In this document: positions 1 through 64,000 of the stretch, one piece after another
How the letters are laid out: every line of letters starts with the position of its first letter
How positions within the stretch are numbered: position 1 is the first letter of the stretch
Source: Rhodococcus sp. RD6.2
Lineage (GTDB): Bacteria > Actinomycetota > Actinomycetes > Mycobacteriales > Mycobacteriaceae
DNA length: 64,000 nucleotides
Direction: 5' to 3'
Assembly: GCF_001040705.1 (NCBI RefSeq)
Contig: NZ_CVQP01000001.1
Span: 364,324-428,323 of the forward strand
Notes under the pieces: generated by a model
Told to the model about the DNA's origin: nothing
Database searches by the model: none
What the model saw: the letters and a program-made list of their open reading frames with translations, nothing else
Program-made: the position numbers and the translations under genes

Positions 1-3000
1 CGTTCCTCGCGACGGCGATTTCCGAACACAGTCAGCTGCTCCTGGTCACCGCGACCGGACGCGAGGCCGACGACCTGACGACGGAACTGCGGGAGATGCT
101 CGGGGACGCCGTCGCCCAGTTCCCGTCGTGGGAGACGTTGCCGCACGAGCGGCTCTCGCCCGGCGCCGACACCGTCGGCCGGCGGCTCGAGGTGCTCCGT
201 CGCCTCGCTCACCCGGACAACGCCGACTACGGCCCGCCGCTGCGGGTCGTTGTCACGACGGTCCGGTCGCTGGTGCAGCCGATGGCGCCCGGCCTCGGCG
301 ACATCGAGCCGGTGACGCTGCGGGTCGGCACCGAGGTCCCGTTCGACGAGCTGATCACGCGGCTCGTCGAGATGGCGTACACCCGCGTCGACATGGTCGG
401 CAAGCGTGGCGAGTTCGCGGTCCGCGGCGGCATCCTCGACGTCTTCTCGCCGACCGCAGATCACCCGGTGCGCGTCGAGTTCTGGGGGGACGAGGTCACC
501 GAACTGCGGCCGTTCTCGGTCGCCGACCAGCGCTCGATTCCGGAGCTGACGGCCACCACCCTGATCGCTCCGCCGTGTCGTGAGCTGATGCTGACCGAAC
601 GGGTCCGCGACCGCGCCGCCGCCCTCGCCCGCGACAACCAGGCCGACGCGGCTCTCGTCGAGATGCTCGACAAGTTGTCCGCCGGTATCCCCGTCGACGG
701 CATGGAGGCACTGCTCCCGGTGTTGCAGAGCGGTGAGCTGGTGCTCCTCACCGAGGTGCTGCCCGAGGGCGCCCATGTGCTGCTCTGCGACCCCGAGAAG
801 ATCCGGACGCGCGCCACCGACCTGGTCCGCACCGGGCAGGAGTTCCTCGAGGCGTCGTGGACGGCGGCGTCCATCGGTGCCGCCGCCCCGCTCGACACCT
901 CCACCCTGGACACTTCCGGCGTCGGTGTGTCGGGGGTCGACCTCGCCGCGTCGGCGTACCGGACCCTGCGGCAGGTGCACGAGACCGCGGTCGCGCAGGA
1001 CCGGCCGTGGTGGACGGTCAGCCCCCTCGCCTCGGGGAGCGCCGACGAGCTCGTGCTCGACGTGACGCCCGCGCCCGAGGTCCGCGGGTCCGACGAGCTG
1101 CTCGCCGAACTGTTCGTGATGCTGCGAGCTCACGTGACCACCGGTGGACGGGCTGCGGTCGTGGTGGCAGGCGCGGGCACCGCGCAGCGCGTCATCGAAC
1201 GCTTGTGGGAGGCCGAGGTTCCCGCCGTGATGCTGGCATCCGGTGCCGAACCGGCGCGCGGTCAGGTCTCGGTGCTGTGCGGCAGCCTGCAGAACGGACT
1301 CGTCCTCCCCGCCCACCGCCCGGAAGCCGGGCTCGTCGTGGTGTCCGAATCGGATCTGACCGGCAACCGCGTCGCCGCGGCGGGGGACGGGAAACGCCTG
1401 CCCGCCAAGCGGCGCAACCAGGTCGACCCGCTGGCGCTGACCGCGGGCGACATGGTCGTCCACGATCAGCACGGCATCGGCCGGTTCGTCGAGATGGTCG
1501 AGCGGACCGTCGGCGGCGCCCGGCGCGAATACCTCGTCATCGAGTACGCGGCGAGCAAGCGTGGCCACCCGGGTGATCGACTGTTCGTGCCGATGGAGTC
1601 CCTCGACCAGTTGTCCCGCTACGTCGGCGGTGAGCTGCCCGCACTGAGCAAGCTCGGCGGATCGGACTGGCAGAACACGAAACGCAAGGCGCGCAAGGCG
1701 GTTCGCGAGATCGCGGGTGAGCTCGTCCAGCTGTACGCGGCGCGGCAGGCCGCACCGGGGCATGCCTTTGGCCCCGACACCCCGTGGCAGAAGGAGATGG
1801 AGGACGCGTTCGCGTTCACCGAGACGCAGGACCAGTTGACCGTGATCGACGAGGTCAAGGCCGACATGGAGAAGCCGGTCCCGATGGACCGCGTCGTCAT
1901 CGGCGACGTCGGTTACGGCAAGACCGAGGTCGCGGTGCGCGCCGCGTTCAAGGCAGTCCAGGACGGTAAGCAGGTCGCGGTCCTCGTCCCGACCACGCTG
2001 CTGGCGCAGCAGCATCTGCAGACCTTCTCCGAACGAATGGCGTCCTTCCCGGTGAAGGTGCGGGGGTTGTCCCGCTTCACCGATCCGGCCGAGTCGAAGG
2101 AGATCATCGCGCAGCTCGCCGACGGTGAGATCGACGTCGTCGTCGGCACCCACCGGCTGCTGCAGACCGGTGTGCGCTGGAAGGACCTCGGCCTGGTGAT
2201 CGTCGACGAGGAGCAGCGTTTCGGCGTCGAACACAAGGAACACATCAAGGCTCTGCGCACCCACGTCGACGTGCTCACGATGTCCGCCACGCCGATTCCC
2301 CGCACCCTGGAGATGAGCATGGCAGGCATCCGGGAGATGTCGACGATCCTGACCCCGCCCGAGGAGCGGCACCCGATCCTCACCTACGTCGGCGCGTACG
2401 CCGACAAGCAGGTCGCCGCCGCCATTCGTCGCGAACTGCTGCGCGACGGCCAGGTGTTCTACGTGCACAACCGGGTGAGCTCGATCGACAAGGCCGCCAA
2501 ACGAATTCGTGAACTGGTGCCCGAGGCGCGCGTCGTGGTCGCGCACGGTCAGATGAACGAGGAGACCCTGGAGAAGACCGTCCAGGGCTTCTGGGAACGA
2601 GAGTTCGACGTCCTCGTCTGTACCACCATCATCGAGACCGGACTCGACATCTCCAACGCGAACACACTCCTCGTGGAACGCGCCGACTCGCTCGGGCTGT
2701 CCCAGCTGCACCAGCTCCGCGGTCGTGTCGGACGCAGCCGCGAACGCGGCTACGCCTACTTCCTGTACCCGCCGGAGAAGCCGCTCACCGAAACCGCGTA
2801 CGACCGGCTCGCGACCATCTCGCAGAACTCCGACCTCGGCGCGGGCATGGCCGTCGCGATGAAGGACCTCGAGATCCGCGGTGCCGGAAACGTGTTGGGC
2901 GCGGAGCAGTCCGGGCACGTCGCAGGCGTCGGCTTCGACCTGTACGTGCGGCTCGTCGGTGAGGCCGTCGAGGCGTACCGCGCCGTGGCGGACGGCAGGC

Positions 3001-3524
3001 CGATCACCACCGACGAGGCGCCGAAGGAGGTGCGGATCGACCTGCCCGTCGACGCTCACATCCCGCCCGACTACGTCACCAGCGATCGACTCCGGCTCGA
3101 GGCGTACCGCAAGCTCGCCGCCGCCGGAGGCGACGACGAGATCACCGCCGTCGTAGAGGAACTCGTCGACCGTTACGGTCCGCTGCCCGAGGAGGTCGGC
3201 CGGCTGGTGTCGGTCGCCAAGCTCCGGCTCCTGTGCCGTGCCTACGGGATCGAGGAAGTCGCCGTCACCGGCACCCAACTGAAGATCTCCCCGATGCAAC
3301 TGCCCGACTCGAAACAGCTGCGGCTCAAGCGGATGTACTCGGCCGCGCAGTACCGGGCGACCACCGGGATGATCCAGATGCCCCTGCCGCGCACCGGCGG
3401 TGTCGGCTCCGACCGGGTGCGTGACGTCCAGTTGCTGCAGTACATCGCCGACTTCCTGCTGGCAATGGACGGCAAGGCCGCAGGGGCCGTGGACGTGTCG
3501 GTGGCGGTCGGGGCGCCCGCGTGA
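1..3524 (+). CDS. mfd: Transcription-repair coupling factor Mfd (5' end outside window)
   Basis: ATP-dependent translocase that removes RNA polymerase stalled at DNA lesions and recruits UvrA. The reading frame is open from base 3 with no start, so the first few dozen residues lie upstream. Visible in order: UvrB-like N-terminal region, RNA polymerase interaction domain ([11 protein letters not shown] near base 1455), RecG-like helicase with Walker [10 protein letters not shown] near base 1905 and DEEQ box near 2210, helicase C-terminal lobe with an arginine-rich QLRGRVGRS motif near 2715, and the C-terminal TRCF domain. The stop overlaps the start of mazG by four bases (GTGA), so the two are probably cotranslated. 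About 1170 residues are visible; mycobacterial Mfd is about 1230. Confidence 0.97.
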
Positions 3525-4201
3525 ACACAGAGGAGGGTCGCCTCGGCGACGGGCTCGTCGAGGCCGCCGAGGTGATGGACCGACTGTGGTCGTACGGAGG
3601 CTGGGAGGTCACCCAGACGCACGACTCGCTGCGCCGGTATCTCCTCGAGGAGACGTACGAGCTGCTCGACGCGATCGAGGAGGGCGACCCGGTCGGCCTG
3701 CGCGAGGAGCTCGGCGATCTGCTGCTGCAGGTGCTCTTCCATTCCCGGATCGCGCAGGAGTCGGCCACCGACCCGTTCACCGTCGACGACGTGGCGCGCG
3801 GCCTGGTCGACAAGCTCGCCCTGCGAAGCCCGCACCTCACCAACGGCCACACCGGACCGATCGACGTCGCCGAGCAGGAACGGGCCTGGGAGGTCGCGAA
3901 GGCGGCCGAGAAGGCGCGCGCCTCCTGTCTGGACGGTATTGCCATGGCGCAGCCTGCGCTTGCGTTGGCGGAGAAGGTGATCGAGAGGGCGACGAAGGCC
4001 GGTTTTCCCGTGGAGTTGATTCCCGACGAGCTTCGCGTCGTCCGGATCGTCGTGGGTGACAACCCGGAGGACTCCCTTCGCAAGGCCGTGATGGCGTTCG
4101 CCGCCCGGATCAGGAGGGCGGAAACACGCAGCCGGGCAGCAGGTTCCGATGTTGCGAACATGGGGTCCGGTGACTGGCATCGGGTCTGGCGCGAGGGCTG
4201 A
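3521..4201 (+). CDS. mazG: Nucleoside triphosphate pyrophosphohydrolase MazG
   Basis: House-cleaning enzyme that hydrolyses (d)NTPs to monophosphates and pyrophosphate, protecting against damaged nucleotides. The all-alpha NTP-PPase fold shows the metal-binding EExxE pattern (EETYE near residue 45) and a following EELGD. A GTG start overlapping the mfd stop (GTGA) gives 226 residues. Mycobacterial MazG is longer, with an N-terminal extension absent here, so this form is nearer the single-domain type. The last 40 residues are not part of the recognisable fold. Pairing with mfd is conserved in Mycobacteriales and suggests a shared DNA-maintenance role. It is the last housekeeping gene before the polysaccharide locus. 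Confidence 0.93.
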
Positions 4202-4217
4202 CGGCGACCGGCGGTGC

Positions 4218-5105
4218 CTACAGTCCTCCGAGAGTCGATTCCGTTCGTGCGACGGTGAATCCGTCGTGGTACACGACTCCCGCTCCAGTGACGTTGCGGT
4301 CTCGGTAGTAGCCTTGCTTGAAATAGGTGGGGCCGGCGCCCGGCACCAAAGTGCGCGCATAGCATCGGGTTTGCCCGGGGCATGGTGACCCGGTGAATGT
4401 CTGCTGGACTCCGTCGTGCCACAGTTCGACGAACCCGATCCGGTCATCGGTCGACCACTTGATGTGGACCTTGATGTCCTGCCAGGTGCCCTGCGCGAGC
4501 CCGGTCGTCCACGGAGCATAGTCCTCGATGAACTGGCCCGGAGCCGTCTGGGCGTTGATCCGGAGTCCCCACTGTCCGTCGCCCACGTCGACGTACATCC
4601 CGATCGGCGGCGAACCGTCGACGTCGCTGTGCCACTGCGCCACCAGTCCCCAACCCTGGCTGGCGTGATCGGTGGGGAAAGTCGTGCTGAACTCGGTGCT
4701 CCACTGGTACCACCGGTCGTCGCCCTCGTTGCCTCCGGTCTCCGGTGGGCCCTGCACCTCGGCCCGCTCACCACCGGGGACGGTGGTGGGCACATCGCCG
4801 TCGCGGACCTCGAAGCGTGCGGCGAACATGCCTTGGCGTCGGACCTCGCTCTGGACTTGAAGGCTGTAGTGCGAGCCGCCGTAGTCGCGACACGACTCGT
4901 TGACCGCCACCGACTGGCAGATCTCCCACTGATCGAGGTTCCCCGTCTCGTAGTCGCCGGTGAAAAGTGCGCTCGGCTCGGCGGTCGACGGGGCGAGAGA
5001 CACCAGGATGGCCACCGCAACGGCAGACGACATTGCAAGCGGGCGCAGGTATTTGGCGCACCGCGTCGCGACGCGCTTCTCCGGCTCGATTCCCTTCCGG
5101 TTCAA
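4218..5105 (-). CDS. Secreted polysaccharide lyase (heparin lyase-like fold)
   Basis: Predicted extracellular lyase or polysaccharide-binding protein with a concanavalin-like jelly-roll, resembling the Pfam Polysacc_lyase family (PL14/PL20-like). The N-terminus has a basic stretch, then a hydrophobic core (AVAVAILVSLA, residues 27-37) and an STAEPSA cleavage region, consistent with a signal peptide. The body is rich in W, Y and D, with QWH and DGF segments typical of the fold. A TTG start at 5105 is chosen because GGAGG lies six bases upstream; an ATG at 5033 would also leave a signal peptide. It converges on mazG and diverges from asnB. It probably trims or releases the polymer made by this locus, but substrate is unknown. 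Confidence 0.75.
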   Translation of the reverse strand: MNRKGIEPEKRVATRCAKYLRPLAMSSAVAVAILVSLAPSTAEPSALFTGDYETGNLDQWEICQSVAVNESCRDYGGSHYSLQVQSEVRRQGMFAARFEVRDGDVPTTVPGGERAEVQGPPETGGNEGDDRWYQWSTEFSTTFPTDHASQGWGLVAQWHSDVDGSPPIGMYVDVGDGQWGLRINAQTAPGQFIEDYAPWTTGLAQGTWQDIKVHIKWSTDDRIGFVELWHDGVQQTFTGSPCPGQTRCYARTLVPGAGPTYFKQGYYRDRNVTGAGVVYHDGFTVARTESTLGGL

Positions 5106-5230
5106 GTTCGGCCTCCATGGACGTGCGGCCGCATCCGTGGTTTCACGCTACGCTGGTTGTGCTTCGATCGGAACCGGGTTCGGCTCGGCTCGGCTCGGAC
5201 GTGGAACCCGGGGACGGCAGAGGGAACCCG

Positions 5231-7075
5231 ATGTGCGGGATAGCGGGCGTGCGACGGTTCGACGGTGTACCGATCGAACCTCGACTGCTCGCCGAGATGT
5301 CACGTTGCCTGCACCACCGGGGCCCTGATGCTTGCGGAACCTGGTCGGTGGGGTCGGTCGGGCTCGCCCACACGAGGTTGTCCATCATCGATCTCGCGGG
5401 GTCTGCGCAGCCGATGGCAGGCTCCGACGGACGTACTCACCTCGTGTTCAACGGCGAGATCCTGAACTACAGGCAACTGAGGGCGAGTCTGCGCTATCCG
5501 TTCCGCACTCGCGGCGACACCGAGGTTCTCCTCGCGCTTCACGATCGGTACGGGGCGGGTGGGGTGACACAACTTCGCGGACAGTTCGCCTACGCCCTCC
5601 ACGATTCGCGGACAGACGAGACACACGTGGTGCGGGACCGCCTCGGCATCCTGCCTTTGTACTACTACCTCGATGACCGTGTGTTCGCGTTTGCGTCCGA
5701 GATCAAGGCGTTGTTCCCGGTGACGGGTGTGCCCAGGGTCGACGAGGCGAGCATGCACGACTACCTCGCGCACCGGACCGTGCCGTCGCCGCACACGTTC
5801 ATCGAGCGAGTGCGCAAGGTGCCGGCGGGGCACCGACTGGTCGTGCGCGCCGACGGCACCGTCCGGGTGAGTCGATACTGGGATGTGGAGAACCACGCAC
5901 CGCGGCGCATCGTGGCACCGGACGAGGCCGTACGACTTCTCGACAACACACTCACGGACGCGGTGCACGATGCGCTGGTCGCACATGTGCCGGTGGGCTG
6001 CTACCTCTCGGGTGGTGTCGACAGCAGCCTGATCGCCGCGATGGCCGCACGCGAGCACTCCGGCGGCAGGATGCACACGTTCGCGGCCGGGTTCGCCGAC
6101 AATCCGAGAGACGAGACCCCCTGGTCTCGCAGGGTTGCGCGGGCAATCGGAAGCGAGCACCACGAGGTGATGGTGACGCCCGACGATTTTCTGGACACCT
6201 GGTCGAGACTGAGTTGGCACCGGGACGGGCCCCTGTCGGAGCCCGCCGACGTCGCGGTGTTCCGGCTGGCAGCTCTCGCGCGGCGGGAGGTGAAGGTTGT
6301 CCTGTCCGGCGAGGGGAGCGACGAATTGTTCGGCGGCTACCCAAAATACCGTCACGCCAGGGCAACGAAGTGGGCAGGTGTCCTGCCGGGCGCGCTGCTG
6401 CGGCGAATCGAACGGTCACTGCCCCCGGGAGGCGCACGCTTGGGCGTCGCGGTGCGTGCGCTGTCGGAACCGACGTACGCGGAACGGATGCGGGGCTGGT
6501 TCGCGCCCTTCACCTCCAGCGAGCGCGAGCGACTGCTCGGTCGTCCGGCCGCGCGGTCGGCTCCGGCGCCCTACCGAGACGGTCGGGGCGACCCGCTGCG
6601 CCGAATGCTCTACGCCGACATCCACACCTATCTCGCGGACAACCTGCTGGAGCGGGGTGACCGGATGTCGATGGCGGCGTCGCTGGAACTGCGCCCGCCG
6701 TTCCTCGATCATCGGGTGGTCGAGCTGGCGTTCGGTCTGCCCAGCGACGTCAAGGTTCGCGGGACGACCATGAAGTGGGTCGTCAAGGAGGTGGCCCGGC
6801 GCTACGTCGATCCGGAGGTGGTCGACCGTCGGAAAGTGGGCTTCACCGTGCCGATGGACGTGTGGTTTCGCGGCGGGCTCGCCGACATGGCGTTCGATCT
6901 GCTCACGGACTCGTCGTCGTTCGTCGGCACACACTTCGACCGGACCGGGATACGCCGGTTGCTGACGGACCACGCGTCGGGCGCGCGCAATGAGCAAGTA
7001 CGCATCTGGACCCTGCTGTCCCTGGAGGTGTGGCACCGCGAACTGGTCAGTCGGTCGATCGGCCACCGCATCTGA
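5231..7075 (+). CDS. asnB: Glutamine-dependent asparagine synthetase-like amidotransferase
   Basis: Two-domain AsnB family protein of 614 residues. The N-terminal glutaminase domain begins MCGIAG, so Cys2 is the predicted nucleophile; this fixes the start at 5231, with GAGGG six bases upstream. The C-terminal ATP-pyrophosphatase domain carries the SGGVDSS loop near residue 260 and an SGEGSDELFGGY segment near 355. In bacterial polysaccharide loci, AsnB homologues such as Pseudomonas WbpS amidate uronic acids to uronamides. Here the gene sits between a polysaccharide lyase and an aminotransferase at the edge of a locus that also encodes an AlgD-like uronate-forming dehydrogenase. Sugar amidation is therefore a reasonable inference; ordinary asparagine synthesis cannot be excluded. 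Confidence 0.9.
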   Translation: MCGIAGVRRFDGVPIEPRLLAEMSRCLHHRGPDACGTWSVGSVGLAHTRLSIIDLAGSAQPMAGSDGRTHLVFNGEILNYRQLRASLRYPFRTRGDTEVLLALHDRYGAGGVTQLRGQFAYALHDSRTDETHVVRDRLGILPLYYYLDDRVFAFASEIKALFPVTGVPRVDEASMHDYLAHRTVPSPHTFIERVRKVPAGHRLVVRADGTVRVSRYWDVENHAPRRIVAPDEAVRLLDNTLTDAVHDALVAHVPVGCYLSGGVDSSLIAAMAAREHSGGRMHTFAAGFADNPRDETPWSRRVARAIGSEHHEVMVTPDDFLDTWSRLSWHRDGPLSEPADVAVFRLAALARREVKVVLSGEGSDELFGGYPKYRHARATKWAGVLPGALLRRIERSLPPGGARLGVAVRALSEPTYAERMRGWFAPFTSSERERLLGRPAARSAPAPYRDGRGDPLRRMLYADIHTYLADNLLERGDRMSMAASLELRPPFLDHRVVELAFGLPSDVKVRGTTMKWVVKEVARRYVDPEVVDRRKVGFTVPMDVWFRGGLADMAFDLLTDSSSFVGTHFDRTGIRRLLTDHASGARNEQVRIWTLLSLEVWHRELVSRSIGHRI

Positions 7076-7118
7076 AGGGCACACCGGTGCTGTGGCGCGC
7101 GGGTATGCGCGTGGGGGG

Positions 7119-8471
7119 TCACGATCGATCGAGGATTCGGCGCGGTTCGGTGAACCGCCGGATCGTGGGGGCAACCGGGCGTCCGGACAGCAGGCCCTCG
7201 ACCGAACCCCTGTCGATGGCGCGGCGGTACACCGTGAGCGCATCGCGGACGGCGTCGATCGTCCGTGCGATGTCGGAGTCTGCGTGGGCGGCCGAGATCA
7301 CGAACGACTGGCCGAGGATGCCGCGTCTGAGCAGTTCTTGGAGGAACAGGGTGCGGTACGCCTGCGACGGCTGTCCGTCGGGGCCGCAGGTGACGAACAC
7401 CGCGCACGAGGGCCGCCCGACGACTCGCAGGTACTCGCCGACATCCGCGTCCACGGCTGCGGCCGTGACACCGGCGGCCAGCAGTTGGCCGGCGCGCTCC
7501 ATCCGCCCGATCGGGTCTTCGGTCTCGTAGGCCCGCACGACCGCGAGAAAGGCTGCCAGCGAGCCGGATTCGGGACCGAAGGTGGTGGACAGCAGGAACA
7601 CTCGTTCCCGGTCGGTGCGTAGTCCTCCCAGTTCCATCAGCTCTCGACGGCCGGCGAGTGCCGCGATCGGGAAGCCGTTACCCATGGCCTTGCCCCAGCA
7701 GGACAGATCGGGCCGTACGCCGTAAAGAAATTGCGCGCCATGCTCCGACCACCGGAAACCGGTGATCGTCTCGTCGAAGATCAGGACCGTTCCGTGCTGG
7801 TCGCAGAGGTCCCGGACCGCCTCGAGAAAGCCGGGTTCGGGCTCCGCGGTGGTGGTCGCGGCCTCCAGGATCACGCACGCGACATCACCCTCGCCCAGAA
7901 CGGTGGCCAGTGATCCGATGTCGTTGAACCTGAACCGCACGGTGAGAGTCGAGCTCTGGAGCGGAATTCCGCTGCGCATCGGTGTTGCGCCGATGAACCA
8001 ATCGTCGACGGAGAAGAACGGCTGGTCGCATACCGCGACACGTCTACGGCCCGTAGCGGCGCGGGCCAGTCGGACCGCGGCGGTGGTGGTGTCGGAGCCG
8101 TTCTTGGCGAACTTCACCATGTCGGCGCCGGGGACCAGTCGAAGGAACTCCTCGGCGGCTCGCAACTCCATGATCGTCGGGCGGCTGAAGTTCACTCCGT
8201 CTCGGATGGTTTGCGACACTGCGTCGACGACGGGTCGGTACCCGTGGCCCAGGGTGACGGACCGGAGCCCCATGCCGTACTCGACGTATTCGTTACCGTC
8301 GACGTCCCAGACGTGGCAGCCGTGACCGTGCTCGAGCACCGGAGCCATCTGTTCCGGGTACTGGTCGGATCCGCGCGCGTAGGTATGCGCTCCTCCGGGA
8401 ATCAACTCGTGTAGCCGTGCTTGAATCTCGTTGGAGCGGGCAAAGATCGGATCCCCAGGTGGTGATGGCAT
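7119..8471 (-). CDS. Class III PLP-dependent aminotransferase, glutamate-1-semialdehyde aminomutase-like
   Basis: Fold-type I PLP enzyme of 450 residues resembling HemL. It shows the family's IPGGAHTYARGSDQ segment near residue 22, a DETITGFR cofactor-binding motif near 245, and the SCWGKAMGNGFP segment that supplies the PLP lysine near 270. The start at 8471 precedes the conserved IFARSNEIQ sequence; longer in-frame extensions lack similarity. HemL-like paralogues are frequent in polysaccharide and nucleotide-sugar clusters, where they act as sugar aminotransferases or aminomutases on unknown substrates. The position suggests that role, not tetrapyrrole synthesis. It is transcribed away from the main operon, with a 278-base intergenic region between them. 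Confidence 0.85.
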   Translation of the reverse strand: MPSPPGDPIFARSNEIQARLHELIPGGAHTYARGSDQYPEQMAPVLEHGHGCHVWDVDGNEYVEYGMGLRSVTLGHGYRPVVDAVSQTIRDGVNFSRPTIMELRAAEEFLRLVPGADMVKFAKNGSDTTTAAVRLARAATGRRRVAVCDQPFFSVDDWFIGATPMRSGIPLQSSTLTVRFRFNDIGSLATVLGEGDVACVILEAATTTAEPEPGFLEAVRDLCDQHGTVLIFDETITGFRWSEHGAQFLYGVRPDLSCWGKAMGNGFPIAALAGRRELMELGGLRTDRERVFLLSTTFGPESGSLAAFLAVVRAYETEDPIGRMERAGQLLAAGVTAAAVDADVGEYLRVVGRPSCAVFVTCGPDGQPSQAYRTLFLQELLRRGILGQSFVISAAHADSDIARTIDAVRDALTVYRRAIDRGSVEGLLSGRPVAPTIRRFTEPRRILDRS

Positions 8472-8749
8472 GGGAGTCTTCCGTGGAGTTTGTCGGCAGC
8501 CACTGGTGCCGTCAGCATACGTCGACCTGCGTGCGTGGACAGCGGAGTCGGGGTCGAATGATGTGGCGACGCCGTGCGAACTCGGCCGACAGGGCGGAAA
8601 ACCGCGATCGGGACCGGTGGCGATGCGGTATCTTTCCAAGTGGAGTCGGGCCTCGCGGCCGACCGGTGGCGGGACTGGCTGATTCGGCTCGCACCAGATC
8701 GTGCGTGACGAGTCGCCGATGTCCGGCGGGCTCTCGTGATGGGTTCACA

Positions 8750-10117
8750 ATGGCGAACAACGGTTCCGGCACTGCCTCGCACGCCGATGTACGGGTTCTG
8801 GTCGAGAACGCCGAGTACTGGTTGAACAACCGCGGCGACCTCGCGATGATGGACGTGACCGTCGAGCGCCTGCGGGCCCGCTGGCCGCATGCGCGTGTCG
8901 GCATCCCGACCTACCGGCCCGCCCTGCTGCGGGCGCTCCTCCCGACCGCGGAGCCGATCTCCGGTCGGGCGGGATCGTGGGCGCGTGAACACAGGCTGCG
9001 TGTGCCGGAAGTCGCAGGCCCGCGCCTCGTCGGGCCCGTGGCTGCGGGATGGCACGGGGTGACGGTACGACCGCGTCGGCACGTGCACGACGTTCGTGCT
9101 GCGGTTCGGGCACGTGTGCACAGCGGCCGTCGGGAGGCCCGCGGCGCGACCGCAGCGGCCGACGCGACGCCTCCCACGACCCGGGTGCCGATCGCGGTGC
9201 AGAGTGCGTCGTTGGTCCTGGCGCTGGGTGGGGGCTATCTGACGGACGGTGACCCCTACCAGGCGTACCGGACGTTGAATCTTCTGGAACATGCCGATTC
9301 CCTGGGTATCCCGACAGCCATGGTGGGGCAGGGGATCGGTCCGCTGGACGATCCGGCGTTGCTGGCGAGGGCAGGCGAGGTGCTTCCCCGGATCGGCTTC
9401 ATCGGCGTGCGGGAACGCCGCAGGAGCGTCGGGCTGCTGGAGCGGCTCGGTGTCGGTTCGGACAAGGTGCTGGTGACAGGTGACGATGCCGTCGAGTTCG
9501 GATATCGACTGTCAGGAAAGGAGATCGGATCGGATATCGGTGTCTGTCTGCGGGTCGCCTCGTATACCGGTGTCGCAGAAGGGGTGCCGGACACGGTCGG
9601 TCGGGCGGTGCGGGACTTCGCCGGTTCGGTGAACGCAGCCCTGGTGCCGCTGATCATCTCCGAGGAGGATGCGGAGGATCGCCGATCCACGCTTCCGATG
9701 GTGCACGGGTTCGCGCGCTCTCGTGAACCGGTCCCACGATTCGGTACCGCGCACGATGTCGCGGTACAGGTGTCACGTTGCCGGCTGGTGGTGACCGGCG
9801 CCTATCATGCCGCTGTTTTCGCGCTGTCGCAAGGTATTCCGGTGGTCGGCTTATCCGGATCACGGTTGTACGACGACAAGCTTCACGGGCTCGCGCAGCT
9901 CTTCGAGGGCGGAATGCGGGTCGTCAGGGTCGACAGTACTGATCTGGAATCGGCTCTCGCGGGAGCGATCACCGAGTTGTGGAACGCGGCCCCCCGACTT
10001 CGTGACGGTCTGCGGGCGAGCGCGCGCGATCAGGTTGCCGCGAGTCGAGCGGGCTACGAGAGGGTTTTTCGACTCGTCGAGGCGGACCGACCCGAGGTGA
10101 GTGCCTTCAAGGCATGA
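8750..10117 (+). CDS. Polysaccharide pyruvyl transferase family protein
   Basis: Transfers a pyruvate ketal from phosphoenolpyruvate to a sugar of a growing exopolysaccharide, adding negative charge. The 455-residue protein fits PF04230: an early LVENAEYWLNNRGD segment, then LALGGGYLTDGD near residue 160, GQGIGPLDDP near 195, a central VRERRRSVGLL helix and VVTGAYHAAVFALSQGIPVVGL near 350. The chosen ATG at 8750 starts just before the conserved N-terminus; the open frame upstream is non-conserved and overlaps the divergent promoter region. It is the first gene of the long plus-strand operon, and its stop overlaps a weak alternative start of the next gene. Confidence 0.88.
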   Translation: MANNGSGTASHADVRVLVENAEYWLNNRGDLAMMDVTVERLRARWPHARVGIPTYRPALLRALLPTAEPISGRAGSWAREHRLRVPEVAGPRLVGPVAAGWHGVTVRPRRHVHDVRAAVRARVHSGRREARGATAAADATPPTTRVPIAVQSASLVLALGGGYLTDGDPYQAYRTLNLLEHADSLGIPTAMVGQGIGPLDDPALLARAGEVLPRIGFIGVRERRRSVGLLERLGVGSDKVLVTGDDAVEFGYRLSGKEIGSDIGVCLRVASYTGVAEGVPDTVGRAVRDFAGSVNAALVPLIISEEDAEDRRSTLPMVHGFARSREPVPRFGTAHDVAVQVSRCRLVVTGAYHAAVFALSQGIPVVGLSGSRLYDDKLHGLAQLFEGGMRVVRVDSTDLESALAGAITELWNAAPRLRDGLRASARDQVAASRAGYERVFRLVEADRPEVSAFKA

Positions 10118-10155
10118 CGGAGCAGCCGAGAGGCGAATCGCGGAAGGAGGAGGGC

Positions 10156-11652
10156 ATGCCCCTGAAGCGCCGGATCGAGCAGGTGCGACAGCGATGGTGG
10201 TTGGTCCTCGCCGTCACTCTGGTCGCCGTACTGGGCGCCCTGGTCTCCACTCTCGGGGCTGGCAACACCTACGTCGGGAAGTCGGCGATGATCGTGTCCT
10301 CGCCGGGTCGCTACCCCGAGCAGGATGCGGTGCTGGTCGGCGGATACGTCGCCTACTTCAACGACCCGGCCACGCAACAGCGGCTGCGCGCCACCGACCC
10401 GAACATCCCGGCGGACGCCACCTTCCAGGCTCGGGCCGCGGCTGCCAGTCCGATCTTGATCATCGAAGCAACCGCGCCCGATTCGGGCGATGCACAGTCG
10501 GCGGCAGCGCTGATGGCGGCGGCGCTTCGTGAGGACGTCAACGCCGTACGCAGCTCCGGCAATCAGGAAGCGGTCAAGGCACTGACAGAACAACTCGACG
10601 CCATGCGGTCCCGGGAACCGGGGAACGTGCCGGACCCGGCTGTCACCGCACTCCAGGACCGGATCAACACCACGCAGTACGACACCACCAACATGCTCCA
10701 GGACCTGCAGGCCGAGGCAGGGGTGGTGGCGAGTTCGCCGAAGACCGCCTTCGACCTGCTCGCCGCGACAGCGGGTGGTCTGGTGCTCGGGGTGCTCGCC
10801 GCTCTCGGAGTCGCCGCCCTGTCCACCCGGCTCGCGACAGCCGACGACGTCCGGGAGAAGGCCGGGATCGAACCGCTCGCAGAGATACCCCACGGCGGAT
10901 CGGACTCACGAACCCGGCTGCACGAGAACGGAGTTCGACAGATTGTCAACACGATCAGCAGAGCGGACCTCCCTCGGCCCGCGGTGGTCGCTGTCACCGC
11001 CCCCGCCAGCGGTGGCGCAGCGGACATCCTGGTCCGGGACCTGGCCGAGGCCGCGGCGTTGCGGGGCGAGCGGGTGATCGTCGTGCAGGCCCGGGCGTCC
11101 GACGCCGGGGAAGCCGGTGAGTCACACCGCATCGGATTCGCGGACCTGATCCTCGACGATCGCCTCGCGGTCGCGACCGCACTGCTGGAGGACGGCCTTC
11201 CGAATGTGACACTGCTGCCCTACGGGACACCGCGGACGGCGCTTCCCGACGTTCTGACCCACGCGAAGATCGAGCGGGTTCTTCGGGAGTTGCGTGCACT
11301 GGCCGACCTCGTGATCGTCGAGAGCCCCCGGGCCACCGACTCGGCGGAGGCGAACCTGCTGTGCGCGGCATCGGATCGCGTGATTCTGGTCCTGCGGAAG
11401 AACGTTGCACGGGCCGACGAAACGAAGGAGGCGACCCGGTCACTGACCGACTCCGGTGCCACCGTTCTCGGCGCGGTCCTGGTGGAGGAATCGCGCAGCC
11501 GGCGCCCTCGATCGACGACGAGCGGGACGCGCCGGACCCGGAAGTCGACCCCGGCGCATCCGGCAGGGTCCCACAACGAGGGTGAGCGCCGGTCACCCGG
11601 CGCGTCGGCGGTGGACGCGGCCGCCCCGGGTTCCGGCGACGATCACGGCTGA
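10156..11652 (+). CDS. Chain-length determinant (Wzz-like) protein with degenerate BY-kinase domain
   Basis: Polysaccharide co-polymerase that should set polymer length with the Wzy-like neighbour. A basic N-terminus is followed by a membrane segment (WWLVLAVTLVAVLGALV), an external loop with coiled-coil character, a second membrane segment near residue 215, then a cytoplasmic P-loop-like domain. That domain corresponds to a bacterial tyrosine kinase, but the Walker A site reads APASGGAADIL with no GKS/T, Walker A' is VIVVQAR, and no C-terminal tyrosine cluster is present. Kinase activity is therefore unlikely. The start at 10156 is chosen for its strong GGAAGGAGG ribosome-binding site; an ATG at 10114 overlapping the previous stop is possible. 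The last 50 residues are R/S/T-rich and probably disordered. Confidence 0.8.
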   Translation: MPLKRRIEQVRQRWWLVLAVTLVAVLGALVSTLGAGNTYVGKSAMIVSSPGRYPEQDAVLVGGYVAYFNDPATQQRLRATDPNIPADATFQARAAAASPILIIEATAPDSGDAQSAAALMAAALREDVNAVRSSGNQEAVKALTEQLDAMRSREPGNVPDPAVTALQDRINTTQYDTTNMLQDLQAEAGVVASSPKTAFDLLAATAGGLVLGVLAALGVAALSTRLATADDVREKAGIEPLAEIPHGGSDSRTRLHENGVRQIVNTISRADLPRPAVVAVTAPASGGAADILVRDLAEAAALRGERVIVVQARASDAGEAGESHRIGFADLILDDRLAVATALLEDGLPNVTLLPYGTPRTALPDVLTHAKIERVLRELRALADLVIVESPRATDSAEANLLCAASDRVILVLRKNVARADETKEATRSLTDSGATVLGAVLVEESRSRRPRSTTSGTRRTRKSTPAHPAGSHNEGERRSPGASAVDAAAPGSGDDHG

Positions 11653-11661
11653 AGGACGGCC

Positions 11662-13197
11662 ATGACGACGCCGCGAGAGCGCGTGCAGGTGCGCCGACCG
11701 CCCGACGAACGTGACCCGGGCCGACCGTCCCGGGTCCTGCCGGCTCTGGTGATCGGGGCATCGGTTCCCGTTGCAGTGGTCGCGTCGGCAGTCGTGCGCC
11801 GCGTCGTCGGCGGGAACTTCGCACATCTCGTCGTTCTGGGTGCGGCGTGTGCGGTGATCGGGCTGCTGGCACTGCGCAGTCCGGTGTTCGCTGCCGTCGT
11901 CCTGCTCGTCGCCACGTTTCTCCGCGTCGCGCTTCCCCCGATCCTCCCGGTCGACGTCTTCCTGGTCGCGTTCGCCGCAATGGTCGCCTCGACCGCGCTG
12001 TGGATGCGGCGCAGTGACGACCGTCTCCGTGGCGTCGGGGCGCTCGAGTGGTTGATGGGGTTGTACCTGCTGTGGAACGTGTATTCGATGATCGCACCGC
12101 ACGCCTACCCCGCGGTAGCACCGCTGACGGGATCGTCCTACTCGGTGTGGCGGTTCATCCTGTCGGGAACGCTGATCCCGTTCTCCATGTACGTCGTCGG
12201 CCGGTTCACCTTCGAGGCCAGATCGGCGGCGCGTCTCCTGCTCTGGGTGATCGTGGCGCTCGCCGGCTACTCCGCTCTCGTGAGCGTGCTGCAGTTCACG
12301 GGCCCGAGCGGACTCGTGTGGCCGCGTTACATCGTGGAGTCTCCCAACTGGCCCACACGGGCCGTCGGTGTCTTCAATCAGCCGGTGGTCAACGGGTTCG
12401 TGCTGACGCTCGGCTTCGCCGTGACCATGCTGTTGATCGCCGAACGTCGTCAGCCTCCGTGGCGGCGAATCGTGCTCCTCGCGGTCGCCGTGGGCTGCGG
12501 TGCAGGCATCTACCTGACGCACACGAGGGCGGCCTGGCTCGGGGGCGCGGTGGTGCTGGTGCTCGGTGTCGTTCTCGCCAAGGGATTCCGGACAGGGTTC
12601 GTGGTGTCGAGCGGTCTCGTCGCCGGGACGGTGCTCCTCAATTGGTCGGTGTTCTCGAGTAACGACCGTGCCGCTGGTGGAGTTGGGTCGGTGGGCGAAG
12701 TCGAGGACCGCCTCAATGCCGCGCAGACCGCGCTGTGGGCTGCTCGACACGAGCCCCTGACGGGGTGGGGAATAGCGCGGTTCCAGGCGGTCAACACCTA
12801 CCACCACCAGCAATGGGCGCCCGATGTGCCGTGGGTGCGAGGTTATGGAATCGTCGCGCACCAGAACGAACTCGGAATCCTGAGCGAGCTGGGGTTGACC
12901 GGCCTCGTGTTGTGGATCGCGGTACTCGGCGCCACGCTCTACCGGTTGGTCGATGCCTACCGCACGTTGCCGATCGACGACCTGTGCGGCAAACCGTTGG
13001 CGGTCGTGGCGATCATTGCCTTCGCCCTTCTGATCGTGACCGGGTTCACCGTGGACATGCGGTTCATCGACTTCCCGGGCGCGGTGGTGTTTCTGTTCGT
13101 CGGGGTCGTGGTGGGCCGAGCTCAGCGGTCTCGGCGACCCTGCCTCGAGCAGGCGGACGACGCGGTGCCCGTCCCCGATCCGCAGCAGACGGGGTGA
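11662..13197 (+). CDS. O-antigen ligase/polymerase family (Wzy-like) membrane protein
   Basis: Integral membrane protein of 511 residues with about eleven hydrophobic segments and the Wzy_C signature. The large external loop runs from about residue 360 with GWGIARFQ and HQNELGILSELGLTGL motifs, and TRAAWLGG precedes it near 290. It probably polymerises the lipid-linked repeat unit on the outer face of the membrane. It lies ten bases after the chain-length determinant and overlaps the next glycosyltransferase by four bases. The pairing with a Wzz-like protein and a Wzx-like flippase (23560) indicates a Wzx/Wzy pathway. A ligase role is the alternative, less likely in an organism without classical lipopolysaccharide. 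Confidence 0.85.
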   Translation: MTTPRERVQVRRPPDERDPGRPSRVLPALVIGASVPVAVVASAVVRRVVGGNFAHLVVLGAACAVIGLLALRSPVFAAVVLLVATFLRVALPPILPVDVFLVAFAAMVASTALWMRRSDDRLRGVGALEWLMGLYLLWNVYSMIAPHAYPAVAPLTGSSYSVWRFILSGTLIPFSMYVVGRFTFEARSAARLLLWVIVALAGYSALVSVLQFTGPSGLVWPRYIVESPNWPTRAVGVFNQPVVNGFVLTLGFAVTMLLIAERRQPPWRRIVLLAVAVGCGAGIYLTHTRAAWLGGAVVLVLGVVLAKGFRTGFVVSSGLVAGTVLLNWSVFSSNDRAAGGVGSVGEVEDRLNAAQTALWAARHEPLTGWGIARFQAVNTYHHQQWAPDVPWVRGYGIVAHQNELGILSELGLTGLVLWIAVLGATLYRLVDAYRTLPIDDLCGKPLAVVAIIAFALLIVTGFTVDMRFIDFPGAVVFLFVGVVVGRAQRSRRPCLEQADDAVPVPDPQQTG

Positions 13198-14267
13198 CGA
13201 CTGTGCGCCGTGCGCTCTGGGCTTCGACCAGTCCCGCCACCCGCGGCGGGGTGGCAACGTACGTGCGGACGATGCAGGACACCCCGCTGTGGCACACCTG
13301 GCACATTCACCATGTCACCACGCACCGGGACGGTTCGGCCGTTGCGAAGGTCGAGACCTTCGCCGTGGGGGCGATCCGGTTCGTCGTCGAACTGATCAGG
13401 CACCGGCCGGACGTCGTCCATCTGCACTCGAGTGCGGGAGCGAGCTTCGTCAGGAAGGCGATTCTGCTCTGGACCTCCTGGCTGGCCCGGGTCCCGGTCG
13501 TCATGCACATGCACGGCTCCGACTTCGTGGCCTTCCACGACGGGTCTCCGCGACCGGTCCGGTGGGTGATCCGGGGGACGCTGCGTCGTGCACGGGCGGT
13601 GGTCGCGCTCGGCGACGGGTGGTCGCTCCAGCTGCGCCGCATCGCTCCGGGGGCACGAATCGTGGTTGTTCCCAACGCTCTCCGATCCGCAGATCGGGTC
13701 CGGCAACCCGGCCCCGGTGAGCCGGTGCGGGTGGTGTTTCTCGGCAGGATGGGAGAACGCAAGGGCACCTTCCGGTTGCTTGCTGCGTGGGAACGCATGC
13801 GCGCGGACGCCGCGCCGGCTCGCGCGGCGGTGCTGACCGTCGCGGGGGACGGGGAGGTCGACCGGGCCCGCCGGTGGGTGGACGACCACGGGCTCGGTGC
13901 ATCCGTCGACGTCCGGCCGTGGCTGTCGGCGCGCGAGGTGGCGGCGTTGCTCGACGATGCGCAGGTCCTGGTGCTTCCCTCGCGCACCGAAGGGCAGCCG
14001 ATGGCGATTCTCGAGGCGATGGCCCGCGGCATGTGTGTCGTGGCCGCACCGGTCGGTGGCATCCCCGACATGATCGGCGACGGTTGCGGTGTGCTGGTGC
14101 CAGCCGACGACGTGGACGCGCTCAGTACCGCCCTCCGCAAGGTTGTCGAGGACGAGCGCACCCGTGCCGGATTGGGCGACGCAGCGCGGGAACGGTTCGC
14201 CCGCACATTCGACGTCGACGTGGTGTGGCGCAGCATCGACTCTCTCTACCGGGAGGTGCAGCGGTGA
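13194..14267 (+). CDS. Glycosyltransferase, GT4 family (first of four)
   Basis: Retaining GT-B fold glycosyltransferase of 357 residues. The N-terminal Rossmann domain shows an RGGVATYV loop, and the C-terminal nucleotide-sugar domain has VVFLGRMGERKGTF near residue 180 and the E-x7-E region (SRTEGQPMAILEAMARG) near 265. A GTG at 13194 overlaps the polymerase stop (GTGA); a second in-frame GTG at 13203 would remove three residues. It is translationally coupled on both sides. Donor and acceptor sugars cannot be read from the sequence. Confidence 0.88.
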   Translation: MTTVRRALWASTSPATRGGVATYVRTMQDTPLWHTWHIHHVTTHRDGSAVAKVETFAVGAIRFVVELIRHRPDVVHLHSSAGASFVRKAILLWTSWLARVPVVMHMHGSDFVAFHDGSPRPVRWVIRGTLRRARAVVALGDGWSLQLRRIAPGARIVVVPNALRSADRVRQPGPGEPVRVVFLGRMGERKGTFRLLAAWERMRADAAPARAAVLTVAGDGEVDRARRWVDDHGLGASVDVRPWLSAREVAALLDDAQVLVLPSRTEGQPMAILEAMARGMCVVAAPVGGIPDMIGDGCGVLVPADDVDALSTALRKVVEDERTRAGLGDAARERFARTFDVDVVWRSIDSLYREVQR

Positions 14268-15403
14268 ACGGGCCGGTGCGAGTGCTCTTCGTGGTTCCCG
14301 ACCTGCGGATCGGGGGTGCGGAGCGGCATGTGACGACGCTGGCACCCCGGATGGATTCGCGGCGATTCGAGCCCGCCATAGTGTGTATCGGCCAGGAGGG
14401 GAAACTGTTCGGCACGCTGGTCGCTGCCGGTGTCCCGGCGATCGCCCTGCACTGCACCAAGCGTCAGGCGGGCCGGGCGCTGTGGCTGTTGATCGGGCAA
14501 ATGCATCGGTGGCGGCCCGATGTCGTCATCGTGCGCGGATACAGCGCGGAGGTGCTCGGCCGGGTCGCTGCCCGACTCACCGGCGTGCCGTGCGTGGTGA
14601 TGTGGGTACACAACATCGGTGACATCCCGCCCCGCGGTCGCGTCCGCGCGTGGACGGACCGCGTACTCGGCCGCTGGACCGACCGGTACTTCGGGGTGGC
14701 AGCGGCGCAGCTTCCGTATCTGGTCGCGGACCTTCGATATCCGCCGGAGCGAATCCGGATCATCCACAACGGCGTCGACGTGCCGTCCTTCGCGGCGACG
14801 TCGGACCGCACCGCTGCGACGGAGCTCGGAGTCGATGCGAGCGCGCCGGTGGTCGGGACGCTCGCGGCTCTGCGGCCGGAGAAGGACCACGTGACACTGC
14901 TGCGGGCCGCGCGGCTGGTGGTCGATCGCATCCCCGCGACCGTGTTCCTGATCGTCGGCGACGGTCCGATGCGGCCACGACTCGAACAGCTGACCACCGA
15001 TCTCGGGCTGGGGCCGAACGTGCGCTTCACCGGCAGCCGCGACGACGTGGCCCGGGTACTGCGCGCGATCGACGTCTTCGTACTCAGCTCGGCGACGGTC
15101 GAGTGCCTGCCGATCGCGCTGCTCGAGGCCATGGCGGCGGGCCGGCCCGCCGTGTGCACCTCTGTCGGCGGGGTACCGGAACTGGTGGCGGACGGCCGCA
15201 CCGGCCACCTGGTTCCCACCAGAGACCCAGAAGCTCTTGCCGGGCAGGTCGTGTCGTTGCTGACCGACCCGCTCACCGCGAAGCGGATGGGGGGAGCCGC
15301 GCGTGCGCGGGCGGAGTCACTGTTCGGTCTGGACCGCAGTGTCGCGCAGACGGAGCAGGCGATTGCGGAACTGGTCGCCGAGTCAGGGAGGGGCGGTGGA
15401 TGA
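14264..15403 (+). CDS. Glycosyltransferase, GT4 family (second)
   Basis: GT-B glycosyltransferase of 379 residues. The N-terminal glycine loop RIGGAERHV lies near residue 15. The C-terminal domain has VGTLAALRPEKDH near 200, FLIVGDGPMRPRLE near 230 and the acidic EC-LPIALLEAMAAG motif near 285. The GTG start overlaps the previous stop (GTGA), and its own stop overlaps the next start (ATGA). It resembles actinobacterial PimB/WcaL-type mannosyl- or glucosyltransferases, but specificity is not assignable. Confidence 0.88.
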   Translation: MNGPVRVLFVVPDLRIGGAERHVTTLAPRMDSRRFEPAIVCIGQEGKLFGTLVAAGVPAIALHCTKRQAGRALWLLIGQMHRWRPDVVIVRGYSAEVLGRVAARLTGVPCVVMWVHNIGDIPPRGRVRAWTDRVLGRWTDRYFGVAAAQLPYLVADLRYPPERIRIIHNGVDVPSFAATSDRTAATELGVDASAPVVGTLAALRPEKDHVTLLRAARLVVDRIPATVFLIVGDGPMRPRLEQLTTDLGLGPNVRFTGSRDDVARVLRAIDVFVLSSATVECLPIALLEAMAAGRPAVCTSVGGVPELVADGRTGHLVPTRDPEALAGQVVSLLTDPLTAKRMGGAARARAESLFGLDRSVAQTEQAIAELVAESGRGGG

Positions 15404-16611
15404 ATCGGCACATCGTGATACTCGTCGAGAATCTGTCGGTGCCGTTCGACAGGCGGGTGTGGCAGGAGAGCTGCGCGCTCGTCGACGCCGGGTATCGAGT
15501 CACCGTCATCTGTCCCGTCGGAACCGCGCAGGACGGCTCCTTCGAGGAGTGGATCGACGGTGTCCACATCCTGCGATACCCGCTGCGCGCAGCGGCCGGG
15601 GGTCCCGCCGGATACCTGCGCGAATACGGCCTGGCGCTGTGGCATTCACTGCGACTGGCGGTCCGCGTGCGTCGACAGGGGAGGGTCGACGTCGTCCAGG
15701 CGTGCAACCCTCCCGACCTGCTGTTCCTGATCGCGCTCGCACTGCGGCCGTGGGGTACGCGTTTCGTGTTCGACCACCACGACCTGGTTCCCGAGCTGTT
15801 CCTGTCGAGGTTCGCCGGCCGCGGGATGCTGCTGTACCGGCTCAGCCTGCTGCTGGAGCGGCTGACCTTCGCGGCGGCCGACGCAGTCATCGCCACGAAC
15901 GAGAGCTATCGGCGCGTGGCGATCGGCCGGGGCCGTGTGCCCCCGGACCGGGTGACGGTGGTGCGCAGCGCGCCAGACCTGAACCGGTTCGTGCGCAGTC
16001 CGGCCGATCCCGGATTGCGTCGCGGAAAGCCGTACCTGGTGGCCTATCTCGGGGTGATGGGCCCGCAGGACGGTGTCGACCATGCTCTGCGCGCGCTGCA
16101 GCGACTGCGGGCGGATCTCGGACGCGAGGACGTGCACGCGATCTTCATGGGCGCCGGTGACGCCTTCGACGATCTGGTGGCACTGAGCGAACAGCTCGGG
16201 CTCGCCGACATGGTCGAGTTCCCGGGCCGGGTGCCCGACGAGTACGTCGTCCGGTGCCTGTCGACCGCCGACGTGTGTCTGTCCCCGGACCCGCTCAACC
16301 CGCTCAACGACGTCTCCACCATGAACAAGGTCGTCGAGTACATGGCGATGGCACGTCCCGTGGTGTCGTTCGACCTCGTCGAGGCACGGGTGTCGGCCGG
16401 CGACGCGGCCCTGTACGCCGCACCCAACGACGAGGCGGCCTTCGCTGCAGCGGTCGACGAACTGCTCGACGATCCGGAGCGGCGGTCCCGGATGGGACAG
16501 GCGGGCCGCGCCCGGGTGGAGCAGGGACTCTCCTGGACGGAGTCCCGGCGGGCGCTGCTCGGGTTCTACCGACAGGTATTCGACGAGATGGAGGGAGCTG
16601 GACGCGGGTGA
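15400..16611 (+). CDS. Glycosyltransferase, GT4 family (third)
   Basis: GT-B enzyme of 403 residues whose N-terminus (ILVENLSVPFDRRVWQE) is typical of a subgroup common in actinobacterial and cyanobacterial exopolysaccharide loci. The C-terminal half has VAYLGVMGPQDGVD near residue 210 and the donor-binding segment LNPLNDVSTMNKVVEYMAM near 305, which replaces the usual E-x7-E. An ATG start overlaps the previous stop and a GTG of the following heparinase-like gene overlaps its stop. It should add one sugar to the lipid-linked repeat unit on the cytoplasmic side. Confidence 0.88.
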   Translation: MNRHIVILVENLSVPFDRRVWQESCALVDAGYRVTVICPVGTAQDGSFEEWIDGVHILRYPLRAAAGGPAGYLREYGLALWHSLRLAVRVRRQGRVDVVQACNPPDLLFLIALALRPWGTRFVFDHHDLVPELFLSRFAGRGMLLYRLSLLLERLTFAAADAVIATNESYRRVAIGRGRVPPDRVTVVRSAPDLNRFVRSPADPGLRRGKPYLVAYLGVMGPQDGVDHALRALQRLRADLGREDVHAIFMGAGDAFDDLVALSEQLGLADMVEFPGRVPDEYVVRCLSTADVCLSPDPLNPLNDVSTMNKVVEYMAMARPVVSFDLVEARVSAGDAALYAAPNDEAAFAAAVDELLDDPERRSRMGQAGRARVEQGLSWTESRRALLGFYRQVFDEMEGAGRG

Positions 16612-18773
16612 CCCGGACGGACTGGTATCTGAGGCGAGCCCTCGCGATGACTCCGCGCGAGATCGTCTGGCGTGTCGGCCGGGCCGGGCGGGACCTCGTC
16701 AGGGCGGACCGGGTGGCCGGGTGGGCGCGCGACCGTGGGCCCGATGCCGGCGTGCAGGACTGGGATGGCGTCCTGCAGCGCTTCAGAGCGGGGGACGGCC
16801 GCCCGGTGCTGCTGGATCGGGTGCGTGCCGAGAGAATCGGCGCGCAGTGTCCGGACGGGGTGGCTGCCGTGGTGGACCGGGCCGATCGCATCCTGGCGGG
16901 TGAGGTCCGCTACTTCGGATACCCGGTGGCCCACCTGGGTAGCCCGATCGACTGGAGTCTCGACCCGCTGACCGGTCGCCGCTGGCCGGCGATCGCGGCC
17001 ACCCGGATAGACCACCGCACCGCCTCCGCAGACCCGAAGTGGATCTGGGAACTGAACCGCCTGCAGCATGTGCCGTGGCTGGCTCAGGCATGGCTGTTCA
17101 CCGGTGACGAGCGGTACGCCGAAGCGGCCTTCGCGCATCTGGACTCCTGGATCGAGCAGAACCCCGTCGGTGTCGGCATCGCCTGGCGGGGCGCTTTCGA
17201 GTCCGGTCTCCGGGCGGTCTCCGTCGCGGTCGCCCTGCAGGGGCTGCGGGACTGCAAGGCGCTGTCCCCGGCCCGATTTCGGCGGGTGGTCGAGATGCTC
17301 GACACCAGTGCCCGCTACTGCTGGCGGGGCCGTTCGCGGTTCACCTCCGCCAACAATCACGTGATCGGCGAGCTGACCGGGGTCGTGTGTGTCACGGCGC
17401 TGCTTCCCGAACTTCGGGCCGCGGACACGCTGTGCGAGCGGGCCATCCACACCTTGTCGGTCGAGGCGGACCTGCAGATCCTGCCGGACGGCATGGGCGC
17501 CGAACAGTCGGTCTGCTATCACATCTTCACCGCGGAGGCGCTCACGCTGGTCGCTGCCGTCACCGCGCTCCGGCGTCGCCCGGTGCCCGCGCCGATCACG
17601 GCGGCGATCGACCGCAGCGCCCAGTTCCTCGCGGCAGTCGTCGGTGCCGGAGACCCACAACCACGCTACGGCGACGACGACGGGTCGTTCGTCCTGCGGC
17701 TCGGTGCGGAATCAGAACGCACGGTGCGTGACCACCTCGGAATCGTCGCGGCCGTCACTGGCAGCCCCGAGGCGCGATGGGCCGGTCGCGCCACGCTGTC
17801 GTCGGCCTGGCTGGGTGCCGCGCTCGCGGACTCCGATGCGCAGGCCCGTGTGGCCGGTCGCCGACCGCCGGCCGGCCACTCGGCGCCGGGTTTCTACGCC
17901 CGCGACGGAGGCCTCGTGGTGCTCCGTGCCGGTGCGCGCCGGGTGACGATGGACGTCGGGCCGCTGGGATACCTCACGACCGCTGCGCACGGCCACGCCG
18001 ACGCGCTGGCGGTGACGCTCGCTTCGGGCGGGCGTGAGCTGATCGGCGACCCCGGGACTGGCAGCTACTACGGCGACCCGGCCCAGCGTTCGGCGCACCG
18101 CGGCACCGCTGCGCATCCGACGGTCTGTGTCGACGACTCCGACCAGTCCGTCATGGGTGGTGCGTTCCTGTGGACGCGGCATGCCCGCGTCACCGTGCAT
18201 GCGGTGGATCTCGGTCGCGGGATCGTCGACGCCGAGCACGACGGGTACCGCCGTCTCGACGATTCGGTCCGCCACCGCAGATGGCTCGTCGCCCCGGGTG
18301 ACGGCGGCACGATCGCGGTGGTCGACCTGATCCGCGGCCGGGCCCGGCACCGGGTCCGGGTCGGCTGGCCGCTGCACCCGTCGCTGGCGGCGACGGTCAC
18401 CGGGTGCGGTCACACCGCGGCGCGGGGCGCGGTTCCCGTCCTGCAGGTCGAGTACGCGGCGACGGCGCCGTTCACCACACAGCAGCTGTGCGGCGACGAC
18501 CGGTCGCGGCTCGGCTGGTGGTCGGACCGGCTCGAGAGCTGGACGCCGTCGTGGCTCGTCGGGGTGGAGTGTGCCGCGCGCCTGCCCGTCGCCGTCCTCA
18601 CACTGTTGCGCCCGCTCGGGGACACGGCTGCGCGCCCGGTCACCGCCGCGCGGATCGAGTGGTCCGATTCGGGGTCGCTCGTCGCGAGCTGGTCGGAGTC
18701 GGGTTTCGGCCACCGCGTCACTGTCGACTGCGTGCGCGGCGGGGCGGTCGTCGCCGAGCGGATCGGTGGGTGA
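16608..18773 (+). CDS. Heparinase II/III family protein (alginate lyase-like)
   Basis: Predicted polysaccharide lyase or uronate-binding enzyme of 721 residues. The N-terminal half (about residues 60-400) is an alpha/alpha toroid with the signature SANNHVIGELTG near 245, which includes the conserved Asn-His pair of this fold. The C-terminal half is a beta-sandwich Hepar_II_III domain containing HGHAD near residue 460 and GDPGTGSYYGD near 480. No signal peptide is evident, so it may act on lipid-linked or cytoplasmic oligosaccharide, or be exported in another way. Similar genes recur in exopolysaccharide operons next to the same GT4 subgroup. A GTG start overlaps the preceding stop. Together with the AlgD-like gene it argues for uronic acid in the polymer. 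Confidence 0.85.
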   Translation: MTRTDWYLRRALAMTPREIVWRVGRAGRDLVRADRVAGWARDRGPDAGVQDWDGVLQRFRAGDGRPVLLDRVRAERIGAQCPDGVAAVVDRADRILAGEVRYFGYPVAHLGSPIDWSLDPLTGRRWPAIAATRIDHRTASADPKWIWELNRLQHVPWLAQAWLFTGDERYAEAAFAHLDSWIEQNPVGVGIAWRGAFESGLRAVSVAVALQGLRDCKALSPARFRRVVEMLDTSARYCWRGRSRFTSANNHVIGELTGVVCVTALLPELRAADTLCERAIHTLSVEADLQILPDGMGAEQSVCYHIFTAEALTLVAAVTALRRRPVPAPITAAIDRSAQFLAAVVGAGDPQPRYGDDDGSFVLRLGAESERTVRDHLGIVAAVTGSPEARWAGRATLSSAWLGAALADSDAQARVAGRRPPAGHSAPGFYARDGGLVVLRAGARRVTMDVGPLGYLTTAAHGHADALAVTLASGGRELIGDPGTGSYYGDPAQRSAHRGTAAHPTVCVDDSDQSVMGGAFLWTRHARVTVHAVDLGRGIVDAEHDGYRRLDDSVRHRRWLVAPGDGGTIAVVDLIRGRARHRVRVGWPLHPSLAATVTGCGHTAARGAVPVLQVEYAATAPFTTQQLCGDDRSRLGWWSDRLESWTPSWLVGVECAARLPVAVLTLLRPLGDTAARPVTAARIEWSDSGSLVASWSESGFGHRVTVDCVRGGAVVAERIGG

Positions 18774-18776
18774 GGC

Positions 18777-19865
18777 ATGTCCCGTAGCGATGCTCGACCG
18801 CTGATCAGCTTCCTCACCACCGCCTGGCGCACCGAACGGTATGTCGGCGAGTCGATCGGGTCGGTCCTCGACCAGACCAGGGGGGACTGGGAATTGATCG
18901 TTGTGGACAACGGTCGTTCGGACGAGATCGCACGAATCGTGGAGGACGCGGCGCGAGATCCGCGGATCACCTTGGTACGCCAGGACAATGCCGGCTACGG
19001 CGGTGGCGTGTCGACCGCAGCGCTGCATGCCCGAGGCCGCTACTTCTGCGTGCTCGACAGCGACGACCTCGTGGCGCCGGAGTTCTGCGCGCGGATCGGT
19101 GCGATCGTCGACGGTGATCCCGGTGTCGACGCGGTGGGCTGCGACGCCGAGTTGTTCCCCGATCCGGACGACGGGCAGCGGGCACTGGGCTATTTCGACT
19201 CGATCGGACGCAGGCGCCGGCCGGACCCGGCGCGGCGAGTGACCCTCGACGAGATGTTCCGTGAGGGAGTGCCCTTCTACTGCGGCGCAATCCGTCGCGA
19301 GGCGTGGGCCGCTCACCGCGGGTACCGGCCGGGGATGATCGGTGTGGAACCCGACGTGGTGTTGTGGTTACGTCTCGTCGCCGGGGGAGGGAACGTGCGA
19401 CTCCTCCCGGACCGGCTGGCGCGGTGCCGGGTGCGTGGTGACTCGCTGTCGCACGATCCGTCGACCGTCGCGGCGTTCGAACAACGGTTGCAGCATTCGT
19501 TCGTCGCGGTGGCGGAGGAGGCGGGCCGCGTCGATCTCGCGCAGGTGTGGGCGGGGATGCTGCGTCGGCTGCGCTACACACAGGCGCTCGGCCGGGCACG
19601 GTCCGCTTTGCTGGGTGCCGACGTCACGACCGCGCGGGCGGAGGCATCGGTGGCAGTGCGGTGCCACCCGACGGTTCGGGCGATCGCGGTCTTCGTTGGG
19701 GTGTGGCTGTGCCCGGCCGGTCTGCGGCGGATGCACCCCGTCAAGGCCCGGGTGTCCGCATGGGTGGGTCGCACCATGCGTCGCTACGAGAAGAGATGGA
19801 AGAGAACACGTTTCGTCCGGATTCGGGGCGTACGCGGCTCAGCGGGCGGCGCCAGGCGGCGGTGA
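18777..19865 (+). CDS. Glycosyltransferase, GT2 family
   Basis: Inverting GT-A glycosyltransferase of 362 residues. The first 230 residues show the GT2 core: ISFLTTAWRTERYVGESIGSV at the N-terminus, VVDNGRSDE near 42, the DSDD metal/nucleotide motif near 98, and an acceptor-domain ED-equivalent (EPDVVLWLRL) near 190. The last 100 residues are basic with one weak hydrophobic stretch and may contact the membrane. It starts three bases after the heparinase stop and is followed after nine bases by another glycosyltransferase. Substrate unknown. Confidence 0.87.
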   Translation: MSRSDARPLISFLTTAWRTERYVGESIGSVLDQTRGDWELIVVDNGRSDEIARIVEDAARDPRITLVRQDNAGYGGGVSTAALHARGRYFCVLDSDDLVAPEFCARIGAIVDGDPGVDAVGCDAELFPDPDDGQRALGYFDSIGRRRRPDPARRVTLDEMFREGVPFYCGAIRREAWAAHRGYRPGMIGVEPDVVLWLRLVAGGGNVRLLPDRLARCRVRGDSLSHDPSTVAAFEQRLQHSFVAVAEEAGRVDLAQVWAGMLRRLRYTQALGRARSALLGADVTTARAEASVAVRCHPTVRAIAVFVGVWLCPAGLRRMHPVKARVSAWVGRTMRRYEKRWKRTRFVRIRGVRGSAGGARRR

Positions 19866-19874
19866 GGAGACGTC

Positions 19875-21056
19875 ATGGGGATTCGTGTGCTGATGATCGG
19901 GGCGTACCCCCGCGAGGCCGGTGTCGTCGTCGGCGGCATCGAATCGGTGACGAGCACGCTCGTACCGGCGTTGGGCGCGCACTCGGCCGTCGACCGTGTG
20001 ACCGTCCTGTGCTTCCGCAACGACGGCGGCCCGGCGGCCTACCGCAGCGACGGTGACTCCGTCGAGATCTACCACTTGCGTGGGCAGAAACGACTGCGGA
20101 CCGTCACCGGTTCGTTCCTCGACGTGCGGAGGGCGCGTCGACTGGCCGCGCGGCTGGCGCCGGACGTCGTGCACGGTCAGGAGATCGGCTGGTTCGGCGA
20201 CGTCGCGGTCAGGTGCGGCCCGTGCAGCGTGGTGACCGTGCACGGGCTCCCCCATGTGGAGATCCGCCTCGCTGCTCGACATCGGTTTCGAGACCGGCTC
20301 CGCACGCGGCCCGTCACTCGCATGGTCACGCGGGTGCTGCGCCGGGCCCGGGTGGTCATCTCCATCTCGGGGTACGACCGGCGGGAACTCGCGGGACTGA
20401 TCCGCGGGGTCTGTGTCGGGATCCCCAACCCGATCGCGCGCGAGTTCTTCGACCTGGCTGCGTCTGGGCCGACCGAGCCGAGACTGCTGTTCGCCGGGGT
20501 GCTGTCGCCGCGTAAGAACCCGGAGGGCATGTTGCGGGCGTTCGCGCTCGCCCGTCGGGCGGTTCCCGCGGCGCGCCTGACCCTGATGGGGCCGCATCCG
20601 GACCGCGACTACGCGCGCGAGGTCTTGGAGCTCGCCCGCCGGCTGGGGGTGTCCGGCTCCGTCGACGTCACCGGTCTGGTGGACGACGAGCGGATGCGCC
20701 ACGAGCTGGCGCGGGCACGGGCCGTCGTGTTGTTCTCGTGGGAGGAAACAGCACCGACGATCATCGCTCAGGCGATGGCCGCGAGCACACCGGTTGTCGC
20801 GTCCCGCGTCGGAGGCGTCGCGGAGATGGTGCGTGACGGTGACAGCGGTTTCGTGGTGGAGCCGGGGGACGTGGCGGCGCTGGCGCAGCGCATGATCGTG
20901 CTGCTGACCGATCAGGACCTCTGCTCGAGGATGGGCGAGTCCGGTCACGCGGCCGCGCTCGATCGGTTCGAGCCGGGTGCCGTCGCCGACCGGACCGTCG
21001 AAGCGTACCGGCAGGCCCTGGCTGGGAGCCGCAGTACGCAGGGGGAATCGTGGTGA
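19875..21056 (+). CDS. Glycosyltransferase, GT4 family (fourth)
   Basis: GT-B glycosyltransferase of 393 residues. GIESVTSTLVPAL near residue 17 forms the N-terminal nucleotide loop, LLFAGVLSPRKNPEGML lies near 205, and the acidic motif is replaced by EETAPTIIAQAMAAS near 290. GGAGA precedes the ATG by five bases. The gene overlaps the following epimerase by seven bases. It is the last glycosyltransferase of the run; with four GT4, one GT2 and the initiating transferase at 37267, a repeat unit of up to about six sugars is suggested. Confidence 0.87.
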   Translation: MGIRVLMIGAYPREAGVVVGGIESVTSTLVPALGAHSAVDRVTVLCFRNDGGPAAYRSDGDSVEIYHLRGQKRLRTVTGSFLDVRRARRLAARLAPDVVHGQEIGWFGDVAVRCGPCSVVTVHGLPHVEIRLAARHRFRDRLRTRPVTRMVTRVLRRARVVISISGYDRRELAGLIRGVCVGIPNPIAREFFDLAASGPTEPRLLFAGVLSPRKNPEGMLRAFALARRAVPAARLTLMGPHPDRDYAREVLELARRLGVSGSVDVTGLVDDERMRHELARARAVVLFSWEETAPTIIAQAMAASTPVVASRVGGVAEMVRDGDSGFVVEPGDVAALAQRMIVLLTDQDLCSRMGESGHAAALDRFEPGAVADRTVEAYRQALAGSRSTQGESW

Positions 21057-22030
21057 CCGGCGCAGCGCGGCCGTTCGACTGGCGCGGCAGGCCCGTCCTG
21101 GTGACGGGGGGTGCCGGGTTCATCGGGTCACATCTGGTCGAACTGCTCGCCGGGGCGGGCGCGCAGGTTACTGTCCTCGACAACCTGGCCTCCGGTTCGC
21201 CGGCGAACCTCGCGGCCGTCGCCGACCGTGTCGCACTGGACGAACGGGACGTCCGCACCGTCGACTGGGCCGACTACCTCACCGCGCATCCCTGCGACGT
21301 CCTGTTCCATCTGGCCGCGAACGCATACGTGCCACCGTCGGTCGAATCACCTTCGTACGACTGTGAGTTGAACTTCGCGACGACGTTCCGTCTGCTCGAC
21401 GCGCTGCGGGGGACGGGCTGGCCCGGCCGCATGGTCTTCGCCTCCTCGGCGGCCGTATACGGAAACGCGCTGCGCAGTCCGATCACCGAAGAGGACCCGA
21501 CGGTGCCCATCTCGCCGTATGGCGTCGGGAAGCTGGCCGCGGAACGCTATCTGGCGGTGTACAGCCGGCTGTACGGGCTGAACCTCGCTTCTCTTCGGTT
21601 CTTCTCCGCGTACGGGCCGCGGCAGCGCAAGCAGGTGGTCTTCGACTTGTTGAGCAAGATGAGCCGAGATCGCGAGCGCCTGTTCATACACGGCGACGGG
21701 ACTCAGGTACGTGACTTCCTGTACGTCACCGATGCAGCCCGATCGGCAATGATGGTCGCGGCCTGCGGTGCGCTCCGCGGGGAGGCGTACAACGTCGGCG
21801 CGGGAACCCAGTGCAGCATTGACGAATTGGCGCGGCTGCTCTGCGAGATCACCGCGCTCAGTCCGACGTTCGAGTACAGCGGGGTGAATCGCCCCGGTGA
21901 TCCGGAGAAGCTCGTGGTGGACATCCGGCGCCTGTCATCGCTCGGATACCGGCCCCAGGTCGACCTCGCTCACGGCCTGGCGCGGGTGGTCGCGTGGTTC
22001 GGAGAGGTCACGGGCGAGACCTGGCGGTGA
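21050..22030 (+). CDS. NAD-dependent epimerase/dehydratase, UDP-glucose 4-epimerase-like
   Basis: Extended short-chain dehydrogenase of 326 residues with the NAD motif GGAGFIGSH near residue 22 and the catalytic SPYGVGK (YxxxK) near 155, preceded by a serine-rich SSAAVYG strand. The best functional guess is interconversion of UDP-hexoses or UDP-uronates at C4, but GDP- or dTDP-sugar dehydratases share these motifs. The GTG start overlaps the glycosyltransferase stop. It is followed by an AT-rich intergenic stretch before the AlgD-like gene, the only real break in the operon. Confidence 0.85.
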   Translation: MVTGAARPFDWRGRPVLVTGGAGFIGSHLVELLAGAGAQVTVLDNLASGSPANLAAVADRVALDERDVRTVDWADYLTAHPCDVLFHLAANAYVPPSVESPSYDCELNFATTFRLLDALRGTGWPGRMVFASSAAVYGNALRSPITEEDPTVPISPYGVGKLAAERYLAVYSRLYGLNLASLRFFSAYGPRQRKQVVFDLLSKMSRDRERLFIHGDGTQVRDFLYVTDAARSAMMVAACGALRGEAYNVGAGTQCSIDELARLLCEITALSPTFEYSGVNRPGDPEKLVVDIRRLSSLGYRPQVDLAHGLARVVAWFGEVTGETWR

Positions 22031-22186
22031 CGACCGTCGAGCGGATGCGAATCCGACGAGATCTGCGGTGGAAGTCTCTCGAAACTCCAAAACGGGGATA
22101 GAGTATGTAAGGAAGCATTTGAATGACCACACAGTTTAGTATTGGTTTACTTTTCAGCCCCTCGGTCTGGGAGTGATGTGAGTCTG
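22031..22186 (+). promoter_or_regulatory. AT-rich intergenic region upstream of the GDP-mannose dehydrogenase gene
   Basis: About 155 bases separating two coupled blocks of the operon. From about 22080 to 22160 the sequence is strikingly A/T-rich compared with the flanking DNA and contains TAGAGT, TATGTA and TAGTAT hexamers that could act as -10 elements, but no convincing -35 at 17-18 bases could be fixed. An internal promoter giving independent control of GDP-mannuronate supply is the likely function. Confidence 0.35.
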
Positions 22187-23563
22187 ATGGCAGATACCGA
22201 TTCGGGTGGCGCGATCGGCTCCCGCCGATCATCGGTGAGCGTGTTCGGTCTCGGGTACGTCGGCTGTGTGTCGGTGGCCTGCCTGGCGGCGTTGGGGCAT
22301 CGCGTCGTCGGGGTGGACGTGAACCCGGCGAAGACCGCGTTCCTGCGGCGGGGAGAGTCCCCGGTTGTCGAGGAGAGAATCGGGGATCTCGTCGCCGAGG
22401 GTGTGCGCGCGGGACTGCTCACCGTCGGCGACGCCGGGGCCGCCGTGCTCGGCACGGACGTCACCCTGGTCTGCGTCGGCACTCCGTCGGCACCGGGCGG
22501 TGGGCTGTCGACGCTCCACCTCGAGCGGGTGACCGACGAGCTCGGCGCCGCGCTCGCGGTCAAGGACGACTACCACACCGTCGCCTATCGGAGCACCATG
22601 ATCCCGGGAACCTGTGCAGAACAGCTGATTCCGCGCCTGGAAAGAGTATCGGGCAAGCGTGTGGGAGTGGATTTCGGAGTCTGCGTCAACCCGGAGTTCC
22701 TCCGGGAGGGCAGCAGCGTGACGGACTTCTTCGACCCGCCGAAGGTCGTGGTCGGCGCGTCCGACGGGCGAGCCGCCGCCGCTGTCGAGAATCTGTACGA
22801 GGGCCTGGGCGGTCCGCGATTCCGGGTGCCCGTCGAGGTCGCCGAGATGATCAAGTACGTCGACAACAGCTTCCATGCACTGAAGGTGGACTTCGGCAAC
22901 GAGATCGGTGCGATATGTGCGGCGCTGGGGGTCGACTCCCACGCCGTCATGGACGTCTTCCTCTCCGACACGAAGCTCAACATCAGCACCGCGTACCTGC
23001 GCCCGGGCTTCGCGTTCGGCGGATCGTGCCTCCCGAAGGACATCCGGGCGCTGATGCACACGGCCCGGGTGCACGACGTCGAGGTTCCGGTCCTGGCGAA
23101 CGTCCTGGTCTCCAACGAGACACATCTGCGCCGGGCGCTGGACGCGGTGATCGCGACGAGGCGGCGCAGGATCGGTATCTTCGGACTCTCGTTCAAGTCC
23201 GGCACCGACGACCTGCGGGAGAGCCCGATGGTCGAGCTGGCGGAGCGGCTGCTCGGCAAAGGGTACGACGTGCGCATCTACGATGCTCACGTCGCGCTGT
23301 CGCGACTGGTCGGCGCCAACCGTGCCTACCTGGAGGAACTGCTGCCACACATCGGCGAGATCCTCACCGACGACGTGGAACTCGTCCTCGCCGAGTCGGA
23401 CGTCCTGATCGCCGGGTCTGCCGAACCCGCGGTCGTCGCGGCGCTCGCGCGGGCCACGCCCCGTCACACTGTGGTGGACCTCGTCCGGTCCCCCGGGGCC
23501 CCGGACCACGGGCGCGGCGAGGATCGGGTGGTGGCCGAGGGGATCGGGGCCGGCCGTCGGTGA
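22187..23563 (+). CDS. UDP-glucose/GDP-mannose dehydrogenase family, AlgD-like GDP-mannose 6-dehydrogenase
   Basis: NAD-dependent four-electron oxidation of a nucleotide-hexose to its uronic acid. The Rossmann motif GLGYVGCVS lies near residue 18 and the catalytic cysteine in GGSCLPKD near 280. The match is closer to Pseudomonas AlgD than to UDP-glucose dehydrogenase: GVDFGVCVNPEFLREG, DTKLN before the AYLRPGFAFGGSCLPKD region, LSFKSGTDDLRESP near 345 and a late VGANRAYLEELLPHI segment are all AlgD-like. The predicted product is therefore GDP-mannuronic acid. ATG 22187 is used; GTG 22178, with GGGAG four bases upstream, would add three residues. Its stop overlaps the flippase start (GTGA). 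Confidence 0.88.
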   Translation: MADTDSGGAIGSRRSSVSVFGLGYVGCVSVACLAALGHRVVGVDVNPAKTAFLRRGESPVVEERIGDLVAEGVRAGLLTVGDAGAAVLGTDVTLVCVGTPSAPGGGLSTLHLERVTDELGAALAVKDDYHTVAYRSTMIPGTCAEQLIPRLERVSGKRVGVDFGVCVNPEFLREGSSVTDFFDPPKVVVGASDGRAAAAVENLYEGLGGPRFRVPVEVAEMIKYVDNSFHALKVDFGNEIGAICAALGVDSHAVMDVFLSDTKLNISTAYLRPGFAFGGSCLPKDIRALMHTARVHDVEVPVLANVLVSNETHLRRALDAVIATRRRRIGIFGLSFKSGTDDLRESPMVELAERLLGKGYDVRIYDAHVALSRLVGANRAYLEELLPHIGEILTDDVELVLAESDVLIAGSAEPAVVAALARATPRHTVVDLVRSPGAPDHGRGEDRVVAEGIGAGRR

Positions 23564-25092
23564 GGATCGACCACGCCCCCGACAGCGACGAGCGGCCCGT
23601 CGGACCGCTCGGCTCCCTCCTGCGGCGCGGTGCCGTGCTGTCCGCGTCCGGGCTCATGATCGTGCAGATCATCGCCTTCGTGCAGACGCTCGTTCTGGCG
23701 CGGCTGCTCGACCCGCAGGCCGTCGGCGTGTTCACCGCGGGCACGGTATTGACGTCCCTGCTCGCGGTCCTGACCCACGGCACCCTCGCGCAGGCACTGA
23801 TTCAACGCGGACGCGACGTCGAGGACGCCGCCGTCACCGTGTTCTGGGCGTCCGCCGCCGCCGGTCTCGGCATGGGGCTGCTCATGCTGGCCGCGGCCCC
23901 GCTCCTCGGTCGCGTCTTTCACAACACCCAGGTCGCGGCGGTGGCCGCGGTGATGTCGGGAAGCATGCTGCTGATGTCCGTCACGACCGTGCCGGACGCA
24001 TTGATGCAGAGGCGTTTCCAATTCACTCGCAGGGTCGTCGTCGACCCGGCGGTCGGGCTCGCCTACGCCGTCGGCGCGATCGTCCCTGCGGCGCTCGGCC
24101 TCGGGGTGTGGTCCATGGTGATCGGTTCCTACCTCTCGCTGGTGGTGTGGATCGTCGCGAGTTGGTGGTTGGCGCACTGGGTTCCGTGGCACGGCCGGTT
24201 CTCGGTCGGGCTGTGGCGGGAGATGGCGGTCTTCTCCTTCCCGCTGTTGCTGGACGGGGTGGCCGGCCGCCTGCAGGAGGCCGTCGGGTTGACGCTCGTC
24301 GGTCGCGAGCTCGACGAGAGTGCGCTCGGCGGCTACCGGTTCGGTCGGCGAATCGCCCTGCTCCCCGGCATGGCCGTCGTCCAGATCGGTTCGTACGTGC
24401 TGCTTCCGGCGTTCTCCCGGATCGCGTCCGACAGTCGTCGTTTGCGGGATGCCTTCGTCCGGGCACTGACCTGGATCTGGCTGGCGGCGGCTCCGACGGC
24501 CGCGGTGATGGCGGCGCTCGGCACACCCGCGGTGGTCCTGCTCCTCGGCGAGCCATGGCGCTCCGCTGGGATGGCCGCGGCGGCGATGGCCGGCCTCGGG
24601 CTCGGGGTCGCGATGACCGCCGTCAGTTCCGAAGCGCTGAAGGGCGCGGGCCGGTCGGGCCGGCTTAACTGGATGACCGGCGTGGGGCTGCTGACCGGCA
24701 TTCCGCTGCTGCTCGTGCTGTTGCCGTTCGGCCTGACCGGCGTCGGCACCGCCGCGTCCGTGTCGGCGATCCTCGTCGGCGTCACCGGCCTCGTCGCGGC
24801 CGGGCCCATCGTCCGTGTGTCGGGCCGGGAGATGCTGAGGGTGCTGGTTCCCCCGCTCGTCGCCGCGTTGGTCGGCGTGCTGGTGATCGTGCCGGTGGAG
24901 CACTTCGTCGGGCACGCCGATCAGCGGTCGACACTGATCGGACTGTTCGTGATCACGGCGGAGAGTCTCGGCCTGCTCGCCGTCTACCTGCTGTCCCTGA
25001 GAGTGATCGCCCCCGCGACGGCGGCCCGGATCGGCGACGCCGCCCGCGCCCTCCGCTCCGGGGTTGGAGCCGGGCTGATGAGGGGCGCGTAG
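23560..25092 (+). CDS. Lipopolysaccharide/oligosaccharide flippase (Wzx-like, MOP superfamily)
   Basis: Membrane protein of 510 residues with twelve to fourteen predicted hydrophobic segments. The N-terminal pattern (GAVLSASGLMIVQIIAF then LVLARLLDPQAVGVFTAG) is characteristic of the polysaccharide biosynthesis branch of the MOP flippases, related to WzxC. It should move the undecaprenyl-linked repeat unit across the membrane for the Wzy-like polymerase at 11662. The GTG start overlaps the dehydrogenase stop, and its TAG stop abuts the next ATG with no gap. Confidence 0.88.
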   Translation: MRIDHAPDSDERPVGPLGSLLRRGAVLSASGLMIVQIIAFVQTLVLARLLDPQAVGVFTAGTVLTSLLAVLTHGTLAQALIQRGRDVEDAAVTVFWASAAAGLGMGLLMLAAAPLLGRVFHNTQVAAVAAVMSGSMLLMSVTTVPDALMQRRFQFTRRVVVDPAVGLAYAVGAIVPAALGLGVWSMVIGSYLSLVVWIVASWWLAHWVPWHGRFSVGLWREMAVFSFPLLLDGVAGRLQEAVGLTLVGRELDESALGGYRFGRRIALLPGMAVVQIGSYVLLPAFSRIASDSRRLRDAFVRALTWIWLAAAPTAAVMAALGTPAVVLLLGEPWRSAGMAAAAMAGLGLGVAMTAVSSEALKGAGRSGRLNWMTGVGLLTGIPLLLVLLPFGLTGVGTAASVSAILVGVTGLVAAGPIVRVSGREMLRVLVPPLVAALVGVLVIVPVEHFVGHADQRSTLIGLFVITAESLGLLAVYLLSLRVIAPATAARIGDAARALRSGVGAGLMRGA

Positions 25093-25656
25093 ATGGTTCG
25101 GGAGGCGGGGACGGTCCGGCGGCGGTGGCTGCTGCCGTGTGCCTTCGTGTTGGTGCTGCTGGCGGCCGGTGTCGTCGGTGCCGGGGTCCCGGTGTACGTC
25201 CACCCGCGTGTCGACGCCCTCCGGCCCGTCGATGCGATCTTCGTGCTCGGAGGTCCGGGCTACGAGCGGTACGCGTACGGGCTGGATCTGGCGCGGCGCG
25301 GCCTGTCGGACTCGGTCGTCCTGTCGGATCCGTCGGCGGGGGAGGACGACTGGATCGCCGAGCAGTGCCGCACGCAGGACACCTTCGCCGTCGACTGTTT
25401 CGCTCCGCAACCGGCCACCACCCGGGGCGAGGCGGAGGAGCTCGGTCGACTGGCACGTGCCCGCGGCTGGCACAGCGTCATCGTCGTCACGAACATCGCG
25501 CACGTGTCGCGGGCACGGTTCATCGTGGAGCGGTGCTTCCCCGGTGACCTCGTCATGGCGGCGTATCCCGGCGGTCGAACGCTGCCTCGGATCGCCTGGC
25601 AGTACGTGTATCAGTCGGCGGGTTACGTGCGGGCCGCGCTCGATCCGGGCTGCTGA
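25093..25656 (+). CDS. YdcF/ElyC/SanA family (DUF218) protein
   Basis: Small protein of 187 residues with one N-terminal membrane anchor (LLPCAFVLVLLAAGVVGAGV) and a DUF218 domain: AIFVLGGPGYERYAYGLDL near residue 48, the conserved acidic/threonine patch around TRGEAEELGRLA near 108, and VVTNIAHVSRARFIVER near 135. Members act at the cell envelope, and E. coli ElyC affects lipid carrier-dependent envelope synthesis; the chemistry is unknown. It begins immediately after the flippase stop and is the final gene of the operon. Its last 34 bases overlap the 3' end of the antisense methyltransferase gene. Confidence 0.8.
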   Translation: MVREAGTVRRRWLLPCAFVLVLLAAGVVGAGVPVYVHPRVDALRPVDAIFVLGGPGYERYAYGLDLARRGLSDSVVLSDPSAGEDDWIAEQCRTQDTFAVDCFAPQPATTRGEAEELGRLARARGWHSVIVVTNIAHVSRARFIVERCFPGDLVMAAYPGGRTLPRIAWQYVYQSAGYVRAALDPGC

Positions 25657-26819
25657 ACACGGGTGGGTGGTGCGGGTGACTGTCCGTGTGGGTGGTGCGG
25701 GTGATTGTCCGGTGGGTGGCGCGGGTGGCTGTCGTCCGCCCAGTCGAGCACCCACCGGCCTTCCAGGTCGGGAAGCGCCTGCCGGACCTCCGGGAAGAGG
25801 TCGGGCAGCGTCAGCAGGACTCGGTCGGGCTGCGCTGCGACCAGCTCCGCCGGCGAGACGACGGGGATATCCGTGCCGGGCATGCGTCGGCCCTGTTTGG
25901 CCTCGGACGCGTCCGCGACCGCAGCGATCAGGCGCCGGTCGATGTCGGCGTGGTGCAGGAGTGCGACCGCCCGTGACGAGGCGCCGTAGGCATGCACGCG
26001 CACGCCGGCGTCGGCCGCTGATTCGAGCCAGGCGCGCAGCGATCGTGCCTGCCTGTCCGCTGACTCCTGAAGCTGCGCAACGACTGTCATGCTGTCGATC
26101 CGGAAGGCGCTTTCGGTGCGCAGAATCCGTCGGACGGTTGACGATGTGCCCTCGACGGGCGAGCGGGTGGCCACGACCAGGACGGTGCCGCCGTACAGCG
26201 GAAACTCCCATGCGGCCACGACGTGCATCCCGACCTGTGCCAGAAGTCGGATCAGTGCGGTCAGGGAGTAGTACGCGAAGTGCTTGTGCCGAAGGGCGTT
26301 CCACTGCTCTTGCCGCACGATCGTGTGCAGCGAATGGAATTGGATGAGAAGCGTGCCGTCGGGCGCCACCGCGGCGGCACGCTCCTCGAATGCGCCGTGC
26401 TGATCGGCCTCGTGCATGATTCCGAAACAGTCGATGACCACGTCGCCGGGTGTGCCACGCCCAGGGGCGCGCAAGCCGCGGTCGGTGAGCAGTGGGAGCC
26501 AGCTGCCGCCGTGAGGGCTCCCGAACTCGACAACGGTGTGGCCGACCAGCCAACCCTGTCCATCGAGGATTCGAACCGCTTCGTCGGCTTGGTCCCTCAG
26601 TGCCTGTGGTTCGATTCCGCGTGGCTCCTGGGCCGTCGTGTCGTCCTCGGCGAGCTGAGCCAGGCCGCAATCACGACACAGTTCCATCGCGAGCGGATGG
26701 CCGGCCTCGTCGGGTGAAACCGGCGTCGAGGCCAGTGGAAAATGATCCGCCGCCGGGACGTGGCCGAGGTCGAGGACCCGGTCGGTGTCATGGCATCCGC
26801 AGCCCCGGCAACGCATCAT
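25623..26819 (-). CDS. Zinc-ribbon class I SAM C-methyltransferase-like protein
   Basis: Protein of 398 residues with the architecture of sugar 3-C-methyltransferases (TylCIII/NovU type). An N-terminal Cys4 zinc site (CRGCGC then CRDCG) is followed by a SAM-binding core with a degenerate glycine motif (VEFGSPHGGSW near residue 95), the catalytic-region HKHFAYYS near 180 and a C-terminal YGASSRAVALL domain near 275. The last 35 residues are a His/Pro-rich tail encoded by short tandem repeats (25663-25734), unlike the rest of the family. Because the SAM motif is weak, activity is uncertain. It diverges from the RmlC-like gene 59 bases away. Confidence 0.78.
   Translation of the reverse strand: MMRCRGCGCHDTDRVLDLGHVPAADHFPLASTPVSPDEAGHPLAMELCRDCGLAQLAEDDTTAQEPRGIEPQALRDQADEAVRILDGQGWLVGHTVVEFGSPHGGSWLPLLTDRGLRAPGRGTPGDVVIDCFGIMHEADQHGAFEERAAAVAPDGTLLIQFHSLHTIVRQEQWNALRHKHFAYYSLTALIRLLAQVGMHVVAAWEFPLYGGTVLVVATRSPVEGTSSTVRRILRTESAFRIDSMTVVAQLQESADRQARSLRAWLESAADAGVRVHAYGASSRAVALLHHADIDRRLIAAVADASEAKQGRRMPGTDIPVVSPAELVAAQPDRVLLTLPDLFPEVRQALPDLEGRWVLDWADDSHPRHPPDNHPHHPHGQSPAPPTRVQQPGSSAART
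25663..25734. repeat. Three imperfect tandem repeats of about 24 bases
   Basis: Units beginning near 25663, 25688 and 25712 share the core GTGGGTGGTGCGGGTGA followed by a TGTCCG-like end. They lie where the plus-strand operon ends and the antisense methyltransferase terminates, and encode the latter's His/Pro-rich tail. Slippage expansion of a gene end is the simplest explanation. Confidence 0.7.
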
Positions 26820-26878
26820 CGACCGCGGGGTCGATCGAATCGGCGGAATCCGGGACCGGAACGGTGGAGGATGAGTCC

Positions 26879-27421
26879 ATGCGCGTCGAAGCCACCGACT
26901 TGGCAGATGTTCTCGTGTTCCGGCCCGAGCCCTTCAGAGATGATCGCGGGCTCTTCACTCGGACGTTCGACGCCCGGGACGCGGAGCTTGTGGGGATCCG
27001 CGGTGCAGACTTCGTCCAGGACTCCCAGTCCCGGTCGCTGCTCGGTGTCATCCGGGGTATGCACGGTCGTCGGGGGCGCGGCGAGGCGAAGTTGGTTCGG
27101 TGTGCACACGGTGCTGTGCACGATGTGCTGGTCGACATTCGCCCCGGATCTCCGACCTTCGGAGTCCATCGGGCCTTCACTCTCGACGACGTCGACTTCG
27201 TCTCCCTCTACGTCCCGCCCGGGTTCCTCCACGGATTCCAGGCGATCAGCCCGGTTGCCGACGTCTGCTATCGGATCGATCGGGAACACGACCCGACCGA
27301 GGACATCGCTGTGGCGCACGACGATCCGGACCTCCGTATCGCGTGGCCGCTGCCGGTGACGGCGATCAGCGCGCGTGACGCCGACGCCGGGTCGTGGGGT
27401 GACCTCGTGAGTCGCCTCTGA
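26879..27421 (+). CDS. dTDP-4-dehydrorhamnose 3,5-epimerase family protein (RmlC-like)
   Basis: Cupin-fold sugar epimerase of 180 residues. Family marks include FRDDRGLFTRTF near residue 20, GVIRGMHGRRG near 58 (the catalytic His in RGMH), a KLVRCAHGAVHDVLVDIR strand pair near 72 and PPGFLHGFQ near 118. GGAGG eight bases before ATG 26879 fixes the start. It is the only plus-strand gene in the tailoring block, converging on the NAD-dependent epimerase. Because the partners suggest a CDP-sugar, it may epimerise a 4-keto intermediate other than dTDP-rhamnose. Confidence 0.88.
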   Translation: MRVEATDLADVLVFRPEPFRDDRGLFTRTFDARDAELVGIRGADFVQDSQSRSLLGVIRGMHGRRGRGEAKLVRCAHGAVHDVLVDIRPGSPTFGVHRAFTLDDVDFVSLYVPPGFLHGFQAISPVADVCYRIDREHDPTEDIAVAHDDPDLRIAWPLPVTAISARDADAGSWGDLVSRL

Positions 27422-27431
27422 AGGTCCGCGG

Positions 27432-28472
27432 TCATGCATTTCGCACGCCGATCGGCCGTGGACGCAGGGAGTCGTCGACTCGTCCGTCCCAACGCAGGCG
27501 CTCGAGCCGAGTGAGCCGCGTGAACCTGGAATCGAAGTCGACCGCGCTCAGCCCCCACCGGCGGTACTGCCGGTACAACTCGACGGCTCCGTCGGCAATT
27601 GTCCACTTCGCCTCGAATCCACCCAACCCGGTTCGGATGGAGGAGAAGTCGACTCGGTACGAACGGGCGTCCGCGCCGGACTCTCCGGTGATGGTGACGG
27701 TCGAACCCGGCACCACCTCGGCAACGGCCGAGGCGATCTCTGCGACGGTGAGGTTGTTTTCTTCTGTGCCGACATTGAATGCGGAGCAGTGGATCCGATC
27801 GACCGGCGCGTCGAGTGCGCACGCGAAGGCGGCGGCGATGTCGCGAGCGTGGACGAGCGGTCGCCACGGCGTGCCGTCGGACAGCACGCGGACCTCGCCG
27901 GTCAGCAGTGCGAGACCCACCAGGTTGTTGAGCACGATGTCGGCGCGCAGTCGCGGCGAGAAACCGAAGGCGGTGGCGTTGCGCAGGAACACCGGTGAGA
28001 ATCCGGAGTCGGCGAGGGATGCCACATCGTCCTCGACCCGGACCTTGCTCTCGGCGTACGGAGTCAGCGGGCGAAGCGAGGCCTGCTCGGTGACGAGTTC
28101 GTCGCCGGCCGCGCCGTACACGGAACAGGTGGATGCGTACAGGAATCGTTTTACCCCTGCATCTTTCGCAATTCTGGCCAACCGAACCGAGGCGTGGTGA
28201 TTGATGTCGTAGGTGATTTCCGGGTCGAGTGAGCCGAGCGGATCGTTCGACAGTGCTGCGAGATGGATGACGGCATCGAACCCGGTCAGCTGGTTGGCCG
28301 CCACGTCGCGAAGGTCGACGGCGATCGTCGGAGGGTCGTCGGGTGCCGGACCGAGGACGCAGTCGGCGAACAGTCCGGTGTCGAGCCCGACGACGTGGTG
28401 CCCGGCGGCGCGGAGCACCGGCACCATGACCGTCCCGAGATAGCCCTGGTGACCGGTTACGAGGACTCGCAT
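27432..28472 (-). CDS. NAD-dependent epimerase/dehydratase (nucleotide-sugar)
   Basis: Extended short-chain dehydrogenase of 346 residues: TGHQGYLGTVM NAD motif at residue 7, HLAALSNDPLG near 70, catalytic ASTCSVYG near 113 with Tyr-x-x-x-Lys in TPYAESK near 135. Similar proteins accompany glucose-1-phosphate cytidylyltransferase and PIG-L genes in rhizobia and actinobacteria, so a 4-ketoreductase or epimerase step on a CDP-sugar is plausible. Its start lies one base downstream of the deacetylase stop in the minus-strand operon. No separate CDP-glucose 4,6-dehydratase is visible, and this protein could supply that activity. Confidence 0.82.
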   Translation of the reverse strand: MRVLVTGHQGYLGTVMVPVLRAAGHHVVGLDTGLFADCVLGPAPDDPPTIAVDLRDVAANQLTGFDAVIHLAALSNDPLGSLDPEITYDINHHASVRLARIAKDAGVKRFLYASTCSVYGAAGDELVTEQASLRPLTPYAESKVRVEDDVASLADSGFSPVFLRNATAFGFSPRLRADIVLNNLVGLALLTGEVRVLSDGTPWRPLVHARDIAAAFACALDAPVDRIHCSAFNVGTEENNLTVAEIASAVAEVVPGSTVTITGESGADARSYRVDFSSIRTGLGGFEAKWTIADGAVELYRQYRRWGLSAVDFDSRFTRLTRLERLRWDGRVDDSLRPRPIGVRNA

Positions 28473-28473
28473 G

Positions 28474-29121
28474 TCACACCCCCTGGAACGTCAGAGTCGC
28501 TTTTTCGATCACGAAGGCCTCGGCGTACGGGTGGTGGCACTGCACTCCACGCAGTCGTGAGAGGCCGAGAAACGCGCGCTCGTCGAACCAGTCGTGGTCC
28601 GTCTGGGAGGGATAGTGCTTGAGCAGGATCCGGGCCTTCTCCTCGGCGACCTTGCTCGTGATCGGGTGAAACACCGTGGGGCGTGGGGTGTCGGTCTCCC
28701 ATTTGAGGACCTCGTAGCCGAGTACCAGGTGATCTCGGAACACTGTCGGAACCAGTTCGGCGAGCAGTCGGTGGTCCTGGTGCGCGTCGTCGTGCTGGGG
28801 GGCGAACACCACATCGGGTGCGACGGTGCTGCGAAACGCCGCGAGCGCATTCTTGATCGGGTCCCAGTACGCGGGCGCGTGCCCGTCGGGCACGTCGAGC
28901 ACCGTCACCTCGAGATCGGCGTCCGGGCACAGCGCGGCGAGCGCGTGTCGTTCCTCGATCTCACGCCCGGTGTCGGTTCCCGAGAGTACGAGGGCGCGTA
29001 CCCGCAGTCCCGGGCGTGCGGTGGCGAGGGTGAGCAGGGTGCCGCCCGCGCCGATGGCGATGTCGTCGCAGTGCGCGCCGAGGGCGGCGACCTCGTCGAC
29101 GCGTGCCCGGAGTCCGATCAT
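28474..29121 (-). CDS. PIG-L family N-acetylglucosaminyl deacetylase-like protein
   Basis: Zinc-dependent LmbE-like hydrolase of 215 residues. The metal motif AHCDDIAIGAGG near residue 15 has the AHxDD order typical of PIG-L, and a later DDAHQDHR near 107 supplies the third ligand. A start at 29121 overlaps the upstream cytidylyltransferase stop (ATGA); the longer frame upstream lies inside that gene. It probably deacetylates an amino sugar or nucleotide-sugar in the tailoring pathway. It is the third gene of the minus-strand operon running from 31173. Confidence 0.84.
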   Translation of the reverse strand: MIGLRARVDEVAALGAHCDDIAIGAGGTLLTLATARPGLRVRALVLSGTDTGREIEERHALAALCPDADLEVTVLDVPDGHAPAYWDPIKNALAAFRSTVAPDVVFAPQHDDAHQDHRLLAELVPTVFRDHLVLGYEVLKWETDTPRPTVFHPITSKVAEEKARILLKHYPSQTDHDWFDERAFLGLSRLRGVQCHHPYAEAFVIEKATLTFQGV

Positions 29122-29912
29122 GGGACCGGCATCGCTTCCGTGTCGGCCCAGAGCATCCACGGATGCTCGCCGCGGGCGAAACCGGCGTCCAACTCGGCCC
29201 GCTCCTTGAATGTGTCGGCGGGCTTCCAGAAACCCTCGTGCCGGTACCCGAACAGGCGGCCCTCACCCGCGAGGGCGCCGCAAACGTCCGCGACGAGATC
29301 GCCTCCGGGGGGAAGGAAGTCGAAGATCTCCTGGGTGAGCACGAAGTAGCCGCCGTTCTCCCAGATCGGGAACTGGCCGATCGGTGTCAACTGCTTGATC
29401 TCACCGTTCTCGGCCACGTCGACGCAGTGGAACGACGACTGCGGCGGCACCACGAGGAGCGAGGCGACCGCGCCCGACTGGTGGAATCGATCGATCACGA
29501 GGTCGAGTGGGGCGTCGGTGAGGACATCCGCGTAGTTGGCGAGGAAGCACCTGTCCCCGTTCAGATACCGGCGTACCCGGCGCAGTCGCTCACCGATCGA
29601 CGACTCGAGTCCGGTGTCGGCGAAGGTGATCGACCAGTCGCTGATGTCGGTGTGCAGCAACTCGACCCGGTTGCCGTGGAGCACGAAATCGTTGGACTGC
29701 TCCTCGTGGTAGTCGAGGAAGTAGTCCTTGATCTTGGCGGCCCCGTATCCGAGGCAGAGGATGAACTCGGTGTGTCCGAAATGAGCGTAGTAGCGCATGA
29801 TGTGCCACAACAACGGTCTGGGACCCACCATCTGCATCGGCTTGGGTATCTCGTCGTCACGAGTGCTTCTCATGCGCATCCCGTATCCGCCGCAGAACAG
29901 CACGACTTTCAT
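29118..29912 (-). CDS. rfbF: Glucose-1-phosphate cytidylyltransferase
   Basis: Nucleotidyltransferase of 264 residues making CDP-glucose from CTP and glucose 1-phosphate. The N-terminal signature VVLFCGGYGMRMR with the catalytic Lys in IPKPMQMVG near residue 23 is typical of RfbF, as are GYGAAKIKDYFLDY near 54 and FWKPADTFKERAELD near 228. Together with the neighbouring C-methyltransferase, epimerases and PIG-L deacetylase it indicates a CDP-activated modified or branched hexose. It is separated by 34 bases from the upstream methyltransferase and overlaps the deacetylase start. Confidence 0.92.
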   Translation of the reverse strand: MKVVLFCGGYGMRMRSTRDDEIPKPMQMVGPRPLLWHIMRYYAHFGHTEFILCLGYGAAKIKDYFLDYHEEQSNDFVLHGNRVELLHTDISDWSITFADTGLESSIGERLRRVRRYLNGDRCFLANYADVLTDAPLDLVIDRFHQSGAVASLLVVPPQSSFHCVDVAENGEIKQLTPIGQFPIWENGGYFVLTQEIFDFLPPGGDLVADVCGALAGEGRLFGYRHEGFWKPADTFKERAELDAGFARGEHPWMLWADTEAMPVP

Positions 29913-29946
29913 GGTGTCCGCCCCTCTCTGGTGCCGACCCGGGCGA

Positions 29947-31173
29947 TCACGCCGCGGCCTTGTGCAGTCGGGGGAGCGGGAACACCAGTTCGCCGCCCCA
30001 GTCCTTGATGTAGTCGAGTTGCTCGGTGAGTTCCGGCTCGAGGTTCCACGGCAGCCCGAGCACCACGTCGGGTCGATCCCTGGAGATCCGTTCCGGTTCG
30101 CGGATCGGGATTCGGGTGCCCGGGGTGAACCGCCCGTGCTTGTACGGGTTCCGGTCCACCGTGTACTCGAGGAGGTCGGGTCGAATGCCGCAGTAGTTCA
30201 GGAGGGTGTTGCCCTTGCCGGGTGCACCGTAACCGACAACCGAGCGGCCCTCCGCCCGACGGTCGAGGAGGAAACGCAACAGCTGGTGGCGGACCGACCG
30301 GGCCTGTTCGGCGAGCCGAAGATACCCGTCGACGTCGTGGAGTCCGGCACGCTTCTCGATCGCAAGCACGTCGCGAACGCGCTGGCTGGCCGGACCCGCG
30401 GCGGATTCGGGCTGCGCCCAGATCCGGAGGGATCCGCCGTGCGTGGGCAGCGACTCGACGTCGACGACTGCCAGGCCGGCGGTGGAAAGGGCTCGCGCCG
30501 CGGACAGCACCGTGTAGTACTGGAAATGCTCGTGGTAGATCGTGTCGAACTGGCCGAGTGTCACGAGATTCAACGCGTGGTGGACCTCGATGGTCAGCCA
30601 TCCGGTGTCGGCCATGAGAGTGCGCAGGGCCTGGGTGAATCCGATCAGATCCGGAACGTGGGCGTATACGTTGTTGGCGACGACCAGGTCGGCCGTCCCG
30701 AACTCACTCCGCACGGTTGCCGCGGTCGTCGGGTCGAGGAAGTCGGTGTAGGTGGGCACGCCGCGCTCACGGGCGGCAGTGCCGACGTTGACCGACGGCT
30801 CGATTCCGAGGCAGGGGATGCCGGCGCGGACGACGTGCTGGAGCAGGTAGCCGTCGTTGCTCGCGACCTCCACGACCCGGGAGTGGGTGTCGAGTCCGAG
30901 GCGACGGACGGACTCTTCGACGAATCGCTGGGCGTGTTCGACCCAGCTGTCAGAGTACGACGCGAAGTACGCGTACTCGGTGAACGTGTCTTCCGGGCTG
31001 ATCAGTGCGGGGATCTGGAGCAGCATGCAGTCCTCGCACAAGCGGAGGTGCAGGGGATAGGTGGGTTCCGGGGTGTCCAGCTGCGCGAGGGTGAGGAATC
31101 GCTCGCACGGTGGTGTCGCACCGAGGTCGAGGACGCTCAGGAGGCGGTCCGAGTCACACAGTCTGCACCGCAT
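29947..31173 (-). CDS. Zinc-ribbon class I SAM C-methyltransferase (TylCIII/NovU type)
   Basis: Sugar C-methyltransferase of 408 residues. The N-terminal zinc site (CRLC then CEDC), an intact SAM motif VVEVASNDGYLLQ near residue 98, the YHEHFQYYTVL segment near 205 with the proposed catalytic Tyr/His/Glu, and a C-terminal GYGAPGKGNTLLNYCGI domain near 305 match enzymes that methylate C3 of 4-keto sugars. Start 31173 places GAGGAG about nine bases upstream; the in-frame extension is non-conserved. It is the first gene of the minus-strand operon, with a perfect inverted repeat 32-50 bases upstream that could regulate it. Confidence 0.87.
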   Translation of the reverse strand: MRCRLCDSDRLLSVLDLGATPPCERFLTLAQLDTPEPTYPLHLRLCEDCMLLQIPALISPEDTFTEYAYFASYSDSWVEHAQRFVEESVRRLGLDTHSRVVEVASNDGYLLQHVVRAGIPCLGIEPSVNVGTAARERGVPTYTDFLDPTTAATVRSEFGTADLVVANNVYAHVPDLIGFTQALRTLMADTGWLTIEVHHALNLVTLGQFDTIYHEHFQYYTVLSAARALSTAGLAVVDVESLPTHGGSLRIWAQPESAAGPASQRVRDVLAIEKRAGLHDVDGYLRLAEQARSVRHQLLRFLLDRRAEGRSVVGYGAPGKGNTLLNYCGIRPDLLEYTVDRNPYKHGRFTPGTRIPIREPERISRDRPDVVLGLPWNLEPELTEQLDYIKDWGGELVFPLPRLHKAAA

Positions 31174-31204
31174 TGGTCGTCTTCTCCTCGTCCGGACCGT
31201 TGAG

Positions 31205-31223
31205 AGTTGGACTGCGTCCAACT
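31205..31223. promoter_or_regulatory. Perfect inverted repeat upstream of the tailoring operon
   Basis: AGTTGGAC and GTCCAACT form eight-base arms around a three-base spacer, centred 41 bases before the methyltransferase start at 31173. Size and position fit an operator for a dimeric repressor covering or abutting the promoter. A short RNA hairpin in the leader is the alternative. Confidence 0.5.
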
Positions 31224-31360
31224 AACCACACTCCGCACACGCTTTCAAGGGTCTATAAGTACTTCAGGTCGGTTTATATCCGATTTCTTAGTCTTCGAGT
31301 TTGCATTCGAATGGTCTGGTGGGAATAGGAATTTCGCCATCTGGACATGTCTCCCCAACG

Positions 31361-31374
31361 CCGCGAATTCGCGG
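31361..31374. promoter_or_regulatory. 14-base perfect palindrome in the divergent intergenic region
   Basis: CCGCGAATTCGCGG lies 72 bases upstream of the first GyrI-like gene (31446), inside an unusually A/T-rich intergenic region (31174-31445) that separates two divergent operons. It may be an operator for the plus-strand signalling operon. No confident -35/-10 pair was found nearby. Confidence 0.35.
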
Positions 31375-31445
31375 TTATGGTGGATCTGCTGTGACCGGAT
31401 CGGGTGTCGTCGCGAGCAATGGGAAGCCCGTTCCGGGGAGGGAGC

Positions 31446-31925
31446 GTGGTGGAATTGCGATCCGGGGAGATTGAGTTCGTCGAACTCGGCCAGACGTTCG
31501 TGGGGGGACTCCCGGTGCGAAGTCCCAAGCGTCCGTTGGGGATGCTGCGCGATCCGAACCTCGAGCGAGCCTGGTCCGCGGTGCTCAAACAGAATCCCCC
31601 AGGCCCGCTCGCCTCTATCTACACGGATCATTCCGCAGAGGCCGGTTCCTTCTACACCCAGGTCGTGGGTTACCGGTGCGAGTCGATCAAGGACGTGATG
31701 CGTGGCCATGTGATGGCGCGGGTTCCTGGCGGGCGCTACGCGCGGTTCGTGTCGACCGGCGAATTTCCCGACGTGGTGAGCAACCTGTGGCAGCAGGTTC
31801 GGGAGGCGGAGGACGCGGGGCAGATCCACCGGGTCGCTACCAGCGCTTACGAGTGCTACCCGCACGCGTACCGGATCGATCTCTACATTGCGGTCGACGA
31901 CCAGTCCTCGGAGATCCGGTCATGA
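31446..31925 (+). CDS. GyrI-like small-molecule-binding protein, paralogue 1
   Basis: Protein of 159 residues resembling the GyrI/AraC effector-binding fold (SHS2 modules): a SIYTDHSAEAGSFYTQVVGYRCES strand-loop-strand near residue 60, the typical VPGGRYARFVSTGEFPDVVSNLWQQV segment near 95 and a YRIDLYIAVDD end. There is no DNA-binding domain, so it probably binds a small molecule by itself or modulates a partner. A GGGGAGGGAG ribosome-binding site precedes the paired GTG codons at 31446 and 31449. Its stop overlaps the start of a paralogue. First gene of the putative signalling operon. Confidence 0.7.
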   Translation: MVELRSGEIEFVELGQTFVGGLPVRSPKRPLGMLRDPNLERAWSAVLKQNPPGPLASIYTDHSAEAGSFYTQVVGYRCESIKDVMRGHVMARVPGGRYARFVSTGEFPDVVSNLWQQVREAEDAGQIHRVATSAYECYPHAYRIDLYIAVDDQSSEIRS

Positions 31926-32347
31926 GCTTTGAGATCGTCAAACTCGGGGTGGTCGACATCGGAGGATTGGTCCTGCCGGATGTGGAGCCGGCATCGGGGG
32001 AGCGGTTGGGCGGGCTGATGGAATTCACCCGTGAACGCATGTGTGAACGGGGCGTCGCGGAAATCGTGACGGTGTACACCCCGAACGCGGAGGGCGATTC
32101 GATCGCGGTTGTCGGGTACCGGTGCGAGGGTGCGGAACACCTCGCCGAAGGCGACGTCATGGTGCGGGTCCCGGCCGGCTACTTCGCGCGATTCGTTCCG
32201 GACGGACCCGTCGATGATCCGATGACCGATGTGTGGAACCAGGTGGAGGTCGCAGCAAAGGAAGGGATGATCGACCGTGCCTTCGCCGAGGAAATCGAGA
32301 TCACCCGCGCGCCGAACGGGTTCGAACTCTTCATCTCGCTGACCTAG
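31922..32347 (+). CDS. GyrI-like small-molecule-binding protein, paralogue 2
   Basis: Protein of 141 residues homologous to its upstream neighbour. Shared features are the VYTPNAEGDSIAVVGYRCEG core near residue 50, VPAGYFARFVPDGPVDDPMTDVWNQV near 85 and a C-terminal FELFISL strand. The ATG start overlaps the previous stop (ATGA), suggesting equimolar synthesis and perhaps a heterodimer. Stand-alone GyrI-like proteins are annotated as effector-binding domains or YdeE-type regulators; some members of the fold are hydrolases. No function can be assigned. Confidence 0.7.
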   Translation: MSFEIVKLGVVDIGGLVLPDVEPASGERLGGLMEFTRERMCERGVAEIVTVYTPNAEGDSIAVVGYRCEGAEHLAEGDVMVRVPAGYFARFVPDGPVDDPMTDVWNQVEVAAKEGMIDRAFAEEIEITRAPNGFELFISLT

Positions 32348-32418
32348 GCGCACGCTCCGCGGATGGTCGGGTTTCCGTACGAATCCGAAACTCGAACACT
32401 CCGAAATTGGAGGCAGTG

Positions 32419-33162
32419 ATGGCCCGTGCACTTTCCTGTGCAATCCGGGGGGCCGAGAAGATATTCGAAGAGACGAGTGTGTGGGATCCGAGATCGGAAT
32501 GCCGATTCGTCGCGGCACGACCGGACGAGGAACCCGGATTGTGGTCGGAATATCTCGCCGGTGCCTTCGAGAGTTACTCGAAGCACGGTGTGGTCGACGC
32601 TCTGGAGTACGAACGGATCCGTGACGGGAGTACGACCACGCTGTTCTTCGTCGCGGTTGCGGCGGATGGCACCGTCAACGGCGGGTTGCGGGCGCAGGGA
32701 CCGTACGACCGTCCGGAACAATCCCACGTGATGGAGGAGTGGTCGAACCAGGTTGGTGAGGCGGCTGCGCGTGAGATGATCGCCGACCGAATTCCGTTCG
32801 GTGTGGTGGAGATGAAGGCCGCCTGGGTTCGCGATCGGGCGCCGAATCGGCGGGCACTCACCCAGTCATTGGCCTCCGTCGGCGTCTGCGCACTCGAATT
32901 GCTCGACGTCCAGTTCCTGATGGCGTCGGCCGCCGACCACGTCCTGGATCTGTGGGCCTCGTCGGGCGGCGTGGTGGCCACAAGGATTCCTCCGGCCGCA
33001 TACCCGGACGACCGCTACCGGACGCGGATGATGTGGTGGGACCGCGACGATCGCCGCATCCGAGCGGTTGCGCAGCAGTTCGCCCGCCTGTGGGCGGAGA
33101 ACGAACCGGGGCGGTCGGGGCAGGTGCGTCAGGCCGTCGAGGGTCGTGATGCCAGTGCATGA
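32419..33162 (+). CDS. Conserved hypothetical protein, acyltransferase-like (possible Rv1356c relative)
   Basis: Protein of 247 residues without a confidently recognised domain. The segment ECRFVAARPDEE, then FFVAVAADGTVNGGLRAQGPY around residues 75-95, then VMEEWS, resembles the beta4-beta5 part of GNAT and LuxI/FeeM-type acyl transferases, in which a small molecule is N-acylated using acyl-CoA or acyl-ACP. This is a weak, visual resemblance. GGAGG six bases before ATG 32419 sets the start. It overlaps the ThiF-nitroreductase gene by 14 bases. From memory, M. tuberculosis Rv1356c, next to Rv1355c and Rv1354c, has similar size, which would make this a conserved three-gene set. Confidence 0.6.
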   Translation: MARALSCAIRGAEKIFEETSVWDPRSECRFVAARPDEEPGLWSEYLAGAFESYSKHGVVDALEYERIRDGSTTTLFFVAVAADGTVNGGLRAQGPYDRPEQSHVMEEWSNQVGEAAAREMIADRIPFGVVEMKAAWVRDRAPNRRALTQSLASVGVCALELLDVQFLMASAADHVLDLWASSGGVVATRIPPAAYPDDRYRTRMMWWDRDDRRIRAVAQQFARLWAENEPGRSGQVRQAVEGRDASA

Positions 33163-35281
33163 CAATGACTACACGGCAACACTTCTCGATGAGGAATCGC
33201 CTACTGACGCCCCGCAGATCGCGGCGATTCGGGAGGGTGTCGGGGTGCGATGTCACGACGAGCTCGTGGCCCAGCGCGCTGCGCTGGGCGCACTCGTCCC
33301 GGCGCCGCACCCGTCGGTTCTGCGAGAGTCGGCGCGGTGGGCCTACTACCCATGGCGCCGCGCAGTGGTACGGATCCTCGGCCCGACCGGCTACCGGTTG
33401 TTGCGGCTGGACCGGAACAGGAACAAGATCACCGACGAAGAGCAGCGGCGCCTGGCCGAGCTGCAGGTTGGAATCGTCGGGCTCAGCGTCGGGCACGCTG
33501 TCGCCCTCGCCCTCACCTTGGAGTCCTCCGTCGGAGCGATTCGTCTCGCGGACTTCGACGTCCTCGAATTGTCCAATCTGAACCGCGTGCCGGCCACAGT
33601 GTTCGACCTGGGCCTGAACAAGGCGATTGCGGCGGCGCGCCGGATTGCGGAGATCGACCCGTATCTGCAGGTGTCGGTCTGGCGCGACGGTGTCACTGCG
33701 GAGACCGTCGGTGCCTTCCTCGAAGGCCTCGACCTCGTCATCGAGGAATGCGATTCGTTGGATGTGAAGGTGGCGGTGCGGGAGGAGGCTCGTCGACGTC
33801 GGCTGCCGGTCCTGATGGAGACCAGTGACCGGGGCCTGATCGATGTCGAGCGGTACGACCTGGAGCCGGATCGCGCACTGTTCCACGGCCTGCTCGGTGA
33901 ACGCGACGGCGCGGAGCTCTCCAGGCTGTCGGCGCGTGACAAGATCCCGCACATCCTGCGCATTCTCGGCGCCGCTGATCTGTCGACCAGAATGGTTGCG
34001 TCCCTCGTCGAGGTCGGCAGCACGATCTCCACCTGGCCGCAGCTCGGCGGCGACGTCCTCCTCGGCGGTGCCAGCGTGGCCGCGGCCGTCCGCCGGATCG
34101 GTCTGGGGCGTCCCCTTCCTTCGGGCCGGGTCCGGATCGATCTCGACGAACGACTCGACGACGTGCGCGCGCCGCTCACCGAGCCCGGCGGGCACGCAGG
34201 CCTGGAGCCACCTGCCGAGACCCCGCCCACTGACGGGAGGGCCGCAGTCGCGCGGGCCGCGTGCCTTGCCCCGTCCGGAGGCAATGCCCAGCCGTGGCGA
34301 ATGGTGACCACGCCGGACGAGTTGCGGCTGTATCTCGACCCCGACCGGACGACGGCGATGGATGTGCGGTACCGCGGGAGTCACGTGGCCATCGGCGCTG
34401 CGCTCTTCAACGCCCGAGTCGCCGCCGCCACCCAGGGCCTCCTCGGACGGGTCGACCTGTTCGGTGACGTCACCACGCCCGCGCTGGTCGCGACCATGGC
34501 GTTCGGCTCCGGCACGGACCCGGTGCTGGCCCACCGGTTCGACGGAATGATTCGGCGAGGGACCAATCGGAGGGCGGGCTCGCCCCGCCCGCTTCCGGTT
34601 GCGGCACGTGAGGCGCTGGCAGGAGCCGCCAGAGCCGAAGGTGTGCGGCTGACGATCGTCACCGAGCGGTCTGCCATCGACTCGGCAGCGATGGTATTCG
34701 CCGCTGCCGAGCGGATCCGGTTCCTCGATCCGCGCCTGCACGCCGAAATGATCGGTGAATTGCGTTGGCCGGGTGTGGATCGCCTGGAAACCGGCATAGA
34801 CGTGCGATCGCTCGAACTTGACGACGCGGATCTCTCGGCCTTGCGGGTACTGTGCCGAGCCGACGCGATGGATGCACTGGCCGCCTGGGGGCTGGGACAG
34901 TCGCTGGGCGCCGCAAGCCGTGACCGGATCAGGTCCAGCAGCGCATTGGTGGCCGTCGTGGTGAACGGAACGGAGCCGGCGGATTTCGTTCGGGGCGGGT
35001 CTGCGGTGGAGTCCGTGTGGATCACGGCCGAGGACCACGGCATGGCGGTACAGCCGATTTCGCCGGTGTTCCTCTACGGATTGGAGCAGGATGAACTGGC
35101 GGCGTTGGCCCCCGCATACAAGGCGGAACTCGCCGTGGGGAGCGGCACATGGCGCGAGTTGTTCCAAGTCGGTGGGAGCGAGGCCCTCGCGCTGGTGTTG
35201 CGTCTGAGCCATTGCGCGTCCGCGTCGGTCCGGAGCCGTCGCCGACCACCGACCACCGATCCTCCGGTACTCACGTCCTGA
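33149..35281 (+). CDS. ThiF/E1-like adenylyltransferase-nitroreductase fusion (Rv1355c family)
   Basis: Fusion protein of 710 residues, close in size to mycobacterial Rv1355c (called MoeY). Residues about 100-330 form a ThiF/MoeB/E1-like domain: nucleotide loop VGIVGLSVGHAVAL, ADFDVLELSNLNRV with the conserved Asp and Arg, and NKAIAAARRIAEIDP. No zinc-binding Cys pairs or catalytic cysteine are evident, unlike MoeB. Residues about 365-690 are a nitroreductase-like FMN domain starting at AACLAPSGGNAQPWRM. The substrate is unknown; the old molybdopterin label is not supported by neighbours. It lies between the acyltransferase-like gene and the c-di-GMP enzyme, as in mycobacteria. Confidence 0.85.
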   Translation: MPVHDNDYTATLLDEESPTDAPQIAAIREGVGVRCHDELVAQRAALGALVPAPHPSVLRESARWAYYPWRRAVVRILGPTGYRLLRLDRNRNKITDEEQRRLAELQVGIVGLSVGHAVALALTLESSVGAIRLADFDVLELSNLNRVPATVFDLGLNKAIAAARRIAEIDPYLQVSVWRDGVTAETVGAFLEGLDLVIEECDSLDVKVAVREEARRRRLPVLMETSDRGLIDVERYDLEPDRALFHGLLGERDGAELSRLSARDKIPHILRILGAADLSTRMVASLVEVGSTISTWPQLGGDVLLGGASVAAAVRRIGLGRPLPSGRVRIDLDERLDDVRAPLTEPGGHAGLEPPAETPPTDGRAAVARAACLAPSGGNAQPWRMVTTPDELRLYLDPDRTTAMDVRYRGSHVAIGAALFNARVAAATQGLLGRVDLFGDVTTPALVATMAFGSGTDPVLAHRFDGMIRRGTNRRAGSPRPLPVAAREALAGAARAEGVRLTIVTERSAIDSAAMVFAAAERIRFLDPRLHAEMIGELRWPGVDRLETGIDVRSLELDDADLSALRVLCRADAMDALAAWGLGQSLGAASRDRIRSSSALVAVVVNGTEPADFVRGGSAVESVWITAEDHGMAVQPISPVFLYGLEQDELAALAPAYKAELAVGSGTWRELFQVGGSEALALVLRLSHCASASVRSRRRPPTTDPPVLTS

Positions 35282-35291
35282 GGGGCACGCC

Positions 35292-37154
35292 ATGTCAGCG
35301 CACACACTCGAGGAACTCGTCACCGGCGTCGCCTCGCGTCTGACCGCGACCACCGCCCTTACCTGGGTGGACAGTGCCGAGGAGGTCCTGCACGACCTGG
35401 TCGACTACTTCGAATTGGACGCGTGCTTCCTACGGCGGAACGACCACGACGTCCGTGCCACGATCCTCGTGGCCGAGTGGCCGCACCGAACGAACGTGCC
35501 TGATCCGGATCCCCTCGCGGTCGTCTACTTCGAGGATGCCGATCCGGAATTCGCCAGGGCCGAGCACCTCAAGGAGGTCGGCATCGTCCGGCCCGGAGGG
35601 GACGCCACCGGCTATCAGGATCGGGTGACTGCCGGATCGGGTGTACCTGCGGTGACGCTGGCGGCGATACCCCTGCTGTCCGGCGACGTGACAACCGGGA
35701 CCCTCGGCTTCGTTCGTTTCGGGGACCGGGATTGGAGTTCTGCGGAGATCAACGTGCTCAAGGCCATTGCAGCCCTCCTCACCCAGGTACAGGAACGGGT
35801 CCGTGCCGAGAGCCTCCTGCTCTACTGGGCGCACAACGACGCGCTGACCGGGTTGGCCAACCGCCGCTCGCTGCTCGAGCATCTCGTGCGCCGGATGGCG
35901 TCCGGCGAGCGGGGTCCAGTGGCCCTGATGTTCCTCGACCTGGATCGGCTCAAGACTCTCAACGACTTCCTCGGGCACACCGCCGGCGACCGGTTCATCG
36001 TCGAGATCGGTTCCCGTCTGGCGGACTCGCGTGCATCGGGTGACCTGGTGGCACGGCTCGGCGGGGACGAGTTCGTTGTCGTTCTCGGTGGGGAGGCGGA
36101 CGTGGGCACGGCGTGCCGCGAAGCGGAACGGATCAGTGAGGTCGTCAACGAGCCGGTGATACTCGGCAACGTGTCCTTCAGTCGAAGTGTGAGTGTCGGC
36201 ATTGCGGTCGGCACGCCCGGTGACTGCACGGCGGTGGATCTGCTGTGGCAGGCGGATCAGGCTGTCATCGCGGCGAAGGCGCAGGGCGGCAACGCTATAG
36301 CGGCGTTCACGGAGAGCATGCGCGCCGAGGTCGAGGTTCGGAGCATTGTCGAACTGAGCCTCCGGTCGTCGATCGACGAAGACCGGCTCCATCTCCTGTA
36401 CCAGCCGGAGGTCGATCTGCGGACCGGTCGGATCCTTGCGGTCGAAGCGCTGGCGCGGTGGGTCCACCCCGCGCTGGGACTGCTGTTGCCGCAGTCGTTC
36501 ATCCCGGTCGCCGAGTCGACGAATCTTGCGAGTGAGCTGGGTGCGTGGGTGTTGCGTCGGGCGTGCAGTGACTATGCCCGGTGGCGCGCGGCGACTCCCG
36601 GCCTCGACATCACGCTGAGAGTGAACGTGTCACCGGCGCAACTGGTGGGTCTCGAGTTCCTCGAGGTCGTCTCGCGGATCCTCGACGAGCACGCCGTCCG
36701 CGGTGATCGGTTGTGCCTCGAGATCACCGAGAATGCAGTGGTCGGCGACCTGGACCGAACCCGCGTCGCACTTCAGGGGCTGGCCGATCTCGGGGTCCGG
36801 GTGGCGATCGACGACTTCGGGACGGGGTACAGCTCCCTGGCCCAACTCAAACAGCTGCGGTTCGACGTGCTGAAGATCGACCGCGAGTTCGTTCGTGACC
36901 TCGGCAACTCTCCGGGTGATCTTGCGATCGTCAAGTCCATCGTGGGATTGGCCAGGTCGTTCGACCTCGATCTGGTTGCCGAGGGGGTGGAGAACGACAC
37001 GGCTGCGGAGGTACTGCTCGGATTGGGCTGCAACCGGGCCCAGGGTTTCCTGCTCAGTCCACCAGTGACAGTGGAGCGCTGCGGCGAGTTGCTCCGTGCC
37101 GGATGGATTCCGGTGGACCCGGCTCTGCGCACACCCCGTCGTCTCAACGTCTAG
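35292..37154 (+). CDS. GAF-GGDEF-EAL cyclic-di-GMP synthase/phosphodiesterase (Rv1354c-like)
   Basis: Bifunctional c-di-GMP enzyme of 620 residues, matching the size of M. tuberculosis Rv1354c. An N-terminal GAF-like sensor (about 10-160) precedes a GGDEF domain with an intact RLGGDEF active site near residue 256; the inhibitory RxxD motif five residues upstream is not preserved (ASGD). The EAL domain retains EALARW near 385, Asn in RVNVSPAQL, LEITEN, DDFGTGYSS, KIDREFV, AEGVE and NRAQGF, so it should hydrolyse c-di-GMP. No membrane segment is visible. It is the last gene of the operon beginning at 31446 and immediately precedes the initiating sugar transferase, suggesting second-messenger control of exopolysaccharide. 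Confidence 0.92.
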   Translation: MSAHTLEELVTGVASRLTATTALTWVDSAEEVLHDLVDYFELDACFLRRNDHDVRATILVAEWPHRTNVPDPDPLAVVYFEDADPEFARAEHLKEVGIVRPGGDATGYQDRVTAGSGVPAVTLAAIPLLSGDVTTGTLGFVRFGDRDWSSAEINVLKAIAALLTQVQERVRAESLLLYWAHNDALTGLANRRSLLEHLVRRMASGERGPVALMFLDLDRLKTLNDFLGHTAGDRFIVEIGSRLADSRASGDLVARLGGDEFVVVLGGEADVGTACREAERISEVVNEPVILGNVSFSRSVSVGIAVGTPGDCTAVDLLWQADQAVIAAKAQGGNAIAAFTESMRAEVEVRSIVELSLRSSIDEDRLHLLYQPEVDLRTGRILAVEALARWVHPALGLLLPQSFIPVAESTNLASELGAWVLRRACSDYARWRAATPGLDITLRVNVSPAQLVGLEFLEVVSRILDEHAVRGDRLCLEITENAVVGDLDRTRVALQGLADLGVRVAIDDFGTGYSSLAQLKQLRFDVLKIDREFVRDLGNSPGDLAIVKSIVGLARSFDLDLVAEGVENDTAAEVLLGLGCNRAQGFLLSPPVTVERCGELLRAGWIPVDPALRTPRRLNV

Positions 37155-37230
37155 TCCACAGGCCTGAAACAGGGTGGCGACATTGCTTGAGTAGAATAAC
37201 CAACTTGGAGTATGTTTTAGCGATGGTTTG

Positions 37231-37266
37231 TTGAGTCAATGACGATCATCGGGCGGTATATTCCGG
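37231..37266 (+). promoter_or_regulatory. Possible promoter for leaderless transcription of the sugar transferase
   Basis: A TATATT hexamer (37257-37262) ends four bases before the ATG at 37267, the spacing expected for a leaderless mRNA beginning at or next to the start codon, and no ribosome-binding site is present. An upstream TTGAGT (37231-37236) is at 20 bases, longer than ideal. The surrounding 37155-37266 region is A/T-rich. Confidence 0.4.
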
Positions 37267-38823
37267 ATGTGCGAATGCAGCGCGGTTGCGGGCGCCGAGG
37301 CAGACACGCGAGACACGTCAGCTCTGGTGTGTCCGGTGTGTGGACGGCCTTTCGCAGAAGTCGCCCGTCCGTTCGGGGCCTGGCGGCTACCGCTGCCGTT
37401 GCCGCCCCCGCCGCGGCCGGGTTGGGAGTCCCGCTACGGACTGATGGCGCTCGGGGTCGACGTCCTCAGCCTGCTGGCCGCCGACCTGTTCGTCTCGGTC
37501 TTCTACCACGACCCGGAGGTACTCGAACATCCCGCCAATCTTGCTGTTGCGCTGGCCGTTCCGATTTGTGCACTGCTTTCCCTCGCGCTCAACCACGCCT
37601 GGGACCCGAGGATCCTGGGTTGCGGTCCCGAGGAGTTCCGTCGCGTCGCGTCGGCTTACGTGACGGTGATTGCCGTGATGGCGGTGGCCGGCTACGCGGC
37701 CGCAATGGCAGGCGGGCATTCGTGGGTGTTCGGGACCCTGCCGCTCGCGGCGGCGGCGTCCCTGGCCGGGCGCAAGTTGCTGCGCACATGGCTTCATCGT
37801 CGCCGCAGGTCAGGGGCGTATCTGCGGTCGGTGGTCGCGGCCGGTGACGAGGCGTCGGTGCGGGAGCTGATCCACCGGACCCGGGCGGCCACCAACACGG
37901 GCTGGAACGTCGAAGCGATCTGCCTCTCTCGCTCCGACCCGGCCCAGGAACTGCCACTGGAGATCGACGGAGTGCCTGTCGTCGGCACCGAGCGTGACGT
38001 TGTCGGGATCGTCGCGCTGCGTGGTTTCGCCGCGGTGGCGCTGCTCCCGTCGATCGGCTGGACACCGGCGCGGACCCAGCGCCTCGCCTGGGACCTCGAG
38101 GGCACCGGGGCGGACCTCCTCATCGCTCCCGCCCTCATGGACATCGTCGGGCCCCGGCTGCACATCAGCCCGGTGGCGGGTACACCGTTGCTCCAGTTGA
38201 GTGCGCCGCGGTTCACCGGACCGGCGTGGGTGGTCAAGTCCGTCCTCGACCGGGTTCTCGCGCTCGGGTTGCTGATCGCGATGCTGCCACTTCTGCTGGC
38301 GGTCGGCGGTGCGATTCGACTGACCAGTCCGGGGCCCGCGTTCTACCGTCAGACGCGGGTCGGACGGGCAGGCACCACCTTCGAGATGATCAAGTTCCGC
38401 AGCATGGTGCGCGACGCCGATACCCGGCTGGCCGCGTTGTCGTCCGCCGACGAGGGTGCGGGTGTCCTGTTCAAGATCAAGGATGATCCGCGGGTCACCC
38501 GGGTGGGCCACTTCATCCGGCGCTACTCCATCGACGAGCTGCCGCAGCTGTTCAACGTGGTGGCCGGGCACATGTCGCTCGTCGGCCCTCGGCCGCCGCT
38601 GATCGCCGAGGTCGAGAAGTACGACGACGGCGGCGTCCGGCGCCGGATGCTCGTCAAACCCGGACTGACGGGACTCTGGCAGGTCAGCGGCCGCAGCGAT
38701 CTCTCGTGGGAGGAATCGGTGCGCATGGACCTCCGGTACGTCGAGAACTGGTCGATGACCCTCGACCTGATGATCCTCTGGAAGACCGCCGCCGCCGTGT
38801 TCCGCGCCGAGGGCGCGTACTGA
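37267..38823 (+). CDS. Polyprenyl-phosphate sugar-1-phosphate transferase (WbaP/CpsE-like initiating enzyme)
   Basis: Transfers the first sugar-1-phosphate from a nucleotide sugar to undecaprenyl or decaprenyl phosphate, starting the repeat unit. The 518-residue protein has four N-terminal membrane segments (about 55-190), a central CoA-binding-like domain, a fifth membrane segment near 330 and the C-terminal bacterial sugar transferase domain with FYRQTRVGRAGTTFEMIKFRSM near 360, DELPQLFNVVAGHMSLVGPRPP near 425 and KPGLTGLWQVSGRSDLSWEE near 465. Unusually, the N-terminus carries a CPVC motif (residue 22) suggesting a metal ribbon. No ribosome-binding site precedes ATG 37267, consistent with leaderless translation. 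Confidence 0.9.
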   Translation: MCECSAVAGAEADTRDTSALVCPVCGRPFAEVARPFGAWRLPLPLPPPPRPGWESRYGLMALGVDVLSLLAADLFVSVFYHDPEVLEHPANLAVALAVPICALLSLALNHAWDPRILGCGPEEFRRVASAYVTVIAVMAVAGYAAAMAGGHSWVFGTLPLAAAASLAGRKLLRTWLHRRRRSGAYLRSVVAAGDEASVRELIHRTRAATNTGWNVEAICLSRSDPAQELPLEIDGVPVVGTERDVVGIVALRGFAAVALLPSIGWTPARTQRLAWDLEGTGADLLIAPALMDIVGPRLHISPVAGTPLLQLSAPRFTGPAWVVKSVLDRVLALGLLIAMLPLLLAVGGAIRLTSPGPAFYRQTRVGRAGTTFEMIKFRSMVRDADTRLAALSSADEGAGVLFKIKDDPRVTRVGHFIRRYSIDELPQLFNVVAGHMSLVGPRPPLIAEVEKYDDGGVRRRMLVKPGLTGLWQVSGRSDLSWEESVRMDLRYVENWSMTLDLMILWKTAAAVFRAEGAY

Positions 38824-38876
38824 GCAGTCGAATCGCCCTGAACAGCCGGGACCGCCTTTGTGGTCACCGTCCATGG

Positions 38877-39617
38877 ATGATGGGCACGGTGAGCCGACGA
38901 ATCGTGACACTGCGAGCCGGTGCGGCACTCCTGCTCGGCATCGTCTTGGCCGGGTGCGTCCGGGACGTCCCGGAGCCGATCCCACAGAACATCCCGCCGC
39001 TCCCCGGAATCGCGTTGCCGCCGATCGACGTCGACGCACCGGGCCGCACCGCGGACCAGCTCTCCGAGTGGGCGGCAGCGGTGTCCGACCAGACCCGCGT
39101 CTCGACCACCGCGCTCGAGGCATACGGCTATGCGGCCGCGGTGATGGCGCAGTCCCGGCCCGACTGCGGAATCACCTGGACGACCATCGCCGGCATCGCG
39201 GGCGTCGAGAGCAGGCACGGCACCCACCGCGGGGCGTCCCTCGCCGCCGACGGCACGGTCACCCCGCCGATCCGGGGCATCCCACTCGACGGCGGCCCCG
39301 GAGTCGCCGAGATCCCGGACACCGACGGCGGCGTCCTCGACGGTGACGCCGTCCACGACCGTGCGATGGGGCCGCTGCAGTTCATTCCCGAAACCTGGCG
39401 CAGGTGGGGAGTCGATGCCAACGGTGACGGTGTCGTCGACGCCGACAGCATCGACGACGCAGCCCTCACCGCCGCGCGCTACCTGTGTGCCCGCGGCGGC
39501 GACCTCACCGCGGAGGCAGGCTGGCGGCAGGCGCTGATGGCCTACAACCTGTCCGGGGAGTACCTCGTCGACGTCCGAGACCGGGCCAACACCTATGCCG
39601 TGCGGAGCATGCCCTGA
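38877..39617 (+). CDS. Lytic murein transglycosylase lipoprotein (LpqU-like)
   Basis: Predicted cell-envelope lipoprotein that cleaves peptidoglycan glycan strands. After a hydrophobic stretch the lipobox LAGC places the acylated Cys near residue 27. The MltB-type SLT core includes the catalytic Glu in AGVESRHGTH near 110, DRAMGPLQFIPETWRRWG near 165 and the calcium-type loop DANGDGVVDADSIDD near 185. ATG 38877 and 38880 and GTG 38889 are all possible starts. It is the counterpart of mycobacterial Rv1022, which directly follows mazG there; here about 35 kb separates them. Confidence 0.88.
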   Translation: MMGTVSRRIVTLRAGAALLLGIVLAGCVRDVPEPIPQNIPPLPGIALPPIDVDAPGRTADQLSEWAAAVSDQTRVSTTALEAYGYAAAVMAQSRPDCGITWTTIAGIAGVESRHGTHRGASLAADGTVTPPIRGIPLDGGPGVAEIPDTDGGVLDGDAVHDRAMGPLQFIPETWRRWGVDANGDGVVDADSIDDAALTAARYLCARGGDLTAEAGWRQALMAYNLSGEYLVDVRDRANTYAVRSMP

Positions 39618-39659
39618 CTTCCCTGCCCGGCGTGTGCGGCGGCGTCACAGCCGGTTGGG

Positions 39660-39688
39660 TTGGTTACCCTCGGACCTGGCACTATGTT
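39660..39688 (+). promoter_or_regulatory. Predicted sigma70-type promoter of eno
   Basis: TTGGTT (39660-39665) and TATGTT (39683-39688) are separated by exactly 17 bases, about 80 bases upstream of the eno GTG. The pair matches the actinobacterial housekeeping consensus reasonably well, and an AAGGAG ribosome-binding site follows before the start. Confidence 0.6.
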
Positions 39689-39756
39689 GCGAAATGCCAA
39701 CGCTCGACGTGACCGCGTCGGGTGGCGTCGCCCAGAACGAGTACAGCCGCCGATAA

Positions 39757-41049
<1,293 letters not shown>

Positions 41050-41065
41050 CCGGTCGTAGCAGATC

Positions 41066-41767
41066 ATGAGCCAGCGCGGCAGGTCCCGACCGAGCGGGAG
41101 CCCGGTCGGCCGCGACCCCCGTCGCGCCCGTGACGGGTCGGGTCCGCGTCGATCGACGCGGACCCGACCGGCGGGACCTGCCTCGCCCGGCAACAGGGCC
41201 GAGGGCGCCTCGGACACGGCACCGTCGCCGACGGAGAAGCCCGTCGGTGCCCGGGGGAATCGCCGCGGCAGAGCCCAGACCGGACCCGAACGCACCATCC
41301 TCGGGTTGTCCACCGCTCGTGCCGTCGTACTCGCGATGGTGCTGTGTGCGGTGGTCCTGACTTTGGCGATGCCGCTGCGTACCTATCTCAGCCAGCGCAA
41401 CGAAGCAGAGCAGGTGGCCGAGCAGCGCGCACAACTCGAAGAGGACGTCGCGCGGCTCACTCGGGAGAACGAGCAGGCGGACGACCCGGCCCATGTGCGG
41501 GCGCAGGCGCGTGAGCGCCTGCAGTACGTGATGCCAGGGGAGACCCCGTATCAGGTCCAGCTCCCGGGGGCGACTGCGCCGCCGGTCGAGGACCTGACAA
41601 AACCCAAGCACGACAACGACCCTTGGTACACCGACCTGTGGCGACCGATCGCTGAGCCGCAGCCGACGCCCACCAAGGCGCCTGCGCTCGCACCGACGGT
41701 TCCGCCCGCACCGGACGACGCGGGGACGATGACCATTCCGGACGATCAAGGAGGAACCCCCCGGTGA
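41066..41767 (+). CDS. Septum formation initiator family protein (FtsB/DivIC-like)
   Basis: Bitopic membrane protein of 233 residues and counterpart of mycobacterial Rv1024. A long basic, Pro/Arg/Gly-rich cytoplasmic N-terminus (about 85 residues) is followed by one membrane segment (VVLAMVLCAVVLTLAM), a leucine-zipper coiled coil rich in QAEQVAEQRAQLEEDVARL, the RERLQYVMPGETPYQV segment typical of DivIC, and a Pro-rich external tail. It should join the FtsQLB-type divisome complex. Its stop overlaps the next GTG. Confidence 0.9.
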   Translation: MSQRGRSRPSGSPVGRDPRRARDGSGPRRSTRTRPAGPASPGNRAEGASDTAPSPTEKPVGARGNRRGRAQTGPERTILGLSTARAVVLAMVLCAVVLTLAMPLRTYLSQRNEAEQVAEQRAQLEEDVARLTRENEQADDPAHVRAQARERLQYVMPGETPYQVQLPGATAPPVEDLTKPKHDNDPWYTDLWRPIAEPQPTPTKAPALAPTVPPAPDDAGTMTIPDDQGGTPR

Positions 41768-42300
41768 GCGAGCACGAGATTCCACAGGCCGACCTGGACG
41801 CGGTGGCAGCTCAGTTGGGTCGCGAACCGCGCGGTGTCCTCGCGATCGCGTACCGCGCACCGGACGGCACCCCCGGCGTCGTCAAGACGGCACCGCGACT
41901 GCCCGACGGCACCCCGTTCCCGACTCTGTACTACCTGACGGACCCGCGGCTGACCGCCGAGGCCAGCAGGCAGGAGTCGGCGGGAGTGATGCGGGAGATG
42001 ACCGAACGTCTCACCCGTGACCCGGAACTCGCCGCGAACTACCGCAGCGCGCACGAGTCGTACCTCGCCGAACGTAACGAGATCGAGTCCCTCGGAACGG
42101 ATTTCACCGGGGGAGGGATGCCGGACCGCGTCAAGTGCCTGCACGTCCTGATGGCGCACTCGCTGGCGAAGGGTCCGGGTGTCAATCTGCTCGGCGACGA
42201 GTCCATCGCTCTCGCGGCCGACCACGGCCTGCGCGGCACGGCGATCCCCGTCGACTGGCCCGCGTACGTCGCGCCCGAGGCGGCCGGGGACACCGAATGA
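41764..42300 (+). CDS. DUF501 family protein
   Basis: Conserved actinobacterial protein of 178 residues, counterpart of Rv1025. It has DUF501 marks: AAQLGREPRGVLAIAYR at the N-terminus, PDGTPFPTLYYLTDPRLTAE near residue 48, and the cysteine/histidine-containing MPDRVKCLHVLMAHSLAKGPG near 118, which could bind metal. The GTG start overlaps the FtsB-like stop, and its stop overlaps the phosphatase start (ATGA). Function unknown; fixed position between division and polyphosphate genes is the main clue. Confidence 0.9.
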   Translation: MSEHEIPQADLDAVAAQLGREPRGVLAIAYRAPDGTPGVVKTAPRLPDGTPFPTLYYLTDPRLTAEASRQESAGVMREMTERLTRDPELAANYRSAHESYLAERNEIESLGTDFTGGGMPDRVKCLHVLMAHSLAKGPGVNLLGDESIALAADHGLRGTAIPVDWPAYVAPEAAGDTE

Positions 42301-43238
42301 CGCGCGTCGCCGCCATCGACTGCGGCACCAACTCGATTCGACTGCTCGTCGCCGACGCCGAGAACGGTGCGCTGACCGACGTCGTGCGGGAGATGCGGGT
42401 CAACCGCCTCGGGCAGGGGGTCGACGCCAACGGTCGGTTCGCGCCCGAGGCCATCGAACGCACCCGGGTTGCGCTCGAGGAGTACGCGGGGATGATCCGC
42501 GAAACGGGTGCAACGAAGGTCCGCATGGTCGCGACGTCCGCCACCCGCGACGCCGCCAACCGCGAGGACTTCTTCGCGATGACCCGCGAGGTCCTCGGTG
42601 CGGTGATCCCCGGTGCCGAAGCCGAGGTCATCACCGGCGACGAGGAGGCCCGGCTGTCTTTTGCCGGCGCCGTCGGCGAACTCGATTCCGCGGCAGGGCC
42701 TTTCGTGGTCGTCGATCTCGGTGGCGGATCCACGGAACTCGTCCTCGGCGACTCGACCGGCGTCCACGCGGCGTACTCGACGAACATCGGCTGTGTGCGG
42801 CTCACCGAACGCTGCCTGCACGACGACCCGCCGACTGCCGACCAGGTCGAGGAGGCCCGCGCGGTCGCCGCGGAGAAACTCGGTGAGGCGTTCGACCGTG
42901 TGCCCGTCGAACAGGCACACACCTGGGTCGGGGTCGCGGGCACCATGACCACCCTCGCCGCGGTGTCCCTCGAACTACCCGAGTACGACGCCGAGCAGGT
43001 GCACCTGTCGCGGATGTCGTTGGAGCGGCTGCACGAGGTCAACGATTCGCTGCTGAACAAGACACACGACCAGCGCGCCGAGATCACCGTCATCCACCCG
43101 GGACGGGTCGACGTCATCGGCGGCGGCGCCATCGTGGCCGACGTCCTCGGAGTGGAACTGGCCCGGCGCGCAGGCATCACCGAACTGATCGTCAGCGAAC
43201 ACGACATCCTCGACGGGATCGCCCTGTCGATCCTCTGA
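42297..43238 (+). CDS. Ppx/GppA family exopolyphosphatase
   Basis: ASKHA-fold phosphatase of 313 residues acting on polyphosphate or pppGpp. Phosphate loops are visible as AAIDCGTNSIRLLVAD at the N-terminus and VVDLGGGSTELVLG near residue 140, with VRMVATSATRDAANR near 75. It is the short single-domain type found in Mycobacteriales (Rv1026 counterpart), lacking the C-terminal HD-like domain of E. coli Ppx. Translationally coupled to DUF501; a tRNA gene follows 39 bases after the stop. Confidence 0.92.
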   Translation: MTRVAAIDCGTNSIRLLVADAENGALTDVVREMRVNRLGQGVDANGRFAPEAIERTRVALEEYAGMIRETGATKVRMVATSATRDAANREDFFAMTREVLGAVIPGAEAEVITGDEEARLSFAGAVGELDSAAGPFVVVDLGGGSTELVLGDSTGVHAAYSTNIGCVRLTERCLHDDPPTADQVEEARAVAAEKLGEAFDRVPVEQAHTWVGVAGTMTTLAAVSLELPEYDAEQVHLSRMSLERLHEVNDSLLNKTHDQRAEITVIHPGRVDVIGGGAIVADVLGVELARRAGITELIVSEHDILDGIALSIL

Positions 43239-43277
43239 CGGCCCCTAGAGTCGTTTCCGACGACCGTCGGGAGGAAA

Positions 43278-43351
43278 GCCCCCGTAGCCCAATTGGCAGA
43301 GGCAGCGGACTTAAAATCCGCCAAGTGTCGGTTCGAGTCCGACCGGGGGCA
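43278..43351 (+). tRNA. tRNA-Leu (anticodon UAA), type I variable arm
   Basis: A 74-base cloverleaf: seven-base-pair acceptor GCCCCCG/CGGGGGC, anticodon stem GCGGA/TCCGC with loop CTTAAAA giving anticodon UAA, T arm GTCGG/CCGAC with TTCGAGT loop, and discriminator A. The 3' CCA is not encoded. The anticodon reads UUA (Leu), and A73 suits leucine, but the variable region is only five bases (CAAGT), whereas bacterial tRNA-Leu normally has a long variable arm. The 3' half is duplicated at 47459-47507, so the gene is an integration site. Confidence 0.85.
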
Positions 43352-43651
43352 CAGGTCAAGGCGTTGAAGGCGTTGGCGCCGACAAACAGATGGCGAATGC
43401 CCCGAGAACGTGCGGGTGGGTTGGATTCTCGCTTCATCGAGCTCCATGGGCCAGATGAAACTGAGCGGTGGGTCCGGAGGACTCGACCTCCTCCGGACCC
43501 ACCTCTTCAGTAGCCGTGCGGGCGCTAGCCTCACGACCATGCAGTCCAGCTCCTGAGACTGCGTTTCCGTCCGAGACCTCAACGGGTATTCAGCATCGCC
43601 ACTCGAGGTATCGACGGGCACCGGACGCACTACTGCCGCGAGTGCGGCGCC
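43352..43651. other. Gene-poor stretch after the tRNA
   Basis: Apart from the terminator hairpin at 43467-43503, no coding region is supported. A TAGCCT box followed by ATG at 43539 resembles a leaderless start, but the frame closes after five codons, so it may be the remnant of a gene lost at the left end of the element. Confidence 0.4.
43467..43503. terminator. Strong hairpin terminator downstream of the tRNA
   Basis: Arms GGTGGGTCCGGAGGA (43467-43481) and its exact complement (43489-43503) form a 15-base-pair stem with a seven-base loop. There is no long T-run, as is common for high-GC actinobacterial terminators. Confidence 0.75.
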
Positions 43652-43855
43652 TTACTTACCGGCCGCCGTGCTCCGGAGCTCAGCCGCAGCGGGACCGGTG
43701 GGCACCAGAGCGCCACCAACAGCGACGTCGTCATCCATCGCCCTGATCGTGGCTCGGGTGAGCACCCTGATGGTGCGGGCCTGCAGTTCGATGGCGGCGT
43801 CGGCAGCCGCGAGCCCGATCACGATCGGGCCGCCGATCCACAGCGGAAGTCGCAT
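43652..43855 (-). CDS. Small hypothetical protein of the integrated element (67 aa)
   Basis: A 67-residue protein with a hydrophobic N-terminal half (LWIGGPIVIGLAAADAAIEL) that could be one membrane segment or a secretion signal, then an amphipathic basic stretch. GGGAG six bases before ATG 43855 supports translation. It lies near the tRNA end of the element; upstream is a GC-rich hairpin. Not recognised as any family. Confidence 0.55.
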   Translation of the reverse strand: MRLPLWIGGPIVIGLAAADAAIELQARTIRVLTRATIRAMDDDVAVGGALVPTGPAAAELRSTAAGK

Positions 43856-43879
43856 TCGAGTCTCCCAAGTTGAAGGGTG

Positions 43880-43906
43880 GCCCGCCGGCAGAGGAGGCCG
43901 GCGGGC
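43880..43906. terminator. GC-rich hairpin in the element
   Basis: GCCCGCCGGC and GCCGGCGGGC-type arms flank a short AGAGGAG loop. It lies on the minus strand between the small membrane protein gene at 44191 and the small gene at 43855 and probably terminates the former. A similar hairpin occurs at 44456-44492. Confidence 0.5.
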
Positions 43907-44190
43907 CTACGCCGCCCTCCCGGGAGAGAGGGCGACGCGCCAGCGAACATAGCTTCCGCCTCATGTGACTCGCGAGTACCAAACCAACCAGGCGCTTGGT
44001 GCAGTGGAGGGTGACGCTGCTGGCTGGACGCCTTTTGCCTGCGAGTTGCGGAAGTCGTTGCTGCCGTGGCCTTGTGCGCCGTACGCGTTACGACCGAGCG
44101 GGGGCTCGAAGCCCGTCGAATGCAAGGGGAGATACCTGCTCGCCAGGTTTCGTGCACCGGGCTGACGATTGATTCACAGGCTGTGAGTAA

Positions 44191-44397
44191 CTATCCAGGC
44201 AACTGAGTAGCTGCCGCGCTTGTTTCCGTCTCGCTTCGACGTCTCGTGGCAAGGGTCGCCAATACCCCACCTACAGCGGCGGTGCCCCACACCACGATGC
44301 TCGCCAGGACGTCCATGCCAGTGGCGGAGACAGCGACAAGCGTCGCCGCGATGGTTGCCGCCCATGCGGCTGCTGCTAGGTAGCGGTGTCGATCCAC
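44191..44397 (-). CDS. Small two-pass membrane protein of the integrated element (68 aa)
   Basis: A 68-residue protein with two hydrophobic helices, AAAAWAATIAATLVAVSA and VLASIVVWGTAAVGGVLATL, joined by a GMD turn, and a basic tail ATRRRSETE. The pattern is that of a small integral membrane protein. The likely start is GTG 44397, with a poor ribosome-binding site. No family recognised. Confidence 0.5.
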   Translation of the reverse strand: MDRHRYLAAAAWAATIAATLVAVSATGMDVLASIVVWGTAAVGGVLATLATRRRSETETSAAATQLPG

Positions 44398-44455
44398 TCA
44401 TGGATTGAATCAGACAACCCCGACGCAGCAAATATTAGGCAAGTAGTGAACGCAG

Positions 44456-44492
44456 AAGGCCCGCCAGGCCTGAGGAGTAGCCGGCGGGCCGC
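44456..44492. terminator. Hairpin downstream of the 91-aa membrane protein gene
   Basis: GGCCCGCC and GGCGGGCC form eight-base-pair arms around an 18-20-base loop region, starting about 130 bases downstream of the minus-strand gene that ends at 44625. It resembles the hairpin at 43880-43906. Confidence 0.4.
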
Positions 44493-44624
44493 CGCCTGCG
44501 AAGAGCTTGGGGTCTGCAGGCAGCACGGCTGATCGTAGGCCAACAAATAGCAAGTGCGCAGCTACACGCCGAACGGTGGCCGTAGGCGCTACCTACCGCG
44601 CCGACGGGCGTTATGCGGCCAAGC

Positions 44625-44900
44625 TCAGTCCAGCGACGCCGGCTTGAACTCCCCGTACAGGCCGCGGTCCTCACCGGCGAGGTACTGCTGATGCTGGTGG
44701 TCTGCGCGCGCGGCGAGGTGCACCCGTTCGGCCTTCTCGCCGTTGAGTCGGTCCTGACGCTTCTGCCACCAGGCGATGCTGCCGACGTAGCTGCCCCACA
44801 CGATCAGCGCGAACAGGGCGAGGCCGACCAGCAGCTTCCAGTAGGTGAGGATCAGTCCGAGGGCGATGAACCCGAGGATCCATGGCGCGATGCCCTTCAT
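44625..44900 (-). CDS. Small membrane protein of the integrated element (91 aa)
   Basis: A 91-residue protein starting ATG 44900 with a strong GGAAGGAG site. Two N-terminal hydrophobic stretches (IAPWILGFIALGLILTYW and LLVGLALFALIVWGSYV) are followed by a charged, Gln/His-rich cytoplasmic tail. Its 5' region shares a 16-base sequence and a conserved hairpin with the lipoprotein gene at 45497. No family recognised; small membrane proteins of this kind occur in actinomycete plasmid transfer regions. Confidence 0.65.
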   Translation of the reverse strand: MKGIAPWILGFIALGLILTYWKLLVGLALFALIVWGSYVGSIAWWQKRQDRLNGEKAERVHLAARADHQHQQYLAGEDRGLYGEFKPASLD

Positions 44901-44920
44901 GGCGTGCTCCTTCCGGTGTT

Positions 44921-44976
44921 CGGATTCAACCAGACCGCAGACGTGCGTCCATCGTTGTCATTCACGCGACGGACGC
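44921..44976 (-). repeat. Conserved leader element, copy A
   Basis: Contains the 16-base block CGGATTCAACCAGACC (44921-44936) and a hairpin with arms 44945-44954 and 44967-44976 around a 12-base loop that includes TGTCATTC. It precedes the minus-strand gene starting at 44900. Copy B lies at 45501-45560. Confidence 0.6.
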
Positions 44977-45041
44977 GGCCCGGCGCGTCAGCCTCCGACC
45001 GCTGCGAGGTGCGCACGGAGTCGGCCCCTGGGCCCAACTCC

Positions 45042-45497
45042 CTACTTGCCCAGCGCTTGGGAGACCCGGTCGTAGGCTTCGAGCATCGCGGTGTACTCGG
45101 GGCACTTGAATCGCGCGCTCAGTAGATACCGAGCCCGGACTTGCTGTTCGGTTCGCCCGGATTCCTGAGCCTGCTTGGCTACAAGCGGGTCGAGGGTGTC
45201 CGCAGCTGTCACGGCGGCGCCTGACGATGTCACTGACGGCCCGCTGGTCGACTTTGCGAATCCTTGAACCACACCGCAGTCCGCGGCAGCCACCGCGACA
45301 GTCGCTTCGACTGTCTCTGGTTGATCTGCTGCCGCGTCGGCCGCGGCCATGCTCTTGCCGTAGACCTCGTATGCCACCGCGTACGTGTACTCGCGATCTG
45401 TCATGGTTGGCGCGACGTCACTTGAGTCGCCGTTGCTGCAGGCGGTCGCCGCCAGCAGCGCGATGGCTGCGGCACTGGTCGCGATGGTCCGTTTCAT
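45042..45497 (-). CDS. Putative lipoprotein of the integrated element
   Basis: A 151-residue protein. The basic N-terminus MKRT, hydrophobic IATSAAAIALLAATAC and a following SNGDSS give a lipoprotein signal with the acylated Cys near residue 19. The mature part is Ala/Thr-rich with a pair of later cysteines (ADCGVV, FKCPEY) that may form a disulfide. ATG 45497 is taken as the start. The leader carries copy B of the hairpin element. No family recognised. Confidence 0.65.
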   Translation of the reverse strand: MKRTIATSAAAIALLAATACSNGDSSDVAPTMTDREYTYAVAYEVYGKSMAAADAAADQPETVEATVAVAAADCGVVQGFAKSTSGPSVTSSGAAVTAADTLDPLVAKQAQESGRTEQQVRARYLLSARFKCPEYTAMLEAYDRVSQALGK

Positions 45498-45500
45498 GTG

Positions 45501-45560
45501 CGGATTCAACCAGACCTACCGGTCGCGTTCGCCGCTGTCATTCGAACGGCGGACGCGACC
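45501..45560 (-). repeat. Conserved leader element, copy B
   Basis: Carries the same 16-base block (45501-45516) as copy A, then a 14-base-pair stem (arms 45521-45534 and 45547-45560, one G-T pair) with a 12-base loop containing TGTCATTC. Stem sequences differ from copy A while loop and pairing are kept. It lies just upstream of the lipoprotein start. Confidence 0.6.
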
Positions 45561-45568
45561 GGTCTGCG

Positions 45569-46212
45569 TCATGCTGTCGCGCTGACCGTGCCGAGCGGAG
45601 CCGATTCGTGGGCTGCGACGAGACTGTCGCGACCGCCGGGTCCGACGAGGCGGTGCACCGCGTCCTTCGACAGCCCGCTCGCGCGTGCGATGTCGCGCAG
45701 CGACATGCTCGTGGTGGCGAGCAGGTGTCGCGCCCTGTGTCGCTTTCCTCGCGAGACGACGCCTGTGGAATCGAGGTGGACGGTGCGACGACATCAAAGA
45801 GTCCGTCGCTGACGTTGTCGTCCTGCGTCTCAGTGTGTCGGTCCTGGCCGCCAGATTCGCCGTGCGACACCGGCTCAGGTGAGACAACAAGGGTGAGGGC
45901 TGGCGTCTCAGCGTCGCGTCCTTCGTCGGGCGTCTCGGCGGCGTCAGCTGGCGCCGTGGCGGTGGTGTCGCGGTGGAGTTGCACGGCGAGGTGCAGTGCG
46001 ACGAGCAGGCACAGCGGCGGGACGACTGCGCCAGCCCAGCCGGGGAGCGGGCCCGGCGGGAGGAGGTGCGCCGCGGCGCCCGCGACAATCGACACGACGG
46101 TTGACGCAACGAGCAGTGTCCATGCGTACCGACGCGACGAGCGCAGTCGCATCACGGCGGCCGTCGCGACGACCGCGAGGCCGTCGATGGCGAGGAGCCA
46201 CCCCTTCGCCAT
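45569..46212 (-). pseudogene. DUF2637/Spd-like transfer-associated protein with C-terminal HTH, frameshifted
   Basis: From ATG 46212 the frame encodes a DUF2637-like membrane region (GWLLAIDGLAVVATAAVM, then two more hydrophobic helices, to about residue 85) and a polar linker. Past about base 45750 this frame becomes nonsense-like, while the adjacent frame encodes a clear helix-turn-helix, MSLRDIARASGLSKDAVHRLV, ending at 45569. DUF2637 proteins commonly end in such an HTH. The second frame has a stop at 45794-45796, so one indel between about 45795 and 45740 explains the layout. The N-terminal membrane helices usual for the family also appear shortened. Likely a broken gene. Confidence 0.6.
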
Positions 46213-46339
46213 GCTGGGTGGCGTAGTCGAACGTGGCGTGCTCGATGAGTGCGTCGATCAGTCCGCCGACGGCGGCGTACTCGGGCGAGGTGCGCGGGAA
46301 GCGGGCGCGGTAGGCGACGGCGAGCTGCAGGTGCGTCAC
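45944..46339 (-). CDS. Short coupled reading frame, uncertain
   Basis: A GTG at 46339 overlaps the stop of the upstream replication-like gene (GTGA), the coupling usual in such operons. The first 43 residues (VTHLQLAVAYRARFPRTSPEYAAVGGLIDALIEHA in sense, shown in pieces: LQLAVAYRARF, TSPEYAAVGG) look protein-like. After that the frame runs for 269 bases under the DUF2637 gene and turns Arg-rich, so only the start is credible; the end may have been lost by mutation. Confidence 0.3.
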   Translation of the reverse strand: MTHLQLAVAYRARFPRTSPEYAAVGGLIDALIEHATFDYATQHGEGVAPRHRRPRGRRDGRRDATALVASVRMDTARCVNRRVDCRGRRGAPPPAGPAPRLGWRSRPAAVPARRTAPRRATPPRHHRHGAS

Positions 46340-47193
46340 TGCGCTACCGCCGCGGCGCGGCAGGAGCACCGTCGGACAGGCAGGCCCGTCTCGGCGTCCT
46401 CGATCAAGCCCTCGACACACTCGCCGCACAGCGCCACAGCGGGGCGGGTGGTGCGCGGCAACGGCATCGCCTCCCAGAGACGCAGCCAGCCGTGCACGTG
46501 CATCGTCGGGTTCTCGGGCCGGTGCGCGCGCTTCGCTGCGTCGACGAGCGCGGGGATCTCGTGCAGGTCGATCCTCGCGAGGATCTCGCCGCGCTGCGCT
46601 GCCTTCGTGCGGGCGTAGCTGGCGGGCAGGCCCGCGACGAGGGTGGCGGCCTCGAGGTCGGCGAGCTTCGCCGCGTCAGCGGTCTGGATCTCCTGGACCT
46701 TCTCCGACAACGACGTCGCAGGGTTCGTCGTGCACTGCCGCGGGCGGCGTGCTCGGGGCGCGGGGTTGTTGTTGGTCTCAGTCCTTCGTGATCGATCCTT
46801 TGTGAAAGCGCCGGACCGACCGACGTCGGCACGACCGCGAGGCGGAATCTCAGGCCCCGGATCGGCAGAGGTGATCGGCTCCTCGAAGATCGTCTACAGG
46901 GTGTGCCACCGCCCGCGCTCGTCCTGGACCTTCTCGCGGACGAGGTAGCCGTGCTCCTCGAGCTCACGCATGGCGGTGCGGACCGCGTCGTGGCCCTCGG
47001 TGGGGGACTGCGCAGCAAGGGATTCGGAGCGGGTGCGCCAGTCGGCAGGCTTCGAGAGCAGCCACATCAAGATGCCGCGAGCGCGGAAGCTCAGACGGGC
47101 GTCGTTGAGGACTGCGTTGGAGAGTACGGTGAAGTGATCCGCGCGACGAGGTCCGCGCTGAATCCCACCCGAGATGTGGGTATTCTCTGACAC
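46336..47193 (-). pseudogene. Replication-initiator-like winged-helix protein interrupted by an amber codon
   Basis: GTG 47193 follows AAGGAG at six bases. The N-terminal 95 residues form a winged helix typical of actinobacterial plasmid/phage replication proteins: HFTVLSNAVLNDARLSFRARG, LLSKPADWRT, AVRTAMRELEEHGYLVREKV. A TAG at 46894-46896 follows WHTL, but the same frame then continues without a stop for 185 codons (TIFEEPITSADPGPE onward) to 46336, including a Cys-rich end (CGEC, CSC). One C-to-T change from CAG would create the stop. Either a nonsense-mutated gene or, less likely, a readthrough gene. Confidence 0.65.
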
Positions 47194-47458
47194 GTCGAAC
47201 TCCTTGACTAGTTCGGCCATGCCCCGGGAGCGTTGGCGCGCTCGCCGGGGTCCTTTTCTGTTGTGGTGCGGTGATCGTGACACAGCGCGCACCGGCTGTC
47301 CACCAACCTGATTCGCGATTCGCCGGACGTCGGTCGGCCTGAATCGCCGCGCGCACGAGTTGTCACACACTTGTCACTACTCGTGCTTTGTCGCCCTGTC
47401 GCCCGCTTCGCTCGCCTTCGTAAACGCGCTGGTCGGCTCGCTTCGCTTCGCCCCACGG

Positions 47459-47507
47459 GCGGACCTAAAATCCGCCAAGTGTCGGTTCGAGCCCGGCCGG
47501 GGGGCAC
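47459..47507 (+). repeat. Partial tRNA copy, right-hand attachment site
   Basis: Matches the 3' half of the tRNA (43305-43351) with 26 bases perfect and four differences in the rest, including one extra G in the acceptor strand. It lacks the 5' half and cannot make a tRNA. Interpreted as attR of the element. Confidence 0.8.
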
Positions 47508-47551
47508 CAGGTTGACGCAGGTCGGTGCGCTTGCCGGACGTGCGTGTGTGG

Positions 47552-47950
47552 TCAGGCCCTGTGGAGAAACCCGCTTCGGTAGTAGTCCTCGTCCTCGTGT
47601 GCGGGTTCTGCTGGTGGTCGGGTCACGGTCGTGGCTTCAGCGCCCAGTTCTCCGATGACCTTGGACACCAACGGATCTGACGTGAGTTCGTCGCGAAGAG
47701 CTTGTGCCTCGTGTGCGGCTTCGGCGCATGCTTCGCGGTGGGTGTCGGTGACGGCCGCTGCCAGTGCTGCCGCCCCGTTGGCGGAGAGGGCGGAGTCGGT
47801 GATGGTCAGCGCGGTGATGTGGCCGGCGGCGTCGACTTCGATGGTGACGTGCCCGTCGGCGGACCGGGCGCGTCCGCGGACGAGTGTCACCGCGTCGTGG
47901 ACGCGTCGTGCTTTCGCGGCGAGGTCGGCGAACGGCGCGTTGGTCGTCAT
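47552..47950 (-). CDS. YbaB/EbfC family DNA-binding protein
   Basis: A 132-residue protein with the YbaB core: an amphipathic first helix, a VTLVRGRARSADGHVTIEVDAAGHITALTI sheet (two strands) and an acidic C-terminal helix. Homologues bind DNA as dimers. Stand-alone YbaB-like genes are frequent next to ESX/WXG100-related genes in Mycobacteriales, as here. It may be the last gene of the minus-strand block starting at 50542. Confidence 0.8.
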   Translation of the reverse strand: MTTNAPFADLAAKARRVHDAVTLVRGRARSADGHVTIEVDAAGHITALTITDSALSANGAAALAAAVTDTHREACAEAAHEAQALRDELTSDPLVSKVIGELGAEATTVTRPPAEPAHEDEDYYRSGFLHRA

Positions 47951-47987
47951 GTGTGGCTTTCGGAGTCGTCGGGCGGCAGGCGAATCG

Positions 47988-48545
47988 CTACGGGGTCGGG
48001 TCCGTGCGGGCGGCGGGCAGGCGGCAGCCGGTGTGGGCGCTGATGAGAGCGTTCACCTTGGAGCCGAGCATGATGCGATCGCCGCTGTCACTGGTGAGGA
48101 CCACGTCGTGGTCGCCGGGCTTGTCGACGCGGACGGTGAGATCGGTGATCCCGAGCGGAGCGGCGATGTCACGGGCGGACTGAAGGACGCGAGGCCAGGC
48201 CGCATCGGAGATCGGAACGGGAGTGACGAGTTTCTGCAGATAGATCTTGAGGCCGTCGGTCTTGGCAAAGGCGCCACCACATCCACCCTGGGATCGTTCG
48301 TCCTGCCATTCCCAGCGCAGCTCCGGTGCGATCGCCGTCGCGGCGTCGGCGATCTGTACGACGACGGCGGTGAGTTCGGCTTCGGTCTCCTCGAGCGTAG
48401 GAAGGGCGGGGAGTTGTGCTGCGGCTGCGGCGATCTCGTCGTCGGTGTGGTTGTAGGGGTTGCCCATGAGGTCTCCGCATGCGGTGGTCAGAAGTGTCAG
48501 GGTGGCGGCGAGCGCGGCGAGCAGTGGCAGGGCGCGTCGGGTCAT
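47988..48545 (-). CDS. LppA-like lipoprotein
   Basis: A 185-residue predicted lipoprotein. Signal: basic MTRR, hydrophobic core LPLLAALAATLTLL and TTAC lipobox with Cys near residue 23. The mature domain has the WEWQDERSQGGCGGAF stretch near residue 105 seen in the LppA family and a C-terminal cysteine that could pair with it. The start overlaps the DUF1023 stop (ATGA). Function unknown; cell-envelope location. Confidence 0.82.
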   Translation of the reverse strand: MTRRALPLLAALAATLTLLTTACGDLMGNPYNHTDDEIAAAAAQLPALPTLEETEAELTAVVVQIADAATAIAPELRWEWQDERSQGGCGGAFAKTDGLKIYLQKLVTPVPISDAAWPRVLQSARDIAAPLGITDLTVRVDKPGDHDVVLTSDSGDRIMLGSKVNALISAHTGCRLPAARTDPTP

Positions 48546-50236
48546 CGGTACACCACCTGGTCGGGGAGTCCGGCCACGATCGAGGCCATGTTGTATCCGG
48601 ACATTCGGAGCTCCTTGTTGTCGCCGAGTTGTGGATATTCGCTGTGGGAGCCGACGCCGTCGCGGGCGACGCCGTCCGGGCTGGTGCCCGCGTCGGTGGA
48701 GAGTTGTTCGAAGTCGGAGGTGCTGGGATCCGGTCCGAACAGGTGTCCCTTGCCTGCCTCGGGGATCAGGATGTCGCCGTCGGCTTCCATCACGTAGCCG
48801 TGGCCATCGGGGAGGCCGAGGTCGGATTCGTCGTCAGCATTGATGCCGGGTGATCCGTAGAACACGGCGTCGTCGACGGGCTGCCCGGGTCCGGGGTCGT
48901 GGAGGGCGAGGCCGGTGGTGAGGGACCCGTAGGAGTGCCCGAGGGCGGTGAGGTGCGGGTCAGGTTGCGTCGATGCGACATCGAGGCCGTCGTAGAAGGA
49001 TGCGAGCTTGGGGGCGCCCGCGTTCGCCCGGTCGGTCTGGACGACGTCGCCGTAGCCGCGAAGGCCGTCCGAGACCGGGTTCGAGGGGCCGCTGGTCGCC
49101 TGCGGTGGTTCGTATCCCAACCACGCGATGCCTGCGACGGTCTCGTCGCCGCGCCCGGCGCGGATGAGTTGATCCTTCGCTTCGGATCGAAGTTCCGTGG
49201 TCTCGTCGACCATGCTGCCGAGGGACCCGTCGATCGTGGTGTTCAGTCCGGGGGTGGTGACGGAGATGTGGTCGGCGGTATCGGGATCGCCCACGGCGAA
49301 GGCGGCCATGCCGCGTTCACCCGACTGCAGGTCGAGGAGCATCAGCCGGCCGTCGGGGTTGTCGGCGACGATGTTCTCGAGTTCGTCGAGGTCGCGGAGT
49401 TTCTGTTCGGTGTACCAGAGTGCGGCGTCCTCGTTCGTGAAGGTGCCGCCGAAGACGTTGTCGTCGAGGTTGGCCCGGTGGCGATCGCGTTCGGCTTCGA
49501 GGCGGGCGCGTTCGTCGTCGAATCGGCTGACGTTCGCCTCGTGGCGCACCGCCGAGGGAATGCCGTCACGGTTGCCGACCCAGTCCGGATGTTCGTCGAC
49601 GATCCCACGCCGTTGTTCCTCGGTGAGCGAGTCCCAATACTGCTTGTTCTCCCTCGCGGACGCATCGGAGCCCGGCGGTGCGGGCAGGTCGCCTGCGGCA
49701 ACGGTCCCCACCCTGCTGTCGCCGGTATCGCCGAGTTCGGCGGTCGCGGCGTCGAGGGCGGCGCCTGCTCTGGCGTCGAGTTCGTCGACCGTGGCGAGGG
49801 CGGGTATCAGCCGCGCCTGGAAACCGGATGCCTGTTCGTCCAGTTGTGCTTGGAGGAGTAGGTCTGCGACCGGGTTGCCGGTGACCAGCGGTGGCGCAGT
49901 CACCCGCCCATCGTCGGCGACAGCGAATCCGGAGGCGAGTGCCTCGTCGGCGATGCCGATGGCCGTGGTTCTGGCTGCGCCGATCGAGGCCGCGGCGTTC
50001 GTCAGCGCGTCGGCCTGCGCGGTCACCGCTGCGCGGATGCGGCGGGCCTCGTCGTGTTCCGTTTCGGAGCGTGCCCCCGCGGCCCTGCCTGCGGTGCCGC
50101 GCCACACGGTGTTGGCGACGTGGTCCCTGGCCGCGTCCGCGGACTCGCCGAAGGTGCGGTTCGATTCGACGATCGCGGTGGCCGCGGCGTCGAGGAGCTC
50201 CGGTTGCCATGTGCGGAGTCGTGACACTGCGACCAT
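48542..50236 (-). CDS. DUF1023 alpha/beta hydrolase with WXG100-like N-terminus
   Basis: A 564-residue protein. The first 160 residues are helical and resemble ESX/WXG100 substrates (TWQPELLDAAATAIVESN, VWRGTAG). The C-terminal half is a DUF1023 alpha/beta-hydrolase with nucleophile elbow LGHSYGSLTTGLAL near residue 430 and a possible catalytic His late in the chain (GVGSHSEYP). No classical signal peptide, consistent with type VII-dependent export. It abuts the ESX-like gene at 50237. Lipid or peptide hydrolysis at the envelope is possible; substrate unknown. Confidence 0.83.
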   Translation of the reverse strand: MVAVSRLRTWQPELLDAAATAIVESNRTFGESADAARDHVANTVWRGTAGRAAGARSETEHDEARRIRAAVTAQADALTNAAASIGAARTTAIGIADEALASGFAVADDGRVTAPPLVTGNPVADLLLQAQLDEQASGFQARLIPALATVDELDARAGAALDAATAELGDTGDSRVGTVAAGDLPAPPGSDASARENKQYWDSLTEEQRRGIVDEHPDWVGNRDGIPSAVRHEANVSRFDDERARLEAERDRHRANLDDNVFGGTFTNEDAALWYTEQKLRDLDELENIVADNPDGRLMLLDLQSGERGMAAFAVGDPDTADHISVTTPGLNTTIDGSLGSMVDETTELRSEAKDQLIRAGRGDETVAGIAWLGYEPPQATSGPSNPVSDGLRGYGDVVQTDRANAGAPKLASFYDGLDVASTQPDPHLTALGHSYGSLTTGLALHDPGPGQPVDDAVFYGSPGINADDESDLGLPDGHGYVMEADGDILIPEAGKGHLFGPDPSTSDFEQLSTDAGTSPDGVARDGVGSHSEYPQLGDNKELRMSGYNMASIVAGLPDQVVYR

Positions 50237-50542
50237 CTAGACGTCCCCGGGAGGGGCGTCGAGGTTGCGGCGGAAAGCCTCGTCGGCGGCGTCGTATTCG
50301 CGCGCATTGCCTTCCGCTGTCGACGCCATGTCGCGCAGGCGCTCGGCGGTGGCGCTGTAGGACAGGAGCAGCGAGTGCCCGGCACGGGCTGCCGATGCTG
50401 CGATCGAGGATTCTTGCATCGCAGCGGTGGCGGCGGTGATCGCGGTGGAAGGGTCGACGTCCGAGATCCGATCGGCCTCGCTGGTCAACGACGCAGCGAG
50501 CAAACGCAACGCGTCGGTGTCGACATCGAGCGGTTCCCCCAC
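50237..50542 (-). CDS. ESX/EspC-like small helical protein
   Basis: A 101-residue protein predicted as two helices. Features of the WXG100/EspC type: DTDALRLLAASLTSEADRIS at the N-terminus, no signal peptide, and a charged C-terminus AADEAFRRNLDAPP; the central WxG is not obvious. GTG start at 50542. Its gene abuts the DUF1023 hydrolase with no gap, a recurring pair in Mycobacteriales, suggesting that the two are co-secreted or form a complex. Confidence 0.72.
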   Translation of the reverse strand: MGEPLDVDTDALRLLAASLTSEADRISDVDPSTAITAATAAMQESSIAASAARAGHSLLLSYSATAERLRDMASTAEGNAREYDAADEAFRRNLDAPPGDV

Positions 50543-50690
50543 AGCAAATCCCCTCTGCCGTTCCGCGTCACACCTCGATGGTGCTGGATGCGAATGCGTC
50601 GGCCCCGCCTTGGAACGGAGCTCACGAGGTTTGACGCAGACGGGAGGTGCTCGGTTCCACCGAGTCGGAAGACCGTTGCTGTACGGGTGA

Positions 50691-51092
50691 CTACCTGCGC
50701 AGCCCGATGAAGTCGGCGACCCCGCGTCCTGCGCTCTCGATCATCCCGATCGGTTTCAACGCGATCTCGGCGACTCCGACGAGCCGCTCCACCCGGTCGA
50801 CGACCGTTTCGAGGCGCGCAACGACGGCGACCATGCGTTCCGCGATGGCGTCGACGTTGTCGAGGGACTCCACGAACCGGTTCAACGCCCCGTCGAGTGT
50901 CGTGATGGTCGCGTTCATGTCGCCCATGGTGGCGTCGATGCCGGTGAGAGCGCCGTCGAGGTCGGTGAGGATGGTGTCGACCTGACTCACCGTGAGGTCG
51001 GCGTTGAGTGCGGCCTGCGCGAGCCGGCGGAAGCGTTGCCGCTCGGGCGCCGCTTGGCCGGAATCTCCTCGTGTGCCCGTGTTGTCGACCAT
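50691..51092 (-). CDS. Hypothetical coiled-coil protein
   Basis: A 133-residue protein dominated by one long helix with hydrophobic-repeat character (DTILTDLDGALTGIDATM, then LVGVAEIALKPIGMIESAGRG at the end). The C-terminus may peripherally contact membrane. ATG 51092. Similar small coiled-coil proteins occur by ESX-type genes, but no family was recognised. It is separated by 148 bases from the ESX-like gene. Confidence 0.6.
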   Translation of the reverse strand: MVDNTGTRGDSGQAAPERQRFRRLAQAALNADLTVSQVDTILTDLDGALTGIDATMGDMNATITTLDGALNRFVESLDNVDAIAERMVAVVARLETVVDRVERLVGVAEIALKPIGMIESAGRGVADFIGLRR

Positions 51093-51341
51093 GCGGCCGA
51101 TTATTCACCGACGGGTCGCCAGGCGAGGGCTCCTGTGCCGGTGTGACGACACACACGCACGGTTCGGAGCAACGTTGGCAATACATTGGCAAACACAATG
51201 TGCGAAGCTTGCGCAGCGGTCTGAACCGCTGGTTCGGGGTGGATGCGGATTTCGTGGGTTGTTGCGTGTCACCTCGTAGTGCGTTGCCCCGTCCCCGGGA
51301 TCGGGGGCGGGTCCTCCTTCTCGTGAAAGTGGTTGCAACTC

Positions 51342-51725
51342 ATGCTCGACTCGTTCTGGGATTTCCTCTGGTACACCCTGCTGATCTTCGCCTTCGTGGC
51401 GTACCTGATCATCCTGTTCCAGATCATCGGCGACCTGTTCCGGGACCACAAGCTCAGTGGTCTGTGGAAGGCCGTCTGGATCTTCTTCCTCATCGTGTTG
51501 CCGTACCTGACGGCGTTCGCGTACCTGATCTTCCGTGGCCGCGGCATGACCGAGCGTGCGTTGGCTGCGCACGCCGACGCGCAGAAGGCTGCAGACGCGT
51601 ACATCAAGCAGGTTGCGGCCTCGGGCAACCCGGCAGAGTCGATCGCATCGGCGAAGGCGCTGCTCGACTCGGGCACGATCGACCAGGCCGAGTTCGACCA
51701 GTTGAAGGCCAAGGCTCTCGCCTGA
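51342..51725 (+). CDS. PLDc_N/SHOCT-domain membrane protein
   Basis: A 127-residue protein with two membrane helices: FLWYTLLIFAFVAYLIILF and AVWIFFLIVLPYLTAFAYL followed by IFRGRGM, which is the PLDc_N pattern, then a C-terminal SHOCT motif (ALLDSGTIDQAEFDQLKAKAL). Such stand-alone proteins are common in actinobacteria; the function is unknown. The intergenic region upstream (51093-51341) carries a TTGGCA direct repeat near 51175-51190. A strong bidirectional terminator follows. Confidence 0.83.
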   Translation: MLDSFWDFLWYTLLIFAFVAYLIILFQIIGDLFRDHKLSGLWKAVWIFFLIVLPYLTAFAYLIFRGRGMTERALAAHADAQKAADAYIKQVAASGNPAESIASAKALLDSGTIDQAEFDQLKAKALA

Positions 51726-51734
51726 CAAAGACTC

Positions 51735-51771
51735 TCGGGCGCTCGGCCGGGTGAACCGGCCGAGCGCCCGA
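51735..51771. terminator. Bidirectional terminator hairpin
   Basis: Sixteen-base arms (51735-51750 and 51756-51771) are perfectly complementary with a five-base GTGAA loop. It lies between convergent genes and should stop transcription from both sides. Confidence 0.85.
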
Positions 51772-51791
51772 ACTGTCTCGAGTGACGCTTG

Positions 51792-52796
51792 TCAGATGCG
51801 AACGAGCATCTTGCCGACGTTGGCGCCGCGCATCAGCTGAAGGAAGGCGTCCACGGCGTTGTCGATGCCGTCGACGACGGTCTCGTCGTGGACCACCTCG
51901 CCCGAGGCGAGCCACGGCCCCATTTTCGCGGCAAACTCCGGGAAATGGTGCGTGTAGTTGCCCAGGGTGAATCCCTGCAAGGTCAGTCCGCGGGAGATGA
52001 TCTTGACCAGGTTGTCAGGTCCGGGGACGGTGTCCGTCGTGTTGTAGCCGGCGATGGCGCCGCAGAGGGCGGCCCGCCCGCCCGTCTTCATCACGTCGAT
52101 CGCGGCCTCGAGGTGATCCCCACCGACGTTGTCGAAGTAGACGTCGACACCATCGCCCGCGATGTCCGCGAGTTGCTCGCGGATGGGGGCCTGCTTGTAG
52201 TCCACCGCGGCGTCGTACCCGTACCTGTCGGTGAGCAGTGCGACCTTGTCAGGGGACCCCGCAGAGCCGATGACGCGGGACGCGCCTTCGAGTCGGGCGA
52301 TCTGTCCCACGGCGGACCCGACGGCTCCAGCCGCACCGGAGACGAACACCGTTTCACCGGGCTGTAGGTGGGCGACGTACTTGAGGCCGACGTACGCGGT
52401 GAGCCCGGTCAGCCCGAGGATTCCCAGGTACGCCGAATTCGGAACTCCCGGAACCTCCTCCACCCGCCGGAAGGCATCCGCGTCACCCTGCGCGATGTCA
52501 CGCCACCCGAGGTCGTGCACGACGACGGCACCGACGGGGTGCGCGGGAGAGGTGGACTCGACGACGCGTCCCACGGCGCCGCCGGTCATCGTCTCGCCGA
52601 GCTCGAACGCCGGAATGTAGGACTCGCCCTCGTTCATGCGGCCGCGCATGTACGGGTCGACGGACAGGAACTCGTTGGCGACACGCACCTGGTTGGGGGC
52701 GAGGTCCGGGAGCTCGACGACAACTGTGCGGAAGTCGTCGAGCGTGGGCCAGCCGACGGGGCGGCTGATCAACTGGATCTGGGTGCTGGTGGGCAC
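51792..52796 (-). CDS. NADP-dependent medium-chain oxidoreductase (CurA/prostaglandin-reductase-like)
   Basis: Zinc-independent MDR enzyme of 334 residues reducing alpha,beta-unsaturated carbonyls. N-terminal substrate domain has SVDPYMRGRMNE near residue 45; the cofactor motif VSGAAGAVGSAVGQIA lies near 150, and YFDNVGGDHLEAAI near 218 is typical of the CurA subgroup. It lies 27 bases downstream of the DUF1304 gene in a likely two-gene unit under the TetR regulator at 53289. A detoxification role for reactive carbonyls or quinones fits. Confidence 0.9.
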   Translation of the reverse strand: MPTSTQIQLISRPVGWPTLDDFRTVVVELPDLAPNQVRVANEFLSVDPYMRGRMNEGESYIPAFELGETMTGGAVGRVVESTSPAHPVGAVVVHDLGWRDIAQGDADAFRRVEEVPGVPNSAYLGILGLTGLTAYVGLKYVAHLQPGETVFVSGAAGAVGSAVGQIARLEGASRVIGSAGSPDKVALLTDRYGYDAAVDYKQAPIREQLADIAGDGVDVYFDNVGGDHLEAAIDVMKTGGRAALCGAIAGYNTTDTVPGPDNLVKIISRGLTLQGFTLGNYTHHFPEFAAKMGPWLASGEVVHDETVVDGIDNAVDAFLQLMRGANVGKMLVRI

Positions 52797-52823
52797 AGCT
52801 GTACTTCTTTCGTGGTGCGGTGT

Positions 52824-53210
52824 TTACAGTGCCAGCCCGAGTGCGAGGAGTGCGACGGCGAGGAGAGGCAGAACGCCCTGGGTGATCGCCGCGCGGGCTT
52901 TGCCGGGTGAGGAGATGAGCAGGACGAGGGCTGCGGCGAGCATCGAACCGGTGCCTGCGAAGGTGAGTGCGGCTCCGACCGGGACCTCGTCGATCGCGAC
53001 GGCAACGACGCCGATCGCGGTGACGATCGCCAGGAAGAGGTTGTAGAAGCCCTGGTTGAACGCGAGCTCCTTCGTGGCGACCGCTTCCTCCTGTGACGTC
53101 CCGAACGTCGCGCGGGTGCGCGGCGCGGTCCAGCGCAGCGATTCGAGCACGAAGATGTACACGTGCAGCGCCGCCGCCAGTGCGGCGAAGATCAGACCTG
53201 CGGTCACCAT
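52824..53210 (-). CDS. DUF1304 family membrane protein
   Basis: Four-helix integral membrane protein of 128 residues matching DUF1304: GLIFAALAAALHVYIFVLESLRW at the N-terminus, then AFNQGFYNLFLAI near residue 55 and two further hydrophobic helices. AGGAG before ATG 53210 fixes the start. It is the promoter-proximal gene of a pair with the oxidoreductase, divergent from a TetR gene with two operator-like sites between them. Function unknown. Confidence 0.85.
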   Translation of the reverse strand: MVTAGLIFAALAAALHVYIFVLESLRWTAPRTRATFGTSQEEAVATKELAFNQGFYNLFLAIVTAIGVVAVAIDEVPVGAALTFAGTGSMLAAALVLLISSPGKARAAITQGVLPLLAVALLALGLAL

Positions 53211-53227
53211 GGTCGCTCCTCTCATTC

Positions 53228-53243
53228 TGAACTGACCGTTTCA
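53228..53243. promoter_or_regulatory. TetR operator-like site 1
   Basis: TGAACTGACCGTTTCA has TGAA/TTCA outer dyad symmetry and is repeated with three changes at 53252-53267. It lies 18 bases upstream of the DUF1304 start, so binding would cover that promoter or leader. Confidence 0.6.
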
Positions 53244-53251
53244 ATATATAC

Positions 53252-53267
53252 TGAACCGGTCGTTTCA
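53252..53267. promoter_or_regulatory. TetR operator-like site 2
   Basis: TGAACCGGTCGTTTCA, 24 bases (about two helical turns) from site 1 and 22 bases before the TetR start. An AATATATACT stretch between the sites may be a -10 element. The arrangement predicts autoregulation and control of the divergent genes. Confidence 0.6.
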
Positions 53268-53288
53268 CAACTGGGAGTGAGGTCTGTC

Positions 53289-53885
53289 ATGCCGCGGGTG
53301 CAGGAGTTCGACACCGAATCCGTCGTGTTGGCCGCGCGGAACATATTCTGGGACAAGGGGTTCGAGGCAACGTCGGTGCCCGACCTTGAGCAGGCTACCG
53401 GGTTGAACCGATCGAGCCTCTACAACGCATTCGGAAGCAAGCGCGGTCTGTTCGATGCCGCGGTCCAGGACTACCTCCAGCGCATCGTCCGCCCCAGGAT
53501 GCGTGTCCTCGTCGACGAGCCGACGGCCTCCGACGCGGCGGCGCATTACTACCGCGGTCTTGCTGCCGAACTGTCGAACATTCCCGACGAGCTCAGCGCC
53601 AACGGCTGCCTGCTACTCAACAGTGCGGCGGGATTCGCGGCACACGACGAGATCCAGCGCGCAGCCGTCGACGCTTACCGGGCGGAACTGGCCGCGGCGC
53701 TCGAGCACGCGCTGCGCGCCCTCGACCCGACGAGTGCGCGCGCCGTTGTGGAGCGTCGCGCACGCATGCTGACGGCGGTCTCGATAGGCGCGATGCTCCT
53801 CGCCCGCGTCAACACGGGCGAGGCGGTCGCGCTCGTCGACGCGGCGGTCGAGCAACTCGACGAATGGGGCCGCGCCGCCTCCTGA
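53289..53885 (+). CDS. TetR/AcrR family transcriptional regulator
   Basis: Repressor of 198 residues. The N-terminal DNA-binding domain reads AARNIFWDKGFEATSVPDLEQATGLNRSSLYNAFGSKRGLF in short pieces (HTH at about 28-47), and the C-terminal region (SANGCLLLNSAAGFAAHD near 105) matches the subgroup that includes YxaF/LmrA-type regulators of carbonyl or drug stress genes. ATG 53289 excludes upstream non-conserved frame. It probably controls the divergent DUF1304-oxidoreductase pair through the two sites upstream. Confidence 0.9.
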   Translation: MPRVQEFDTESVVLAARNIFWDKGFEATSVPDLEQATGLNRSSLYNAFGSKRGLFDAAVQDYLQRIVRPRMRVLVDEPTASDAAAHYYRGLAAELSNIPDELSANGCLLLNSAAGFAAHDEIQRAAVDAYRAELAAALEHALRALDPTSARAVVERRARMLTAVSIGAMLLARVNTGEAVALVDAAVEQLDEWGRAAS

Positions 53886-54266
53886 TCAGTCGCGGATGGT
53901 GAACACGGGCAGTCGATTGCTGCCCGACCGGGCGACATGGGCGACCCGAACCCGGCGATCGGTGTGCGCGGGGAGGTCGCCGTCGATGTGGGAGTACAGC
54001 CACGGGCCCTCGTCGGTCGCGACGATCGCGACGTTGTCGGGCATCTCTCGCCAGCCGCCCTCGTTCGAGGTTCGGACCACGGCCTTCGACGACACGATCA
54101 CGCCGAAGCCGGATGCAGGCACCTGGTCGAAGAGGTCACTGCGGCAGGCCGAGCAGTGGGACACCACGGGGGCGCGCAGGTGCCCGCACGCCGCGCAGCG
54201 CTTGAGGAGCAGTGGTGCCGACTCGTCGGTGACTTCTGTCGAGAGTTCTTCGAGGATTCCGGTCAT
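53886..54266 (-). CDS. DUF35 OB-fold/zinc-ribbon protein
   Basis: A 126-residue protein with an N-terminal rubredoxin-like ribbon (CAACGHLRAPVVSHCSAC near residue 25) and an OB-fold (GVIVSSKAVVR, DGPWLYSHIDG in pieces). DUF35 proteins partner with thiolase- or dehydratase-type enzymes acting on CoA esters (for example ChsH2). No partner gene is adjacent. ATG 54266 has GTGAGG five bases upstream; an earlier ATG at 54323 is possible. Its stop directly abuts the TetR stop. Confidence 0.78.
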   Translation of the reverse strand: MTGILEELSTEVTDESAPLLLKRCAACGHLRAPVVSHCSACRSDLFDQVPASGFGVIVSSKAVVRTSNEGGWREMPDNVAIVATDEGPWLYSHIDGDLPAHTDRRVRVAHVARSGSNRLPVFTIRD

Positions 54267-54652
54267 CTGTGCCTCACCAAGTCGTGGATCGGAGCGGTTC
54301 GGGTTCAGTGTCGTGGACGCCATCCGCTCACCAGACCCGTACATCTACGTGGTGGGGTGCCTGTTTCGACAACTCGGGTACGTATGCGGGCGGGTTCGAG
54401 CGGTCGGGTTCGGGCCAAAATGCCTCTGAGCTGCGCAAACGTGACCGAGCTCACTGTGCACCGTACGAATCCACACGAACGTGCTGGGCATGGCGTTTCC
54501 GGCGATAGGCACATCAAGATCAAAGTTTGATAAATATTTGGTCACGATCGACGTGTCGAGATCGCCTCGTTACCTTCATTCGGGTAAGGGTCCGCGGCCG
54601 CACCGCCGAGGGGGTGCGGCCGAGTCAACGAAGAAGATTGAAGGAAACAACT
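54267..54652. other. Intergenic region with structured leader of the first M23 gene
   Basis: No gene is supported in these 386 bases. An A/T-rich patch (TTTGATAAATATTTGG near 54527-54542) is the probable promoter zone for the M23 gene. At about 54592-54620 a hairpin with CGGCCGCACC and GGTGCGGCCG arms lies in the leader, followed by AAGGAA before the GTG start. Confidence 0.45.
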
Positions 54653-55312
54653 GTGGCCGACACCCACAGGACGGTTACTCGTTCTCACTCGCTCACCCGC
54701 CGCGCCAAGCTCGCCGCAACCGCCGCCGTGACCGGCGCGATCGCCGTCGCGGGCATTCAGCTCGGTGCGGGCACCGCCGCCGCTGAACCCGTTCGTATCC
54801 CGGCCGGCGTCCTTCCCGCGGGCACCGCGGCGCCCGTCGTCGACGTACCCGACGCTGGCCTTGCGGGCTTGGCCAACGGATTCCTCGCGCAGTTCAACAC
54901 GGGCAGTGTCGGGCCGCGGACGGTCCAGCCGGTGTCCGGAACCCTGAGCTCTCGATACGGTGCCCGTTGGGGTACCCACCACGGCGGCATCGACATCGCC
55001 GCCCCCATCGGAACCCCGATCCAGTCCGCGGCCGACGGCGAGGTCATCTCGGCGGGCCCTGCGTCCGGTTTCGGGCAGTGGGTCCGTGTCCGCCACGACG
55101 ACGGCACGATCGCTGTGTACGGCCACATCGAGACCTACTCGGTTCACGTGGGTCAGCGCGTCGCCGCGGGCCAGCAGATCGCGACCGTCGGCAACCGCGG
55201 GCAGTCCACCGGACCGCACCTGCATTTCGAAGTGTGGGATGCGGCGGGTAGCCGAATGGATCCGAATGCGTGGCTCGGACAGCGGGGAGTCGTTCCTACC
55301 TGGGGTTCCTGA
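54653..55312 (+). CDS. Secreted M23 family metalloendopeptidase, paralogue 1
   Basis: Peptidoglycan-directed LytM-type protein of 219 residues. A basic N-terminus (THRTVTRSHSLTRRAKL) precedes a signal sequence (AATAAVTGAIAVAGIQLGAGTAAAEP, shown as its hydrophobic core) with AAA cleavage. The M23 domain has the zinc ligands HHGGIDIAAP near residue 118 and GPHLHFEVWD near 190. GTG 54653 follows AAGGAA. It is followed by a close paralogue; both begin V-A-D and have hairpin leaders. Confidence 0.9.
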   Translation: MADTHRTVTRSHSLTRRAKLAATAAVTGAIAVAGIQLGAGTAAAEPVRIPAGVLPAGTAAPVVDVPDAGLAGLANGFLAQFNTGSVGPRTVQPVSGTLSSRYGARWGTHHGGIDIAAPIGTPIQSAADGEVISAGPASGFGQWVRVRHDDGTIAVYGHIETYSVHVGQRVAAGQQIATVGNRGQSTGPHLHFEVWDAAGSRMDPNAWLGQRGVVPTWGS

Positions 55313-55384
55313 GCCGACCTGCCCCCGACCGCAGGTGATCGAAACGAGATCGACCGGCCGTTCGGTGGACGGGGTCGAGACCAT

Positions 55385-55463
55385 CTTGTTATGTTCGGCG
55401 CGGACAAACGGCGCGCAGCCACCTGCGCGCCGCCGACCGAAGACAACGGATGGGATACCGACC
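55385..55463 (+). promoter_or_regulatory. Structured leader of the second M23 gene
   Basis: Before the GTG at 55464 an outer TTCGG/CCGAA pair encloses a hairpin GGCGCGCAG-CCAC-CTGCGCGCC (near 55407-55428). The first M23 gene also has a hairpin leader, though of different sequence. Confidence 0.4.
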
Positions 55464-56243
55464 GTGGCAGATCATCGCAGTTCAGGAGCGCGAACCCTCG
55501 CGTTCGCCGTCGTCGATCCCGACGCGGCACGTGGCCGACACCGGGCTCCGGCACAAGGTCACGGAACGGGGGTCAAGGCGGCCACCCTGGCCGCTGCCAC
55601 CGGTGCGATCTTCGTCGGCGGGGCCCAGTTCGCCACCGCCACGGCGTCTGCCGCCACGATCGACGTCGCGGCACTGCCCGCCGACGTCACCGCCGGACTG
55701 AAGTCCGTCGGCGTCGAGGTCCCGGCCACAGTGGAGGTCCCCGACTTCGCCGCCGACGCGATTCCCGGCTTCGCCACCGCCAAGCAGTGGCTCGAGAACC
55801 AGCCGACCGGCTCCACCAACCCGCTGCCTGCACGCACCGTGCAGCCGGTGAACGGAACGTTGACCTCCGACTACGGGTCCCGGTGGGGCGCACACCACGG
55901 CGGTATCGACATCGCCGCGCCGATCGGCACGCCGGTGCTGGCCGCCGAGGACGGCACCGTCATCTCCGCCGGTGAGGCCTCCGGCTTCGGCCTGTGGGTC
56001 CGCGTCATGCACGAGGATCGCAGCATCACCGTCTACGGGCACATCAACGACTACCGGGTCAGCGTCGGACAGAAGGTGTCCGCGGGCGAGCAGATCGCCA
56101 CCGTCGGAAACCGTGGCCAGTCCACCGGACCGCACCTGCACTTCGAGGTGTGGGACCCGCAGGGCAACAAGACCGACCCCTCCGCATGGCTGCGCGACAA
56201 CGGCGTGTCCGTGACGTGGGGCAACAACGGGCGGAACGTATAG
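55464..56243 (+). CDS. Secreted M23 family metalloendopeptidase, paralogue 2
   Basis: A 259-residue paralogue of the upstream gene. The N-terminus is longer and polar (about 35 residues) before the hydrophobic signal core AATLAAATGAIFVGGAQ and an ASA cleavage region. A linker with VEVPDFAADAIPGF precedes the M23 domain: HHGGIDIAAPIGTP and GPHLHFEVWDPQ with intact zinc ligands. The 150-residue catalytic domains are nearly collinear, indicating tandem duplication. GTG 55464 is supported by the shared V-A-D start. A GGGTAC/GTACCC hairpin follows the stop (56245-56272). Confidence 0.9.
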   Translation: MADHRSSGARTLAFAVVDPDAARGRHRAPAQGHGTGVKAATLAAATGAIFVGGAQFATATASAATIDVAALPADVTAGLKSVGVEVPATVEVPDFAADAIPGFATAKQWLENQPTGSTNPLPARTVQPVNGTLTSDYGSRWGAHHGGIDIAAPIGTPVLAAEDGTVISAGEASGFGLWVRVMHEDRSITVYGHINDYRVSVGQKVSAGEQIATVGNRGQSTGPHLHFEVWDPQGNKTDPSAWLRDNGVSVTWGNNGRNV

Positions 56244-56244
56244 G

Positions 56245-56272
56245 GGTACCTCCGGCTCCGGCGCCGTACCCG
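56245..56272. terminator. Possible terminator after the M23 pair
   Basis: GGGTAC and GTACCC arms enclose a GC-rich inner CCGGCTCCGGCGCC stretch, directly downstream of the second M23 stop and upstream of the nitroreductase gene. Confidence 0.4.
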
Positions 56273-56294
56273 CATCTTCTTAGGATCTGATCTC

Positions 56295-56978
56295 GTGACC
56301 GACACCACCGTCGCGCCGTCGACGCTCGCCGCACTGCTCTCCTCCCGGTTCAGTTGCCGGGCATTCCTCCCGGACCAGGTCCCCGAGGACGTGATCGTCG
56401 AGATCCTCACCATGGCGCAGCGCACCCCGTCGTGGTGCAACACCCAGCCGTGGCAGGTTGCGGTCACCGATGGCGAGGCCACCGAGCGGTTCCGTGTCGG
56501 TCTCGCGGACGCGATCCGGACGGTCCCACAGGCCCCCGACATCGCGTTCCCGACCGGCTACCACGGGGTGTACCGGGACCGGCGCAAGGAAACCGCGATG
56601 CAGCTCTACTCGAGTCTCGGTATCGCAGGTGACCGGCAGGCCTCCGCCGAGCAGACGATGAAGAACTTCGATCTCTTCGGCGCTCCGCACGTCGCCGTCG
56701 TCACCACCGACGCGGCCCTCGGCACCTATGCGGCCGTCGACTGCGGTCTGTACGTCAACACCTTCCTGCTCGCCGCGCAGAGCCTCGGTGTCGCGACGGT
56801 CCCGCAGGCCGCGCTCGCCGGGTGTGCGCCGTACGTCCGGGACTTCTTCGAGATCCCCGACGACCGTGACGTGCTCTGCGCCATCTCATTCGGATACCCG
56901 GACCTCACGCACCCTGCGAACGCGTTTCGTACCACCCGCGCCGAACTCGACTCCGTCGTCACGTGGGTGTCCCGCTGA
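56295..56978 (+). CDS. Nitroreductase family protein
   Basis: FMN-dependent oxidoreductase of 227 residues. The N-terminal FMN-phosphate motif SRFSCRAFLPDQVP and AQRTPSWCNTQPWQV near residue 42 are typical; a late AISFGYPD segment near 205 completes the cofactor site. Acts on nitroaromatics, quinones or enones using NAD(P)H. GTG start at 56295 in a short intergenic region; the RsmC-like gene follows 29 bases after its stop. Confidence 0.9.
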   Translation: MTDTTVAPSTLAALLSSRFSCRAFLPDQVPEDVIVEILTMAQRTPSWCNTQPWQVAVTDGEATERFRVGLADAIRTVPQAPDIAFPTGYHGVYRDRRKETAMQLYSSLGIAGDRQASAEQTMKNFDLFGAPHVAVVTTDAALGTYAAVDCGLYVNTFLLAAQSLGVATVPQAALAGCAPYVRDFFEIPDDRDVLCAISFGYPDLTHPANAFRTTRAELDSVVTWVSR

Positions 56979-57007
56979 CGCGGCAGTCCACCTGACAGAC
57001 TGGACGC

Positions 57008-58138
57008 GTGCCGGTCCCCGAGGAACTCTTCGCCACCCTGCGACGCCACCCCGACGTCGAGGCGCCCAACCTGTACGCCGTCGACGGCGCCGACCGCCTC
57101 GTCCTCGACGAGGCGGCCGCCGCGCTGACCGTCGCCGGGCCCGGACAGGTCGCGGTGATCGGGGACCATTACGGTGCCCTGACCCTCGGTGCGGTCGCGG
57201 GTTTCGGAGCGAGTGACGTTCGGGCGCATCAGGATCCGCTCACCGGCGAGCGTGCGCTGTCGGGCAACGCCGAAAGGGCGGCGCTGGCAGGGACTTACCG
57301 GCAGTGTCCGCTCGGGGAGAGCCTGCTGTCCGGAGCGACGGTGGTGCTCGTGCAACTGCCGCGCAGCCTCGCGGCGCTGACGGAGATCGCGGAAACCGTT
57401 GCGCGGTACGCGGACCCGTCGGTCGTCGTGTATGCGGGTGGACGAGACAAGTACCTGACCCACGCCTTCAACGACGTCCTCGCGACGTGCTTCGCTGATG
57501 TCCACGCCACGCGGGGCAGGCAGAAGTCGCGCGTGCTCGTCGCCGCGAAACCCACCCCCGTGCCGCCGAGTTTTCCCCACCGCGAACACCTCGCGGAACT
57601 GGACCTCGACGTCGTCGCCCACGGCGCCGCCTTCGCAGGCGCCACCCTCGACATCGGCACCCGCTACCTCCTCGACTTCCTGCCCCGCACCGATCCCGGT
57701 GCCCGCACGGCCGTCGACCTGGGGTGCGGTACCGGGATCCTCGCGGTCTCCCTCGCGCGGCTCCGGCCGGACGTCGAGGTGATCGCCACTGACCAGTCGG
57801 CTGCAGCCGTAGCCTCCGCGTCGGCGACCGCAGCCGCGAACGGGGTGGCCGACCGGGTCGCCGTCCTGCGAGACGACGCGATGTCCGGCCTCGCATCGGA
57901 CAGCGTCGACCTGATCGTGTGCAATCCGCCGTTCCACGTCGGGGCGGCGGTCCATACCGGCGCCGCCGAGTCGATGTTCCGGGCCGCCGGACGGGTGCTG
58001 CGCCCGGGCGGAGAACTCTGGACGGTGTACAACTCGCATCTCGGCTACCGCGCCGACCTGCGGGCAACGGTCGGCGACACCGAACAGGTCGGCCGGAACC
58101 CGAAGTTCACCGTGACTCGCTCGATCGCCCGCGGCTGA
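57008..58138 (+). CDS. RsmC/RlmG-like class I SAM methyltransferase
   Basis: Predicted rRNA guanine-N2 methyltransferase of 376 residues with the duplicated architecture of RsmC: a non-catalytic N-terminal half with degenerate SAM fold and a C-terminal catalytic half carrying VDLGCGTGILAVSLA near residue 236 and the NPPFHVGAAV motif near 305, which flips guanine substrates. GTG start at 57008. The likely target is 16S G1207 or 23S G1835, not decided by sequence. Stands between nitroreductase and a Bax inhibitor-1 gene. Confidence 0.85.
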   Translation: MPVPEELFATLRRHPDVEAPNLYAVDGADRLVLDEAAAALTVAGPGQVAVIGDHYGALTLGAVAGFGASDVRAHQDPLTGERALSGNAERAALAGTYRQCPLGESLLSGATVVLVQLPRSLAALTEIAETVARYADPSVVVYAGGRDKYLTHAFNDVLATCFADVHATRGRQKSRVLVAAKPTPVPPSFPHREHLAELDLDVVAHGAAFAGATLDIGTRYLLDFLPRTDPGARTAVDLGCGTGILAVSLARLRPDVEVIATDQSAAAVASASATAAANGVADRVAVLRDDAMSGLASDSVDLIVCNPPFHVGAAVHTGAAESMFRAAGRVLRPGGELWTVYNSHLGYRADLRATVGDTEQVGRNPKFTVTRSIARG

Positions 58139-58366
58139 GGACTGCCGGGCGCGCTTCGGGCAACTCGGGCACAATACGCGCGTGCCGCTTGCGGTGACCT
58201 GCTGGTGACAGTGCTGGCGTGGAGGTCCACCCGGTAGAGTCCGAATTGTCCGACCGGGGGAACTCGGTATGGACGGCGTTCGTTGGAAGTTCAAGAAGGC
58301 GGGGAAACCCACCAGTCGGGCCGTCGGCTCGACCGGCCACAGGCCACGAAAGAAGGGACACGCACG

Positions 58367-59212
58367 GTGCGCACCACCAGCAACCCGGTGTTCCGCAACC
58401 TCCCCAAGCAGGAGGGCGGATACGCCTCGTTCGGTTCTGCCGCGGCAGGCGCCGGGCAGATGACCCAGCAGTTCGGTCAGCCGCAGTACACGCAGGCCGA
58501 GCCCTACACCACCGGACCCGCACCGCGGGCCATGACGATCGACGACGTCGTCACCAAGACCGGTATCACGCTCGGAATCCTGTCGGTCACGGCGATCGTC
58601 TCGTACATCCTGGTCAACCAGAACGTCGACCTCGCCGCACCGTTCGTCATCGCAGGCGGACTCATCGGCTTCGTCCTCGTGATGATCGCCAGCTTCGGCA
58701 ACAAGATGGACAACCCGGCGATCGTGCTCGCCTACGCGGCAGCGGAGGGTGTGTTCCTCGGTGCACTGTCGTTCCTGATGACGTTCGACATCCAGGGCGT
58801 CAGCGCCGAGACCCTGATCGTGCAGGCCGTCCTCGGCACGTTCGGCGTGTTCTTCGGCATGCTCGTCGTCTACAAGACCGGAGCGATCCGCGTCACCCCG
58901 CGCCTGACCCGGATGATCATCGGCGCCCTCATCGGTGTCGTCGTGCTCTCGCTGGGCAACCTGATCGCAAGCTTCTTCATCGACGGCGGCCTCGGCCTCC
59001 GCGACGGTGGCGGCCTCGCGATCATCTTCAGCCTCGTCTGCATCGGTATCGCGGCGTTCAGCTTCCTGCTGGACTTCGACGCCGCCGACCAGTTGATCCG
59101 CGCCCAGGCGCCGGAGAAGGCCGCGTGGGGCGTCGCCCTCGGCCTCACCGTCACCCTGGTCTGGCTCTACGTCGAGATCCTGCGACTGCTGAGCTACTTC
59201 AACAACGACTAG
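58367..59212 (+). CDS. Bax inhibitor-1/YccA (DUF4870-adjacent) family membrane protein
   Basis: A 281-residue membrane protein with about seven hydrophobic helices after a Gln/Ala/Gly-rich 60-residue cytoplasmic start (QQFGQPQYTQAEPYTT). Features of the actinobacterial Bax inhibitor-1-like group include MTIDDVVTKTGITLGILSVTA near residue 57 and a C-terminal EILRLLSYFNND. GTG 58367 follows AGAAGGGA. Members are pH-sensitive calcium-leak channels or protease modulators in other bacteria; here the function is unknown. A perfect 20-base-pair hairpin follows the stop. Confidence 0.88.
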   Translation: MRTTSNPVFRNLPKQEGGYASFGSAAAGAGQMTQQFGQPQYTQAEPYTTGPAPRAMTIDDVVTKTGITLGILSVTAIVSYILVNQNVDLAAPFVIAGGLIGFVLVMIASFGNKMDNPAIVLAYAAAEGVFLGALSFLMTFDIQGVSAETLIVQAVLGTFGVFFGMLVVYKTGAIRVTPRLTRMIIGALIGVVVLSLGNLIASFFIDGGLGLRDGGGLAIIFSLVCIGIAAFSFLLDFDAADQLIRAQAPEKAAWGVALGLTVTLVWLYVEILRLLSYFNND

Positions 59213-59220
59213 CAGCACTC

Positions 59221-59283
59221 CGCCGAACGGGCGGTTACCGTGCAGCGCCCTCGGGCGATGCTCCGGTAACCGCCCGTTCGGCG
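59221..59283. terminator. Very strong inverted repeat before lhgO
   Basis: Twenty-base arms (59221-59240 and 59264-59283) are perfectly complementary around a 23-base loop. It lies nine bases after the Bax inhibitor-1 stop and probably terminates that transcript. A related inverted repeat lies at the other end of the next gene. Confidence 0.8.
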
Positions 59284-59305
59284 TTCGGTGCGGCATCATC
59301 GTGCC

Positions 59306-60493
59306 GTGGTCTACGACTATTGCGTGATCGGGGCAGGCATCGTCGGACTGGCGACGGCGCGAGCGATCCTCGACCGGCAGCCGGGTGCGACGGTGATCGT
59401 GCTGGAGAAGGAAGCCGACGTCGCCGCGCATCAGACCGGGCACAACAGCGGCGTTATCCACGCCGGCATCTACTACGAGCCGGGCAGCCTCAAGGCGGAC
59501 CTCTGCAAGCAGGGCGCCGCCGCGACGAAACGGTTCGCCGACGAGCACGGGATCGAGTATCGGGTCACCGGAAAGCTTCTCGTCGCGACCGACGACGTCG
59601 AACTCGCGCGGATGGAGAAGCTCACCGATCGCGCCCGGATCAACGGCATCGACCACGAACGCCTGGGTGCCGCCGAACTCCGCGACCGCGAACCGCTCGT
59701 GTCCGGCGTCGGCGCACTGCTCGTCAAGGACACCGGGATCGTCGACTACCGGCTCGTGTGCCGGGCACTCGCGCAGGACATCACGGAGGTGGGCGCGGAG
59801 GTGCGGACCGGCTCGGAGGCCGTCGGCGTCGACGAGCGCGACGACTGTGTCACCGTCACGACGCCCGACACCACGGTCCGGGCGCGCACCCTGATCGCCT
59901 GTGCCGGACTGCAGGCCGACCGGATCGCGCGGCTCGCCGGCCTGCCCGTCGACTTCCAGATCATGCCGTTCCGCGGCGAGTACTACCGGCTGCGACCGGA
60001 GAAGTCCTCGATCGTGCGGCACCTGATCTACCCGATCCCCGACCCCGACCTGCCGTTCCTCGGCGTCCACCTGAGCCCGACCATCGGCGGTGACATCACC
60101 GTCGGGCCGAACGCGGTCCTCGGGTTCGCGCGGGAGAAGTACGAGCCGTTCGGCTTCGATCGCAGGGACGTCGCGGAGATGCTGCGGTTCCCGGGGCTGC
60201 GCAGGGTGGCAGCTGCCAACGTCCGCACCGGGGTGCGGGAGATGCGGAACGCCATCTTCAAGCGCGGCTACCTCGACGAATGCCGGAAGTACTGTCCGTC
60301 ACTCGAACTCGACGACCTGAAGGACCGGCACGCCGGTATTCGCGCGCAGGCGGTGCTCCGCGACGGCACCTTCGTGCACGACTTCCTGATCCGCTCGACG
60401 GATCGGATGGTGCACGTCGTCAACGCGCCCTCGCCTGCCGCGACATCGGCGCTGCCGATAGGGCGCATGATCGCCGAACGGGCGGTCACCTGA
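59306..60493 (+). CDS. lhgO: L-2-hydroxyglutarate oxidase
   Basis: FAD-dependent DAO-family oxidase of 395 residues removing L-2-hydroxyglutarate, a metabolic side product. The dinucleotide motif VIGAGIVGLATARA is at the N-terminus, QTGHNSGVIHAGIYYEPGSLKA near residue 48 is characteristic of LhgO/YgaF, and FRGEYYRL near 225 and GPNAVLGFAREKY near 270 follow. GTG 59306 is very close to the hairpin and lacks an evident ribosome-binding site. Its last codons lie inside the left arm of the downstream inverted repeat. Confidence 0.9.
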   Translation: MVYDYCVIGAGIVGLATARAILDRQPGATVIVLEKEADVAAHQTGHNSGVIHAGIYYEPGSLKADLCKQGAAATKRFADEHGIEYRVTGKLLVATDDVELARMEKLTDRARINGIDHERLGAAELRDREPLVSGVGALLVKDTGIVDYRLVCRALAQDITEVGAEVRTGSEAVGVDERDDCVTVTTPDTTVRARTLIACAGLQADRIARLAGLPVDFQIMPFRGEYYRLRPEKSSIVRHLIYPIPDPDLPFLGVHLSPTIGGDITVGPNAVLGFAREKYEPFGFDRRDVAEMLRFPGLRRVAAANVRTGVREMRNAIFKRGYLDECRKYCPSLELDDLKDRHAGIRAQAVLRDGTFVHDFLIRSTDRMVHVVNAPSPAATSALPIGRMIAERAVT

Positions 60494-60534
60494 GCATCGG
60501 CCGAGTGGCCTGCCCGGTAACCGCCCGTTCGACG
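60472..60534. terminator. Inverted repeat overlapping the lhgO 3' end
   Basis: Arms 60472-60490 and 60516-60534 share the GAACGGGCGGT core and its complement with the hairpin at 59221-59283, with two mismatches. The left arm encodes the end of LhgO. It lies between convergent genes and may stop both. Confidence 0.6.
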
Positions 60535-60558
60535 GAGACGATCAGCTCAGGCGCTGGA

Positions 60559-61776
60559 TCAGCTCAAACGCTCCAGCACCATCGCCATGCCCTGGCCGCC
60601 GCCGACGCACATGGTCTCGACGCCGAAGGTCTTGTCCTGCTCACGCAGGTTGTTGATCAGCGTGTTGGTGATGCGGGCGCCGGTCATGCCGAACGGGTGA
60701 CCCAGGGCGATCGCGCCGCCGGAGACGTTGATCTTGTCCTCGTCGAGGTCGAGCGCGCGGGCGGAGCCGAGCACCTGCACCGCGAACGCCTCGTTGATCT
60801 CGTACAGGTCGATGTCCGAGGTGGTCATCTTCGCGTAGCCGAGGGCCTTCTTGACGGCCTCGATCGGGCCCAGGCCCATGATCTCGGGAGACAGGCCGCT
60901 CGCGGCGGTGGCGACGACGCGCGCCAGCGGGGTCAGGCCGAGGGCCTTCGCCTTGGTGTCGCTCATGATGACGAGCGCGGCCGCGCCGTCGTTGAGCGGG
61001 CAGGCGTTGCCGGCGGTGACGGTGCCGTCGGGACGGAAGACCGGCTTGAGCTGGCTGATCTTGTCGTAGCTGGTGCCTGCGCGCGGGCCGTCGTCGGTGG
61101 ACACGACGGTGCCGTCGGCGAGGGTCACCGGGGTGATCTCGTTGGCGAAGAAGCCGCGGTTGATGGCCTCCTCCGCGCGGTTCTGGCTGCGAACGCCCCA
61201 GTGGTCCTGGTCCTCGCGGCTGATGCCGGTCAGCGAGGCGACGTTCTCCGCGGTCTGGCCCATCGAGATGTAGATGTCGGGGGTCAGGCCGTCCTCGCGG
61301 GGGTCCTGCCACGCGACGCCACCCTGTGCGGCCAGCTCGGTGCGGGCCTGCGCGTCGGCGTACAGGGCGTTCTTGGTGTTCGGCCAGCCGTCGGCGGTGC
61401 CGGTGGCGAAGGACGAGACGGACTCGACGCCCGCGGAGATGAACACGTCGCCCTCGCCCGCGCGGATGGCGTGCATGGCCATCCGGGTGGTCTGCAGCGA
61501 GGAGGAGCAGTAACGGTTGACCGTCACGCCGGGGAGGAAGTCATAGCCGAGAGTGGTGGCGACGACCTTGGCGATGTTGTAGCCGGACTGGCCGCCGGGC
61601 TGGCCACAGCCCATCATCAGGTCGTCGATCTCGGTGGGATCAAGCTCGGGGATCTTCGCGAGCGCTGCGGCGACCATCTGGGCGGCCAGGTCGTCGGGGC
61701 GAATGTCCTTGAGCGATCCCTTGCCTGCGCGGCCGATCGGCGAGCGCACGGCGGAGACGATGACTGCCTCGGGCAT
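60559..61776 (-). CDS. Acetyl-CoA acetyltransferase (thiolase)
   Basis: Thiolase of 405 residues, counterpart of mycobacterial FadA3. The nucleophile Cys is in NRYCSSSLQTTRMA near residue 90; the other catalytic motifs are NEAFA near 345, GGAIALGHPFGMTGAR near 370 and CVGGGQGMAM near the end. AGGAG nine bases before ATG 61776 sets the start. Catalyses thiolysis of 3-ketoacyl-CoA or the reverse condensation. The sequence TCAGCTCA, containing the stop, is duplicated just downstream. Confidence 0.94.
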   Translation of the reverse strand: MPEAVIVSAVRSPIGRAGKGSLKDIRPDDLAAQMVAAALAKIPELDPTEIDDLMMGCGQPGGQSGYNIAKVVATTLGYDFLPGVTVNRYCSSSLQTTRMAMHAIRAGEGDVFISAGVESVSSFATGTADGWPNTKNALYADAQARTELAAQGGVAWQDPREDGLTPDIYISMGQTAENVASLTGISREDQDHWGVRSQNRAEEAINRGFFANEITPVTLADGTVVSTDDGPRAGTSYDKISQLKPVFRPDGTVTAGNACPLNDGAAALVIMSDTKAKALGLTPLARVVATAASGLSPEIMGLGPIEAVKKALGYAKMTTSDIDLYEINEAFAVQVLGSARALDLDEDKINVSGGAIALGHPFGMTGARITNTLINNLREQDKTFGVETMCVGGGQGMAMVLERLS

Positions 61777-61877
61777 GAGTACTCCTTCGTTCTGTGAGCT
61801 GTCTGTGTGTGAGAGGTGACAGCGGGGGTCCGGTGTGACGTTACGTGGGGATGCCGCAGGTCTCGGCATGCGGTCGC

Positions 61878-62888
61878 TCATCCACCCGGGCGCAGCGGTG
61901 CCATCTTCTCCGCGGTACGTCCCGCGGGGGTGTCGTGGGCGGCCGGTTCGCCGTCCCGATTGCGCCGGAACAGCGCTGTGGCGCTGCTGATCCGCGACGT
62001 GAGGCGACTGGACTCGGCCACCGCTGACACGGTGGGAAGTGTCGGGAGTGGGCCACCGTCCCACTCGCCGAGTGCGGCCGCGAGTACGGGCAGCAGTTGC
62101 CGGGCCGCCAGCTCGTACCCGGCCGCCGACGGGTGGAACTGGTCGGGGGAGAACATCGTGTCCGGGGCGGCGAGGAATTCGGGGGCGAGCAGATCGGCAA
62201 GGGGGACCGGGTGCCCGCCCGACGACAGCACGGCCGAGGTCTGGGCACGGGCGAGCAGATGCCCCCATTCGCGGACCACGGTCCGCAGGGGTTGGGGGAT
62301 CGCCGTCACCACACCCAGGTCGGGGCACGTCCCGACGACCACAACGGCGCCCGCGCTGCGGAGCCGGGCGACTGCGGCACCGAGCCGCCGTGCCGACGGG
62401 TAGATCCCGTTCTTCGCGGTGACGTCGTTGGCGCCGATCAGGATCACCGCCGCATCGGGCGGCGGACCCGCCACGAACATCGCGTCGACCTGGCCCGCCA
62501 GCCCCTTCGACGTGGCACCGCCGATTGCCTTGGTGCTGAGCCTGATTCGCTTCCCGGTCTCCTCGGCCAGTCCGCGTGCAAGCCGAACGCCGGGCACCTC
62601 ATCTGCGGAGGCGCAGCCGACGCCCGCAGCCGTGGAGTCGCCGAAGATCATCAGGTGCAGGTCGAACGGGACTCCGCGACGCCACGGAACGGGCGCGTCG
62701 GCGCCCGCGACGTGGATGCCGTCCGCCTCCGGTGGTTTGGCCACATTGCGGCCGATCACCCCGCGTGCGGCACCCGCCTGTCCCATCAGATAGGTGTAGG
62801 CAAACCACGACGCCGTGCCTGCGGACGACCCCGCGACGGCCGCCGCTGCACCGGCCTTCGCGGCCGTTCGCCACCTGGTGGTACCCAT
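61878..62888 (-). CDS. SGNH/GDSL-type secreted esterase
   Basis: Hydrolase of 336 residues, counterpart of mycobacterial Rv1075c. The N-terminus (AAKAGAAAAVAGSSAGTASWF) is hydrophobic and could be a signal or anchor. Block I FGDSTAAGVG near residue 86 supplies the Ser, block III GANDVT near 142, and block V DQFHPSAAGY near 270 the Asp-His pair. GGAAGG before ATG 62888. A 60-residue polar tail follows the domain. It may act on short acyl esters of the envelope; transcribed with the thiolase or independently, 101 bases upstream of it. Confidence 0.88.
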   Translation of the reverse strand: MGTTRWRTAAKAGAAAAVAGSSAGTASWFAYTYLMGQAGAARGVIGRNVAKPPEADGIHVAGADAPVPWRRGVPFDLHLMIFGDSTAAGVGCASADEVPGVRLARGLAEETGKRIRLSTKAIGGATSKGLAGQVDAMFVAGPPPDAAVILIGANDVTAKNGIYPSARRLGAAVARLRSAGAVVVVGTCPDLGVVTAIPQPLRTVVREWGHLLARAQTSAVLSSGGHPVPLADLLAPEFLAAPDTMFSPDQFHPSAAGYELAARQLLPVLAAALGEWDGGPLPTLPTVSAVAESSRLTSRISSATALFRRNRDGEPAAHDTPAGRTAEKMAPLRPGG

Positions 62889-63007
62889 CGCTCGCCTTCC
62901 GGTCGAGGTGGCAGCTGACACCGACGAATCTAGTCGGAATCCGTACCCGTCGCCGGGCCATCGGAACCAGGTGTTGCCGACGACGTGGGCTCTGGGACGA
63001 TGGGGGT

Positions 63008-64000
63008 ATGCGCATCGCGGATCACGTCGTCGACCTCATCGGAAACACGCCCCTGGTGAAGCTGAACTCGGTGGTTGCATCAGGCTCCGGCCTGGTTGCG
63101 GCGAAGATCGAGTACCTGAACCCGGGTGGCAGCTCGAAGGACCGCATCGCCGTCAAGATGGTCGACGCGGCCGAGGCATCCGGTCAGCTGAAGCCCGGCG
63201 GCACGATCGTCGAACCGACGTCCGGCAACACCGGTATCGGTCTCGCGCTCGTCGCCCAGCAGCGCGGGTACAAGTGTGTTTTCGTATGCCCCGACAAGGT
63301 CAGCGAGGACAAGCGCAACGTCCTGAAGGCCTACGGCGCCGAGGTCGTCGTCTGCCCGACCGCTGTCGCGCCGGAACACCCGGACAGCTACTACAACGTC
63401 TCCGACCGTTTGGTGAAAGAGATCCCGGGCGCCTGGAAGCCGGACCAGTACTCCAACCCCGGCGGCCCGGACAGCCACTACGAGACGACCGGCCCCGAGA
63501 TCTGGCGTGACACGGAAGGCAAGGTCACGCACTTCGTCGCAGGCGTCGGTACCGGCGGCACGATCACCGGCACCGGCCGCTACCTCAAGGAGGTCTCGGG
63601 CGGAAAGGTGAAGGTCATCGGCGCCGACCCCGAGGGATCGGTGTACTCCGGCGGCACCGGACGCCCCTACCTCGTCGAGGGCGTGGGCGAGGACTTCTGG
63701 CCCAGCGCCTACGACCCGTCCATCCCGGACGAGATCATCGCCGTCTCCGACGCCGACTCGTTCGACATGACGCGACGCCTCGCCCGCGAGGAGGGGCTGC
63801 TGGTCGGCGGCTCCTGCGGCATGGCCGTCGTCGCGGCTCTCCGGGTCGCGGAGCGCGACCCGGACGCGGTGGTCGTGGTGCTGCTCCCCGACGGTGGTCG
63901 CGGCTACCTCTCGAAGATCTTCAACGACAAGTGGATGGCGTCGTACGGCTTCCTGCGCACCCCCCTCGACGGCAGCAAGGCCGCTGAGCCGACTGTCGGG
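63008..64000 (+). CDS. cbs: Cystathionine beta-synthase (3' end outside window)
   Basis: PLP enzyme of the transsulfuration pathway condensing serine and homocysteine. 331 codons are visible and the frame is open at the window end. PLP Lys in NPGGSSKDR near residue 44, PTSGNTGIGLA near 73, and the phosphate-binding GVGTGGTITGTG near 180 are intact. The length and the SYGFLRTPL segment at the end of the catalytic domain indicate that C-terminal CBS domains follow outside the window, as in the mycobacterial Rv1077 counterpart. Divergent from the GDSL esterase gene. Confidence 0.95.
   Translation, partial: MRIADHVVDLIGNTPLVKLNSVVASGSGLVAAKIEYLNPGGSSKDRIAVKMVDAAEASGQLKPGGTIVEPTSGNTGIGLALVAQQRGYKCVFVCPDKVSEDKRNVLKAYGAEVVVCPTAVAPEHPDSYYNVSDRLVKEIPGAWKPDQYSNPGGPDSHYETTGPEIWRDTEGKVTHFVAGVGTGGTITGTGRYLKEVSGGKVKVIGADPEGSVYSGGTGRPYLVEGVGEDFWPSAYDPSIPDEIIAVSDADSFDMTRRLAREEGLLVGGSCGMAVVAALRVAERDPDAVVVVLLPDGGRGYLSKIFNDKWMASYGFLRTPLDGSKAAEPTVG

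What the first reader, a model, noticed from the sequence alone, without database searches (positions are those of the whole stretch)
31446..37154. Candidate undescribed signalling operon joining small-molecule sensors, an acyltransferase-like protein, an E1-nitroreductase fusion and a c-di-GMP enzyme
Five overlapping or tightly spaced plus-strand genes encode two GyrI-like binding proteins, a protein with GNAT/LuxI-like strands, a ThiF-nitroreductase fusion and an intact GAF-GGDEF-EAL enzyme. The last three resemble, by size and order recalled from M. tuberculosis, Rv1356c-Rv1355c-Rv1354c. Persistence of this order across genera suggests one pathway: synthesis or modification of a small molecule that is sensed and coupled to c-di-GMP. 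Here it sits inside an exopolysaccharide locus, just before the initiating transferase.
Basis: partly seen in the sequence, partly recalled or inferred. Interest (0 to 1): 0.8.

Follow-up and report, generated by a model that had tools for sequence, protein, structure and literature searches.

The report
Small-molecule maker coupled to second messenger
A Rhodococcus gene cluster carries a recently described two-enzyme pathway for a tryptophan-derived lipid next to the only gene found in that genome for making and breaking the second messenger c-di-GMP, and this pairing recurs so widely that the lipid is probably a signal read by that enzyme.

Summary
The five genes exist as described (31446-37154, + strand). 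Genes 3 and 4 are homologues of trzA and trzS, shown in December 2025 to make N-acyl tryptazolones, so the biosynthetic half is not undescribed. The tie to c-di-GMP is far wider than the one remark in print. In 64 of 64 family genomes with trzS a GGDEF gene lies within 6 kb (62 within 3 kb; about 0.7 expected). In 75 of 80 named loci, from Rhodococcus to Acidimicrobiia, a GAF-GGDEF-EAL gene follows; 4 more are cut by the contig end. TrzA and TrzS are fused in Acidimicrobiia. One clade uses a membrane GGDEF protein instead, and two Rhodococcus plasmids that I opened carry trzS-trzA-GGDEF. In the window genome this is the only GGDEF and only EAL gene found. GAF residues chosen from distant clades are 84% retained in trz-linked enzymes but 66% in unlinked relatives, while the GGDEF domain shows no difference. 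Best reading: the trz product is sensed by the GAF domain and switches c-di-GMP turnover, a design like RpfF/RpfR. Direct sensing is inferred, not shown. The two Cass2 proteins are optional accessories.

The parts
31446..31925 (+). Cass2a: GyrI-like small-molecule-binding protein, 159 aa
   Evidence: PF14526 63.9 bits, cut-off 27; PDB 3gk6 VCH_CASS2 E 1.6e-5; match in 41 of 151 family genomes, each with at least two matches
31922..32347 (+). Cass2b: second, diverged Cass2-like protein, 141 aa, overlapping Cass2a by 4 nt
   Evidence: PF14526 25.8 bits, just under the cut-off of 27; 29% identical to Cass2a
32419..33162 (+). trzA homologue: amino-acid N-acyltransferase, 247 aa
   Evidence: No Pfam match; co-occurs with trzS in 62 of 64 family genomes; one reading frame with trzS in 29 of 30 Acidimicrobiia loci; activity of the TB protein in vitro and of the RHA1 protein in vivo shown in PMC12856293
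33149..35281 (+). trzS homologue: ThiF-like cyclase fused to flavin-dependent oxidase, 710 aa from ATG 33149
   Evidence: NF005901 'Rv1355c family protein' 935 bits, cut-off 476; D202 in 159 of 159 aligned rows, R524 in 139 of 140 rows with the FDO part
35292..37154 (+). GAF-GGDEF-EAL c-di-GMP enzyme, 620 aa; the only GGDEF and only EAL match found in the genome
   Evidence: Pfam; motifs; one PF00990 and one PF00563 match in G000
35304..35786 (+). GAF sensor domain (residues 5-165) with residues L75, F87, Y108, G117, I126 at the trz-linked signature positions
37267..38823 (+). Initiating sugar transferase, candidate output gene; not part of the conserved core
   Evidence: PF02397 222 bits; same cluster in 15 of 171 loci

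Best explanation
The unit is a signal-synthase plus c-di-GMP-effector module. Shown elsewhere for homologues: TrzA joins a short or medium acyl-CoA to L-tryptophan, and TrzS closes the ring with ATP and desaturates it with O2, giving an N-acyl tryptazolone. Inferred here: the GAF domain of the neighbouring GAF-GGDEF-EAL enzyme binds the tryptazolone or its N-acyl-tryptophan precursor and sets the balance between making and breaking c-di-GMP. In the window genome this is the only GGDEF/EAL gene found, so the lipid would be a direct input to all c-di-GMP signalling. The two Cass2 proteins, present among the named loci only in Rhodococcus and Nocardia, probably bind, buffer or hydrolyse the same aromatic lipid. 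The exopolysaccharide transferase just downstream is a possible output. Confidence by step: biosynthesis 0.9, functional coupling to c-di-GMP 0.75, direct sensing by GAF 0.5.
For: Homology to the characterised pair (PMC12856293). trzS and trzA occur together in 62 genomes, trzS alone in 2, trzA alone in 1 (151 genomes). A GGDEF gene lies within 3 kb of trzS in 62 of 64 genomes and within 6 kb in all 64; about 0.7 expected. No trzS in any of the 52 genomes without a GGDEF match. 75 of 80 named loci have a complete GAF-GGDEF-EAL gene downstream on the same strand (74 within 300 bp) and 4 more are cut by the contig end. Of the 12 largest clusters of neighbouring genes, only those of the trz and c-di-GMP enzymes occur both in Acidimicrobiia and in the other named taxa. 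The tie survives a swap to a GGDEF protein with an unrelated membrane part in one clade and transfer to plasmids. Held-out test: GAF positions chosen from Acidimicrobiia and Jiangellaceae are 84% retained in 44 linked family rows and 66% in 13 unlinked rows (p 8.8e-7; 70% and p 2.1e-6 without the odd row L242); GGDEF 83% and 82% (p 0.40), EAL 90% and 87% (p 0.09). Seven second copies that sit at trz loci keep 5 (six copies) or 4 (one) of the 5 signature residues. The linked/unlinked label changes at least 6 times on the enzyme tree. Five loci of an outlying, Tyz-like branch have no c-di-GMP gene in the fetched stretch.
Against: No binding or activity data for this coupling. The GAF domain of the M. 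smegmatis homologue DcpA is reported to bind GDP (review PMC8846402, passages). Deleting MSMEG_2196 did not change aggregation in M. smegmatis (PMC12632254, passages). 35 of the 99 genomes with GGDEF lack trzS. In L223 and L224 the Cass2 pair and the GAF-GGDEF-EAL enzyme sit together in genomes without trzS, and L224 keeps the whole GAF signature; one unlinked copy of G252 keeps 4 of 5. The membrane-GGDEF clade has no GAF domain found, so GAF sensing cannot be universal. The rows compared are related, so the p values overstate independence. The unlinked rows are few and mostly paralogues.
Confidence: 0.5

Rival explanations
1. Shared stress cassette: trzAS and the c-di-GMP enzyme are only co-regulated outputs of one stress programme, and the GAF domain reads another cue such as GDP.
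For: DcpA GAF is reported to bind GDP. Trz-less neighbours keep the enzyme (L223, L224). The linked GGDEF protein could be swapped for a membrane type.
Against: The linkage-dependent conservation is mainly in the GAF domain. The tie survives in loci whose other neighbours differ and on plasmids.
Confidence: 0.22
2. Reverse direction: local c-di-GMP controls synthesis, release or use of the tryptazolone, so the lipid is an output rather than an input.
For: The same adjacency and co-occurrence data fit. Tryptazolones are enriched in the cell pellet in the published work (PMC12856293).
Against: No PilZ match in 10 of 10 genomes searched, and Pfam shows no c-di-GMP-binding domain in genes 3 or 4. 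It does not explain why the GAF sensor domain in particular is constrained by linkage.
Confidence: 0.13
3. Cass2 relay or clean-up: the Cass2 pair is the true receptor, or a hydrolase of the labile oxazolone as for GyrI-like cyclopropanoid hydrolases, and passes the effect to the c-di-GMP enzyme.
For: The Cass2 pair sits directly upstream of the c-di-GMP gene without trzAS in L223 and L224, and beside a GAF-GGDEF gene in L219. GyrI-like proteins can hydrolyse reactive small molecules (PMC5684135, passages).
Against: 70 of 80 named loci have no Cass2 gene near trzS. Of 37 close Cass2a places in the family sample (my count), 11 lie away from trz genes; 6 of those 11 were fetched and none had a GGDEF hit in the fetched 16-17 kb. 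Four gene-2 copies of one unnamed genus lack the C-terminal glutamate (L168, L177, L223, L224).
Confidence: 0.1
4. Inherited neighbourhood: the genes are adjacent only because the chromosomal order is old.
For: Some flanking genes, such as the sugar transferase, recur in 15 of 171 loci including both arrangements.
Against: Of the 12 largest clusters no other neighbour is shared between Acidimicrobiia and the other named taxa. The c-di-GMP partner was replaced while the tie was kept. The trio lies on plasmids among unrelated genes.
Confidence: 0.04

Closest known systems
TrzAS N-acyl tryptazolone pathway (Rv1356c-Rv1355c; PMC12856293)
   Same: Same two kinds of protein in the same order; conserved cyclase Asp; Rv1355c-family score far above cut-off.
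   Different: The paper treats the lipid pathway and only remarks on neighbouring c-di-GMP genes. A search for 'GyrI' in its main text gave no hit. The product of the window's enzymes is untested.
TyzACB and OxzAB oxazolone pathways (PMC10404671, passages; PMC12856293)
   Same: Same chemistry class: acyltransferase, ThiF cyclase, flavin oxidase.
   Different: Different sequence subcluster according to PMC12856293. The five loci here that I call Tyz-like (by their outlying place in the tree, not otherwise identified) have no c-di-GMP gene in the fetched stretch.
RpfF/RpfR: DSF synthase with PAS-GGDEF-EAL receptor (PMC4504480 and PMC8846402, passages)
   Same: Synthase gene beside a gene for a c-di-GMP enzyme with an N-terminal small-molecule domain.
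   Different: No crotonase domain here, GAF instead of PAS, aromatic oxazolone instead of fatty acid; ligand binding not shown.
DcpA/MSDGC-1 (MSMEG_2196) and MtbDGC (Rv1354c) (PMC2994820, PMC12632254, passages)
   Same: Same GAF-GGDEF-EAL architecture; stated to be the only GGDEF/EAL enzyme in M. smegmatis, as found for the window genome.
   Different: No trz link or lipid ligand in the passages I saw; GDP is the ligand named in the review PMC8846402.
Cass2 / GyrI-like binding proteins and cyclopropanoid hydrolases (PMC5684135, passages)
   Same: Cass2 Pfam match for gene 1 and a conserved C-terminal glutamate in gene-1 type copies.
   Different: A tandem, diverged pair in every genome with a match (41 of 41), often beside trz or c-di-GMP genes. 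Catalytic pair and aromatic cage not mapped.

Membership tests
TrzAS tryptazolone pathway | ThiF-FDO fusion of the Rv1355c family | tested here: met
   NF005901 935 bits against cut-off 476
TrzAS tryptazolone pathway | Adjacent N-acyltransferase gene of the TrzA type | tested here: met
   Gene 3 is 49% identical to the protein at the same place in R. jostii NBRC 16295 (L066); 62 of 64 trzS genomes have a match. Rv1356c and the RHA1 protein themselves were not aligned.
TrzAS tryptazolone pathway | Catalytic cyclase Asp and oxidase Arg | tested here: inconclusive
   D202 in 159 of 159 rows, aligned with an Asp of the ThiF-family protein 4d7a; R524 in 139 of 140. Q635, the likely counterpart of Q651, is Q in only 91 of 140. 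Mapping to the published D217, R540 and Q651 is by motif and offset because the M. smegmatis sequence was not at hand.
TrzAS tryptazolone pathway | Makes N-acyl tryptophan and tryptazolone | not testable with these tools
   Needs enzymes and LC-MS
DSF-type RpfF/RpfR system | Synthase of the crotonase family | tested here: not met
   No such Pfam domain in genes 3 or 4; so it may work like RpfF/RpfR but is not a member
DSF-type RpfF/RpfR system | Synthase gene beside a sensor-GGDEF-EAL gene | tested here: met
DSF-type RpfF/RpfR system | Signal binds the sensor domain and changes phosphodiesterase activity | not testable with these tools
   Only indirect: GAF conservation depends on trz linkage
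GNAT / LuxI / FeeM acyltransferases | Recognisable domain by sequence | tested here: not met
   No Pfam match for the window protein and no coherent match among 36 members scanned
GNAT / LuxI / FeeM acyltransferases | Fold | not testable with these tools
Bifunctional GAF-GGDEF-EAL enzymes (DcpA type) | Domain order and GGDEF and EAL motifs | tested here: met
   no RxxD inhibitory site in the window protein (read from the sequence)
Cass2 (PF14526) | Score above the curated cut-off | tested here: met
   Gene 1: 63.9 against 27. Gene 2 alone does not meet it: 25.8 against 27.
[quoted passage not shown]
   A conserved glutamate in gene-1 type copies, but not aligned to lin2189

The most novel reading that the evidence does not exclude
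N-acyl tryptazolone (or N-acyl tryptophan) is a true signal of Actinomycetota, read by the GAF domain of a dedicated c-di-GMP enzyme: an autoinducer-type circuit for mycolate-containing bacteria. It also exists in Acidimicrobiia with a fused synthase, changed its receptor once to a membrane GGDEF protein, and moves on plasmids; in species like this one it is paired with the only c-di-GMP enzyme found.
Probability: 0.4. Interest if true: 0.9.

Novelty: new variant of a known kind. Interest (0 to 1): 0.74.

Why it matters
Two open questions meet here. The role of the newly found oxazolone lipids is called unresolved by their discoverers (PMC12856293). [quoted passage not shown] If the trz product switches the neighbouring enzyme, both become one testable circuit. 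The tests are simple, because the whole c-di-GMP system of this Rhodococcus appears to be one gene and an R. jostii RHA1 trzAS deletion strain already exists in print (PMC12856293).

Tried and rejected
Considered and set aside: GNAT, LuxI or FeeM membership of gene 3 by sequence (no match). A PDB relative of the GAF domain that would place the five signature residues in a pocket (only one weak match, to an AMP-binding enzyme, E 0.02). A sigma-70-like promoter in 31000-37400 (none found, and terminator-like sites at chance level). The Cass2 pair as a universal part of the system (10 of 80 named loci). Purely inherited neighbourhood (plasmid and swapped-partner cases). A universal exopolysaccharide link (the transferase clusters beside the unit in 15 of 171 loci and has no match at E 1e-60 in G191, which has the unit).

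Limits of the counts: the search for related loci kept the best 80 of 148 related places, so weaker ones were not seen. The family sample is 151 genomes drawn by the tool. ORFs were found mechanically, not by a gene caller. Of the four named loci with a cut c-di-GMP gene, three show the GAF part (L082, L104, L110) and one (L139) only a profile match. L079 has none in 1.5 kb. One of the 64 family loci (L228) is the other contig half of a genome already counted and was not counted again. In the GAF test the unlinked set began with 11 rows; on checking I found two unlinked copies of G252 that I had not fetched, fetched them and reran the test with 13. L245 (contig end) was left out, at 64% GAF retention; L243 and L244 were fetched but gave no GAF match and were dropped; L242 is hardly a GAF match, and figures without it are given; one linked row, L162, is low (21%) because its GAF part lies in another ORF. 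Seven second copies at trz loci were in neither set and are told apart. Trees were quick runs with a midpoint root. Of 7 plasmid records with a TrzA match I opened 3: two show the trio, the third (H7) has almost no annotation; 4 were not opened. The two plasmid rows were put in the membrane-GGDEF class by hand and then checked: 4 hydrophobic segments and GGEEF each.
Full report
What is there. Five plus-strand genes lie at 31446-37154 with overlaps or short gaps. Genes 1 and 2 are a tandem pair of Cass2-type (GyrI-like) proteins. Gene 3 has no named domain. Gene 4 is a ThiF-flavin oxidase fusion that scores 935 bits for the NCBIfam 'Rv1355c family' (cut-off 476). Gene 5 is a GAF-GGDEF-EAL enzyme with GGDEF, EAL and DDFG motifs present. 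An initiating sugar transferase ORF begins 112 nt after gene 5. The window lies in a 5.57-Mb genome. By protein similarity its nearest relatives are R. tukisamuensis, R. spelaei and R. maanshanensis.

What is known. PMC12856293 (abstract, sections 4-8 in full, and passages) shows that Rv1356c is TrzA, which acylates L-tryptophan, and Rv1355c is TrzS; for the M. smegmatis TrzS, cyclisation with ATP comes first and O2-dependent desaturation second. Strains carrying the TB, M. smegmatis and R. jostii RHA1 pairs make tryptazolones. The paper remarks that the locus is adjacent to c-di-GMP genes in the tuberculosis germ and calls the physiological role unresolved. In the full-text library, 'tryptazolone' occurs in that paper alone. 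Rv1354c together with Rv1355c occurs in one paper, the same one. 'Oxazolone' with 'c-di-GMP' gave three papers whose titles concern other topics. At least three of ThiF, diguanylate cyclase, acyltransferase and oxazolone gave five papers, none on this coupling by title or abstract start. Within these searches I found no report of the wide coupling described below.

Co-occurrence. In 151 genomes of the family, trzS (E at most 1e-60) is in 64, trzA in 63, and both in 62. GGDEF matches are in 99; all 64 trzS genomes have one, and none of the 52 genomes without a GGDEF match has trzS (Fisher 2e-17, not corrected for kinship). 35 genomes have GGDEF but no trzS. The window genome has one GGDEF and one EAL match, both in gene 5, and no PilZ match. 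Of 22 genomes with a single GGDEF match, 13 carry trzS. Two genomes of the window's genus (G168, G234) lack matches to trzS, trzA, Cass2, GGDEF and EAL alike.

Adjacency. I fetched the trzS neighbourhoods of the other 63 trzS genomes. Counting the window, a GGDEF gene lies within 3 kb in 62 of 64; in the other two (G095, G007) it is 5 to 6 kb away beside a displaced trzA. About 0.7 genomes would be expected by chance. Of 80 named loci (the best 80 of 148 matches in genome contigs), 75 have a complete GAF-GGDEF-EAL gene downstream on the same strand, 74 of them within 300 bp; 4 have a start of it cut by the contig end (L139 only by the profile), and 1 (L079) has none in the 1.5 kb left. These include Rhodococcus, Rhodococcoides, Nocardia, Mycobacterium, Actinomycetospora, Nakamurella, Jiangellaceae and Acidimicrobiia. 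In 29 of 30 Acidimicrobiia loci TrzA and TrzS are one reading frame. When neighbours within the loci were clustered, the clusters of the trz and c-di-GMP enzymes were the only ones of the 12 largest present both in Acidimicrobiia and in the other named taxa.

Independent arrangements. In one clade of trzS (30 rows, support 92) the partner is not the GAF-GGDEF-EAL enzyme but a membrane-type GGDEF protein: 29 of 29 clustered proteins have 4 to 6 hydrophobic segments before a GGEEF domain, with no GAF found. Six Rhodococcus records and one Nocardia record in the plasmid collection match TrzA (7 of 72,556). I opened three. Two show 'Rv1355c family protein', TrzA and 'GGDEF domain-containing protein' side by side among unrelated genes, one of them on a mobilizable plasmid of R. 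qingshengii; both GGDEF proteins are of the membrane type. The third is not annotated. Five loci of an outlying branch, which I call Tyz-like without having identified them further, have no c-di-GMP gene in the fetched stretch. So the tie survives loss of surrounding order, a change of partner, and transfer.

Evidence on direct sensing. Conserved positions of trz-linked enzymes that are lost in unlinked relatives sit almost only in the GAF domain: 5 of 37 conserved positions there, 1 of 44 in GGDEF and 0 of 74 in EAL (119 linked, 11 unlinked). To avoid choosing positions on the test set, I took positions conserved in Acidimicrobiia and Jiangellaceae only. With 11 unlinked rows, linked members of the window's family keep 84% of the GAF positions and unlinked ones 66% (p 2.7e-6), against 83% and 82% for GGDEF (p 0.28) and 90% and 87% for EAL (p 0.03). 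On checking I added two unlinked copies that I had missed: with 13 rows the figures are 84% and 66% (p 8.8e-7; 70% and p 2.1e-6 without L242), 83% and 82% (p 0.40), 90% and 87% (p 0.09). The strongest positions are L75, F87, Y108, G117 and V126 (I126 in the window). All five or four of them are kept by 113 of 119 linked rows and by all 7 second copies that sit at trz loci, but by 2 of 13 unlinked rows. The linked/unlinked label changes at least six times on a tree of the catalytic domains. Against this: of the two orthologues at trz-less sites, L224 keeps all five and L223 none; one unlinked copy of G252 keeps four; the rows are related; most unlinked enzymes are paralogues in genomes that also have a trz locus.

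Cass2 pair. Cass2a matches 41 of 151 genomes, each with at least two matches. By my count of that listing, 37 places in 36 genomes are close relatives (over 150 bits): 22 lie beside trz genes, 4 lie near a GAF-GGDEF gene with no trz gene at that place (L219, L223, L224, L226), and 11 lie away from trz genes; 6 of those 11 were fetched and none had a GGDEF hit in the fetched 16-17 kb. The pair is thus an optional partner of the lipid and c-di-GMP genes. Binding, buffering or hydrolysis of the product are all open.

How it probably works. TrzA and TrzS make the lipid (shown for homologues). The GAF domain reads it or its precursor and sets c-di-GMP (inferred, 0.5). [quoted passage not shown] The closest design is RpfF/RpfR, where a fatty-acid signal synthase lies beside a PAS-GGDEF-EAL receptor (PMC4504480 and PMC8846402, passages). 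The synthases are unrelated, so this is likeness of design, not membership. Known results that pull the other way are GDP binding by the DcpA GAF domain (PMC8846402, passages) and no aggregation change on deleting MSMEG_2196 (PMC12632254, passages).

Verdict. Observation confirmed; interpretation partly supported. The biosynthetic half is known. What is new is the breadth of its tie to c-di-GMP and the GAF pattern, which together make a concrete, cheap test possible.

Noticed in passing
L166 (G257) and L182 (G161): Cass2a-Cass2b-trzS-c-di-GMP gene without trzA in the locus, and no trzA match in either genome (G161 is only 66% complete). Such strains might use N-acyl-tryptophan from neighbours.
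   Followed up: no
L199, L200, L201, L204: TrzS reduced to its ThiF part, with no FDO match in the fetched stretch; GAF position 126 is A or T instead of V in all four. In L199 a DUF6875 gene lies between Cass2b and trzA.
   Followed up: partly
L150 and L151 (G095, G007): trzS and trzA are separated by 4 to 5 kb that includes a gene typed in L151 as a Na+/H+ antiporter-thioredoxin fusion, and a gene typed in L151 as cytochrome P450 lies just upstream of trzS.
   Followed up: partly
L066:5090-5770, L228:3066-3725, L220:9071-9748, L158:13217-13954: TetR regulators with a TetR_C_45 match recur near the Cass2 pair or downstream of the c-di-GMP gene; candidate transcriptional readers of the lipid.
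   Followed up: no
L093:12517-13338 and relatives: A second gene of about 273 aa follows the GGDEF-EAL gene in 24 named loci (22 Acidimicrobiia, 2 other MAGs); 23 of the 24 carry a GGDEF match and no EAL was found in the one scanned.
   Followed up: partly
window 37267-38823: Initiating sugar transferase in the same cluster at 15 of 171 loci, including eight with the membrane-GGDEF arrangement; present in G221 and G205, no match at E 1e-60 in G191, G168 and G234.
   Followed up: partly
L206-L210, L212, L213 (genomes of genus g4): A second ThiF-only copy with its own GGDEF gene beside it, so these genomes carry two oxazolone-type and c-di-GMP pairings of different type. Several g4 contigs have the lengths of named Rhodococcoides contigs.
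   Followed up: partly
L148, L149, L152, L156, L161, L165, L169: Seven trz loci carry a second GAF-GGDEF-EAL copy, tandem or divergent, and these copies keep the GAF signature.
   Followed up: partly
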